Part shown: positions 1 through 34,412 of the stretch, piece by piece | Position numbering within the stretch: position 1 is the first letter of the stretch | Layout: each line of letters starts with the position of its first letter | Source: an uncultured Bacilli bacterium | GTDB taxonomy: Bacteria; Bacillota_I; Bacilli_A; RF39; UBA660 | Direction: 5' to 3' | Length of the DNA stretch: 34,412 nt | Assembly: GCA_947632625.1 (NCBI GenBank) | Contig: CANRPZ010000003.1 | Coordinates: 1-34,412, forward strand | The notes under the pieces: generated by a model | Seen by the model: only the letters and a program-made list of their open reading frames with translations | Told to the model about the DNA's origin: nothing | Databases searched by the model: none | Translations under genes and position numbers: made by a program

Positions 1-2
1 AT

Positions 3-725
3 TCTTTTGACTATTATAGTTTATGGGAAGAAATTAACAATGAAAATTTTAATTCCGTGGAATCCCACAGAATTAAAATTGCTGAAGTTCCATATAATAG
101 ATTTACTATGACCCCAAATAAATGGCAAAAAAATTTTAATGCTATTGGCATTATTCCAAGTAGTGGAAAATATAGTAAAGGTACTTTTGCTCATCCAGAT
201 ATTGCTTTTGAATTTGCCAGTTGGCTATCACCCGAATTTAAATTATATTTAATAACTGAATTTGAAAGATTAAAAACGAATGAAGCTTATCAATATAAAG
301 TTGAGTGGAATGCTACTAGACTTTTATCAAAAGTTAATTATGTAGTTCATACAGATGCAATTAAGAAATGCATAGTTCCAACTTTATCTGAAAAACAAAA
401 ACAGTTAGTTTATGCAGAAGAAGCTGATGTATTAAATGTTGCATTATTTGGAATGACCGCAAAAGAATGGCGAGAAAATAATCCGGAACTTGCAGAAAAT
501 GGAAATTTAAGAGATTATACAGATTTACTTCATTTAGTAATTTTAAATAATTTACAAAACACAAATGCAGAATTAATTGAAGAAAAAGTCCCTCAAAGAG
601 AAAGACTTATTAGATTAAACAATTCAGCAAGAAGACAAATGGAAGCATTAAAAGATAATAAAAGTCTTAAAGATTTAGAATTATTACAAAAGCAAGTTAA
701 TAAGAATAAGTTGATTGAACAATAA
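3..725 (+). CDS. KilA-N domain protein (5'-truncated by window edge)
   Basis: Frame 3 is open to the window edge: SFDYYSLWEEINNENFNSVESHRIKIAEV...FNAIGIIPSSGKYSKGTFAHPDIAFEFASWLSPEFKLYLITEFERLK, a typical KilA-N core. The GTG at 57 is internal and not the true start. Confidence 0.85.
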   Translation, partial: SFDYYSLWEEINNENFNSVESHRIKIAEVPYNRFTMTPNKWQKNFNAIGIIPSSGKYSKGTFAHPDIAFEFASWLSPEFKLYLITEFERLKTNEAYQYKVEWNATRLLSKVNYVVHTDAIKKCIVPTLSEKQKQLVYAEEADVLNVALFGMTAKEWRENNPELAENGNLRDYTDLLHLVILNNLQNTNAELIEEKVPQRERLIRLNNSARRQMEALKDNKSLKDLELLQKQVNKNKLIEQ

Positions 726-778
726 AAAAATTATATAATTAAGTTGGTAAAAGAATGTTGAAAATTTCCTCATATATA

Positions 779-801
779 CCTCATTTTATTAAAAAATGAG
801 G
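779..801. repeat. Short inverted repeat CCTCATTTT-N5-AAAATGAGG
   Basis: Direct reading: 9-bp perfect arms, no T-tract on the + side; nearby extra CCTCA copies at about 768 and 830. Confidence 0.6.
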
Positions 802-876
802 AAAAATACCTTGCAATTTCCTCAATATCAATATTATATGAGTAAAATTGTGAGAAAAATGAAAGGTGGTTTTGGT

Positions 877-1464
877 ATGAATAAAGAAATATTACAACAA
901 ATAAAACGAGAGTATCACTTATTAAGCTTAAATGAGTCATTAGATAAAATAGAGAATTGTTATAAAGAATCTTACATTCTTGAAAAAATTATTAATAAAT
1001 ATGGTAAGGGATTAATTGAGGAAACCAACAACTTATGGTTCTGGTTTTTAGATGTTTCCATAAGTCAATACGAAAAGATATTTAGAAAAACATTAGAAAA
1101 AACGGATAAAGATAGAATGGTGTCTGTATATTTAGACCTTGAAAATTCTCAAAGAATACTTGTCATTTCTTTAGAAGAACAAGTGGCTTTTGAAACTAAA
1201 AATAAAGTAATAAGAGGTAAAAGAACAATAGAGGATGCCGAGGATCGTTATTTTAATACAAGATTTGAATATTTTAATTTATGTATTCATGAAGGACAAG
1301 AGATAGCGATAAAAACAATATTACATGAAGAAGATTGTCGACTTGAGGAAGCTAAAAAAATTAGAAATGAAAAGATAAAAAAGCTAAATGACGTATTGAA
1401 ATATCATTTAATTTCCAAAGATGAATATGAAAAAGAAAGACAACTTGTTTTATCAAAAAAATAA
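877..1464 (+). CDS. Hypothetical protein with SHOCT-like C-terminus
   Basis: The ORF track starts at 796 but the ATG at 877 has a good RBS (GAAAGGTGG). C-terminus IKKLNDVLKYHLISKDEYEKERQLVL resembles a SHOCT motif. Confidence 0.55.
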   Translation: MNKEILQQIKREYHLLSLNESLDKIENCYKESYILEKIINKYGKGLIEETNNLWFWFLDVSISQYEKIFRKTLEKTDKDRMVSVYLDLENSQRILVISLEEQVAFETKNKVIRGKRTIEDAEDRYFNTRFEYFNLCIHEGQEIAIKTILHEEDCRLEEAKKIRNEKIKKLNDVLKYHLISKDEYEKERQLVLSKK

Positions 1465-1500
1465 GTAAAAATATTAAAAGAGAAAAGGATGGATTTAATT

Positions 1501-2193
1501 ATGGAAAGACCTATCACAACTTTATTTATGTTAGAATCTTTGGATGGTAAAATTAATAGCGGTAATAATGATGCATTAGATGCAGATAAAGATTGGTGCA
1601 AAATAGATGGAGTAAAAGAAGGATTACCACAATATTATGATATTGAAGCGACCACAGATATTTATTCCTTAAACACAGGACGTGTTATGGCTAAAATTGG
1701 TGTTAATGAAAGAAAAGAATTTCATGAAAAAATAGACATAAGATTTATAATTATAGATAATAAGCCTCATTTAAATGAAAATGGAATTAATTATTTATGC
1801 TATTGGGTAGAAAAATTAATTTTGGTAACCACTAATAAAAATCATATTGCCTTTTCATTAAAAGAAAAATATGAGAATTTAGATATAATTTATTACAATA
1901 ACTTGGATTTAAAAAAATTATTATTTGATATAAAAGAAAAATATAACGCTGAAAGAATTACAATTCAATCTGGTGGAAATTTAAATGGTTTATTTTTAAG
2001 AGAAAATTTAATCGATTATGTTAATATAGTAATTGCTCCTTTATTAGTTGGAGGGCATGATACATCAACTTTGATTGATGGAGAAGCAATAAGTAAAGTT
2101 GAAGATTTAAACAAATTAAGAGCATTAGAATTGATTGAATGTAATAAACTAAATAATTCGTATATTCAGTTAATTTATAAAGTAAAAAAATAA
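1501..2193 (+). CDS. RibD C-terminal-domain / dihydrofolate-reductase-like reductase
   Basis: MERPITTLFMLESLDGKI...ITIQSGGNLNGLFLRENLIDYVNIVIAPLLVGG is typical of RibD_C reductases. RBS AAAGGATGG upstream of ATG 1501. Confidence 0.8.
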   Translation: MERPITTLFMLESLDGKINSGNNDALDADKDWCKIDGVKEGLPQYYDIEATTDIYSLNTGRVMAKIGVNERKEFHEKIDIRFIIIDNKPHLNENGINYLCYWVEKLILVTTNKNHIAFSLKEKYENLDIIYYNNLDLKKLLFDIKEKYNAERITIQSGGNLNGLFLRENLIDYVNIVIAPLLVGGHDTSTLIDGEAISKVEDLNKLRALELIECNKLNNSYIQLIYKVKK

Positions 2194-2267
2194 GGTATTC
2201 TATAAATATAGCAAGAGAAATTATGAAATTATATAATCAATTTTTTAGTAGTTTTAAAAATGCCAAG

Positions 2268-2320
2268 TAAGAACGTAGGATTATGATAAAATTTTTAAGG
2301 CAAATCATAACATGTTCTTA
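2268..2320. repeat. Imperfect long inverted repeat upstream of prfB
   Basis: TAAGAAC (2268-2274)/GTTCTTA (2314-2320) and TTATGAT (2281-2287)/ATCATAA (2304-2310), separated by a small asymmetric internal loop. Confidence 0.55.
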
Positions 2321-2366
2321 ATTCTTAGAGGTTGATTAAATAAAAAAGTAAAGCAAGATTATAAGA

Positions 2367-2395
2367 TTGTTTAATTATAAGAATGATAGTATACT
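2367..2395 (+). promoter_or_regulatory. Sigma-A-like promoter for prfB
   Basis: TTGTTT (2367-2372), 17-bp spacer, TATACT (2390-2395). Confidence 0.6.
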
Positions 2396-2459
2396 TTATT
2401 TAGTAAAATAAAAAATAAAGAAAGGAAAGTAATCGATTTTAAGATTACTAAAACATACC

Positions 2460-3549
2460 ATGGACAAAAAAGAATTATTAAATACTTTAAATCAATTGTT
2501 AGAAAAAGTAGATGAATTAGGGAGGGGACTTTGACTTACCCCAAAAAGAAAAAAGAATACAAGAATTAGAACAAAAAGTTAATGATGAAAATTTTTGGCA
2601 AAACGTTGAAGAATCGACCAGCGTGAATCAAGAATTAACAGCTTTAAAAAAAGAAAGAGATTTTTTTATACAAACGAAAAAAAGTTTGGAAGAAGATATA
2701 GAACTTATTGATATTATAGAAGAACATGAACTTGAAAACTTAAAAAAAGAAATAGACGTTTTAGAACAAGAAATAAAAAATCTAGAAATCAATTGTTTGT
2801 TAAGTAAAGAATTTGACCAATTAAACTGTTATCTAGAAATTCATCCTGGCGCTGGTGGAACAGAGTCTTGTGATTGGGCAAGTATGCTAGCTCGTATGTA
2901 TACAAGATTTTGTGAAAGCAATCATTATAATTACGAAATTATAGAAAGTCAAAAAGGTGAAGAAGCGGGGCTTAAAAGTTTTACTATGTATATAAAAGGA
3001 TTATATGCTTATGGTTATTTAAAAAATGAAAAAGGAATTCATAGATTGGTACGTATTTCTCCTTTTGATTCAAATAAAAGACGTCATACCTCTTTTGCAT
3101 CTGTTTTAGTAACCCCTGAATATAAACATACCATTTCGGTGGACATTAAAGAAAGTGATTTAAAAATAGATGTTTATCACTCAAGTGGAGCTGGTGGTCA
3201 AAGTGTAAACACATCAAATTCAGCTGTTAGAATTACCCACTTACCAACCAAAATTGTTGTGACTTGTCAAAATGAACGAAGCCAAATGCAAAATAAAGAG
3301 CAAGCTATGAAAATGTTAAGAAATAAACTTTATGAATTAGAATTACAAAAACAAGAACAACAACAAAATAATTTAAAAGGAACAATCCAAAATATTGAGT
3401 TTGGTAATCAAATTCGTAGTTATGTTTTAGAACCTTATAAATTAATAAAGGATCATCGTAGTGGCTATGAAACTAGCGATGTTTTAAAAGTACTAGACGG
3501 TGATTTATTGCCAATTTTAGAATCCGTTTTAAAAAATAAAAAAGAATAA
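2460..3549 (+). CDS. prfB: Peptide chain release factor 2, programmed +1 frameshift at 2529-2535
   Basis: ATG 2460 reads MDKKELLNTLNQLLEKVDELGRGL then TGA (2532-2534). Shift site GGGAGG-GGA-CTT-TGA-C; the +1 frame continues DLPQKEKRIQELEQKVNDENFWQNVEESTS into the 308-aa ORF. RF2 SPF motif and GGQ motif are present. Confidence 0.95.
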
Positions 3550-3600
3550 ATTGCATTTTTCATTATTTCGTTTTACAATAAGACAAATCTAGGTGGTAAT

Positions 3601-4944
3601 ATGAAAAACACATTAGAATTTATAAGAAAAATATTAGAAAAAAATTCAACAATTGTCTTGGGACTTTCTGGAGGTCCTGATTCAATGTGTCTTTTTAACA
3701 TTCTTTTAAAATTTAAAGAAGAATATAATTTAAAAATTATTTGTGCTCATGTAAATCACAACGTAAGAAAAGAAAGTAAAGAAGAAGAAGAATTTGTCAA
3801 AAAAATTGTTTTAAAAAATAATTGCTTATTTGAAACCACAAAATTAAATCTTAATCATAAAAATTTTGAAGCCAATGCCAGAAAAGAAAGATATGCCTTT
3901 TTTAATGAAATGGTAAAAAAATATCAAGCAAAATATTTAATGACGGCTCATCATGGCGATGATTTGGTAGAGACAATTTTAATGCATATGACTAGAGGAA
4001 GCCATTTTTATGGATATTGTGGATTTAAAAAAATTACTCATTTTGATAATTTTTCTTTAGTAAGACCCCTAATATATCTAACCAAAGAGGATATTTTAAA
4101 CTATTGCAAAGAAAATAAAATTTCTTATTGCCTTGATAAAACAAATGATAGCGATGTACACACAAGAAATCGATATCGAAAAGTTATTTTGCCATTTTTA
4201 AAAAAAGAAAATAAAAATGTTCATTTAAAATATTTGCAATTTAGTGAAGAAATTGAAACTATAGAGGATTATTTACAAAAAAAGACATTAGATGCCTTGA
4301 CGAAAATTAGGAGTTTTGATAAAGTAAATTTGCACGAATTAAATAAGCTTGAACCGCTTATAAAAAAACGTGTCCTTGAGTATATATTAAAAGAAGAGTA
4401 CCAAAACGATATTATACTTATAACGAATAAACATATTAAAGCGATAATTGCTCTATGCACATCAAATAAAGCCAATACTAGTATCGATTTACCTCTTCAA
4501 AAAAAGGCTATAAAAGAATACAACCTACTATACTTTAGTAATAAAAAAAATCCAAAAAGAGAAGAATATATATTAGAAGATGAAATAATATTAAATGAAC
4601 ACGAAAAAATTATAAAAGTAAAAGATTCTGATATTTTGAAAAGTAATTATTTAATAAGATTAAATTCTCAAGAAATTTCTCTTCCCTTAAAAGTCCGATT
4701 TAAAAAAGATCAAGATAGGATGGCAGTAAAAAATTTAAAAGGACATAAAAAATTGAAAGATATTTTTATAGATGAAAAAGTACCTTTAAGTAAGAGAAAT
4801 CAATATCCTATAGTAGTAGATAATAAAAACACGATTCTTTGGGTACCAGGTTTAAAAAAATCAAAGTTTGATAAAAATAAAGATGAATTTTATGATATAA
4901 TATATAAGTATGTAATTGATAAGGAGGATTATAATGAAAAATAA
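3601..4944 (+). CDS. tilS: tRNA(Ile)-lysidine synthase
   Basis: [11 protein letters not shown]-loop and TilS-type C-terminal domain (RFKKDQDRM...[23 protein letters not shown]); RBS GGTGG. Confidence 0.93.
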
Positions 4945-6913
4945 TAACAATACAATTAAAAACTTATTCCCTTATTTGGTATTAATAGTAGTTATCTTTT
5001 TTGTATTAACTGTATTAAACTTTGGGGGGACAATAAATCATAGTTTAACAACTGGAGAACTTTTAAGTGAATTAGAAAAAAGTAACGTTACAGAAATTAC
5101 AATTACACCTAAAAGTAATGATTCTGTATATTATATTGAAGGAAAATTAGCAAACTATAAAGAAAAAGAAAGCTTTTCTGCTAAAGTTGTCGAAGAGGAT
5201 TTAACAGAAATAACCAATTATGCTAAAGAACATGATTTAGAGGTTTATGAAACCAATAAAGATCCAGGTTCTATATCTTTAATTTATATAATTGTGAATT
5301 TCTTACCTTTAGTCCTTATTATTGGAGCTTCTTACATTTTAATTACGAAAATGGCTGGAAGCAATAAAAATTCTATGGACTTTGGAAGAAGCCGTGCTAG
5401 ACTATCTGAAGATGGTGGTTCAACTAAATTTAGTGATGTAGCAGGACTTAAAGAAGAAAAAGAAGAGGTTGCTGAACTAATTGATTTCTTAAAAAATCCT
5501 AAAAAATTCCAAAAGTTAGGAGCAAGAATTCCGAAAGGTGTTTTATTAGTTGGTCCTCCAGGAACAGGTAAAACTTTACTTGCAAAAGCAGTTGCAGGAG
5601 AAGCCAATGTACCTTTCTATTACATTAGTGGATCTGATTTTGTGGAATTATTTGTCGGTGTTGGTGCAAGTCGTGTAAGAGATATGTTTAAAGAAGCCAA
5701 AAAGAATGCACCATGTCTAATCTTTATAGATGAAATTGATGCCGTAGGTCGTCAACGTGGAGCAGGTCTTGGTGGAGGTCACGATGAACGTGAACAAACA
5801 TTAAACCAATTGCTTACTGAAATGGATGGATTTGGAGCGAATGAAGGAATTATTATTATTGCTGCAACCAATAGACCGGATGTTTTAGACCCAGCTCTAT
5901 TGAGACCAGGAAGATTTGATAGACAAGTTACTGTTAATTTACCAGATACAAAAGAACGTGAAGCAATTTTAAAAGTTCATGCTAAAAATAAAATTCTTGA
6001 TAAATCAGTAAGTTTAGAAAATGTTAGTGCTAGAACTCCAGGCTTTAGTGGTGCTGATCTTGAAAACTTACTTAACGAAGCCGCTTTACTTGCTGTAAGA
6101 AAAGATGAAGAAGCCATTACAATGGATGATATTGATGAAGCAACGGATCGTGTATTAATGGGTCCAGCCAAAACAAGTCGTAAAATAACAGATAAAGAAA
6201 AGAAACTTGTAAGTATTCATGAATCTGGTCATGCAGTTATAGGTATTAAATTAGAAGATGCCAACGAGGTTCATAAAATAACGATTATTCCACGTGGTAT
6301 GGCTGGTGGTTATACGATGATGCTTCCAAAAGAAGAAAAAATATCTGTTATGACCGAAAAAGAATTACTCGCAACAATTACTGGTTTACTTGGTGGTCGT
6401 GCTGCTGAAGAATTATTTTTAGGAGAAATAACAACTGGAGCAAGCGATGATTTTAAAAAGGCTACCAATATAGCACGTAGTATGGTTTCTGAATATGGTA
6501 TGAGTGAACTTGGTCCAATGCAATACGAACAAAAAAGCGAAGGTGTCTTTTTAGGTAGAGATTATAATAAAACGAAAAATTATTCTGATCAAGTTGCTTT
6601 AGAAATTGATAGAGAGGTTCGTAAAATTATTGAAAACTGTTATAAAGATGCTAAAAGAATTTTAAGTGAAAATGAAGATTTAGTAATGACATTAAGTAAA
6701 GCTTTAATTGAAAAGGAAACGTTAACTAAAGAAGAAATTGAATCACTTGTAACCACTGGTAAAATAGAAGAGAATTTAGAACCTTTGAAAGAAGATGAAC
6801 CTTCCTTACTAAAATTAAGAGAAATTGCTAAAGCTAATAAAATTAAAGGTTATACAAAAATGACCAAAGAAGAATTAGAAGAAGCTATTAAAGATTTAGA
6901 TAGTTTAAAATAA
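4934..6913 (+). CDS. ftsH: ATP-dependent zinc metalloprotease FtsH
   Basis: GPPGTGKT Walker A, SRH region, HESGH zinc motif. Start moved from 4916 to ATG 4934 (RBS AAGGAGG); overlaps the tilS stop. Confidence 0.97.
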
Positions 6914-6928
6914 TCTAAATCTTTTTTT
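6890..6928 (+). terminator. Rho-independent terminator of ftsH, overlapping the stop codon
   Basis: AAAGATTTAGAT (6890-6901)/ATCTAAATCTTT (6913-6924) followed by T run. Confidence 0.75.
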
Positions 6929-6937
6929 CTGATTTAA

Positions 6938-6966
6938 TTGCAAAAGTAAAAAGAGTTTAGTATAAT
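6938..6966 (+). promoter_or_regulatory. Sigma-A-like promoter of the variable surface protein
   Basis: TTGCAA (6938-6943), 17-bp spacer, TATAAT (6961-6966). Confidence 0.7.
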
Positions 6967-6993
6967 TAAATTAACATAGGAGGAAAAAGAATT

Positions 6994-8803
6994 ATGAAGA
7001 AAAGAAATAGAATCCTCCCAACCGAAACTAGCTTCGGGGGGGGGGTTATTAGAAAGTAATAATAAACCAACGGAGCTACAAAGGTATAAGAAAAATACAA
7101 AGCAAAAGAAAATTTTAATTGGAGCAATAGTATTATTTATATTAATCATTGGCGGTATAAAACTATATCGCACTTTTGCATTGTATAAAGAAGAAAAATC
7201 CTTTAATGTATTAAAAGGAATAGTACCGGATTTTGTCGGAGGAGATGTAATACTCGCATTCACTGTAAATAATAAGGAAACAAATCACTTATCTTTCCCA
7301 AATAAAGGAGAAGGATATAAAGTAGATAAAGTAACTTGTGAGAATGATGTAAAAGCAGATTGGAATAACAATTCTTGGAGTCTAGAAATAAAGGATAGTA
7401 ACAAACAAAGAAAAATAAAATGTACAATTAATTTTAATAAGTATCAAGAAAGTATATTAAATGAAGCAGACCCAGTATTAAAAGAAGGATTAGTAGCAGT
7501 AAAAGTTGATAAAGATACAGGTGCAGTAACCAAAGCAGATACAACAAAACAATGGTATAGCTATGAGAATCAAGAATGGGCAAATGCGGTAATACTAACA
7601 AATGGTAAAACAGCAGATAACTACCAAGATAATGACCCGATACCAGAGGCAGATATCGAAAGTTATTTTGTATGGATACCAAAATATAAATATCAAATAT
7701 TCGATATGGGAAATTATACAACGAGAGAAGAAGATAGTAGTTATCAAGATAATGAACAAGCTATAGAAATAAAATTTGGCTTAACGAATACTATAGACGA
7801 TGAGGAAGAATGCATTGCTCCACCAAGTGGAGAGAATGGTACTTGTGCTGTAAATAAATGGATGACGCATCCAGCGTTTACTGCTTTTGATACAAACGGA
7901 ATCTGGGTTGGAAAGTTTAAGACAGGATACAAAGGAGCAAATAGTAAAACCGAAGCTGAACAAGATGGAGATGCATCTAAAATCATCATAAAACCAAATG
8001 AATATAGTTGGAGAGGTATAACTATAGGAATAATGTATCAAAATAGTTTAAATTATAATAAAGATTTAAATAGTCATATGTTAAAAAATACCGAATGGGG
8101 AGCAGTAGCTTATTTAGCCAACTCTATTTATGGACGATGTGACAAAAATACAAAGGAGTGTAGTGAAATACATGTCAATAATAATTCTGATTTTTTAACA
8201 GGTTATGCCGCAAAGCACAAATTTACAATAGGTTTTACTAGTACAAATGAGTCTTGTACAGAGCACTCTGATGCTTGTAATGAATATGGAGGATCAAGCA
8301 AAGGGCAAGACGGAACTTATAACTATCAATATTTTAGTCCAAAAAGTGTTAAGGCAAGTACCACAAATAATTACACTGGTATTTATGATATGAGTGGAGG
8401 TTCATGGGAATACGTAATGGGTGTGATGGTGGATGCAAATGATAATCCAATATATTTAAATAGTGAGTTAAGTGCAGATGATTTAAAAGACGAGAGATAT
8501 TATGATGACTATAAAAATGGTGTCGAATTCCAATATACAAGTCGAATATTAGGAGATGCAACAGGAGAGATGGGACCATTTATTCAAGAACAATATACGG
8601 GAACAACAACTACTGCAGTAGAACAAACTAGAACAATTAGTGGATGGTATCATGATGAAGGTTGGTTTGTCTTGACTGGCAGTCCTTGGTTCCTGCGTGG
8701 TGGCGTTTACGATCACGGGTTTGAGGGCGGTGTTTTCACTTTCGTTCGCGGCGCAGGTGAGGCGTACGCGTACCGTGCTTTTCGCCTTGCTCTTGCCTTT
8801 TAG
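6994..8803 (+). CDS. Membrane-anchored variable surface protein with FGE-sulfatase/C-type-lectin-like C-terminus; out of frame at a G10 tract in this assembly (phase-OFF state or frameshifted)
   Basis: ATG 6994 with RBS ATAGGAGG reads MKKRNRILPTETSFGGGVIRK and stops at 7057. Removing one G joins it to LLESNNKPTELQRYKKNTKQKKILIGAIVLFILIIGGIKLYRTFALYKEEKSFNVLKG... (TM helix), continuous to TAG 8801-8803. The body has no ATG/GTG/TTG upstream of TTG 7181. Confidence 0.8.
7036..7045 (+). repeat. Poly-G tract (G10), candidate phase-variation tract
   Basis: Ten consecutive G, the only such G run seen in the window, inside the 5' coding region of the surface protein. Confidence 0.85.
8661..8803 (+). 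other. Candidate DGR variable repeat (VR) at the 3' end of the surface-protein gene
   Basis: 80/143 G+C and only 12 A versus about 51 T, against an AT-rich, A-rich coding strand elsewhere. Encodes GWFVLTGSPWFLRGGVYDHGFEGGVFTFVRGAGEAYAYRAFRLALAF, with many codons ending in C/T. Confidence 0.65.
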
Positions 8804-8858
8804 TTCAATCAATTAATCCAAACTTTATAAATACTCATATACTATAAAGAGGTGTATT

Positions 8859-9941
8859 ATGAGTAAACTTAAAGTATATGTTTATGCCATTTGTAAAAAT
8901 GAAAGTAAATTTGTTAAAGATTATATTGCTAGCATGAGTGAAGCAGATGGCATTTATGTATTGGATACTGGTTCACAAGATGATACTGTAAAATTACTAA
9001 AAAAATATAAAAATGTTCATGTAAAAGAAGAAAAAATAGAGCCTTTTCGTTTTGACGTTGCTAGAAATAAATCTTTAGAAATGGTTCCTAAAGATGCGGA
9101 TATTTGTGTTTGTACAGATTTTGATGAGGTCTTTCAAAAAGGATGGCGAAAGAAATTAGAAGAGGTTTGGGTAAAAGAAAATCCAACTCGTGTAGAATAT
9201 TTATATAACTGGAGTTTTAATGAATATGGAAAACCAGCTACAACCTTTTATATGTCTAAAATTCATAAAAGAGATGCTTATATTTGGCATCATCCCGTTC
9301 ATGAGGTTTTAAAATGTTTAATTCCTAATGAAAAAAGTGTAATTGCTGAAGGCATAGTTTTAAATCATCATCAAGATTTTAAAAAACCAAGAACAAGTTA
9401 TTTATCACTTTTGGAATTAAGTGTAAAAGAGGAACCTGAAGATGATCGAAATATGCATTATTTAGGCCGTGAATATATGTATTATCAAAAATGGAATGAA
9501 GCTATTGATACATTAATTCGTCATTTAAATCTAAAAAGTAGTACTTGGAAAGATGAAAGAGCGGCTTCTATGCGATTTATTGCTCGATCTTATATGGGAT
9601 TAAAAAGACCATTAGAAGCTAAAATGTGGTATTTACAAGCCATAAAAGAAGCTCCTTATTTAAGAGAAGCTTATGTTGAACTTGCAGAAATTTATTATAA
9701 TGAGCAAGAATATGATAATAGTTATTACTATTTAACGGAAGCTAATAAAATAAAAACGAAACCAATTAGCTATATTAATGAAGATTTTTGTTGGAATGCT
9801 TATTTTTATGATTTATATAGTGTTGTTTGTTATTATACAAAACATTATGAAGAGGCCATTATAAATGTTAAAAAAGCTATTGAGTTAGACCCTAATAATG
9901 AAAGATTAAAAACCAATTTACAAATAATGGAAAAAAAATAG
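8859..9941 (+). CDS. Glycosyltransferase family 2 with C-terminal TPR-like repeats
   Basis: YAICKNESKFVKDYIASMSEADGIYVLDTGSQDDTVKLL...CTDFDEVF GT-A motifs, then TPR-like helices (MWYLQAIKEAPYLREAYVELAEIYYNEQEYDNSYYYLTEA). Confidence 0.8.
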   Translation: MSKLKVYVYAICKNESKFVKDYIASMSEADGIYVLDTGSQDDTVKLLKKYKNVHVKEEKIEPFRFDVARNKSLEMVPKDADICVCTDFDEVFQKGWRKKLEEVWVKENPTRVEYLYNWSFNEYGKPATTFYMSKIHKRDAYIWHHPVHEVLKCLIPNEKSVIAEGIVLNHHQDFKKPRTSYLSLLELSVKEEPEDDRNMHYLGREYMYYQKWNEAIDTLIRHLNLKSSTWKDERAASMRFIARSYMGLKRPLEAKMWYLQAIKEAPYLREAYVELAEIYYNEQEYDNSYYYLTEANKIKTKPISYINEDFCWNAYFYDLYSVVCYYTKHYEEAIINVKKAIELDPNNERLKTNLQIMEKK

Positions 9942-9961
9942 TCTGATTTTTATCAGGCTAT
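9938..9961. terminator. Bidirectional terminator between convergent genes
   Basis: ATAGTCTGAT/ATCAGGCTAT stem (one G.T pair) with A run on the left; TTTT loop. Confidence 0.6.
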
Positions 9962-11503
9962 TAATTTGGCATGTACAACTAATCTTTCCGTATAATTTGT
10001 ACAAGTTGATAATGTTAAGATTTTATCCCCAGGTTTTACCTCAATATTAAAATCTTCTATGCTTCTTTCTTTAATTAAACTTACAAAATCATTAAAATCT
10101 TCATCAGTTTCAAAATAATTTTGTAGATAATCGGTAGTTTTGGGAACTTTATAAATAGAAAAAATCTGATACTTATGACTTTCGTAAATTGTGTCAAAGG
10201 TAATAATTAAATTTTCTGTATTGCTATACCAACTTTTCTTAAGAGCATTCGATAATGTTCCGAACATAACACTACTATAGTACATAGTATGACCAAATAT
10301 TATTGTATTATCATCCATTTCATAATCATTATTTCGATAATCCATAAAAATCCAACCGTTTTTATCCTCTTCATTATAAAGATTATGTTTTAAATAATAC
10401 TCATTATCTTTGGCTTGGACAACAGGATAGTCAATATTTGTGTCGTTTACTTTAAGCCATCCCACTACATCTGGATTTATAGATAAAATAGATGCAATAT
10501 AATTATTTTTAATTTCTCGTTGGGGATCAATTTCGTCTATTAAAGCAGGTGGCGTTTGATTATCTCGAATCGTTTCCCGAATATTTTCTTGAATTTCATT
10601 AACCTCTTGTAGTGATTTATAATTTGTAATAACAATATATAAAATAATTCCGGAAACGAGTATGACTAAAATTGAACCAATAATTTTTAATGTATTCATC
10701 ATGATTTGAATGAAAAGATTATTATTTAAGTATTCTTTGGAATAGACTAGTTCAATTTTGATTTTATTTTTGCGAATTTTTTTATTTAATTTTTTTAAAT
10801 ATTCAATCGATTTACTATCTTTAATATTAGAATAGATTAAGATTTTAATATTGCGCAAGCGATTATCACATAAAATTTCTAGAATAGTTTCTAAATCTTG
10901 TTTGTTATAAACATCCAAATGAATTGTTTTTAAATATTTGTTAATATTACAAAAAGCTAAAAAGTCATCTTTGTCATCTTCATCTAATAAAGTATCAATA
11001 TGAACATTCATTTTATAAAATATTTTAGAATAACTTGTTAAATTATTGCTTTGCATAAAATGACTAAGGTAAAATAGCTCGGTTCTCGATTCAGAATGAA
11101 TGCCCTTTTTATCTAACATTTCAATCATATAGGATGGAATATGTTCGGCTTCTATGTAGTTAATATTTTTATTTTCTAGAATTTTTTCATATAACTCATA
11201 GGATAGGGGAGCATTTTCTCTTATACATACCGCTGTAATATAAGGATTTTTTCTTAATAAATCTAATATGAAGATTGCAAGTTCATTATTTTCAAATGTA
11301 ACTCGATACACTTTTTTTTCTTGGCATATTTCATTAATAAATAAAGAAACTAGCTTTTCATTATCTAATATATAGTTTGGCGTAAAAATAAGTTCACTAT
11401 CATTAATTATATTAGTGTTTGATAAATTTGGTTTAACCGAAGGGGCATTTTTATATGCAAAAATAAGGGAATCATTGTAAATACTAATTTGAATTTTTTG
11501 CAT
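9953..11503 (-). CDS. Class B-like sortase with about 265-aa N-terminal cytosolic domain before the TM helix
   Basis: C-terminal domain IDYPVVQAKDNEYYLKHNLYNEEDKNGWIFMDYRNN...IIFGHTMYYSSVMFGTL...LTLSTCTNYTERLVVHAKL (His, TLSTC Cys, Arg). TM helix IIGSILVILVSGIILYIVI. Start set at ATG 11503 (RBS AAAGGTGGTG). Confidence 0.88.
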   Translation of the reverse strand: MQKIQISIYNDSLIFAYKNAPSVKPNLSNTNIINDSELIFTPNYILDNEKLVSLFINEICQEKKVYRVTFENNELAIFILDLLRKNPYITAVCIRENAPLSYELYEKILENKNINYIEAEHIPSYMIEMLDKKGIHSESRTELFYLSHFMQSNNLTSYSKIFYKMNVHIDTLLDEDDKDDFLAFCNINKYLKTIHLDVYNKQDLETILEILCDNRLRNIKILIYSNIKDSKSIEYLKKLNKKIRKNKIKIELVYSKEYLNNNLFIQIMMNTLKIIGSILVILVSGIILYIVITNYKSLQEVNEIQENIRETIRDNQTPPALIDEIDPQREIKNNYIASILSINPDVVGWLKVNDTNIDYPVVQAKDNEYYLKHNLYNEEDKNGWIFMDYRNNDYEMDDNTIIFGHTMYYSSVMFGTLSNALKKSWYSNTENLIITFDTIYESHKYQIFSIYKVPKTTDYLQNYFETDEDFNDFVSLIKERSIEDFNIEVKPGDKILTLSTCTNYTERLVVHAKLIA

Positions 11504-11592
11504 AAGTTCACCACCTTTTTTTACTCTTATGATACTATAATAACACAAATTTACACTTTTTTATAAAAAAATGTAGCATTTAGGTATTTTTA

Positions 11593-11601
11593 TGTTATAA
11601 T
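11593..11601 (+). promoter_or_regulatory. Extended -10 promoter (TGTTATAAT)
   Basis: TG (11593-11594), one base, TATAAT (11596-11601), upstream of ATG 11643. Confidence 0.55.
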
Positions 11602-11642
11602 TAAGACATAATAAAAGTAAAGTAGAAAGAGGTAAGAAAAAA

Positions 11643-12272
11643 ATGAAAAGAGTTTTAGGCTTAATCGTTTTAGCAATGATGGTAGTTTTACCAATGAAAG
11701 TAAACGCTGCTTTAGATTTTTCAGGATTTACCTGTGATGATAAAGTTACAGCAGCAGATGGAAGTGTCACAAAGACATGTTATATTACAGGAAAGGCAAC
11801 AAATGGTAGTTCAATTTCAACATTTACTGGAACTTTGACATTACAAAATATGTCAATTAAAACAGTAACAGCAAGTTCTCCTTGGACAAATGAATCAAGT
11901 GGAACAAGTTTGAGATTTACATCACAAACACCTGTATCAAGTTCAAGTTTTACAATTGCAACTATAGTTTTTAGTGTTGATAATACGGCAGAAAAATGTG
12001 CTGTACAATTGATTCCATGCTATGATGAAAGTGGAAACTTTGGTTGCGGTAATGCTGTTGAGGTTACAGAAGAACAATTTTGTAAAGTAGTAGATGGTAC
12101 TTATTATGGTAAAGATGGAAGCGTTGTTACTGCTGATGTTTATAACGCACAATGTGTAACAAATCCACAAACTGGTAATTTTGTACCTTATGTAGTAATC
12201 ATTGCTGGAATTGCTTTAGCTGTAGGTGTATTCGTAATTTCAAGAAAAAATACAAAATTATATAGAATATAG
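11643..12272 (+). CDS. Secreted cell-wall-anchored protein with NPQTG sorting signal
   Basis: Signal peptide MKRVLGLIVLAMMVVLPMKVNAA; C-terminal NPQTGNFVPYVVIIAGIALAVGVFVISRKNTK (sorting motif, hydrophobic helix, positive tail). Confidence 0.85.
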   Translation: MKRVLGLIVLAMMVVLPMKVNAALDFSGFTCDDKVTAADGSVTKTCYITGKATNGSSISTFTGTLTLQNMSIKTVTASSPWTNESSGTSLRFTSQTPVSSSSFTIATIVFSVDNTAEKCAVQLIPCYDESGNFGCGNAVEVTEEQFCKVVDGTYYGKDGSVVTADVYNAQCVTNPQTGNFVPYVVIIAGIALAVGVFVISRKNTKLYRI

Positions 12273-12308
12273 TTACAAAAAAATCTATTCTGATTAAGAA
12301 ATAATTTA

Positions 12309-12337
12309 AAAGAAAGTTCTAAACAACTTTCTTTTTT
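12309..12337 (+). terminator. Rho-independent terminator
   Basis: AAAGAAAGTT-CTAAAC-AACTTTCTTT followed by T run. Confidence 0.75.
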
Positions 12338-12377
12338 CATAGTTTTAAATAGAATAATTGGAAAGGATAGTAAAAAA

Positions 12378-13856
12378 ATGGAAAAAAGTGAAATTATAAA
12401 ATCGATTGCGACGCGTGGCAATGGAGAAATTTATTTAGGAGTAGTAGGGGCGGTAAGATGTGGTAAAAGTACTTTTATTAAACGTTTTATTGAAAATTTA
12501 GTAGTACCTAATATAGAGGATGAGTACGAAAAAAGAAAATGTTTGGATGAAATACCACAAAGTGCTGAAGGAAAAGCTATTATGACTACCGAACCTAAAT
12601 TTGTTCCTTCTAGTGGAGCAACCATTAAAGTAGATGAATTTGAAACTAAAATTAAATTAGTAGATTGTGTTGGATATGTCATTAAAGGCGCAACAGGACA
12701 TATTGATGAAGATGGTAACCCAAGGATGGTAAAAACACCATGGTTTGAAGAGTCAGTACCTTTTTACGAAGCTGCAGAAATTGGTACGGAAAAAGTCATC
12801 AAAGATCATGCTACAATTGGTATTGTTATGACCTCTGATGGAACTTTTGGCGAAATTCCTCGCGAAAATTATTTAGAGGCTGAAGAAAAAATTATTGGAG
12901 AATTACAAGAATTAGGAAAACCTTTTATTGTTATTTTAAATACCAAAAATAAAGAGAGTGGTAGTGCAATAACTTTATCAAATGAACTTAGAAATACTTA
13001 TAATGTGCCTGTTATTCCACTTAATGTTGCAGAAATGACAGAACCAGAAATTTTGAATGTTTTAAAAGAGGCTTTATATGAATTCCCAGTTTTAGATATA
13101 AAAGTAAACATTCCAAAATGGGTTCATGTATTAGATAATCATCATGAAATCAAAAAACATTATTTAGAAAAAATGCAAGAAAGTGTTATTTCTGTTAATA
13201 AAATTCGTGATGTAGAAAATATTCTAAATTCCTTTAATGAGTCAAACTATATTTCTAAAAGTTATATTAGTGATGTTGATACCTCAACCGGAAATGTAAC
13301 AATTGCTTTAGAAAGTAGCGATGAATTATACAATACCGTTTTAAAAGATTTAATGGGAGATATGGTAACGACAAAAGCTGGTTTATTAAAAATATTTACA
13401 ACGTATAAAGAAGGAAAAGAAGAAATGGATGGTATACGAGATGCCCTTAAAATGGCTAAAAGTACTGGGTATGGAATTGTATATCCTAACCTAAAAGATA
13501 TGACGCTTTCAACGCCAGAAATTATTAAGCAAGGCTCTCGCTATGGTATTAAATTAAAGGCCGTTGCTTCTAGTATTCATTTAATGAAAGTTAATGTTGA
13601 ATCCACATTTGAACCAATTATTGGAACAGAAATGCAAAGTAAAGAGTTAATTAATTATATTATGAAAGATTATGAAACAGATCCATCAAGTATTTGGAAA
13701 AGTGAAATCTTTGGACGTAGCCTTGATGTAATTGTAAAAGAAGGAATCCAAGCCAAACTTTCAGTTATGCCAGAAAATGTTCGCTATAAAATGAGCCAAA
13801 CAGTAACAAAAATTGTCAATAAGGGATCAAATAATTTAATTACGATTGTCCTATAA
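12378..13856 (+). CDS. spoIVA: Stage IV sporulation protein A (spore coat morphogenetic ATPase)
   Basis: MEKSEIIKSIATRGNGEIYLGVVGAVRCGKSTFIKRFIENLVVPNI...KRKCLDEIPQSAEGKAIMTTEPKFVPSSGA, distinctive SpoIVA N-terminus with Walker A. Confidence 0.95.
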   Translation: MEKSEIIKSIATRGNGEIYLGVVGAVRCGKSTFIKRFIENLVVPNIEDEYEKRKCLDEIPQSAEGKAIMTTEPKFVPSSGATIKVDEFETKIKLVDCVGYVIKGATGHIDEDGNPRMVKTPWFEESVPFYEAAEIGTEKVIKDHATIGIVMTSDGTFGEIPRENYLEAEEKIIGELQELGKPFIVILNTKNKESGSAITLSNELRNTYNVPVIPLNVAEMTEPEILNVLKEALYEFPVLDIKVNIPKWVHVLDNHHEIKKHYLEKMQESVISVNKIRDVENILNSFNESNYISKSYISDVDTSTGNVTIALESSDELYNTVLKDLMGDMVTTKAGLLKIFTTYKEGKEEMDGIRDALKMAKSTGYGIVYPNLKDMTLSTPEIIKQGSRYGIKLKAVASSIHLMKVNVESTFEPIIGTEMQSKELINYIMKDYETDPSSIWKSEIFGRSLDVIVKEGIQAKLSVMPENVRYKMSQTVTKIVNKGSNNLITIVL

Positions 13857-13912
13857 AAACCAATTGATTTGTCAATTAAAGGTAAAAAAGAGGTTTAAAT
13901 AGTGTATAATCT

Positions 13913-13977
13913 TACTAAAAATTTAAAAAATAATGTTTTTTTCTTGCTTTTCTAAATTATTTTTGCTATTTTTAGTA
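13913..13977 (+). promoter_or_regulatory. Long imperfect stem-loop in the hup leader
   Basis: TACTAAAAA (13913-13921)/TTTTTAGTA (13969-13977) and AAAAATAAT (13926-13934)/ATTATTTTT (13956-13964), with a symmetric 4x4 internal loop. Confidence 0.5.
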
Positions 13978-14024
13978 TGTAAGGGTATAGACGACCTTAT
14001 AAAAATAATTGGAGGTAAGAAAAA

Positions 14025-14297
14025 ATGTCAAAACAAGAATTAGTAGAAATTATTGCTACAAAAACTGGTTTAACAAAAGCTGATGCAGCTCGTGCATTAG
14101 ATGCAACACTAGAAGGAATTACTCAAGGACTTAAAAAAGAAGGAAAAGTTACTTTTGTAGGATTTGGTACTTTCAGTGCTAAAAAAAGAGAAGCACGTAA
14201 TGGAATTAATCCATTAACAAAACAACCAATTTCAATTCCTGCCAAAACAGTTGCATCATTTAAAGCTGGAAGCAAATTAAAAGATGCTCTTAACTAA
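14025..14297 (+). CDS. hup: HU-family DNA-binding protein
   Basis: MSKQELVEIIATKTGLTKADAARALDATLEGITQGLKKEGKVTFVGFGTF...ARNGINPLTKQPISIPAKTVASFKAGSKLKDALN. Confidence 0.97.
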   Translation: MSKQELVEIIATKTGLTKADAARALDATLEGITQGLKKEGKVTFVGFGTFSAKKREARNGINPLTKQPISIPAKTVASFKAGSKLKDALN

Positions 14298-14315
14298 TTT
14301 GAAAAAATTGGTTTA

Positions 14316-14349
14316 AAAAAATTAGCACATTGGTGTTAATTTTTTTTTG
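14316..14349 (+). terminator. Rho-independent terminator of hup
   Basis: AAAATTAGCAC-ATTG-GTGTTAATTTTTTTTT. Confidence 0.75.
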
Positions 14350-14424
14350 AAACTTTACATAAAAATAATGGGAACAAATTGACTTTTAAAGTAGTGGTGC
14401 GTATACTTAATATGAGGTATAAAT

Positions 14425-15216
14425 ATGAAAGAACGTATTATAGGTGCGGTACTTATTCTATTAATTGGAATTCCACTCATCATGATTGGTGGAAAAGTCT
14501 TTACATTAAGTTGTTCTTTATTTGCTGTTTTAGCATTAAAAGAAATTATGGAATTAAAAGAACATCATAATCAAATTCCTAAAGGAATCTTTTTCATTTG
14601 TGTAATAGATCTAGTGTTGTTCTTGTTTTCTTCTTTAAAAAATGATTCCTTATTTTTAAATTTACCTTATAAGTATTTGCTTTTTACGTTTTTATCCCTA
14701 TTTGTTCCAACATTGCTTTATAAAAAAGAAAAGTATACTACTAAAGAAGCAATGTATTTACTGGGTAGCGTTTTATTTTTAGCCCTTGCTTTTTATAGTA
14801 TTATTTTTGTAAGAAATTATAATATTTATATTTTTGTTTACTTATTATTTATTTCTATATTTACGGATAGTTTTGCTCTATTTGTGGGAAAACTAATAGG
14901 GAAACATAAATGTAGTCCTATTATAAGTCCTAAAAAAACGTGGGAAGGCTGTATTGGAGGATGTTTTTTTGGTGTTGTTTTATCCCTAATTTATTATTTT
15001 TGGTTTATTGAGGCGTTTAGTCTACCGATTGTATTCTTAACGATATTCTTATCTATTATTGGTCAGGTAGGAGATTTGGTCTTTAGTAAAATAAAAAGAG
15101 AAAATAAAATAAAAGATTTTAGTCATTTAATTCCAGGGCATGGAGGAATTTTAGATCGTTTTGATAGTTTCATATTTATTGTGATGACTTATATACTATT
15201 TATAGGGATTCTTTAA
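14425..15216 (+). CDS. cdsA: Phosphatidate cytidylyltransferase
   Basis: Multi-TM protein with CdsA signature (SPKKTWEGCIGG...GQVGDLVFSKIKRENKIKDFSHLIPGHGGILDRFDS). Confidence 0.95.
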   Translation: MKERIIGAVLILLIGIPLIMIGGKVFTLSCSLFAVLALKEIMELKEHHNQIPKGIFFICVIDLVLFLFSSLKNDSLFLNLPYKYLLFTFLSLFVPTLLYKKEKYTTKEAMYLLGSVLFLALAFYSIIFVRNYNIYIFVYLLFISIFTDSFALFVGKLIGKHKCSPIISPKKTWEGCIGGCFFGVVLSLIYYFWFIEAFSLPIVFLTIFLSIIGQVGDLVFSKIKRENKIKDFSHLIPGHGGILDRFDSFIFIVMTYILFIGIL

Positions 15217-15229
15217 GGAGGAAAAAAAT

Positions 15230-16279
15230 ATGTGGTTTTTAACAATACTTGTATTAATTTTAATATTAGGAATTATTATTTTGGTGCATGAATTTGGACA
15301 TTTTATTTGGGCGAAAGCTTTTAAAGTTCATATTTATGAATTCTCAATTGGGATGGGGCCTGTTGTTCATACTCATAAGGGCAGGGATGGCATTAATTAT
15401 AACATACGTGCTTTTCCAATTGGTGGCTTTGTTTCTATGGCTGGAGAGGTATACGATGATGATGACAAAATCGATAAAAAGAAATTAATGTGTAATAAAC
15501 CTTGGTTTCAACGATTAATCATATTAGTAGCAGGCGTTGTTAACAATTTTATTTTAGCAATTTTGATTTTGTTTTTTATGGGATTGTTTCTTGGATCTAC
15601 GACGACAAAACCGATTGTTGGAACTGTTTTAGAAAATTCAGCAGTAGCCGAATCTGGAATAGAGGTTGGCGATCAAATTTTGGCGATTAATGATATAAAA
15701 GCAAATTCTTGGGATAAATTACAAATTGCTTTATATCGTAAGAATGAAAGTGGTACTTACACTTTTAAAATTAAAAAAGCAAATGGAGAAGAAAAAACGG
15801 TTTCGGTAACTCCTAAAAAAGTTACAAATGAAGATGGAACAGAAACTATGCAATTTGGTTTAGGATTAGATACGACAAAACATTACGGATTCTTTGCTAG
15901 TTTAAAATATGCCTTTTTAAAGTTTGGTAGTATCGTTTCTTCTATGATGTTAACCATTACAAGTTTATTTACGGGAAAAATATCTTTAAATGCCTTATCT
16001 GGACCAGTAGGAATTTATGGGGTTATTGGTGAATCTTTAAGTATAGGATTTTCTCAAATTGTTTATATTATAGCCTTTTTAAGTATTAATGTTGGTTTTA
16101 TTAATATTTTGCCATTCCCAGCCTTTGATGGTGGTAGAGTTCTATTCTTGCTTATCGAAAAAATAAAAGGAAAACCGGTAGATGCAAAGTTAGAGAATGC
16201 TTTTCATACCATTGGATTTTTCTTGTTAATGATTTTGATGCTTTATATAACAATTCAAGATATTATCAAGTTATTTTAA
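15230..16279 (+). CDS. rseP: Site-2 metalloprotease RseP/RasP with PDZ domain
   Basis: HEFGHFIWAK zinc motif, PDZ region, NILPFPAFDGGRVLFLLIE motif. Confidence 0.95.
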   Translation: MWFLTILVLILILGIIILVHEFGHFIWAKAFKVHIYEFSIGMGPVVHTHKGRDGINYNIRAFPIGGFVSMAGEVYDDDDKIDKKKLMCNKPWFQRLIILVAGVVNNFILAILILFFMGLFLGSTTTKPIVGTVLENSAVAESGIEVGDQILAINDIKANSWDKLQIALYRKNESGTYTFKIKKANGEEKTVSVTPKKVTNEDGTETMQFGLGLDTTKHYGFFASLKYAFLKFGSIVSSMMLTITSLFTGKISLNALSGPVGIYGVIGESLSIGFSQIVYIIAFLSINVGFINILPFPAFDGGRVLFLLIEKIKGKPVDAKLENAFHTIGFFLLMILMLYITIQDIIKLF

Positions 16280-16304
16280 GAAATCTTTTCAGGTTTCTTT
16301 TTAA
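16278..16304 (+). terminator. Rho-independent terminator of rseP
   Basis: AAGAAATC-TTTTCA-GGTTTCTT stem (one T.G pair) plus T run. Confidence 0.6.
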
Positions 16305-16364
16305 ATGCTTGTGTTTTTTTTCTTTTTTTTATATAATGTTTAGTAGTAACAATAGGAGTAGCGT

Positions 16365-17609
16365 ATGAGAAGAATATTAGCGAGTATGGATATTGGTTCA
16401 AATTCAATTAAATTAATTGTAGCAGAACTTGTTAAAAGAAAAATCAATATTTTAGCTGTTGCTGAAACTGAAACAAAAGGAATCAAAAATGGCTTGGTAG
16501 TGAATAAAGAGTCTTTTTGCTCAACTTTAAAAGAAACTCTAAAAAAAGCCGAAGATATTCTTGGTTTAAAGGTTAAAAAAATAATTATTACAGTGCCTTC
16601 TTTTCATACAGAATTTTTATTAAGTGAAGGAAATACTACGATTACAAACGAAAGTAAAGTTGTTAAAGGAATAGATATTGTCCGTGCTATGCAAGCTTCT
16701 ATTTATAATAAAATTCCTGATACTTATGAAATGGTCGATCTTGTTCCAACTGGTTTTAAAATTAATGAAAAAGAGATTGTTAAAAATCCTTTAGAGCAAA
16801 CGGCAGAAAAGTTAATGGTAAGAACAATGATTACGAGTGTTCCAAAAGAAAATTTAGCTCCAATATTAGAATGTTTTAAAAAGCTAGAGGTAGAGGTCAT
16901 TGGTACGAATTTTTCAACAGTTGGAGATTATTATGCTTTTAAAAATGAAAAATTGAATAATGAAATAGGGGCAGTTATAAATATTGGGAGTGCCACCACA
17001 ACCGTTTCCATTTTTAATAAAGGCATTCTAATTAATACAAATACGATTGAAATGGGTGGACAAAATATCGATAATGATATATCATTTATATATAAAGTAA
17101 CCAAGATGGATGCGAAAAAGATTAAAGAAAGTTTAGGTCTTGCTCATAATAGACAAGCCTTGGCTAGCAATCAAATTGTGGTTACGAATAAATTAGGAGA
17201 AGATGTTTCAATTAATCAATATGAATTAAGTGAAATTATCATGAGCCGTTTGGAAGAAATATTAAATATTGCGAAAAAACAAATTAATTACTTAACAAAA
17301 AAAGAAATTCATTATATAATAGTATCGGGCGGCGTAAGTGAAACCGCAGATTTTCAATTAATACTAGAAAGTGTTTTTGGAAAAAGTGCTAAACTTATGA
17401 ATGTTCAAGAAATTGGAGTTCGCGATAATAAATATTCTGCGGCGTTAGGTATTCTTAAAAATTTTGATAGTAAATTAAGATTACGTGGTAAAGATTTTTC
17501 GATTTTTTCACCAGAAGAAATGGAAGAATTAAGTGGTAAACATAGAAAATTAAATATATCGGATAATTCTGTTCTAGGAAAATTATTTGGATATTTTTTT
17601 GATAATTAA
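16365..17609 (+). CDS. ftsA: Cell division protein FtsA
   Basis: Actin-like fold motifs (ASMDIGSNSIKLIVAEL, GAVINIGSATTTVSIF, IIVSGGVSETADF), C-terminal amphipathic helix SVLGKLFGYFFDN, directly upstream of ftsZ. Confidence 0.93.
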   Translation: MRRILASMDIGSNSIKLIVAELVKRKINILAVAETETKGIKNGLVVNKESFCSTLKETLKKAEDILGLKVKKIIITVPSFHTEFLLSEGNTTITNESKVVKGIDIVRAMQASIYNKIPDTYEMVDLVPTGFKINEKEIVKNPLEQTAEKLMVRTMITSVPKENLAPILECFKKLEVEVIGTNFSTVGDYYAFKNEKLNNEIGAVINIGSATTTVSIFNKGILINTNTIEMGGQNIDNDISFIYKVTKMDAKKIKESLGLAHNRQALASNQIVVTNKLGEDVSINQYELSEIIMSRLEEILNIAKKQINYLTKKEIHYIIVSGGVSETADFQLILESVFGKSAKLMNVQEIGVRDNKYSAALGILKNFDSKLRLRGKDFSIFSPEEMEELSGKHRKLNISDNSVLGKLFGYFFDN

Positions 17610-17621
17610 GGAGAGTGTATT

Positions 17622-18713
17622 ATGGACGGAGTAGGAACAAATGGACTTAAGTTAAATCCAATTGCTAAAATTAAAGTATTTGGTGTTGGTGGCGGTGGAT
17701 GTAACGCCGTTAATCGAATGGTAGAAGAAGGAGTACAAGGTGTCGAGTTTTACGTAGTAAATACGGATAAACAAGTATTAGATACCTCTAAAGCAGAACA
17801 TAAAATCCAAATTGGAGAAAGTATTACAGGAGGACGTGGAGCTGGATCTAATCCAGAGGTAGGACGCGAAGCCGCATTAGAGAATAAAAGTGAGATTGAA
17901 AATGCAATTCGTGGAGCTGATATGGTCTTTATTGCTTGTGGTTTAGGTGGTGGTACTGGAACGGGTGCTGCACCAGTCGTTGCAGAAATTGCCCAAGAAT
18001 TAGGAGCTTTAACCGTTGGAATTGTAACAAAGCCTTTTCGCTTTGAAGGAACAACGAGAATGGAACATGCTTTAGTTGGTTTAGAGGAATTAAAAAAACA
18101 TGTGGATACTTTAATCATTATTCCAAATGATCGTTTAAGAGATATTATTGATAAAACCACAACTTTTGAAGATGCCTTTAAAGAGGTCGATAATGTTTTA
18201 CATAGAGGAGTACAATCTATTTCAGATTTAATTGCTGTAACTGGACTTATTAACCTTGATTTTGCGGATGTTAAAACAGTAATGCAAAACTCTGGTACGG
18301 CTTTAATTGGAATTGGTATGGGAATTGGTGATAATCGTGCAGTGGATGCTGCAGAACAAGCTGTATCAAGTACACTATTGGAAACAACAATAGAAGGAGC
18401 AACCGATGCTATAGTAAACGTTACTGGTGGAGCCTCTTTAGGAATGTTTGAAACGGAAGAAGCCGTTGAAGCTGTACGAGCAGCAGCAGGGAATGATGTA
18501 AATATTATCTTTGGTGCAATTAAAAATGAAAATTTAAATGATGAGGTAATCGTTACCGTTATAGCAACAGGATTTGATGGAGCCAAAAAAGAAAGAGAAA
18601 ATCGAGATGAAATGAATACCTCTCGTGAACAAAAAATGAAGAGAAGCTTCGATGAAGATATGGATTCTGAATATGATATCCCACCATTTTTAAGAAATCA
18701 TGATGATTTTTAA
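17622..18713 (+). CDS. ftsZ: Cell division protein FtsZ
   Basis: Tubulin signature [17 protein letters not shown]-terminal peptide [13 protein letters not shown]. Confidence 0.98.
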
Positions 18714-18725
18714 TAAAGGACAAAA

Positions 18726-18754
18726 AATGACATAAAAAAATGTCTTTTTTTTTT
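18726..18754 (+). terminator. Rho-independent terminator of ftsZ
   Basis: GACAT (18729-18733)/ATGTC (18740-18744) followed by long T tract. Confidence 0.6.
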
Positions 18755-18774
18755 ATAATTTTTAGGGTGATTCT

Positions 18775-19560
18775 ATGACGGTTTATGTGGATATGGTTTT
18801 CCTTTTAAATTTTTATTTGGACTTTCTAATTTTAATGACAACCTGTATTACTTTAAAAAGAAAAACAACCATTAGAAGAATAGTTTTAGGGGCTTTCATT
18901 GGGAGTTTATCTATTTTCTTTCTTTTCTTTGCTATTCCGTCCTTTCTTTTATTCTTTTTTAAATTATTTATCGCAATTCTTATGGTTATTTCGACCTTTC
19001 ACTATAAAGACTTAAAATATACTTTAAATAATTTAGGCTATTTTTATATGATTAGTGTTATTTTAGGAGGCTTCTTTTATTATTTGAATATTGAATTTTC
19101 CTATCAATCGGTTGGTTTGGTCTTTTTTCATAAAAAAGTGAATGGCAATCTTTTATTTTTGTGCATACTTTCACCTGTAGTTTTATATTTTTATAATAAG
19201 CAATCGAAACAATTTAAAAAAATGTATCAATTTATTTATGATGTGGAAATTGTTTTAAAAAAAGAATCTATTAAAATAAAAGGATTTTTGGATACAGGAA
19301 ATAAATTAATTGATCCTATTACCAACAAACCCATTCTTTTGTTAGAAAAAGGATTAATTCAGTTAAAAGAAGAAAAGGTTTATTATGTTCCTTATAATGG
19401 GTTAAATGAACATAAATTACTAAAATGTATTAAACCTAAATATGTTCTGGTTGATAAAAAGAAATATAAAAATGTTCTTCTCGGTATAAGCGACAAAAAA
19501 TTTCATTTAGAGGGTGTAGAATGTTTATTGAATAATAAAATGATGGAGGATTTGTTATGA
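18775..19560 (+). CDS. spoIIGA: Sigma-E processing aspartyl peptidase SpoIIGA
   Basis: N-terminal multi-TM region (MTVYVDMVFLLNFYLDFLIL), C-terminal protease motif KGFLDTGNKLIDPITNKPILLLE; immediately upstream of sigE with ATGA overlap. Confidence 0.93.
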   Translation: MTVYVDMVFLLNFYLDFLILMTTCITLKRKTTIRRIVLGAFIGSLSIFFLFFAIPSFLLFFFKLFIAILMVISTFHYKDLKYTLNNLGYFYMISVILGGFFYYLNIEFSYQSVGLVFFHKKVNGNLLFLCILSPVVLYFYNKQSKQFKKMYQFIYDVEIVLKKESIKIKGFLDTGNKLIDPITNKPILLLEKGLIQLKEEKVYYVPYNGLNEHKLLKCIKPKYVLVDKKKYKNVLLGISDKKFHLEGVECLLNNKMMEDLL

Positions 19561-20240
19561 TAAAAAAATTACTTTTATGGTTAAAAACAAAATATCAAAA
19601 TTGTTTCTTTGTGGGAAGCAGTGATAAATTACCACCACCGTTAAGTAAAGAAGAAGAGCTCTCTCTTTTAATTCGTTTAAAAGAAGGGGATGATACAGCA
19701 AGAGAAAAATTAATTGAACATAACCTTCGTTTAGTGGTTTTTTTAGCAAAGAAATATGAGGGTAGTGGTTATGATATAGAAGATTTAGTAAGTATAGGTT
19801 CCATTGGTTTAATAAAAGGAATCAATACGTATAAAATTGATAAGAATATTAAACTTGCTACTTATGCTTCTCGTTGTATTGCTAATGAAATTTTAATGTT
19901 TTTAAGAAAAAATAAACGACGTAAAACCGAAATTTCCTTTGAAGATGCCCTAAACTATGATTCAGAAGGAAATGAACTCCATTTAGAAGATATTTTAGGA
20001 ACCGATGAAGATGTGGTCATTAAGGAATTTGAATCGGCGATGGATAAAAAAATGTTGGCAGATGAAATTAATAAATTGGATAAAAGAGATCGCCAAATCA
20101 TGATTTTAAGGTATGGATTAAATAATACGGAAGAATATACCCAAAAAGAGGTAGCAGAAATGTTGGGTATTAGTCAATCCTATATTTCTAGAATAGAAAA
20201 AAAAGTGATTAAAAATTTAAAAAATTTATTAAAAACTTAA
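19557..20240 (+). CDS. sigE: RNA polymerase sporulation sigma factor sigma-E, with pro-sequence
   Basis: Pro-sequence MIKKLLLWLKTKYQNCFFVGSSDKLPPPLSKEEE; LVSIGSIGLIKGINTY; order spoIIGA-sigE-sigG. Confidence 0.95.
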   Translation: MIKKLLLWLKTKYQNCFFVGSSDKLPPPLSKEEELSLLIRLKEGDDTAREKLIEHNLRLVVFLAKKYEGSGYDIEDLVSIGSIGLIKGINTYKIDKNIKLATYASRCIANEILMFLRKNKRRKTEISFEDALNYDSEGNELHLEDILGTDEDVVIKEFESAMDKKMLADEINKLDKRDRQIMILRYGLNNTEEYTQKEVAEMLGISQSYISRIEKKVIKNLKNLLKT

Positions 20241-20266
20241 AATATACTTATATTAAGTTTGGTAAA

Positions 20267-20298
20267 TGAATAAAAAAACTCTTTTTATAGCAAAACTA
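20267..20298 (+). promoter_or_regulatory. Candidate sigma-F/sigma-G-type promoter for sigG
   Basis: TGAATA (20267-20272), 16-bp spacer, AGCAAAACTA (20289-20298), 9/10 match to GGNNANANTR. Confidence 0.5.
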
Positions 20299-20317
20299 GT
20301 ATGAAAGGAGTTTTTTT
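20272..20317 (+). promoter_or_regulatory. RBS-sequestering stem-loop at the sigG start
   Basis: AAAAAAACTC (20272-20281) pairs with GAGTTTTTTT (20308-20317); stem extends with two G.T wobbles to 20288/20301. The SD AAAGGAG (20304-20310) is fully in the right arm; ATG at 20318. Confidence 0.7.
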
Positions 20318-21094
20318 ATGAGTAAATACAAAGTAGATATTACGAACTTAAATACTAATGATATAAAAGTTCTTAAACAAAGTGAAATGAATGAATTATT
20401 TAAACAATATCAACAAGGTGATTTAACAGCAAAAGAAGAACTAATAAACGGAAATTTAAAGTTAGTATTAAGTATTTTAAAGCGTTTTAATAAAGAAAAG
20501 TATAATATGGATGATTTGTTTCAGGTTGGAGTTATTGGATTAATAAAAGCGATTGATAATTTTGATTTGTCTTATGATTTAAAATTATCTACGTATGCTT
20601 GTCCATTAATAATAGGAGAAATCAAGCGATATATTCGGGATAATACTCCCATTCGTGTCAGTCGGAGTATTAAAGATTTAGCTTACTCTATTATTAAATT
20701 TAAAGAAGAATACATAAAAACATATGGGGTTGAACCTACCAACCAAAAAATTAGTGAAGAACTAAATATATTAGAGTATCAAATTAATTTTGCTTTAGAA
20801 TCTTTACGAGAACCGATGAGTATTTTTGAACCTATTTATAATGATGGGGGAGATACTATTTATTTACAAGATCAAATTGCCGATAAAAAAGAAACAAATC
20901 AGGATAAGGATATGTTGATTTCTTTACGAAAAGCTTTAAATAAAATTAAAGAAAGAGAAAGAAATGTTTTAGTCTCTCGATTTATTATTGGTAAAACCCA
21001 AATGGAGATTGCCGAGTCTTTAGGTATTTCGCAAGCTCAAGTGTCTCGAATTGAAAAAAATGCTATTAATAATGTTAGGCGTTTAATTAAATAA
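20318..21094 (+). CDS. sigG: RNA polymerase sporulation sigma factor sigma-G
   Basis: NGNLKLVLSILKRFNKEKYNMDDLFQVGVIGLIKAIDNFDLSYDLKLSTYACPLIIGEIKRYIRDNTPIRVSRSIKDLAY. Confidence 0.95.
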   Translation: MSKYKVDITNLNTNDIKVLKQSEMNELFKQYQQGDLTAKEELINGNLKLVLSILKRFNKEKYNMDDLFQVGVIGLIKAIDNFDLSYDLKLSTYACPLIIGEIKRYIRDNTPIRVSRSIKDLAYSIIKFKEEYIKTYGVEPTNQKISEELNILEYQINFALESLREPMSIFEPIYNDGGDTIYLQDQIADKKETNQDKDMLISLRKALNKIKERERNVLVSRFIIGKTQMEIAESLGISQAQVSRIEKNAINNVRRLIK

Positions 21095-21131
21095 TTTTTT
21101 TTGGTATAATAGTAGCAAGTGAGGTAGAAAA

Positions 21132-21578
21132 ATGAATAGTGAAAAAGTAAATGTTAAAAAAGTAAATGTTAAGGCGAAGATTCCAACTTATGGAACCCAA
21201 TATGCAGCAGGAGCAGATCTTTATGCTTGTATAGAAGAGTCTTTAAGTTTCAATCCCCATGAAACAAAGTTAGTTCCGACTGGTCTTTCTTTTGAAATAC
21301 CTTCTGGCTATGCCGGATTTATTTATGCAAGAAGCGGACTTGCTAGCAAAAGACATTTAGCACCAGCCAATAAAGTAGGGGTAGTTGATTCCGATTATCG
21401 TGGAGAGGTGATGGTCGCTTTACATAACCACAGTAATGAAACACAAACGATTGAACCAGAGGAAAGAATTGCTCAATTTGTTATTGCTCCTTATTTAAAA
21501 GCGGAATTTAATTTAGTAGAAGAATTAGATGAAACGACGCGTGGTAGTGGTGGTTTTGGTTCAACAGGAACGAAATAG
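21132..21578 (+). CDS. dut: dUTP diphosphatase
   Basis: dUTPase motifs AAGADLYA, YARSGLA, GVVDSDYRGEV, RIAQFVI, RGSGGFGSTG. Confidence 0.95.
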   Translation: MNSEKVNVKKVNVKAKIPTYGTQYAAGADLYACIEESLSFNPHETKLVPTGLSFEIPSGYAGFIYARSGLASKRHLAPANKVGVVDSDYRGEVMVALHNHSNETQTIEPEERIAQFVIAPYLKAEFNLVEELDETTRGSGGFGSTGTK

Positions 21579-21582
21579 GTGA

Positions 21583-21613
21583 AAAAGAATTTTATAAAAG
21601 TTCTTTTTTTTTA
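21583..21613 (+). terminator. Rho-independent terminator of dut
   Basis: AAAAAGAA-TTTTATAAAAG-TTCTTTTTTTT. Confidence 0.65.
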
Positions 21614-21644
21614 ACTTTTTAATACAATAAAGTAAGGTGGTAAT

Positions 21645-21866
21645 ATGCGAGTGTCCGATTTACAACTTAAAGATGTTGTCAGTTTACTAGATGGAAAAAA
21701 ATTAGGCAGAATTGTGGATATTGAACTAAATAACGAGGGACAAGTAAAATATTTTGTTGTTGAGCCTAAACATTTTTTTAATTTTTTTAAAAGTAATAAT
21801 GAAATTAATGTGGGAATGAAAGAAATAAAAAAAATTGGGGAAGATGTCATATTGGTTGAAATATAA
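21645..21866 (+). CDS. YlmC/YmxH-family PRC-barrel sporulation protein
   Basis: MRVSDLQLKDVVSLLDGKKLGRIVDIELNNEGQVKYFVVEP...IKKIGEDVILVEI. Confidence 0.85.
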   Translation: MRVSDLQLKDVVSLLDGKKLGRIVDIELNNEGQVKYFVVEPKHFFNFFKSNNEINVGMKEIKKIGEDVILVEI

Positions 21867-21907
21867 TCTTTTTTTTTTTATAATATAAGAAGAAAGAAAG
21901 GATGTTT

Positions 21908-22369
21908 ATGAATAAAAAAATTTTTTTAGTGGCTATTCTTTCTTTATTAATTGACCAAATCAGTAAAATTGGAATTGGTATTTTTTTAACTTTTAATGAA
22001 AAAAAGATTCTTATTAAAAATTTTTTTTCTTTACAGCTTATTCAAAATTATGGAGCTGCCTGGAATATTTTAAATAATAAAGTAGATTTTTTAATCCTTA
22101 TTTCCTTACTTGCTATTTTTATTCTTTATCGTTATATGTATAATTTTAAACACAATAAAAGAAACAATTTGGCTTTTGGTTTGATTTTAGGTGGTGTAGT
22201 AGGGAATTTAATCGATCGAGTTTTTCTAGGGTATGTAAGAGACTTTTTAGCATTTAAAATTATAAATTATGATTATCCGGTGTTTAATTTCGCCGATGTG
22301 TTTATTGTAATAGGAGTATTTCTTTTAATTTTTGCAATATTAAAAGGAGAAGACAGAGATGAAATTTAA
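21908..22369 (+). CDS. lspA: Lipoprotein signal peptidase II
   Basis: LLIDQISKIGI, NYGAAWNIL, GNLIDRVFLGYVRDFLAF, NFADVFIVIG; ATG 21908 has better RBS spacing than 21902. Confidence 0.94.
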   Translation: MNKKIFLVAILSLLIDQISKIGIGIFLTFNEKKILIKNFFSLQLIQNYGAAWNILNNKVDFLILISLLAIFILYRYMYNFKHNKRNNLAFGLILGGVVGNLIDRVFLGYVRDFLAFKIINYDYPVFNFADVFIVIGVFLLIFAILKGEDRDEI

Positions 22370-23243
22370 TAGTGAGGTAGAAAAAATTCGTATTGATAAG
22401 TATTTAAGTGATAAATTGGCTTTTTCACGTAGTTGTATTGCTAAAATGCTTCAAGATGGTAGTATTTTGGTCAATCAAAAACAAGTAAAACCGAGTTATA
22501 TCGTTTCTTTAAATGATCAAATTGAAATTGTTAAAGAATATAAAAAAGAATCGGATTTAAAACCGGAAGAAATGCCTTTAGATATTGTTTATGAAGATGA
22601 TGATATTATGGTTATTAATAAGCCTAGTGGGGTTGTTGTGCATCCTGGAGCTGGGAATTCTTTTAATACCCTTGCTAATGGGCTTTTATATTACACCCAA
22701 AATTTAAGTGATGTAAATGGTGAAAAAAGGCCCGGAATTGTTCATCGCTTGGATAAAGATACCTCTGGATTAATGTTAGTTGCTAAAAATAACAAAGCTC
22801 ATGAAATTTTATCCGAAGATTTTAAAGTTCATGCGGTAAAAAGAGAATATGTTGCTCTTTTGTGTGGAGTACTACCGCATAACGAAGCTAAAATTGATGC
22901 TCCGATTGGAAGAGATACTAAAAATCGTAAAAGAATGGCTGTTACGGATAAGAATTCTAAAAATGCCGTTACGTATTTAAAAGTGTTAAAGCGTTATAAA
23001 AACTATACTTTAGTAAGCCTTCATTTAGAAACGGGAAGAACCCATCAAATTCGAGTTCATATGAAATATATTGGCTATCCGGTTTTTAATGATCCTCTTT
23101 ATGGATGTGAAAGTAAAAAAAATATTGGGCAATTTCTACATTCTAAAACGATTTCTTTTAAGCATCCAATTACTAAAAAAGAAATGTTTTTTTCCTCTGA
23201 ATTACCTAGTTATTTTACCGAGTTTTTAAATACTTTAGAATAG
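22359..23243 (+). CDS. rluD: RluD-family pseudouridine synthase
   Basis: S4 domain, NKPSGVVVHPGAGN, RPGIVHRLDKDTSGLMLVAK, LETGRTHQIRVHM. Confidence 0.93.
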   Translation: MKFNSEVEKIRIDKYLSDKLAFSRSCIAKMLQDGSILVNQKQVKPSYIVSLNDQIEIVKEYKKESDLKPEEMPLDIVYEDDDIMVINKPSGVVVHPGAGNSFNTLANGLLYYTQNLSDVNGEKRPGIVHRLDKDTSGLMLVAKNNKAHEILSEDFKVHAVKREYVALLCGVLPHNEAKIDAPIGRDTKNRKRMAVTDKNSKNAVTYLKVLKRYKNYTLVSLHLETGRTHQIRVHMKYIGYPVFNDPLYGCESKKNIGQFLHSKTISFKHPITKKEMFFSSELPSYFTEFLNTLE

Positions 23244-23567
23244 AAAAAGCATGAAAATATGCGCAAATGTATAAACACATAAAAAGAAATAGGGGAGACT
23301 GAAAAGATGATAGTTTCCATAAATATTTTTAATGTGATATACAAATAGATAGGAAAAAATCATTAAAAATAAAGAAATAAAGAAAGTACAGAAAAGGTTA
23401 TTTACAAAAAGGAAAAAATAAAAAAACGCTAAAAGTAAAATTAAATTACTTATGTAAATAAATAAAAAATCATTGTCAATTTTTTCCATTAGAATAATTT
23501 TTCGAATGGGAATGAATAAAAGAATATGACTCAAAATAAAACATAGGGTTATTACTAGTGTTTTTAT
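23235..23567 (-). CDS. Putative small multi-TM membrane protein with ATA start codon
   Basis: The track ORF (23235..23534, TTG start, no RBS) extends in frame to ATA 23567, preceded by AGAGGTGAG. Product (M/I)KTLVITLCFILSHILLFIPIRKI..., several hydrophobic helices. Confidence 0.45.
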   Translation of the reverse strand: MKTLVITLCFILSHILLFIPIRKIILMEKIDNDFLFIYISNLILLLAFFYFFLFVNNLFCTFFISLFLMIFSYLFVYHIKNIYGNYHLFSLPYFFLCVYTFAHIFMLFLF

Positions 23568-23629
23568 AAACTCACCTCTTTACTTAATTTAAGAAATATA
23601 CTAAAATATATACTTAAGGAGTTAGAAAT

Positions 23630-24769
23630 ATGAATACAATAACGATTACCCCCAAAGATGAAATAGTGATGCGTTTAGTCCATTTTTTTATAACGGAAGC
23701 AAATTATACGCCGATTATAGTAAATGGGGTAAAGGATGAGGTTTGGTTAGAAAATAGCGAAGCCAAATACAAAATTGTTCGTATTAATTCCAATTACATT
23801 CATAATGAGGAGCAATTTCGTACCGATTTATTTAAAATTAAAAATGTTATGCATCAAATTAAACGAAAAACCGTTTCTTTTACGATGAATACATTTAATA
23901 TTTTTTTGGATGTAAATGAAAATGTTAAATTGGAAGACGAAAAACATATTAAATCAATTGTGATTCATAATATGGAAGATGTTGAAAAAAATAAAATGGA
24001 AAAATATTTTCCTGGAATTGAGAATAAACTATTAAAAAATACGGAGGGGTTAGATTTAATTATCAATGTAACGGAAGATATTAATGCTAAAACAGCCGAA
24101 AATAATAAAATATATGAAGGTACTTTTAAGCCAAAGAAAATCATTGTTACGTATTTTTTGATGGCTTTATGTGTTTTTATCTTCTTTTTAAGTTTTATTA
24201 TTGGTAAAGGAAATTTAGATGCTTATACCCTTTATAAATTAGGAGCTGTTAGTCGAACTGCCATAAGAAATAAAGAGATTTGGCGCTTACTTACGGGGAC
24301 ATTTTTGCATACGGGCTTGCTTCATTTGTTGGTCAATGTTTATTCGCTATGTGTTATAGGTGTACAATTAGAAAATTTTGTAGGAAAAAAGAAATTTTTA
24401 GTTATCTATCTTATTAGTGCAATTAGTGGTAGTTTAATGTCTAGTTTATTTAATAGTGGTATTTCGGTTGGAGCAAGTGGTGCTATATTTGGATTATTAG
24501 GTAGTATGCTATATTTTGGATATCATTATCGCTTGTATTTAGGAAATGTTTTAAGAGCTCAAATTATTCCTATTATTTTATTAAACTTATTTATTGGTTT
24601 TACAATTCCTGGTATTGATAATGCTGCTCATATTGGGGGATTAGTCGGAGGGTACTTATCGACAATGGCCATGGGAATTAACGGAAAATCAAGTAAGACA
24701 GATGAAATAAATGGTTATATTGTCCTTGTGATCTATTTAGCTTTTTTATGTATTATGTTATTTCGATAA
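23630..24769 (+). CDS. Rhomboid-family intramembrane serine protease (GluP/YqgP-like)
   Basis: RLLTGTFLHTGLLHLLVNVYSL, catalytic GASGAIFGLLG, NAAHIGGLVGGYL; N-terminal cytosolic domain. Confidence 0.93.
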   Translation: MNTITITPKDEIVMRLVHFFITEANYTPIIVNGVKDEVWLENSEAKYKIVRINSNYIHNEEQFRTDLFKIKNVMHQIKRKTVSFTMNTFNIFLDVNENVKLEDEKHIKSIVIHNMEDVEKNKMEKYFPGIENKLLKNTEGLDLIINVTEDINAKTAENNKIYEGTFKPKKIIVTYFLMALCVFIFFLSFIIGKGNLDAYTLYKLGAVSRTAIRNKEIWRLLTGTFLHTGLLHLLVNVYSLCVIGVQLENFVGKKKFLVIYLISAISGSLMSSLFNSGISVGASGAIFGLLGSMLYFGYHYRLYLGNVLRAQIIPIILLNLFIGFTIPGIDNAAHIGGLVGGYLSTMAMGINGKSSKTDEINGYIVLVIYLAFLCIMLFR

Positions 24770-24774
24770 AAAAT

Positions 24775-24815
24775 CATTATTCAAGATATCTAATCTTGAA
24801 AAGATTTTTTTTTTT
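24775..24815 (+). terminator. Rho-independent terminator of the rhomboid gene
   Basis: TTCAAGAT-ATCTA-ATCTTGAA stem nested in AAAATC/GATTTT arms, then long T run. Confidence 0.7.
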
Positions 24816-24824
24816 TGCTATAAT
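24816..24824 (+). promoter_or_regulatory. Extended -10 promoter TGCTATAAT upstream of the RNase J homolog
   Basis: TTTTTTGCTATAATG immediately after the terminator T-tract. Confidence 0.55.
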
Positions 24825-24877
24825 GAACATGCTTTTTAAAACTTTTAAAATTTAAATTAGAAAGAAGAGATTTATTT

Positions 24878-26512
24878 ATGAGTAAAATAAAAATTTTTAG
24901 TTTGGGCGGTTTAGATGAAAATGGTAAAAATACCTATGTTATAGAAATTGATAAAAACATTTATGTTTTTGACTGTGGACTTAAATATGCTACGGGAAAT
25001 ATGTTAGGTATTGATTATATTATTCCGGATTTTGATTATCTAATTAAAAATCAAAAAAGAGTAAAGGGAGTATTTTTAACGCATGGTCACTATGAAAACA
25101 TGGGTTCAGCCGCCGATTTAGTTAAAAATATTCCGTCCATTCGCTTGTTTGCAACAAAGTTTACGAAATATGAACTTATAAATTCGGGGGTACCTGAAAA
25201 AAATATTATTGAGATTACCCCTCATAAGAAATTAAACTTTGGCAGCGTAAGTATTTTCCCGATTACCGTTTCTCATAGTTGTCCAGATGCGGTTATGTAT
25301 GTTATTAATACAAAAGATGGAGCTATTTGCTATACGGGAGATTTTATTATTGATTCTAAAATGACCGGACATTATGATATGGATTTAGGTCGTATCGCGT
25401 ATGTTGGAAAACAAGGAGTTTTGTGTTTACTTTCAGAATCTACTTTTTCTGATCGACCAGGACATACCTCTCCTTCTCATCGATTAGAAGATTTCTTTAA
25501 AGATATTATTAACAAATATAATGAACGTCTTTTATATTTGGTTTTACCAACGCATCTTTATACGATTCAAGATATCTTTAATAGTGCTTTAAATAAACAT
25601 CGTAAAGTTGTTTTAATGGGGAAAACTTTACAAAATGTTGTTAATTTTGCCAAAAGAGAAGGCTATTTAACTTTTCCTGATGATTTGTTAGGGGATTTAT
25701 CAAATATTGCCGATAAAGATGCTATCTTGCTTCTATGCGATGATAAAGAAAACCCTTATGCCTCTATTAGTAAAGTCATGAACGGTTATGATCGATATAT
25801 TACTTTAAAACCAACAGATACTGTAATCTTTGCAGAACCAAGATACGATAGTAATGAAAAGTTACTTGTTAAAATTGAAAATGAACTTGCCATGTTTGGC
25901 TGTCGTATTATTTCGATTCCCAAAGATAAAAATATTTTGCATCATGCATCTAGTGAAGATTTAATGTTAATGTTAAAACTTACCAATCCAAAATATTACA
26001 TGCCTGTTAAAGGGGAATATCGTTATTTAGTTTTAAATGCTGATTTAGCTAGTTCTCTTGGAATTCCTAAAGAAAACATTATTTTAAAACAAAATGGGGA
26101 TGTTGTTCTTTTTGAAGATGGTTTATTAAAAGAATCAAATGATCACATTAAAGTAAATGAGTGTTTAATTGATGGAAAAAGTAGTGATGATGTTGGGGAA
26201 CTTGTTATTAAAGACCGAGAAATGTTAAGTGAAAATGGAATTGTTTTAATTAGTGCTACTTTAAGTAAGAAAACGAAAAAATTATTAGTTGGACCTGAAG
26301 TAACCACTAGAGGTTTTATTTATGTTAAAGATTCTAAAGAAATTATTCACGAAATAAAAAGAATTTCTGAAGATGTCATTACTCGTAATATTGTTGATAA
26401 TTTTGTAGATTTTAATAAAATTAAAACTGACATTCGCACCGAGTTAAGTAAATATTTATATGAAGAAACCGAATGTAAACCAATGATTATTGCTGTTGTT
26501 CAAGAGGTATAA
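24878..26512 (+). CDS. Ribonuclease J-family protein with degenerate metal-binding motifs
   Basis: Beta-lactamase/beta-CASP architecture and C-terminal RNase J domain. The expected HGHEDH is HGHYEN, the expected SGHG is SSED, and the expected HGEYR is KGEYR. Confidence 0.85.
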   Translation: MSKIKIFSLGGLDENGKNTYVIEIDKNIYVFDCGLKYATGNMLGIDYIIPDFDYLIKNQKRVKGVFLTHGHYENMGSAADLVKNIPSIRLFATKFTKYELINSGVPEKNIIEITPHKKLNFGSVSIFPITVSHSCPDAVMYVINTKDGAICYTGDFIIDSKMTGHYDMDLGRIAYVGKQGVLCLLSESTFSDRPGHTSPSHRLEDFFKDIINKYNERLLYLVLPTHLYTIQDIFNSALNKHRKVVLMGKTLQNVVNFAKREGYLTFPDDLLGDLSNIADKDAILLLCDDKENPYASISKVMNGYDRYITLKPTDTVIFAEPRYDSNEKLLVKIENELAMFGCRIISIPKDKNILHHASSEDLMLMLKLTNPKYYMPVKGEYRYLVLNADLASSLGIPKENIILKQNGDVVLFEDGLLKESNDHIKVNECLIDGKSSDDVGELVIKDREMLSENGIVLISATLSKKTKKLLVGPEVTTRGFIYVKDSKEIIHEIKRISEDVITRNIVDNFVDFNKIKTDIRTELSKYLYEETECKPMIIAVVQEV

Positions 26513-26520
26513 AATATAGA

Positions 26521-26549
26521 AAATTGCCCATATTAGAAATGGGTGATTT
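26521..26549 (+). terminator. Terminator-like stem overlapping the next gene's RBS
   Basis: AAATTGCCCAT/ATGGGTGATTT (with G.T pairs), loop ATTAGAA, T run; ATG at 26555. Confidence 0.55.
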
Positions 26550-26554
26550 TTTAG

Positions 26555-26989
26555 ATGAAAGAAAATAAAAATATTAACTTTTTAAATGATATTTATAAAA
26601 TTGTTGAAATGGGTGTTATCGGGATAAACGATGTGATTAATAAAGCTAAAAAAGAAAAATTTCGCGAGTTATTAGAACACCAAAGAGATGAATACAACAC
26701 TATATTAAAAGAAAGTGAACAAATTTTTTTAGCTTATGGAGCCAAAGAACGTGAATTAGGTAAGATGGTAAAAATGAATAGTAAAATGATGAGTGAAGCC
26801 AAGTTATTTAAAAAGGATGATGATAGTACAATTGCTAAAATGATGATAGAAGGAACAATGAAAGGCATAAAAAAGTTAGAAAGTTGTATTAGTACTTATA
26901 ATGAGGAAGATGAAGAGGCCTACGATCTTTCTTTAAAGCTATTAGATATGCTTAAGCATAATATTCGTGATTTAAAAATATACTTATAA
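26555..26989 (+). CDS. Hypothetical all-helical, ferritin-like-fold protein
   Basis: Continuous amphipathic helices (IYKIVEMGVIGINDVINKAKKEKFRELLEHQRDEY...AKMMIEGTMKGIKKLESCIS). Family assignment is from memory only. Confidence 0.6.
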   Translation: MKENKNINFLNDIYKIVEMGVIGINDVINKAKKEKFRELLEHQRDEYNTILKESEQIFLAYGAKERELGKMVKMNSKMMSEAKLFKKDDDSTIAKMMIEGTMKGIKKLESCISTYNEEDEEAYDLSLKLLDMLKHNIRDLKIYL

Positions 26990-26991
26990 TG

Positions 26992-27021
26992 AACATTAAA
27001 TGAAATATTTAATGTTTTTTA
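26992..27021 (+). terminator. Rho-independent terminator
   Basis: AACATTAAAT (26992-27001)/ATTTAATGTT (27007-27016) followed by T run. Confidence 0.7.
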
Positions 27022-27031
27022 TTTTATATTT

Positions 27032-27040
27032 TGCTATAAT
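27032..27040 (+). promoter_or_regulatory. Extended -10 promoter TGCTATAAT
   Basis: TTTTGCTATAATG upstream of ATG 27061. Confidence 0.55.
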
Positions 27041-27060
27041 GTTTAAGAAAGGATTCTGCT

Positions 27061-28095
27061 ATGAAAAAAAATTTGCCAAATCTTTTGACTCTTTCTCGAA
27101 TATTAGCTATTCCTTTAATTCTTTATTTTGGAATAAAAGGGCAATTTGTATGGTTGATTATTTGGGGGTCTTTGATTGCCTTAACGGATTATTTAGATGG
27201 AAAATTAGCAAGAAAGTGGCATGCAACAAGTAAACTAGGTGCCAAATTAGATGCTGTTGGAGATAAATGCTTTGCTTTTTCTTTACTTGCTATACTAATC
27301 TATTATACTCATAGTTTTTTTTATGTACTGGTTTTAGAAGGTTTAATTGCCTTATTTAATATATACGTTTTTTTAAAGTACAACGTTGTTCAATCTTTAA
27401 TTGTAGGAAAAATCAAAACTTGGATTATTTTTAGTACGATTTTAATTGGTTTTTTAAATTTATTAATCGATAATAAGCTTCCTATTTCTTTGTTTGTTTT
27501 TATTGCGGTTTTATTTCAAATTGTAAGTTTAATACAATATATACATGCTTATGTTTTATTAAAAAAACAAAAGAATAGTGAAAAACTTTTAAATCAAGAA
27601 TATATCGAAATCGTAAGCCCAATATTAAAAAGTGAAGAATTTTTAAAAAGAAAACATTTTTCACACCATTACAATGAAAGTGTTTACGATCATGTTTTAA
27701 GAGTTTCATACGATTGTTATAAAATTGGTAAAAAATTAAAATGGGATTATAAAGCCTTGGCCATTGCTGGTTTGTTACATGATTTTTATGAGAAACCTTG
27801 GCAAGAGGATTTTTTAAAGAAACCTTTCTTTCAAAAACATGGTTTTACCCATGCAGAGAATGCGAGATGTAATGCCTTGAAATATTTTCCAGATTTAATG
27901 AATGAAAAAATAGAAAGTATGATCAAAACTCATATGTTTCCGTTAAATATAGCTTTACCAAAATATAAAGAAAGTTGGTTATTAACATTTGTGGATAAAG
28001 TAAATTCTATTGACTTTCTATTTCATCCTACTTTGATGATGCCGCGTATACGAAAAAAAAAATTAAAACAAAAAGATACAGAGAATAAGAAATAA
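27061..28095 (+). CDS. CDP-alcohol phosphatidyltransferase (PgsA-like) fused to a C-terminal HD-domain hydrolase
   Basis: CDP-OH-P motif DYLDGKLARKWHATSKLGAKLDAVGD; C-terminal half YDHVLRVSYDCYKIGKKL...AGLLHDFYEKPW...LLTFVDKVNS matches H...HD...D. Confidence 0.88.
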   Translation: MKKNLPNLLTLSRILAIPLILYFGIKGQFVWLIIWGSLIALTDYLDGKLARKWHATSKLGAKLDAVGDKCFAFSLLAILIYYTHSFFYVLVLEGLIALFNIYVFLKYNVVQSLIVGKIKTWIIFSTILIGFLNLLIDNKLPISLFVFIAVLFQIVSLIQYIHAYVLLKKQKNSEKLLNQEYIEIVSPILKSEEFLKRKHFSHHYNESVYDHVLRVSYDCYKIGKKLKWDYKALAIAGLLHDFYEKPWQEDFLKKPFFQKHGFTHAENARCNALKYFPDLMNEKIESMIKTHMFPLNIALPKYKESWLLTFVDKVNSIDFLFHPTLMMPRIRKKKLKQKDTENKK

Positions 28096-28119
28096 TTTCT
28101 TTCAACCCATGCTAATTTT

Positions 28120-28128
28120 TGCTATAAT
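28120..28128 (+). promoter_or_regulatory. Extended -10 promoter TGCTATAAT upstream of dnaE
   Basis: TTTTTGCTATAAT, upstream of RBS GGGGGAGGG and ATG 28157. Confidence 0.55.
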
Positions 28129-28156
28129 AAAATTAGAATCATGGGGGAGGGATTAT

Positions 28157-31060
28157 ATGTATATACCATTAAAGATTACGACTGATTATAGTTTACTTAA
28201 AAGTACGATACAAATAGATGAATTAATCAGTTTTTTAAAGCAAAAAGAAATTCCTGCCTGTGGAATTGTGGATGAAAATCTATATGGGGTTATGGAATTC
28301 TATAATAAATGTATCTTGAATCATATAAAACCTATTATTGGGCTAGATATTTTAATTAATGAGAAACATTTTTATTTATACCCGACAAATTATCAAGGGT
28401 ACCAAAACTTATTAAAAATACATACGATTAAAACCGAAAGAGATTTAAGTTTTTTAGATTTAGAAATTTATAAAGCCAATTTAATTCTGGTTATTCCATA
28501 TGATTCATTATCTTTCTATAATGAATTGGCTAAAATTTTTTCGAATGCTTATGTAAGTTACCAAAATGAGTATGAAAAAACAAATGCCTTACTAAAAACT
28601 AAAAATATTGTGTATTTAAATGATATTCGTTCTTTAAAAAAGGAAGATACCCTTTATTTGGATTATTTAAATATGATCCGTTTCGATTGTAAAGTAAATG
28701 AATACCAAAAAGAAAATTATGAAAAGAACTATTATAGAGAAGAAATTGCTGCTAAAGATGGCGAAACAACTATCCAATTTGCAAATTGCATTCAAATTGA
28801 AATTCCAAAACATGAAAATTATATTCCAAAGTATAATTCTAAAATAGAAGATTCCTTTTTGTATTTAAAGAATCTAGCTTTAAAAGGTTTACAAAAACGT
28901 TTAAATGGTACAATTCCTAAAACCTATTTCGAAAGACTTAATTATGAATTAGACGTAATTCATAAAATGGGTTTTTCGGATTACATTTTAATTGTTTACG
29001 ATTATGTACTTTTTGCTAAAAAAGAGCATATTTTTGTTGGACCTGGTAGAGGAAGCGCCGCAGGGTCTTTGGTTTGCTATACACTAGGAATTACCGATAT
29101 TGATCCTTTACAATATAATTTGTTGTTTGAAAGATTTTTAAATCCTGAACGTATAACCATGCCCGATATTGATATCGATTTTGATAATACTAGACGAATA
29201 GAGGTTATTTCTTATATACGAAATCGTTATGGAAATGAAAAAGTTGCTTCTATTCTTACTTTTGCAACTTTAAAAAGTAAATTGGTTTTAAGAGAGATTG
29301 CTCGCATTTTAGATTATAATGATCGAGATTTTTCTTCTTTTATGAATGAAATAAATTCTAACTTAAATTTATATGAGAATTTAAAAAATGGCAAAATAAA
29401 AAATAGACTTGAAAAAAATAAAACATTGCAAAAAATATATAAAATTGCCTTAAGACTAGAAGGACTTAAAAAAAATATTTCCACTCATGCCGCAGGGGTG
29501 GTCATTTCTAAAGTAAATTTAGATGATGTTATTCCTATTGTAAAACAAAATGATACGATTTTAACAGGAATTACAATGGAATATTTAGAAGAACTTGGAT
29601 TATTAAAAATGGATTTGCTGGCGATTAAAAATTTAACCATTATTTCCAATATTTTGAATTTGATAAAAAAGGATAAAAAAGAAGAGGTGGATTTAAATAA
29701 AATTGATTTAAATGATTCACAAGTTTTAGCGGTTTTTGCGAGTGGAGATACAACAGGAATATTTCAATTTGAAAGTAATGGTATCCGTAATTTTTTACAA
29801 AAATTAAAACCTTCTTGTTTTAATGATTTAGTTGCTACTATTGCTTTGTATCGTCCAGGCCCAATGGATAATTTAAATACTTTTGTAAAAAGAAAAGAAG
29901 GTAGGGAAGCCATTACTTATTTGCTTCCTGTATTAAAGCCTATTTTAGAAGAAACTTATGGCATTATTGTTTATCAAGAACAAGTAATGCAAATTTTAGT
30001 GACGGTTGCGAATTATAGTTATGCTGAAGCAGATATTATAAGAAGAGCCATGAGCAAGAAGAAAAAAGAGATCATTGAAAATGAACGAGAAAAGTTTGTT
30101 AATCAAGCGTTAAAAAATGGCTATGAAGAAAAAAAAGTCAACGAGCTTTACGATTTAATATTAAAGTTTGCGGGGTATGGATTTAATAAATCGCATTCCG
30201 TTTCTTATGCATTAATTGGATATCAAATGGCTTATTTAAAGGTAAAATATAAAAATTATTTTTTAACCAATCTTTTAAATATGAGTATTGGTAGTGAAAT
30301 AAAAACGAAAGAATACTTAAATGAAGCCAAAAGCCATGGACTAAATCTTGTTCATCCCTCTGTAAATTTAAGTTTAAGTACCTATTTTATTCAAAACAAT
30401 TCTTTATATTTACCCTTATCCATTATAAAGGGGCTTAATACAACTACAATCGATTGTATAATTGAAGAAAGACAAAAAAATGGTGTATATAAAGACTTTA
30501 CTGATTTTGTTACTCGTACCCTTGATAAATTTGTAAATGAACGTATTTTAGAAATTTTAATTCATGCCGAAGCCTTAAAGGAATTTGGCAATATTACTAC
30601 TTTAAGAGAAAATCTGCCTACCGTCTTAAATTACGCCGAACTTGCCAAAGATGTGGATTCGCCTTTACTTTTAAAACCAATATTAAAAGAATACGAAGAA
30701 AATGAAAATAAAAATAAATTGGAATTGGAAAGCTATGGATTTTATATAACGAACCATCCAACTAGTATTTATAATGATGCGAATATAACAAAATTAAATA
30801 CGATACAAAAATATTTTGACAAATATATTAAAACCGTGGTATTAATAGAGAGTATAAGGAAAACAAAAACTAAAAATAATGAGGATATGGCTTTTATTGA
30901 GGCAAGTGATGAAACAGAAAGTGGCCTATTTGTTGTTTTTGCTAAACAAATAAAATTATTAGATGAAATAAAAGTTAAAGATATTGTTTTAATTAATGGA
31001 AGAGTAACAAAACGATATGATAAATATCAGATCAATGTAAACAATATGATAAAAAAATAA
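28157..31060 (+). CDS. dnaE: DNA polymerase III subunit alpha, DnaE-type
   Basis: MYIPLKITTDYSLLKST..., GPGRGSAAGSLVCYTLGITDIDPL, PDIDIDFDNTRR, YRPGPMDN, FNKSHSVSYALIGYQMAYLK. Start moved from 28109 to ATG 28157 (strong RBS). Confidence 0.95.
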   Translation: MYIPLKITTDYSLLKSTIQIDELISFLKQKEIPACGIVDENLYGVMEFYNKCILNHIKPIIGLDILINEKHFYLYPTNYQGYQNLLKIHTIKTERDLSFLDLEIYKANLILVIPYDSLSFYNELAKIFSNAYVSYQNEYEKTNALLKTKNIVYLNDIRSLKKEDTLYLDYLNMIRFDCKVNEYQKENYEKNYYREEIAAKDGETTIQFANCIQIEIPKHENYIPKYNSKIEDSFLYLKNLALKGLQKRLNGTIPKTYFERLNYELDVIHKMGFSDYILIVYDYVLFAKKEHIFVGPGRGSAAGSLVCYTLGITDIDPLQYNLLFERFLNPERITMPDIDIDFDNTRRIEVISYIRNRYGNEKVASILTFATLKSKLVLREIARILDYNDRDFSSFMNEINSNLNLYENLKNGKIKNRLEKNKTLQKIYKIALRLEGLKKNISTHAAGVVISKVNLDDVIPIVKQNDTILTGITMEYLEELGLLKMDLLAIKNLTIISNILNLIKKDKKEEVDLNKIDLNDSQVLAVFASGDTTGIFQFESNGIRNFLQKLKPSCFNDLVATIALYRPGPMDNLNTFVKRKEGREAITYLLPVLKPILEETYGIIVYQEQVMQILVTVANYSYAEADIIRRAMSKKKKEIIENEREKFVNQALKNGYEEKKVNELYDLILKFAGYGFNKSHSVSYALIGYQMAYLKVKYKNYFLTNLLNMSIGSEIKTKEYLNEAKSHGLNLVHPSVNLSLSTYFIQNNSLYLPLSIIKGLNTTTIDCIIEERQKNGVYKDFTDFVTRTLDKFVNERILEILIHAEALKEFGNITTLRENLPTVLNYAELAKDVDSPLLLKPILKEYEENENKNKLELESYGFYITNHPTSIYNDANITKLNTIQKYFDKYIKTVVLIESIRKTKTKNNEDMAFIEASDETESGLFVVFAKQIKLLDEIKVKDIVLINGRVTKRYDKYQINVNNMIKK

Positions 31061-31074
31061 AGGAGTCGTAAAAA

Positions 31075-34000
31075 ATGGAAGAAGAATTAGAACGTTTTTT
31101 TAAAAGTATTCATTTTGAAGCAAAGGATACGGATTTTCAAAAGGCCTATGTAAAAAAAGTTATCTATTTAAAACAAAAAGATGTTTTTGAAATTTATTTA
31201 CATTTAGAAAAAGTCCTACCAATTTCTACAGCAAAAGCCTTATTTGAAGCTGCTAAAAATAAAATAAATCAAGTAAAAGATTGTGTTATTTATTTAGAAT
31301 ATGAAAAAGTTTGTAATGAGGATGTTTTGTTATACTTAAAAGATATTTTAAAAGATCTTACTAAAAAAAGACCTTCTTTGGTTAATTTATGTGATTCTTT
31401 GATTTCTATTGAAGATGAAATTATTACCATTGATGTCTCTACTAAATTAGAAGAACAAGAGGTTAAAAAAGAGGGTAAGAATATTACTACAAAACTTTTT
31501 CTATATGGTTTAGGAGAATTTGAATTAACGAGTAAGGTAAATGAAGAGTTAAATAAAGAATTAAATGATGAGATAAAAAAGGATTTAGTAAAAGAAATTC
31601 CTAATGAATTACCAATTAGTAAAGAGATAAATACAGCACTATCAATTGAAGGGGAAATAAGTTCTATTTCTAATATTTTAGGGGATATGAAAAACGTTAT
31701 TGTAGAAGCTTATGTGTTTGGTATAGATTCTATGGAACATGAAAAAATTAATATTATTACTCTAAAAATAAGTGATAAAACCAATAGTTTACTTGCCAAA
31801 CTATTTAAAAAAGATAAAAATGAATATAAAAATGCTTTAAAAGATTTTAAAATTGGAAATTGGTATCGTATTCAAGGAAAAGTAGAATTTGATACGTTTA
31901 GTAAAGATTTAGTTTTATCCATTCGCCGTTATGAACAAATAGAATCTAAAGATAATGTAATAAGGGAACAAACAGATACTCCTAGAGTAGAATTACATAC
32001 GCATACGATGATGAGTGCTATGGATGGGGTAATCGATGCCAAGACTCTTGTAAAACATGCTATTAAAATTGGTCAAAAAGCCGTTGCTGTAACGGACCAT
32101 AACTGTGTTCAAGCTTTTCCAGATCTTTATCATGCTGTTTGTGATGCGAATAAAGGTAAAGAGGAAAGTGAGCATTTTAAAGTTCTATATGGAGCTGAAA
32201 TGAATGTTGTAAATGATGATGTGGACATTATTTTTAATAATCGTACCTATAATCTATTAGAAGATACTTATGTCGTATTTGATACCGAAACGACTGGTTT
32301 TTATGCTGGAAGCGACCAAATGATTGAAATTGGTGCAGTCAAAATTAAAAATGGTAAAATTATTGATCGATTTGATGAACTTATTGATCCAAAAAGACCG
32401 ATTCCTAAAAAAATTACGGAACTTACCTTTATAACGGATGAAATGGTAAGTGGTAAAGATACCGAAGAAAATGTTACAAAAAGATTTTTAGAGTGGGCCC
32501 AAGATTTTCCTATGGTTGCACACAATGCAAAATTTGATATTTCTTTTATGCGCGCGGCTTGTAATAAGTATAATTTAGGTGAATTTGATAAAACCGTTTT
32601 AGATACGATGAGTATGGCTCGTATGTTACATCCCGAATGGCCAAATCATAAACTCCAAACGCTAACAAAAAGGCTAGATATTCCATGGGATGAGGAAAAA
32701 CACCATCGAGCTGATTATGATGCCGAAGGAACGGCTTTAGCTTTTTATAAAATGGCTAAAACTTTCTATGATCAAAATATAAGTACAACAGATGATATTT
32801 TAGCTAATATTGATATGGAATCTTTAGTACGTTTTGCTTATCCTTTTCATGCGACAATGATTGCGCAAGATAGAGAAGGTTTAAAAAATTTATTTAAAAT
32901 TATTTCTATTGCCAATACCAAATATTTATATAAAAATGAACAACCAAAGATTCCAAGAAAGGAAATCGAAAAATTACGTAAAGGCTTGTTTATTGGTTCC
33001 GGTTGTATTAATGGAGAGATTTTTGAAAAAGCTGGAAGCAAAGAAGATGAAGAACTTGTAAACATGATGAGTTTTTATGATTATATTGAGGTTCAACCGA
33101 TTAGTGCTTTTTCGCATTTAATTGGTGCAGGAGCTAAATTTCAAACAACCACGCAAGCCGAAGAATATTTAAAACGTATTATTAGGGTTGCTAAAGAAGC
33201 AGGAAAACCAGTTGTTGCAACGGGTGATGTACACAACTTAACAAAAGAAGATAAAATCTATCGAGAAATTATTATTAATCAAAAATTTAACGGAAAACTC
33301 CATCCTTTAAAAAGAAAAGGATTGGAAATCCCTAATCAATATTTGAAAACAACGGAAGAAATGCTTGAAGATTTTAAATTTTTAAGTGATGAAGAAGCTT
33401 ATGAAATCGTAGTTGAAAATCCCAACAAAATTGCTAGTCAAGTGGAAGAAATTGAGGTAATTATCGATACACCAAATCCATTCGCTCCTAGAATTGAACA
33501 TTCAGTGGAAACGATGATCGAGCTTGTATATGAAAAGGCCGATTTGTTGTATGGTAATCCTTTACCTATTAATATAGAAGAGCGACTTGCAAAAGAACTT
33601 TATGGGGATGCTTTAATCAAAGCTTGTAAAACAGAAAAAGAAGAGGAAAAAGAAGCCTATGCCCTTGTTCATGAAACTATTTTAAAAGGAAAAGAAGCCG
33701 TTAAAGATATGGTAAAAAAACATTTAGAAGAAGAGGGTACAGAGGAAGAATTAGATAAAATGGCATATAAAAAGCTAGGTGGTATTATTGGAGCAAATTA
33801 TGACGTTATTTATTTGATTGCTCAAAAATTGGTGAAACACTCAAATGATGAAGGCTTTTTAGTCGGTTCTCGAGGATCCGTCGGTTCTAGTTTCGTTGCC
33901 AATATGATGGGAATTACAGAGGTGAATAGTCTCCCAGCTCATTATCGTTGTCCTAAATGTAAATTAAGTATTTTTAATGATGAAGATGGGACATCTCTTG

Positions 34001-34412
34001 GGGTTAAATATTCTTGTGGTTTTGATTTGCCGGATAAAAAGTGTCCTAATTGCGGATCTAAAATGGATAAAGATGGCCATGATATTCCATTTGAAACATT
34101 CCTTGGATTTAATGCCGATAAAGTTCCTGATATCGATTTAAATTTCTCTGATTTAAACCAAGCAAGTGCGCATGAATATACGAAAGTTTTGTTTGGTGTT
34201 GATAATGTGTATCGTGCCGGAACCATAGGTACAGTTGCAGATAAAACGGCTTTTGGTTATGTAAAAGGGTATTGTGAAGAAAAAGGTATTATCATGCGTA
34301 ATATTGAGGTTGAGCGTTTAGCTATTGGTTGTACTGGTTGTAAAAGAACGACTGGTCAACACCCAGGAGGAATTGTTGTTATTCCTGATTATATGGAGGT
34401 ATGTGATTTTAC
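31075..34412 (+). CDS. polC: DNA polymerase III PolC-type alpha subunit (3'-truncated by window edge)
   Basis: MEEELERFFKSIHFEAKD...; PHP motif VELHTHTMMSAMDGV, exonuclease YVVFDTETTGFYAGSDQMIEIGAVK, zinc-binding CPKCKLSIF...CPNCGSKM, TGQHPGG. Open to the end of the window, absent from the ORF track. Confidence 0.95.
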   Translation, partial: MEEELERFFKSIHFEAKDTDFQKAYVKKVIYLKQKDVFEIYLHLEKVLPISTAKALFEAAKNKINQVKDCVIYLEYEKVCNEDVLLYLKDILKDLTKKRPSLVNLCDSLISIEDEIITIDVSTKLEEQEVKKEGKNITTKLFLYGLGEFELTSKVNEELNKELNDEIKKDLVKEIPNELPISKEINTALSIEGEISSISNILGDMKNVIVEAYVFGIDSMEHEKINIITLKISDKTNSLLAKLFKKDKNEYKNALKDFKIGNWYRIQGKVEFDTFSKDLVLSIRRYEQIESKDNVIREQTDTPRVELHTHTMMSAMDGVIDAKTLVKHAIKIGQKAVAVTDHNCVQAFPDLYHAVCDANKGKEESEHFKVLYGAEMNVVNDDVDIIFNNRTYNLLEDTYVVFDTETTGFYAGSDQMIEIGAVKIKNGKIIDRFDELIDPKRPIPKKITELTFITDEMVSGKDTEENVTKRFLEWAQDFPMVAHNAKFDISFMRAACNKYNLGEFDKTVLDTMSMARMLHPEWPNHKLQTLTKRLDIPWDEEKHHRADYDAEGTALAFYKMAKTFYDQNISTTDDILANIDMESLVRFAYPFHATMIAQDREGLKNLFKIISIANTKYLYKNEQPKIPRKEIEKLRKGLFIGSGCINGEIFEKAGSKEDEELVNMMSFYDYIEVQPISAFSHLIGAGAKFQTTTQAEEYLKRIIRVAKEAGKPVVATGDVHNLTKEDKIYREIIINQKFNGKLHPLKRKGLEIPNQYLKTTEEMLEDFKFLSDEEAYEIVVENPNKIASQVEEIEVIIDTPNPFAPRIEHSVETMIELVYEKADLLYGNPLPINIEERLAKELYGDALIKACKTEKEEEKEAYALVHETILKGKEAVKDMVKKHLEEEGTEEELDKMAYKKLGGIIGANYDVIYLIAQKLVKHSNDEGFLVGSRGSVGSSFVANMMGITEVNSLPAHYRCPKCKLSIFNDEDGTSLGVKYSCGFDLPDKKCPNCGSKMDKDGHDIPFETFLGFNADKVPDIDLNFSDLNQASAHEYTKVLFGVDNVYRAGTIGTVADKTAFGYVKGYCEEKGIIMRNIEVERLAIGCTGCKRTTGQHPGGIVVIPDYMEVCDF

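Follow-up and report, generated by a model that had tools for sequence, protein, structure and literature searches.

The window analysed here, a stretch of 34,412 nucleotides, carries a surface protein gene that we consider, with a probability of about 80%, to belong to a dispersed family of about 26 membrane-anchored proteins of CLec fold that are switched on and off by poly-G slippage and whose tips are rewritten by a single DGR acting in trans. According to this model, most members begin with a common leader ending in a poly-G tract, in which slipped-strand replication would add or remove one G and thereby bring the remainder of the coding sequence into or out of frame (9 Gs, ON; 10 or 11, OFF), and one DGR (TR, MSL, Avd and RT on contig C25) would act in trans on several members, the window gene included, to rewrite residues encoded by adenines at their C-terminal tip. 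Most copies would be OFF at a given time and few ON, such that cells would show different subsets of a hypervariable repertoire. The source genome (G000) is an AT-rich draft of ~1.04 Mb in 91 contigs, of which C3 is the window contig.

The window gene and its poly-G tract

The interval that the first-pass annotation had singled out as a possible locus of dual diversification (6938-8803) runs, as it turned out, from the -35 box to the stop codon of the window gene on the + strand. A promoter-like site recognised by its match to the consensus (6938-6966; -35 TTGCAA at 6938-6943, 17-nt spacer, -10 TATAAT at 6961-6966) is followed by a Shine-Dalgarno sequence (AGGAGG, 6978-6983) that is kept in other leaders and by an ATG at 6994, which opens the leader MKKRNRILPTETSF (6994-7035), a sequence with homologues in other species. 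The leader runs into a tract of ten Gs (G10; 7036-7045, codons 14-17), the next longest G run in the window being six. Runs of eight or more Gs occur at only about two dozen places in the whole 1.04 Mb genome, most of them in leader copies, and about 0.07 runs of nine or more would be expected from base composition (assuming P(G) = 0.15).

With G10, the frame of the ATG at 6994 reads MKKRNRILPTETSFGGGVIRK and then meets a stop, and with 9 or 12 Gs it runs into the main reading frame of the surface protein (7046-8803), which is open from before the tract to the stop at 8803 and extends intact over about 590 codons. We found no ATG, GTG or TTG ahead of the tract in the frame of the downstream ORF of the window gene and thus rejected an alternative in-frame start at G10; together with the frameshift imposed by G10, this means that the assembled copy is OFF. 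Downstream of the tract, hydrophobicity predicts a transmembrane helix at approximately 7112-7165, basic cytoplasmic side first.

Further along the window (9953-12272) lies a gene for a class B sortase (TIGR03064, above the cut-off) with a long N-terminal extension and, divergent from it, one for a small secreted protein that has an NPQTG-type sorting signal at its end. The suggestion that this region forms a surface island holds insofar as sortase and substrate lie close beside the window gene, but the paralogs of the window gene are scattered over dozens of contigs, and the neighbourhood therefore does not define the system.

The leader family and its hairpin

A search for other genes with the same N-terminus plus a poly-G, which the first-pass annotation had proposed as a check, was positive: leader and poly-G are found 22 times in the source genome, one copy (on C78) being decayed. 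The 12 tracts with both flanks assembled comprise eight G10, three G9 and one G11, three of them ON and nine OFF, these and all other tract lengths being consensus calls in draft MAGs, in which homopolymer lengths can be wrong. With 9, 10 and 11 Gs among paralogs at a position that sets the frame, the poly-G signal is real. As in contingency loci, a long homopolymer is found where its length alters the frame or the promoter spacing, and this length differs among copies and relatives. The assembly is fragmented because many other contigs end inside or just past a poly-G tract. Poly-G and VR stand on one contig only for the gene on C3, and we infer the other pairs in the source genome, because contigs break at the tract.

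Two different membrane-anchor families stand behind the leader, and the family members on C43 and C45 have plain 5' ends without poly-G. Other poly-Gs lie in or before genes for an Ig-like-repeat surface protein, an acyltransferase, a duplicated membrane protein and a DegT-like product (named from the translations by inspection); to judge from these tracts, poly-G contingency is a general feature of the source genome. At two places on C29 (L138), tandem near-identical membrane protein genes each carry a G11 about 250 nt past the start and are OFF as assembled. On the minus strand of C4 (L139, C4:25488), a G10 occupies the 18-nt spacer of a promoter (TTGACA..TATAAT) ahead of an Ig-like-repeat surface protein gene. 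Almost every genome of the genus, G000 among them, has a full-length MutS, and loss of mismatch repair was rejected on this ground as the cause of the long tracts.

The family is widespread among uncultured gut Bacilli. Among 80 loci of relatives we counted 49 tracts of seven or more Gs, mostly at the starts of family genes, with two placements: the coding leader, or the spacer that separates a -35 (TTGACA/T) from the -10 box. Tract lengths among relatives run from G7 to G12. The coding tracts in 26 targets of named MAGs are G10 in 22 cases, and all would be ON at 9; the promoter tracts are G10 in 12 of 16, the same mode (p = 0.45). This equality of modal length between promoter and coding tracts fits a mutational equilibrium like that of Campylobacter jejuni, whose tracts are mainly G9 and G10 (PMC8355987). 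In several promoter-type poly-G genes (L199, L204, L210, L218, L231, L235 and L258), a conserved GTGGTYTAAAATAAT-like motif lies directly upstream of TTGACA and may serve as a regulator site or as an upstream element.

The leaders share CCTCCCAACC, including a C-rich arm that is complementary to the poly-G (CCTCCC, 7014-7019 in the window) and that is kept in 46 of the 46 leaders listed, a few times as CCTCTC or CCTCCT. CTC accounts for 2 of 619 leucine codons (0.3%) in the housekeeping genes of the window, yet is conserved in the leaders. In predicted folds the C-rich motif pairs with the poly-G, such that the tract is also the 3' arm of a hairpin, with an inner stem, variable from one species to another, that closes on the first Gs (CCGAA/TTCGG in the window, 7022-7037, closing on the first two). 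The inner stem covaries across species: when the 5' and 3' inner arms were re-paired at random, a set as stable was obtained in 0 of 2000 trials for 16 cores and again in 0 of 2000 for 12 classes, from which it follows that the hairpin is conserved as a structure. It adjoins a slippery homopolymer, as hairpins do at slippage sites. An Rfam search of the leader returned no known RNA element. Sequestration of the Shine-Dalgarno sequence by the CCUCC arm looked possible by eye and was rejected, because in the predicted minimum-energy folds it is the poly-G with which CCUCCC pairs.

Such a hairpin would either affect replication slippage or act as a nascent-RNA hairpin that stimulates transcriptional slippage, nascent-RNA hairpins having been proposed to promote forward RNA realignment on a slippery template (PMC5009743). 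A wider proposal, to which we give somewhat less than even odds, is that the leader (Shine-Dalgarno, ATG, C-rich arm, inner stem and poly-G) is a portable switch cassette placed before different membrane-protein families, the C-rich arm pairing with the G tract in several registers and setting switching rate or leakiness through slippage in replication or transcription. Combined with a DGR acting in trans, this cassette would make up a two-tier antigen-repertoire system in gut Bacilli, in which slippage picks the members shown and retrohoming rewrites what they bind.

The DGR and its targets

Searching the source genome with the window protein yielded about 26 paralog ends, nearly all at contig ends and 25 of them at E < 1e-60, and their alignment displays a common core and a hypervariable tip. 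The first-pass annotation had pictured one gene with a poly-G switch at the 5' end and DGR hypervariation at the 3' end; both signals hold, but they belong to one member of a large family and not to a single special gene. Pfam and NCBIfam models gave no match to the window protein, nor did a sequence-profile search of the PDB, and a fold comparison was needed. The AlphaFold model from 7178 on has a mean pLDDT of 82, and Foldseek against the PDB ranked the DGR variable protein TaqVP (5vf4, E 2e-7) first, followed by formylglycine-generating enzymes (FGE) and Mtd. On this model, the C-terminal domain (7640-8800), which ends in the VR, is an FGE-type C-type-lectin fold, and fold and membrane anchor together suggest that the protein would be displayed at the surface and bind there.

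The only RVT_1 match in the genome lies on C25, which carries a complete DGR: the end of a target (C25:2-433), an Asn-rich TR (C25:616-754) and then MSL, Avd and RT. The RT, about 1 kb downstream of the TR, matches RVT_1 (E 7e-16) and the PHROG reverse transcriptase family phrog_1423 (E 7e-114), has an IGNYTSQ motif and an intact frame, and is probably active; an NCBIfam search with it gave no DGR-specific match. Avd is recognised by bAvd (PF22296, E 2.5e-23) and by the PHROG family 'Avd protein of DGR', and MSL is a MutS_I protein (E 6e-11). Ungapped comparison of the window VR (8662-8800) with the TR on C25 revealed changes at 21 of 32 TR adenines and at 3 of 107 other positions (Fisher p = 4.9e-14). 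An RT near the TR, differences concentrated at adenines, an Avd/accessory gene and a VR at the 3' end of a target with CLec/FGE fold are thus found together, and the predicted hypervariation at the 3' end of the window gene is supported at the sequence level by its A-specific VR/TR differences and by the complete DGR elsewhere in the genome.

At non-A positions, seven paralogous VRs (on C3, C59, C10, C24, C25, C76 and C22) match the TR at 92-99% identity while carrying changes at 36-66% of the As; these VRs, the window VR among them, look recently rewritten. The remaining VRs are more diverged, several of them no longer recognisable as copies of the C25 TR. We rejected a phage origin, as positions 6900-8830 of the window were unmatched in 50,697 phage records.

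Poly-G and DGR are also combined in a second species of the same genus (G015, CANROY01; L342), where a single contig has a poly-G (G10, OFF), target, VR, TR, MSL, Avd and RT; its cis VR differs from the TR at 11 of 29 As and at 0 of 107 other positions. In G015, a TTG without Shine-Dalgarno sequence lies 16 nt upstream of the tract, in frame at G10, and may allow leaky initiation. In G027, a promoter poly-G precedes the target next to the DGR, and the RT is frameshifted; ungapped comparison did not recognise a TR/VR pair there. Target families are present in G003, G010 and G011, in which RT and MSL are both missing. RT is absent also from G007, which keeps MSL by itself, and from G012, where MutS_I is represented by a weak fragment at most, and several such relatives have large families. 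Because G010 and G011 carry poly-G leaders without RT or MSL, the poly-G is independent of the DGR, and the two are evidently separable, relatives keeping poly-G families without a detectable RT.

The lone MSL of G007 (L356, G007:C22), which has no TR, Avd or RT beside it, is apparently a DGR remnant, and near it lies an unrelated surface protein gene with a G9 tract. At L320, L322, L352 and L354, the DGR RT genes of several relatives are frameshifted or broken and Avd is open, which could reflect decay or draft errors. MSL itself carries a poly-G at L324:797 (G033; G8, out of frame, ON at G9) and at L353:5130 (G027; G11), and the diversification machinery may thus be phase-variable in some species.

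Alternative explanations and known systems

As the main effect of the tract we favour DNA phase variation, which would switch members within a population, with leakage by transcriptional slippage as a live rival. If such slippage were productive, the G10 gene would not be OFF at all: the nascent leader hairpin, positioned immediately upstream of the RNA-DNA hybrid, would help RNA polymerase to slip on the tract, some mRNAs would be one G shorter and in frame, and the tract would be a recoding site instead of, or besides, a genetic switch. A conserved, covarying hairpin that abuts and includes the tract speaks for this possibility, as do the 22 of 26 coding tracts in relatives that have the ON length plus one G and the stimulation of forward realignment proposed for nascent-RNA hairpins (PMC5009743). 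We consider it unlikely, since the modal length is no different in promoter poly-Gs, which do not affect a reading frame, and copies within one genome differ in tract length from 9 to 11, the two observations on which our preference for DNA phase variation rests, and since there are poly-G genes without a hairpin (L230, L236, L270 and the C20 acyltransferase).

The repertoire could also be phase-variable with a dying DGR that touched a few members in the past, the paralogs owing their variation chiefly to duplication and recombination. In favour of this reading, roughly half of the VRs depart from the TR at many non-A positions, the cis VR is the only one in G015 that closely resembles the TR, and RT is missing or frameshifted in several relatives; yet the seven VRs close to the TR, with high non-A identity and many changed As, require recent mutagenic homing, and the RT frame is intact in the source genome, making a dying DGR rather improbable. 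That the window gene is a decayed pseudogene whose poly-G length is an assembly error is very improbable indeed: the frame as assembled is disrupted, repeats of this kind interrupt contigs and the leader copy on C78 has decayed, but the downstream frame of the window gene is intact over its ~590 codons and common to about 26 paralogs, G9 and G10 copies stand side by side in the genome and the same design is found in several species.

Multi-target DGRs and poly-G contingency loci are each well known. The DGR of Bordetella phage BPP-1 is phage-borne and has a single target, Mtd, and we know of no homopolymer switch in it; mutagenic homing into a CLec-fold receptor-binding protein is common to that system and ours, and Mtd is among our fold matches. 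DGRs with cellular surface targets (Legionella LdtA, Treponema denticola TvpA, Thermus TaqVP and the multi-target Thiohalocapsa PB-PSB1, with nine loci and 15 targets; PMC10907252) likewise have A-specific TR/VR differences, RT, Avd, an MSL-type accessory gene, a C-terminal CLec-fold domain and several targets per genome, whereas here about 26 dispersed paralogs face a single RT and most stand behind one common poly-G leader. In the open-access papers searched, we found no poly-G switch on DGR targets and no report combining a DGR with homopolymer or simple-sequence phase variation, though an unseen report is possible.

The poly-G contingency loci of Campylobacter, Neisseria and Helicobacter (PMC8355987; PMC6321876) resemble the present ones in that G9 or G10 stands near the start of a surface-related gene or in a promoter spacer, each genome has several genes of this kind, and frame or spacing sets expression; unlike those, the present loci are in gut Bacilli with MutS, belong to a DGR-target family and have a poly-G that is an arm of a conserved hairpin. 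Hairpin-mediated transcriptional slippage in a Roseiflexus IS (reviewed in PMC5009743) also involves a hairpin directly upstream of a slippery homopolymer, and realignment could restore the frame in both, but here the 3' arm of the hairpin contains the homopolymer, the tract length is genetically variable and the slippage site is a candidate by sequence.

DGRs and homopolymer phase variation rank among the best-known routes to fast, targeted gene mutation in bacteria. With one mechanism at each end of a single protein family, in gut genomes that are very small, the choice of what is expressed and the specificity of binding could vary independently. It becomes testable why a commensal with a minimal genome keeps about 26 genes of this kind, whether the majority of copies are kept silent and whether transcription of the target is required for DGR homing, with the relatives that have poly-G families and in which RT was undetected as a natural comparison. 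As a cis-element that might tune slippage, the hairpin built on the poly-G is a concrete and testable candidate.

Follow-up and report, generated by a model that had tools for sequence, protein, structure and literature searches.

A candidate poly-G switch and a diversity-generating retroelement meet on a family of predicted surface proteins in an uncultured Bacilli genus

The 34,412-nucleotide stretch of DNA analysed here (the window) is contig C3 of the genome of an uncultured Bacilli bacterium (G000; 1,042,319 bases in 91 contigs, 92% complete). It carries a gene for what is in all likelihood a surface protein, one of a family of about 26 with a membrane anchor and a lectin-like domain at the C terminus, that is switched by a poly-G tract and diversified by a diversity-generating retroelement (DGR). 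The tract, a run of ten Gs near the start of the gene, is very probably a reversible on/off switch that would operate through poly-G slippage. A broader reading, in which a hairpin-bearing poly-G leader switches dozens of lectin-like proteins, a single DGR hypermutates their tips, and the hairpin at the tract is a dedicated tuner of slippage or of leader translation, has in our judgment about an even chance of being right. The features of the gene and of the DGR cassette are:

6938-6966, plus strand: sigma-70-type promoter, TTGCAA-N17-TATAAT (direct sequence reading)
6978-6983, plus strand: Shine-Dalgarno sequence AGGAGG (direct sequence reading)
6994-7059, plus strand: leader open reading frame, MKKRNRILPTETSFGGGVIRK and stop, the putative OFF allele, in which G10 leaves the body out of frame (translation; core found 20 times in the genome)
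7014-7045, plus strand: conserved predicted hairpin CCTCCC-AA-CCGAA-ACTAGC-TTCGG..GGGGGG with the G-tract as its 3′ arm (folding, z -3.4)
7036-7045, plus strand: G10 tract, candidate slippage site of a translational ON/OFF switch (sister tracts of 9, 10 and 11; 8-11 in the genus)
7046-8803, plus strand: surface-protein body, 585 codons 3′ of the tract, stop codon at 8801-8803 (about 26 genome copies)
7112-7159, plus strand: membrane-anchor segment ILIGAIVLFILIIGGI (translation)
7181-8661, plus strand: ectodomain, its C-terminal part with a predicted C-type-lectin / DGR variable-protein fold (AlphaFold2 model and PDB structure matches)
8662-8796, plus strand: DGR variable region (VR), compared with the TR on C25 (L059:616-750)
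L059:616-750, on C25: TR, near a DGR-type reverse transcriptase (RT)
L059:1116-1481: stand-alone MutS domain I protein between TR and Avd, a known MSL accessory type
L059:1819-2853: DGR RT with an IGN.TSQ motif

The G10 tract is the only G-run of seven or more bases in the window (34 kb, 28.5% GC), for which a first-order Markov estimate predicts 0.003 runs of at least ten, and a whole-genome search returned 22 separate runs of at least nine; the preliminary description had called the run striking in such AT-rich DNA, and these counts agree that it is not a product of chance. Direct reading of the sequence confirmed the tract, the ATG at 6994, the ribosome-binding site and the promoter exactly where that description had placed them, and translation confirmed that the ATG frame ends at the stop codon at 7057-7059, that nine Gs instead of ten give a 602-aa frame with a membrane anchor, and that this frame lacks ATG, GTG and TTG until TTG 7181. 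The stretch up to that codon offers only ATA, ATT and ATC, and upstream the frame is closed by a TGA that overlaps ATG 6994. An alternative start 3′ of the tract was rejected, since the first ATG, GTG or TTG, at 7181, lies beyond the membrane segment. With the tract in frame, the hydrophobic ILIGAIVLFILIIGGI follows shortly past the leader, and the KKNTKQKK that precedes it would suggest a type II topology. The tract is coding, begins at codon 15 near the 5′ end and has a repeat unit that is not a multiple of three; one length opens a long frame and the others truncate it, as expected of a translational-type SSR, a G9 copy (L017) reads through, and lengths vary from 8 to 11 among paralogues and species. 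A sortase-domain gene (window 9953-11548, minus strand) lies one gene from the tract-bearing gene, and no LPxTG-type link between it and the surface protein was seen.

Most G9 tracts in the source genome sit in one leader, ATGAAGAAAAGAAATAGAATCCTCCCAACCGAAACTAGCTTC followed by Gs, the core of which is present in 20 copies, 15 of them identical over 26 bases; the reversed pattern was found 0 times. As many leader contigs break off close to the tract, only 12 of the 20 tract lengths are complete: three are G9, the in-frame length, eight are G10 and one is G11. The DNA upstream of the sister leaders is otherwise different, yet keeps a TTGNAA/TATAAT-like promoter and an AGGAGG. The surface-protein body occurs in about 26 copies, most of them 50-81% identical, whose frames often stay open for 500-700 codons, and because many contigs start or stop at these genes, the window copy appears to be the only one seen here that is unbroken from leader to 3′ end. 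Other G-runs were recorded in promoter-like spacers and coding regions. A G10 spacer (TTGACA..G10..TATAAT; L009 5480-5489, minus strand) lies upstream of a secreted repeat protein gene, and a G11 spacer (TTGACT..G11..TATACT; L012 329-339, plus strand) upstream of a three-gene operon. At L015 4960-4970 and 6475-6485 (minus strand), G11 splits each of two near-identical tandem polytopic membrane protein genes into 88 + 391 codons, a pair that looks phase-variable with both copies OFF. A G9 at about the tenth codon of a predicted membrane protein gene (acyltransferase-like, by eye; L012 13490-13498, plus strand) is likely a coding switch.

The nearest named relatives are MAGs labelled uncultured Bacilli or Tenericutes, several of which have rabbit ('Lapin') or chicken isolate names. 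G9 words are present in 22 of 22 genomes of the genus (G000-G021), whereas most other families of the class have none or only a few. The leader motif, CTCCCAAC..G8+T, was found in 14 genus genomes (13 besides G000), in diverged versions and in up to 47 copies each, and in none of the others among the 60 genomes searched. All 40 complete loci that were retrieved and have 150 or more open codons beyond the tract are OFF (35 with G10, four with G8 and one with G11), and they are so through frame alone, with bodies open across 300-680 codons; in a larger motif list, G9 forms a minority of about 6 of 26 in G004, 4 of 47 in G017 and 2 of 20 in G015. A comparison of tract length and frame across related MAGs, which the preliminary description had proposed as a check, thus gave lengths of 8-11 with nine in frame, and the recurrence of the leader within the genome, in several tract lengths, and of the tract in 14 species strongly supports its reading of the tract as a site of poly-G phase variation.

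In other species, tract-free homologues have an ordinary ATG (M-K-L-E-K/R-F/Y...) just ahead of the same membrane segment. The preliminary description had held that homologues with no homopolymer and a fixed, intact frame would speak against a switch, and some homologues are of this kind, but they start elsewhere, directly before the anchor, and this different start codon indicates a switch that was gained later rather than the absence of one. Elsewhere the ATG is kept and G10 lies between TTGACA or TTGACT and TATAAT (e.g. L125, L126, L168 and L185), and in one relative (Lapin-018 bin51) a third placement has G8-G9 inside the open reading frame (L128 5970-5978, L132 5972-5979, L133 2315-2323). 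The promoter placement resembles that of the Neisseria porA type, in which poly-G occupies the promoter spacer between the -35 and -10 elements; the likeness is confined to these relatives of the window gene and does not extend to the window copy. Most simply, leader and tract would have been added upstream and the old start codon lost, whereupon expression would have come to depend on the tract, and the promoter placement would have arisen as a second one. That one family has come by tracts repeatedly, and in different positions, is hard to explain except by selection for switching. A 48-G run in another genome of the genus (G018 C10:10508-10555) is less likely to be a natural tract than an artefact of sequencing.

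At the other end of the gene, the VR stands just ahead of the stop codon, at the C-terminal end of the protein. Compared with the TR, it is changed at 20 of 31 template adenines and at 2 of 104 other bases (Fisher p 4e-14). The only RT found in the genome is on C25, where the order is VR - TR - MutS domain I protein - Avd - RT and where Avd was recognised by the NCBIfam model NF033474 (87.4 bits, cut-off 80) and bAvd (83.1, cut-off 40). Five other VRs, on C25, C59, C10, C76 and C24, have an equally strong adenine bias; remoter family members carry many non-adenine changes as well, probably because they were targeted in the past or are served by a different template. The same DGR cassette, including the MutS domain I protein (L290 7046-7405), recurs in the sister genome G010, where a target gene with a G10 leader lies immediately upstream of it and all 11 VR changes (11 of 11) fall on adenines. 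The DGR is not present in every member of the genus, as a matching RT was not found in G001, G004, G007, G015 or G017 despite their many G-leaders, and in G005 stop codons and a shift of frame break up the RT (C91:555-1575, L295), so that the DGR seems to be decaying in that species. The existence of leader-rich genomes without an RT indicates that the switch is independent of the DGR and that the two are separable layers. Searches of Pfam and NCBIfam assigned no domain to the surface protein and a profile search with it found no sequence relatives in the PDB. The PDB structures that best matched its AlphaFold2 model (pTM 0.85) were TaqVP (E 3.8e-6) and, after it, Mtd and formylglycine-generating enzyme. 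TM-scores were modest, at 0.27-0.41.

The tract is also part of a predicted RNA structure, in which the six final Gs pair with CCUCCC and enclose, in the window copy, an inner CCGAA/UUCGG stem. With G10, 61 of 61 distinct leader cores are predicted to fold alike, with a mean folding energy of -18.7 kcal/mol compared to -13.4 (sd 0.27) when the interior was shuffled and -16.8 (sd 0.24) when arms were swapped between leaders, and the inner stems vary on both sides (CCGAA/TTCGG, CCATTG/CAATGG, CCAGA/TCTGG). When the arm-swap test was run on 31 arm classes, 12 of 5000 shuffles reached the observed value, a weaker but positive result that gives moderate support; these tests treat leaders as independent, uncorrected for relatedness. 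A leucine codon in the leader, CTC, accounts for 0.6% of leucine codons in the window genes, which points to constraint at the nucleotide level. The Shine-Dalgarno sequence GGAGGA is complementary to the leader's TCCTCC at 7013-7018, and because the CCTCC arm complements the Shine-Dalgarno, the hairpin could possibly act as an RNA switch; it could also affect slippage. A crude literature search found no published report of a hairpin at a phase-variable repeat. The preliminary description was incomplete, as it had missed the multigene family, the 3′ variable region and the hairpin that contains the tract.

As a working model, the duplicated leader cassette would consist of a ribosome-binding site, an ATG, 14 codons that include one hairpin arm, and Gn, and the gain or loss of a single G would switch expression. 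Where n is divisible by three (nine, among observed lengths), the leader would be in frame with anchor and ectodomain and the protein would be made; where n is 8, 10 or 11, translation would stop early, so the window copy would be OFF in the assembled population. The DGR, encoded once elsewhere as TR, MutS-like protein, Avd and RT, would rewrite adenine-templated positions in the 3′ VRs of the window gene and at least five sisters. Labour would thus be divided, with switching picking which copies are displayed and the DGR altering what the displayed tips bind. Within-clone slipped-strand mispairing, surface display and ligand binding are parts of this model that we infer from the sequence comparisons.

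The most serious rival to this model is that G10 is itself the working state, a recoding signal at which RNA polymerase slippage or ribosomal +1 frameshifting, aided by the hairpin, would yield a low and constant amount of full protein from every copy. The dominance of G10 among complete loci (35 of 40), the conservation of a hairpin that contains the tract and the nucleotide-level constraint, down to the rare leucine codon, would all fit such a signal. However, lengths of 8, 9 and 11 also occur, nine being directly in frame, other species carry G10 in a promoter spacer, where recoding has no meaning, and tract-free homologues have ordinary starts, and we therefore consider recoding improbable. 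The G10 excess bears on the switch as well, and counts against it. Tracts of 9 or 11 are far rarer, and a neutral random walk in length would not obviously yield such a skew; the excess could reflect an equilibrium length, selection that keeps the number of expressed copies low, or leaky recoding at G10. The genome also encodes a full MutS, at C9. This counts against the switch reading, since MutS usually restrains slippage, although poly-G phase variation is known both from species that have MutS and from species that lack it. Given that full MutS, the idea that lost mismatch repair makes the tract unstable is unsupported.

A sequencing or assembly error, the main alternative in the preliminary description, would mean that the tract is not truly G10 and that the gene is in fact intact. 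Homopolymers are error-prone, the consensus comes from a metagenome and many leader contigs stop at or near the tract, but an indel of this kind cannot account for a leader and tract that are repeated and conserved across the genus: the tract is kept in 14 species from different assembly projects, its complementary arm is conserved, it has several lengths with G10 dominant, and it is also found within long contigs. We give this explanation very little weight, and a single-base error at the window locus alone, which is possible, would leave the system-level conclusion untouched. Equally slight is the chance that the leaders serve as conserved sites of recombination, with pseudogene-like donors making up most copies, gene conversion creating the variation and the G-run incidental. 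The near-identity of leaders (15 of 20) next to bodies only 50-81% alike, and the majority of OFF copies, are what such a silent archive would predict; the bodies, however, are open for hundreds of codons and almost free of other lesions, VR changes are confined to adenines, each copy retains its promoter and ribosome-binding site, and the design persists where the leaders of different species have diverged. Gene conversion may act in addition to the proposed switch.

Poly-G phase variation and multi-target DGRs are each established. SSR phase variation has been described with both translational and promoter placements, and Campylobacter poly-G tracts, most of which are 9G (52%) or 10G (30%), resemble those described here in being coding tracts of about 8-11 at dozens of loci, surface genes among them, in an AT-rich genome (PMC6321876). 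Several things set the present system apart from Campylobacter: a single protein family is served by one duplicated leader cassette, a conserved hairpin has the tract as one of its arms, 10 is the most frequent length, the host belongs to a gut Bacilli lineage, and a DGR also targets these genes. The DGR resembles that of the Treponema denticola TvpA family, as portrayed in part of PMC4891356, in having one TR and RT, remote targets (up to seven in T. denticola), surface proteins of C-type-lectin fold and an Avd-type cassette, whereas the targets here are membrane-anchored and not lipoproteins, and begin with a poly-G switch; that part of the source describes no phase switch on the T. denticola targets. 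MutS-like proteins (MSL, PF01624) are known DGR accessories (PMC10053308), and the stand-alone MutS domain I protein in the TR-Avd interval belongs to this known cassette type, with nothing notable that differs. The vlhA genes of Mycoplasma likewise form a surface-protein family with many members, each under the control of a repeat's length, in a genome that is small and AT-rich, but the repeats there are GAA units upstream of the promoter, and here a G-run lies in the coding sequence or, in sister species, in the promoter spacer (PMC6258824). A literature search, with most subscription journals beyond its reach, found no report of poly-G tracts or phase variation combined with a DGR on one gene family.

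If the proposed model is true, an uncultured genus of gut Bacilli with genomes of about 1 Mb devotes a noticeable share of them to stochastic ON/OFF display and targeted hypermutation. This would account for the way the contigs of these MAGs break off at the genes in question, and would lead one to expect annotation pipelines to shorten or overlook them. It would also offer a naturally replicated set of hundreds of loci in more than 12 species, in which to ask why the tracts sit at 10, what role a hairpin has at a slippery tract, and how DGR targets are expressed.

Follow-up and report, generated by a model that had tools for sequence, protein, structure and literature searches.

What is the 3′ end of a putative surface-protein gene of an uncultured Bacilli bacterium? 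The window, which is the whole analysed stretch of 34,412 nucleotides, is contig C3 of a 1.04 Mb metagenome-assembled genome (MAG; 91 contigs, approximately 92% complete) and has an overall G+C content of 28.5%. The last 143 nt of the gene (8661–8803) contain 80 G+C and 12 A (T51 G47 C33 A12), exactly as given in the original prediction. That prediction interpreted the segment as a variable repeat (VR) of a diversity-generating retroelement (DGR) and proposed targeting in trans, with neither a reverse transcriptase (RT) nor a template repeat in the window. It named as its refuting outcome the absence of both from the complete genome, together with no excess of variation in the segment among close relatives. 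The results described below make it very likely that the stretch is the VR of a remote target of a DGR, with a poly-G switch at the other end of the same gene.

The genome contains one RVT_1 gene (RT PF00078, 60 bits), which is located on contig C25. The encoded RT has 344 aa and the motifs IGNYTSQ and YMDD (RYMDD). The SQ form of the IGNYTSQ motif is kept in all 29 scored relatives. The RVT_1 match and the motifs show that the RT is of the DGR type, without an RT phylogeny that includes reference DGRs. The elements on C25 are arranged in the order: 3′ end of a target gene with its repeat (298–436), template (616–755), an open reading frame (ORF) for a protein with MutS domain I, Avd, and RT. 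Avd (118 aa, PF22296) reaches 87.4 bits against NF033474 DivGenRetAVD, an NCBIfam equivalog with a curated cut-off of 80 bits. The MutS domain I protein has 121 aa (MutS_I, PF01624), and MutS-like proteins with PF01624 have been described as a DGR accessory, MSL (PMC10053308). The ORFs of RT, Avd, and the MutS-like protein are intact. RTs with 50–74% identity are encoded by named relatives, all of them MAGs from animal guts (uncultured Bacilli, 'Tenericutes', and Clostridia). A scan of viral contigs did not identify any relative of the RT, and an ORF near the DGR on C25 looks like ribonuclease HIII, as read by eye without a family search. Therefore, a phage origin of the DGR was rejected, and the element is likely to be chromosomal.

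A query of the genome with the template identified 15 dispersed repeats on 15 contigs, in addition to weak chance matches. The changes in the window repeat, counted in Table 1, are restricted to template adenines (Fisher p = 4.9e-14), and the p-values of the adenine restriction over the 15 repeats range from 2e-2 to 5e-14. Five further clean repeats (C25, C59, C10, C24, and C76) have 1–3 non-A changes, and the one on C24 matches all non-A template sites except one. The remaining nine repeats are diverged, with 9–34 non-A changes, which we interpret as greater age. Pairwise identity among the six tight VRs is 97–100% at template non-A sites and 35–68% at A sites, compared to 79–90% in the 280 nt upstream and 53–78% in the 100 nt downstream. 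Copying from a common mutated template explains why identity is highest within the repeat, adenines excepted, a pattern that duplication would not produce. Thus, the six tight VRs very likely bear the signature of mutagenic retrohoming, as inferred from sequence alone. In the clean repeats, template adenines are changed to G 54 times, to T 28 times, and to C 13 times. The original prediction expected AAC or AAT codons in the template, and eight are present. Substitution at A cannot convert such codons into stops.

The 21-nt 3′ end of the repeat resembles an initiation-of-mutagenic-homing (IMH) sequence, a function that is inferred. It is identical in the template and all six tight repeats and altered in six of the nine diverged ones. 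Template positions 22 and 72 are C in the template and T in the window repeat and most other repeats, indicating that the template changed after their last full rewriting; the retained T shows that the window repeat has not been fully rewritten since. A stem-loop, AGCGC-GTAA-GCGCT, follows the repeat beside the template. It is absent after the window repeat, and a search for a downstream stem-loop common to all VRs did not find one. Related loci display the same adenine pattern, for example changes at 21 of 29 A and 0 of 96 other sites at L131.

On the features accessible here, apart from the downstream stem-loop, the system qualifies as a DGR: it has a DGR-type RT, Avd, a template near the RT and a VR in a coding gene, adenine restriction, and the IMH-like end. 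RT, Avd, template, repeats, and adenine restriction are shown by the sequence, whereas current retrohoming is inferred in the absence of reads or same-species strains. The reading of 8661–8803 as a VR held, since the segment is a near copy of the C25 template with changes almost only at template adenines. RT and template are indeed missing from the window and occur on a different contig of the same genome, in agreement with targeting in trans, and the refuting outcome did not materialize. The genome search that had been suggested, for a near-identical repeat beside a DGR RT, was successful and revealed Avd and adenine-restricted differences. The suggested comparison of close relatives was replaced by that of the 15 paralogous repeats of one genome, in place of strains or reads.

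A mechanical ORF search yielded a 540-aa ORF (7181–8803, TTG start at 7181) that is only part of the window gene. The gene is longer and likely starts at an ATG preceded by a Shine-Dalgarno sequence (Table 1). In the present assembly, its frame is broken by a G10 tract, which the original prediction had missed. In a frame test over tract lengths, nine G resulted in an open frame of 602 codons with a stop at 8803, whereas with 10 or 11 G the frame closed after approximately 20 codons. From N- to C-terminus, the protein has a short basic segment, a single membrane helix, an extracellular region, and finally the repeat; the extracellular placement and surface exposure are inferred. Directly after the target lies a glycosyltransferase-like gene (8859–9941), followed on the opposite strand by a sortase-like gene (9953–11548), both read by eye without a family search. 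It is possible that their products modify or anchor the surface protein.

Table 1. Features of the DGR target gene in the window
Feature	Position	Strand	Basis
Shine-Dalgarno AGGAGG of target gene	6978–6983	+	Sequence; SD-ATG cassette common to ~20 places in genome
DGR target gene, type II membrane surface protein (surface exposure inferred), FGE/C-type-lectin-like C-terminal region	6994–8803	+	Frame test over tract lengths; homologues 37–47% identical beside DGR RTs in related genomes
Conserved CCTCCC motif with Leu CTC codon, downstream of start and upstream of G-tract	7014–7019	+	In 52/57 cassettes of genus
Poly-G tract (G10), ON/OFF switching by strand slippage predicted, in frame at lengths that are multiples of 3	7036–7045	+	G9/G10/G11 in same cassette at ~15 loci; only one register opens gene
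N-terminal transmembrane helix, limits approximate	7112–7168	+	ILIGAIVLFILIIGGIKLY in translation; long N-terminal helix, model residues 11–45
Variable repeat, 3′ end of gene	8662–8800	+	84% identity to template C25:616–755; changes at 21/32 A sites and 3/107 others
Invariant 3′ end of repeat, IMH-like, TGCTTTTCGCCTTGCTCTTGC	8776–8796	+	Intact in 6/6 tight and 3/9 diverged repeats (p = 0.017)

Pfam, NCBIfam, and PDB sequence searches with the window protein found nothing of note, so that homologues and a predicted fold were needed to characterize it. Homologues with 25–47% identity (alignment A1) are encoded beside DGR RTs in related genomes. FGE-sulfatase PF03781 is matched by 12 of 30 homologues and not by the window protein itself. 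The AlphaFold2 model (pLDDT 76, pTM 0.77) was compared with PDB structures, and the first match was TaqVP of the Thermus aquaticus DGR (E = 2e-7), followed by Mtd of phage BPP-1 (3.6e-4) and PvdO, with low overall TM-scores of 0.28–0.31 by query. TaqVP is the best solved-structure match to the predicted fold; however, its sequence identity to the window protein is 14%, and the window protein has an additional N-terminal membrane anchor and further domains. The homologues and the model make it very likely that the VR is contained in a C-terminal FGE/C-type-lectin fold, the type of product that the original prediction had expected.

The genome contains 22 distinct tracts of eight or more G, compared to 0.74 expected from composition. 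Approximately 15 of them belong to one 5′ cassette, ATG-AAG-AAA-AGA...CCTCCCAACC...TTC-G(9–11)-TTRTTA, in which the tract is G9 five times, G10 nine times, and G11 once within one assembly. These differences between loci and their consequences for the frame are shown, whereas current slippage, switching in vivo, and mixed lengths within a population are inferred, again without reads or strains of the species. Homopolymer length decides the frame or the promoter spacing, as is characteristic of slipped-strand phase-variable genes. Most contigs break at these repeats, so that the 5′ end lies within the contig for just two of the 15 repeat genes: the window gene, which has the tract, and the gene on C43, which has its own start without a G-tract. 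Two further cassettes, on C54 and C21, can be linked to repeat genes on C7 and C77 through exact overlaps of contig ends (53 and 65 nt), subject to repeat ambiguity. The C43 gene (8599–10350, L034) begins directly with MKLQRYKK, is preceded by a -35/-10-like promoter containing ACGTATA repeats, and may be an always-on or separately regulated copy.

The codon CTC accounts for none of 414 Leu codons in the sampled window genes, yet it is kept in the CCTCCC motif of the cassette. The motif could pair with the Shine-Dalgarno sequence or the G-tract. In the folding prediction for the window gene, CCUCCC hides the Shine-Dalgarno sequence, and the tract competes only from G11–G12. An RNA switch based on this hiding is not supported, because the genus-wide folding test was negative, with no difference in Shine-Dalgarno accessibility between 39 cassettes and 93 control genes (p = 0.18).

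Cassettes with the Shine-Dalgarno sequence, ATG, and tract were found in 14 of 22 genomes of the genus, whereas a reversed control pattern had no match in the same 22 genomes. Few genomes of the wider family have the cassette. In the assembly consensus, seven of 46 scorable cassettes are in frame and 39 are out of frame, the latter mostly with G10, while G9 is the in-frame length. In a relative with an RT 74% identical (L125), the tract lies at the beginning of the coding region of the target next to the template, and at L138 and L154 the tract is located between the -35-like and -10-like elements of the target promoter. In a comparison covering 80 related RT loci, a tract was present near the 5′ end of five of 21 complete targets and four of 689 other ORFs used as controls (p = 1.6e-6). 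Many members of the genus have the poly-G cassette without this RT. Therefore, the switch does not belong to the DGR, and these genes are where two separable systems meet. In another family member (G096), a DGR-like RT frame at C1:92585–93508 contains seven TAG codons and might be a pseudogene or reflect TAG recoding; the genome has a separate poly-G cassette.

In the proposed mechanism, RNA of the C25 template repeat would be copied to cDNA by the DGR RT with Avd, and probably also the MutS-like protein. The cDNA would be randomized opposite template adenines and replace the 3′ end of target genes, so that a single template would serve approximately 15 genes scattered over the genome. The products are predicted to be type II membrane proteins, with the randomized surface presented outside the cell by a C-terminal FGE/C-type-lectin-like region. 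The varied face may bind a ligand such as a glycan or a host or phage protein, which is an inference. In the window gene and many members of its family, a tract of 9–11 G closely follows the start codon, and slippage in it would turn each of these genes ON or OFF. The likely logic would be a mostly OFF repertoire of surface proteins, occasionally switched on, with binding faces rewritten from one template.

One rival explanation is that duplication or ordinary gene conversion dispersed the repeats as mere ends of paralogous genes, and that the template-like copy is a broken paralogue. It is favored by the paralogy of the target genes, with their 79–90% identical upstream sequence, and by the breaks of the MAG at these repeats. 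However, the differences sit on template adenines (p down to 5e-14), non-A sites are nearly identical while both flanks are diverged, the template adjoins RT and Avd, and the pattern recurs in many related genomes. Adenine restriction at six or more loci refutes duplication as the sole cause, leaving this explanation all but excluded. A DGR that was once real and is now decaying, with the window repeat as a frozen relic and targeting lost at most of the 15 repeats, would account for the nine repeats with many non-A changes, six of them with an altered IMH-like end. It would also account for the lack of the two recent template changes and of the downstream stem-loop at the window repeat, and for genus members without a detected RT. 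Decay is nevertheless improbable, because the RT, Avd, and MutS-like protein are still encoded by intact ORFs, the window repeat combines a preserved IMH-like end with just three non-A changes, and the C24 repeat departs from the template at a single non-A site.

It could also be argued that the poly-G tract is no switch, either because ribosomal or transcriptional slippage yields some full-length protein at any tract length or because G10 reflects assembly errors. The predominance of out-of-frame cassettes, mostly G10 with G9 in frame, is consistent with this, and homopolymers are hard to assemble, with contigs ending there. Against it, tract lengths vary between loci within one assembly, long downstream frames stay open, and DGR targets in two other genomes have the tract between -35-like and -10-like elements, the classic position of such a switch. 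We consider this alternative unlikely, and a remote DGR target with a poly-G switch remains the preferred reading.

Among the closest reference systems is the DGR of Bordetella phage BPP-1 (Mtd, bRT, Avd), with which the present one shares the RT, Avd, template, and, at the 3′ end of a gene of the C-type-lectin type, an adenine-restricted VR; its Mtd was also recovered by the fold search. Unlike the phage-borne system, the present one appears chromosomal and has approximately 15 remote targets, a MutS-like accessory, and the G-tract at target 5′ ends. One or two DGRs serve many dispersed 3′-end VRs in cyanobacteria, including Trichodesmium erythraeum with 18 TR/VR loci (PMC7517822, PMC8867640). 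Those DGRs belong to a different phylum, and the relevant sections of the two papers do not mention a poly-G switch. Thiohalocapsa PB-PSB1 has 15 target proteins with 21 VRs, for which diversification in trans was inferred; in contrast to the single locus here, it has nine DGR loci, and its targets are putative conflict-system sensors (PMC10907252). Thus, the number of remote targets alone is not new. Surface genes of other bacteria have tracts of about ten G in the 5′ coding region or promoter spacer and undergo slipped-strand phase variation. To our knowledge, such variation has not been combined with DGR target genes, and the open-access literature searched contained nothing that joins DGR targets with homopolymer phase variation at the target gene. 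The new elements are this coupling, as far as that literature goes, and the gene start at 6994 with its frame-breaking G10.

A bolder reading, which may as easily prove wrong as right, is that DGR mutagenesis and slipped-strand switching form one two-layer system of surface variation in this lineage. A mostly silent repertoire of approximately 15 genes would be rewritten at the binding face, and slippage would pick the copies displayed. If so, the system could store variants unseen and sample them, and two known routes of targeted diversity would be joined in the same genes of a gut bacterium with a reduced genome. The suggested division of labor is that slippage chooses the gene that is seen and the retroelement alters what its product binds. 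The reading opens to testing the idea that DGR repertoires undergo screening gene by gene, and would show by what means a small genome can maintain an antigen-like repertoire.

G-tracts also occur in this genome outside the cassette. Tracts of G10–G11 are located between TTGAC(A/T) and TATAAT-like elements at C4:25479–25488 (L078) and C20:329–339 (L081), and for a tract of the same group at the end of C50 (L088) the -10-like element alone is visible. The three are likely phase-variable promoters of other genes. On C29 (10959–10969 and 12474–12484, L084), two copies of a membrane-protein-like gene have a G11 tract in identical surrounding sequence, and at C20:13490 (L082) an in-frame G9 tract is located just past the start of an acyltransferase-like gene, as read by eye.
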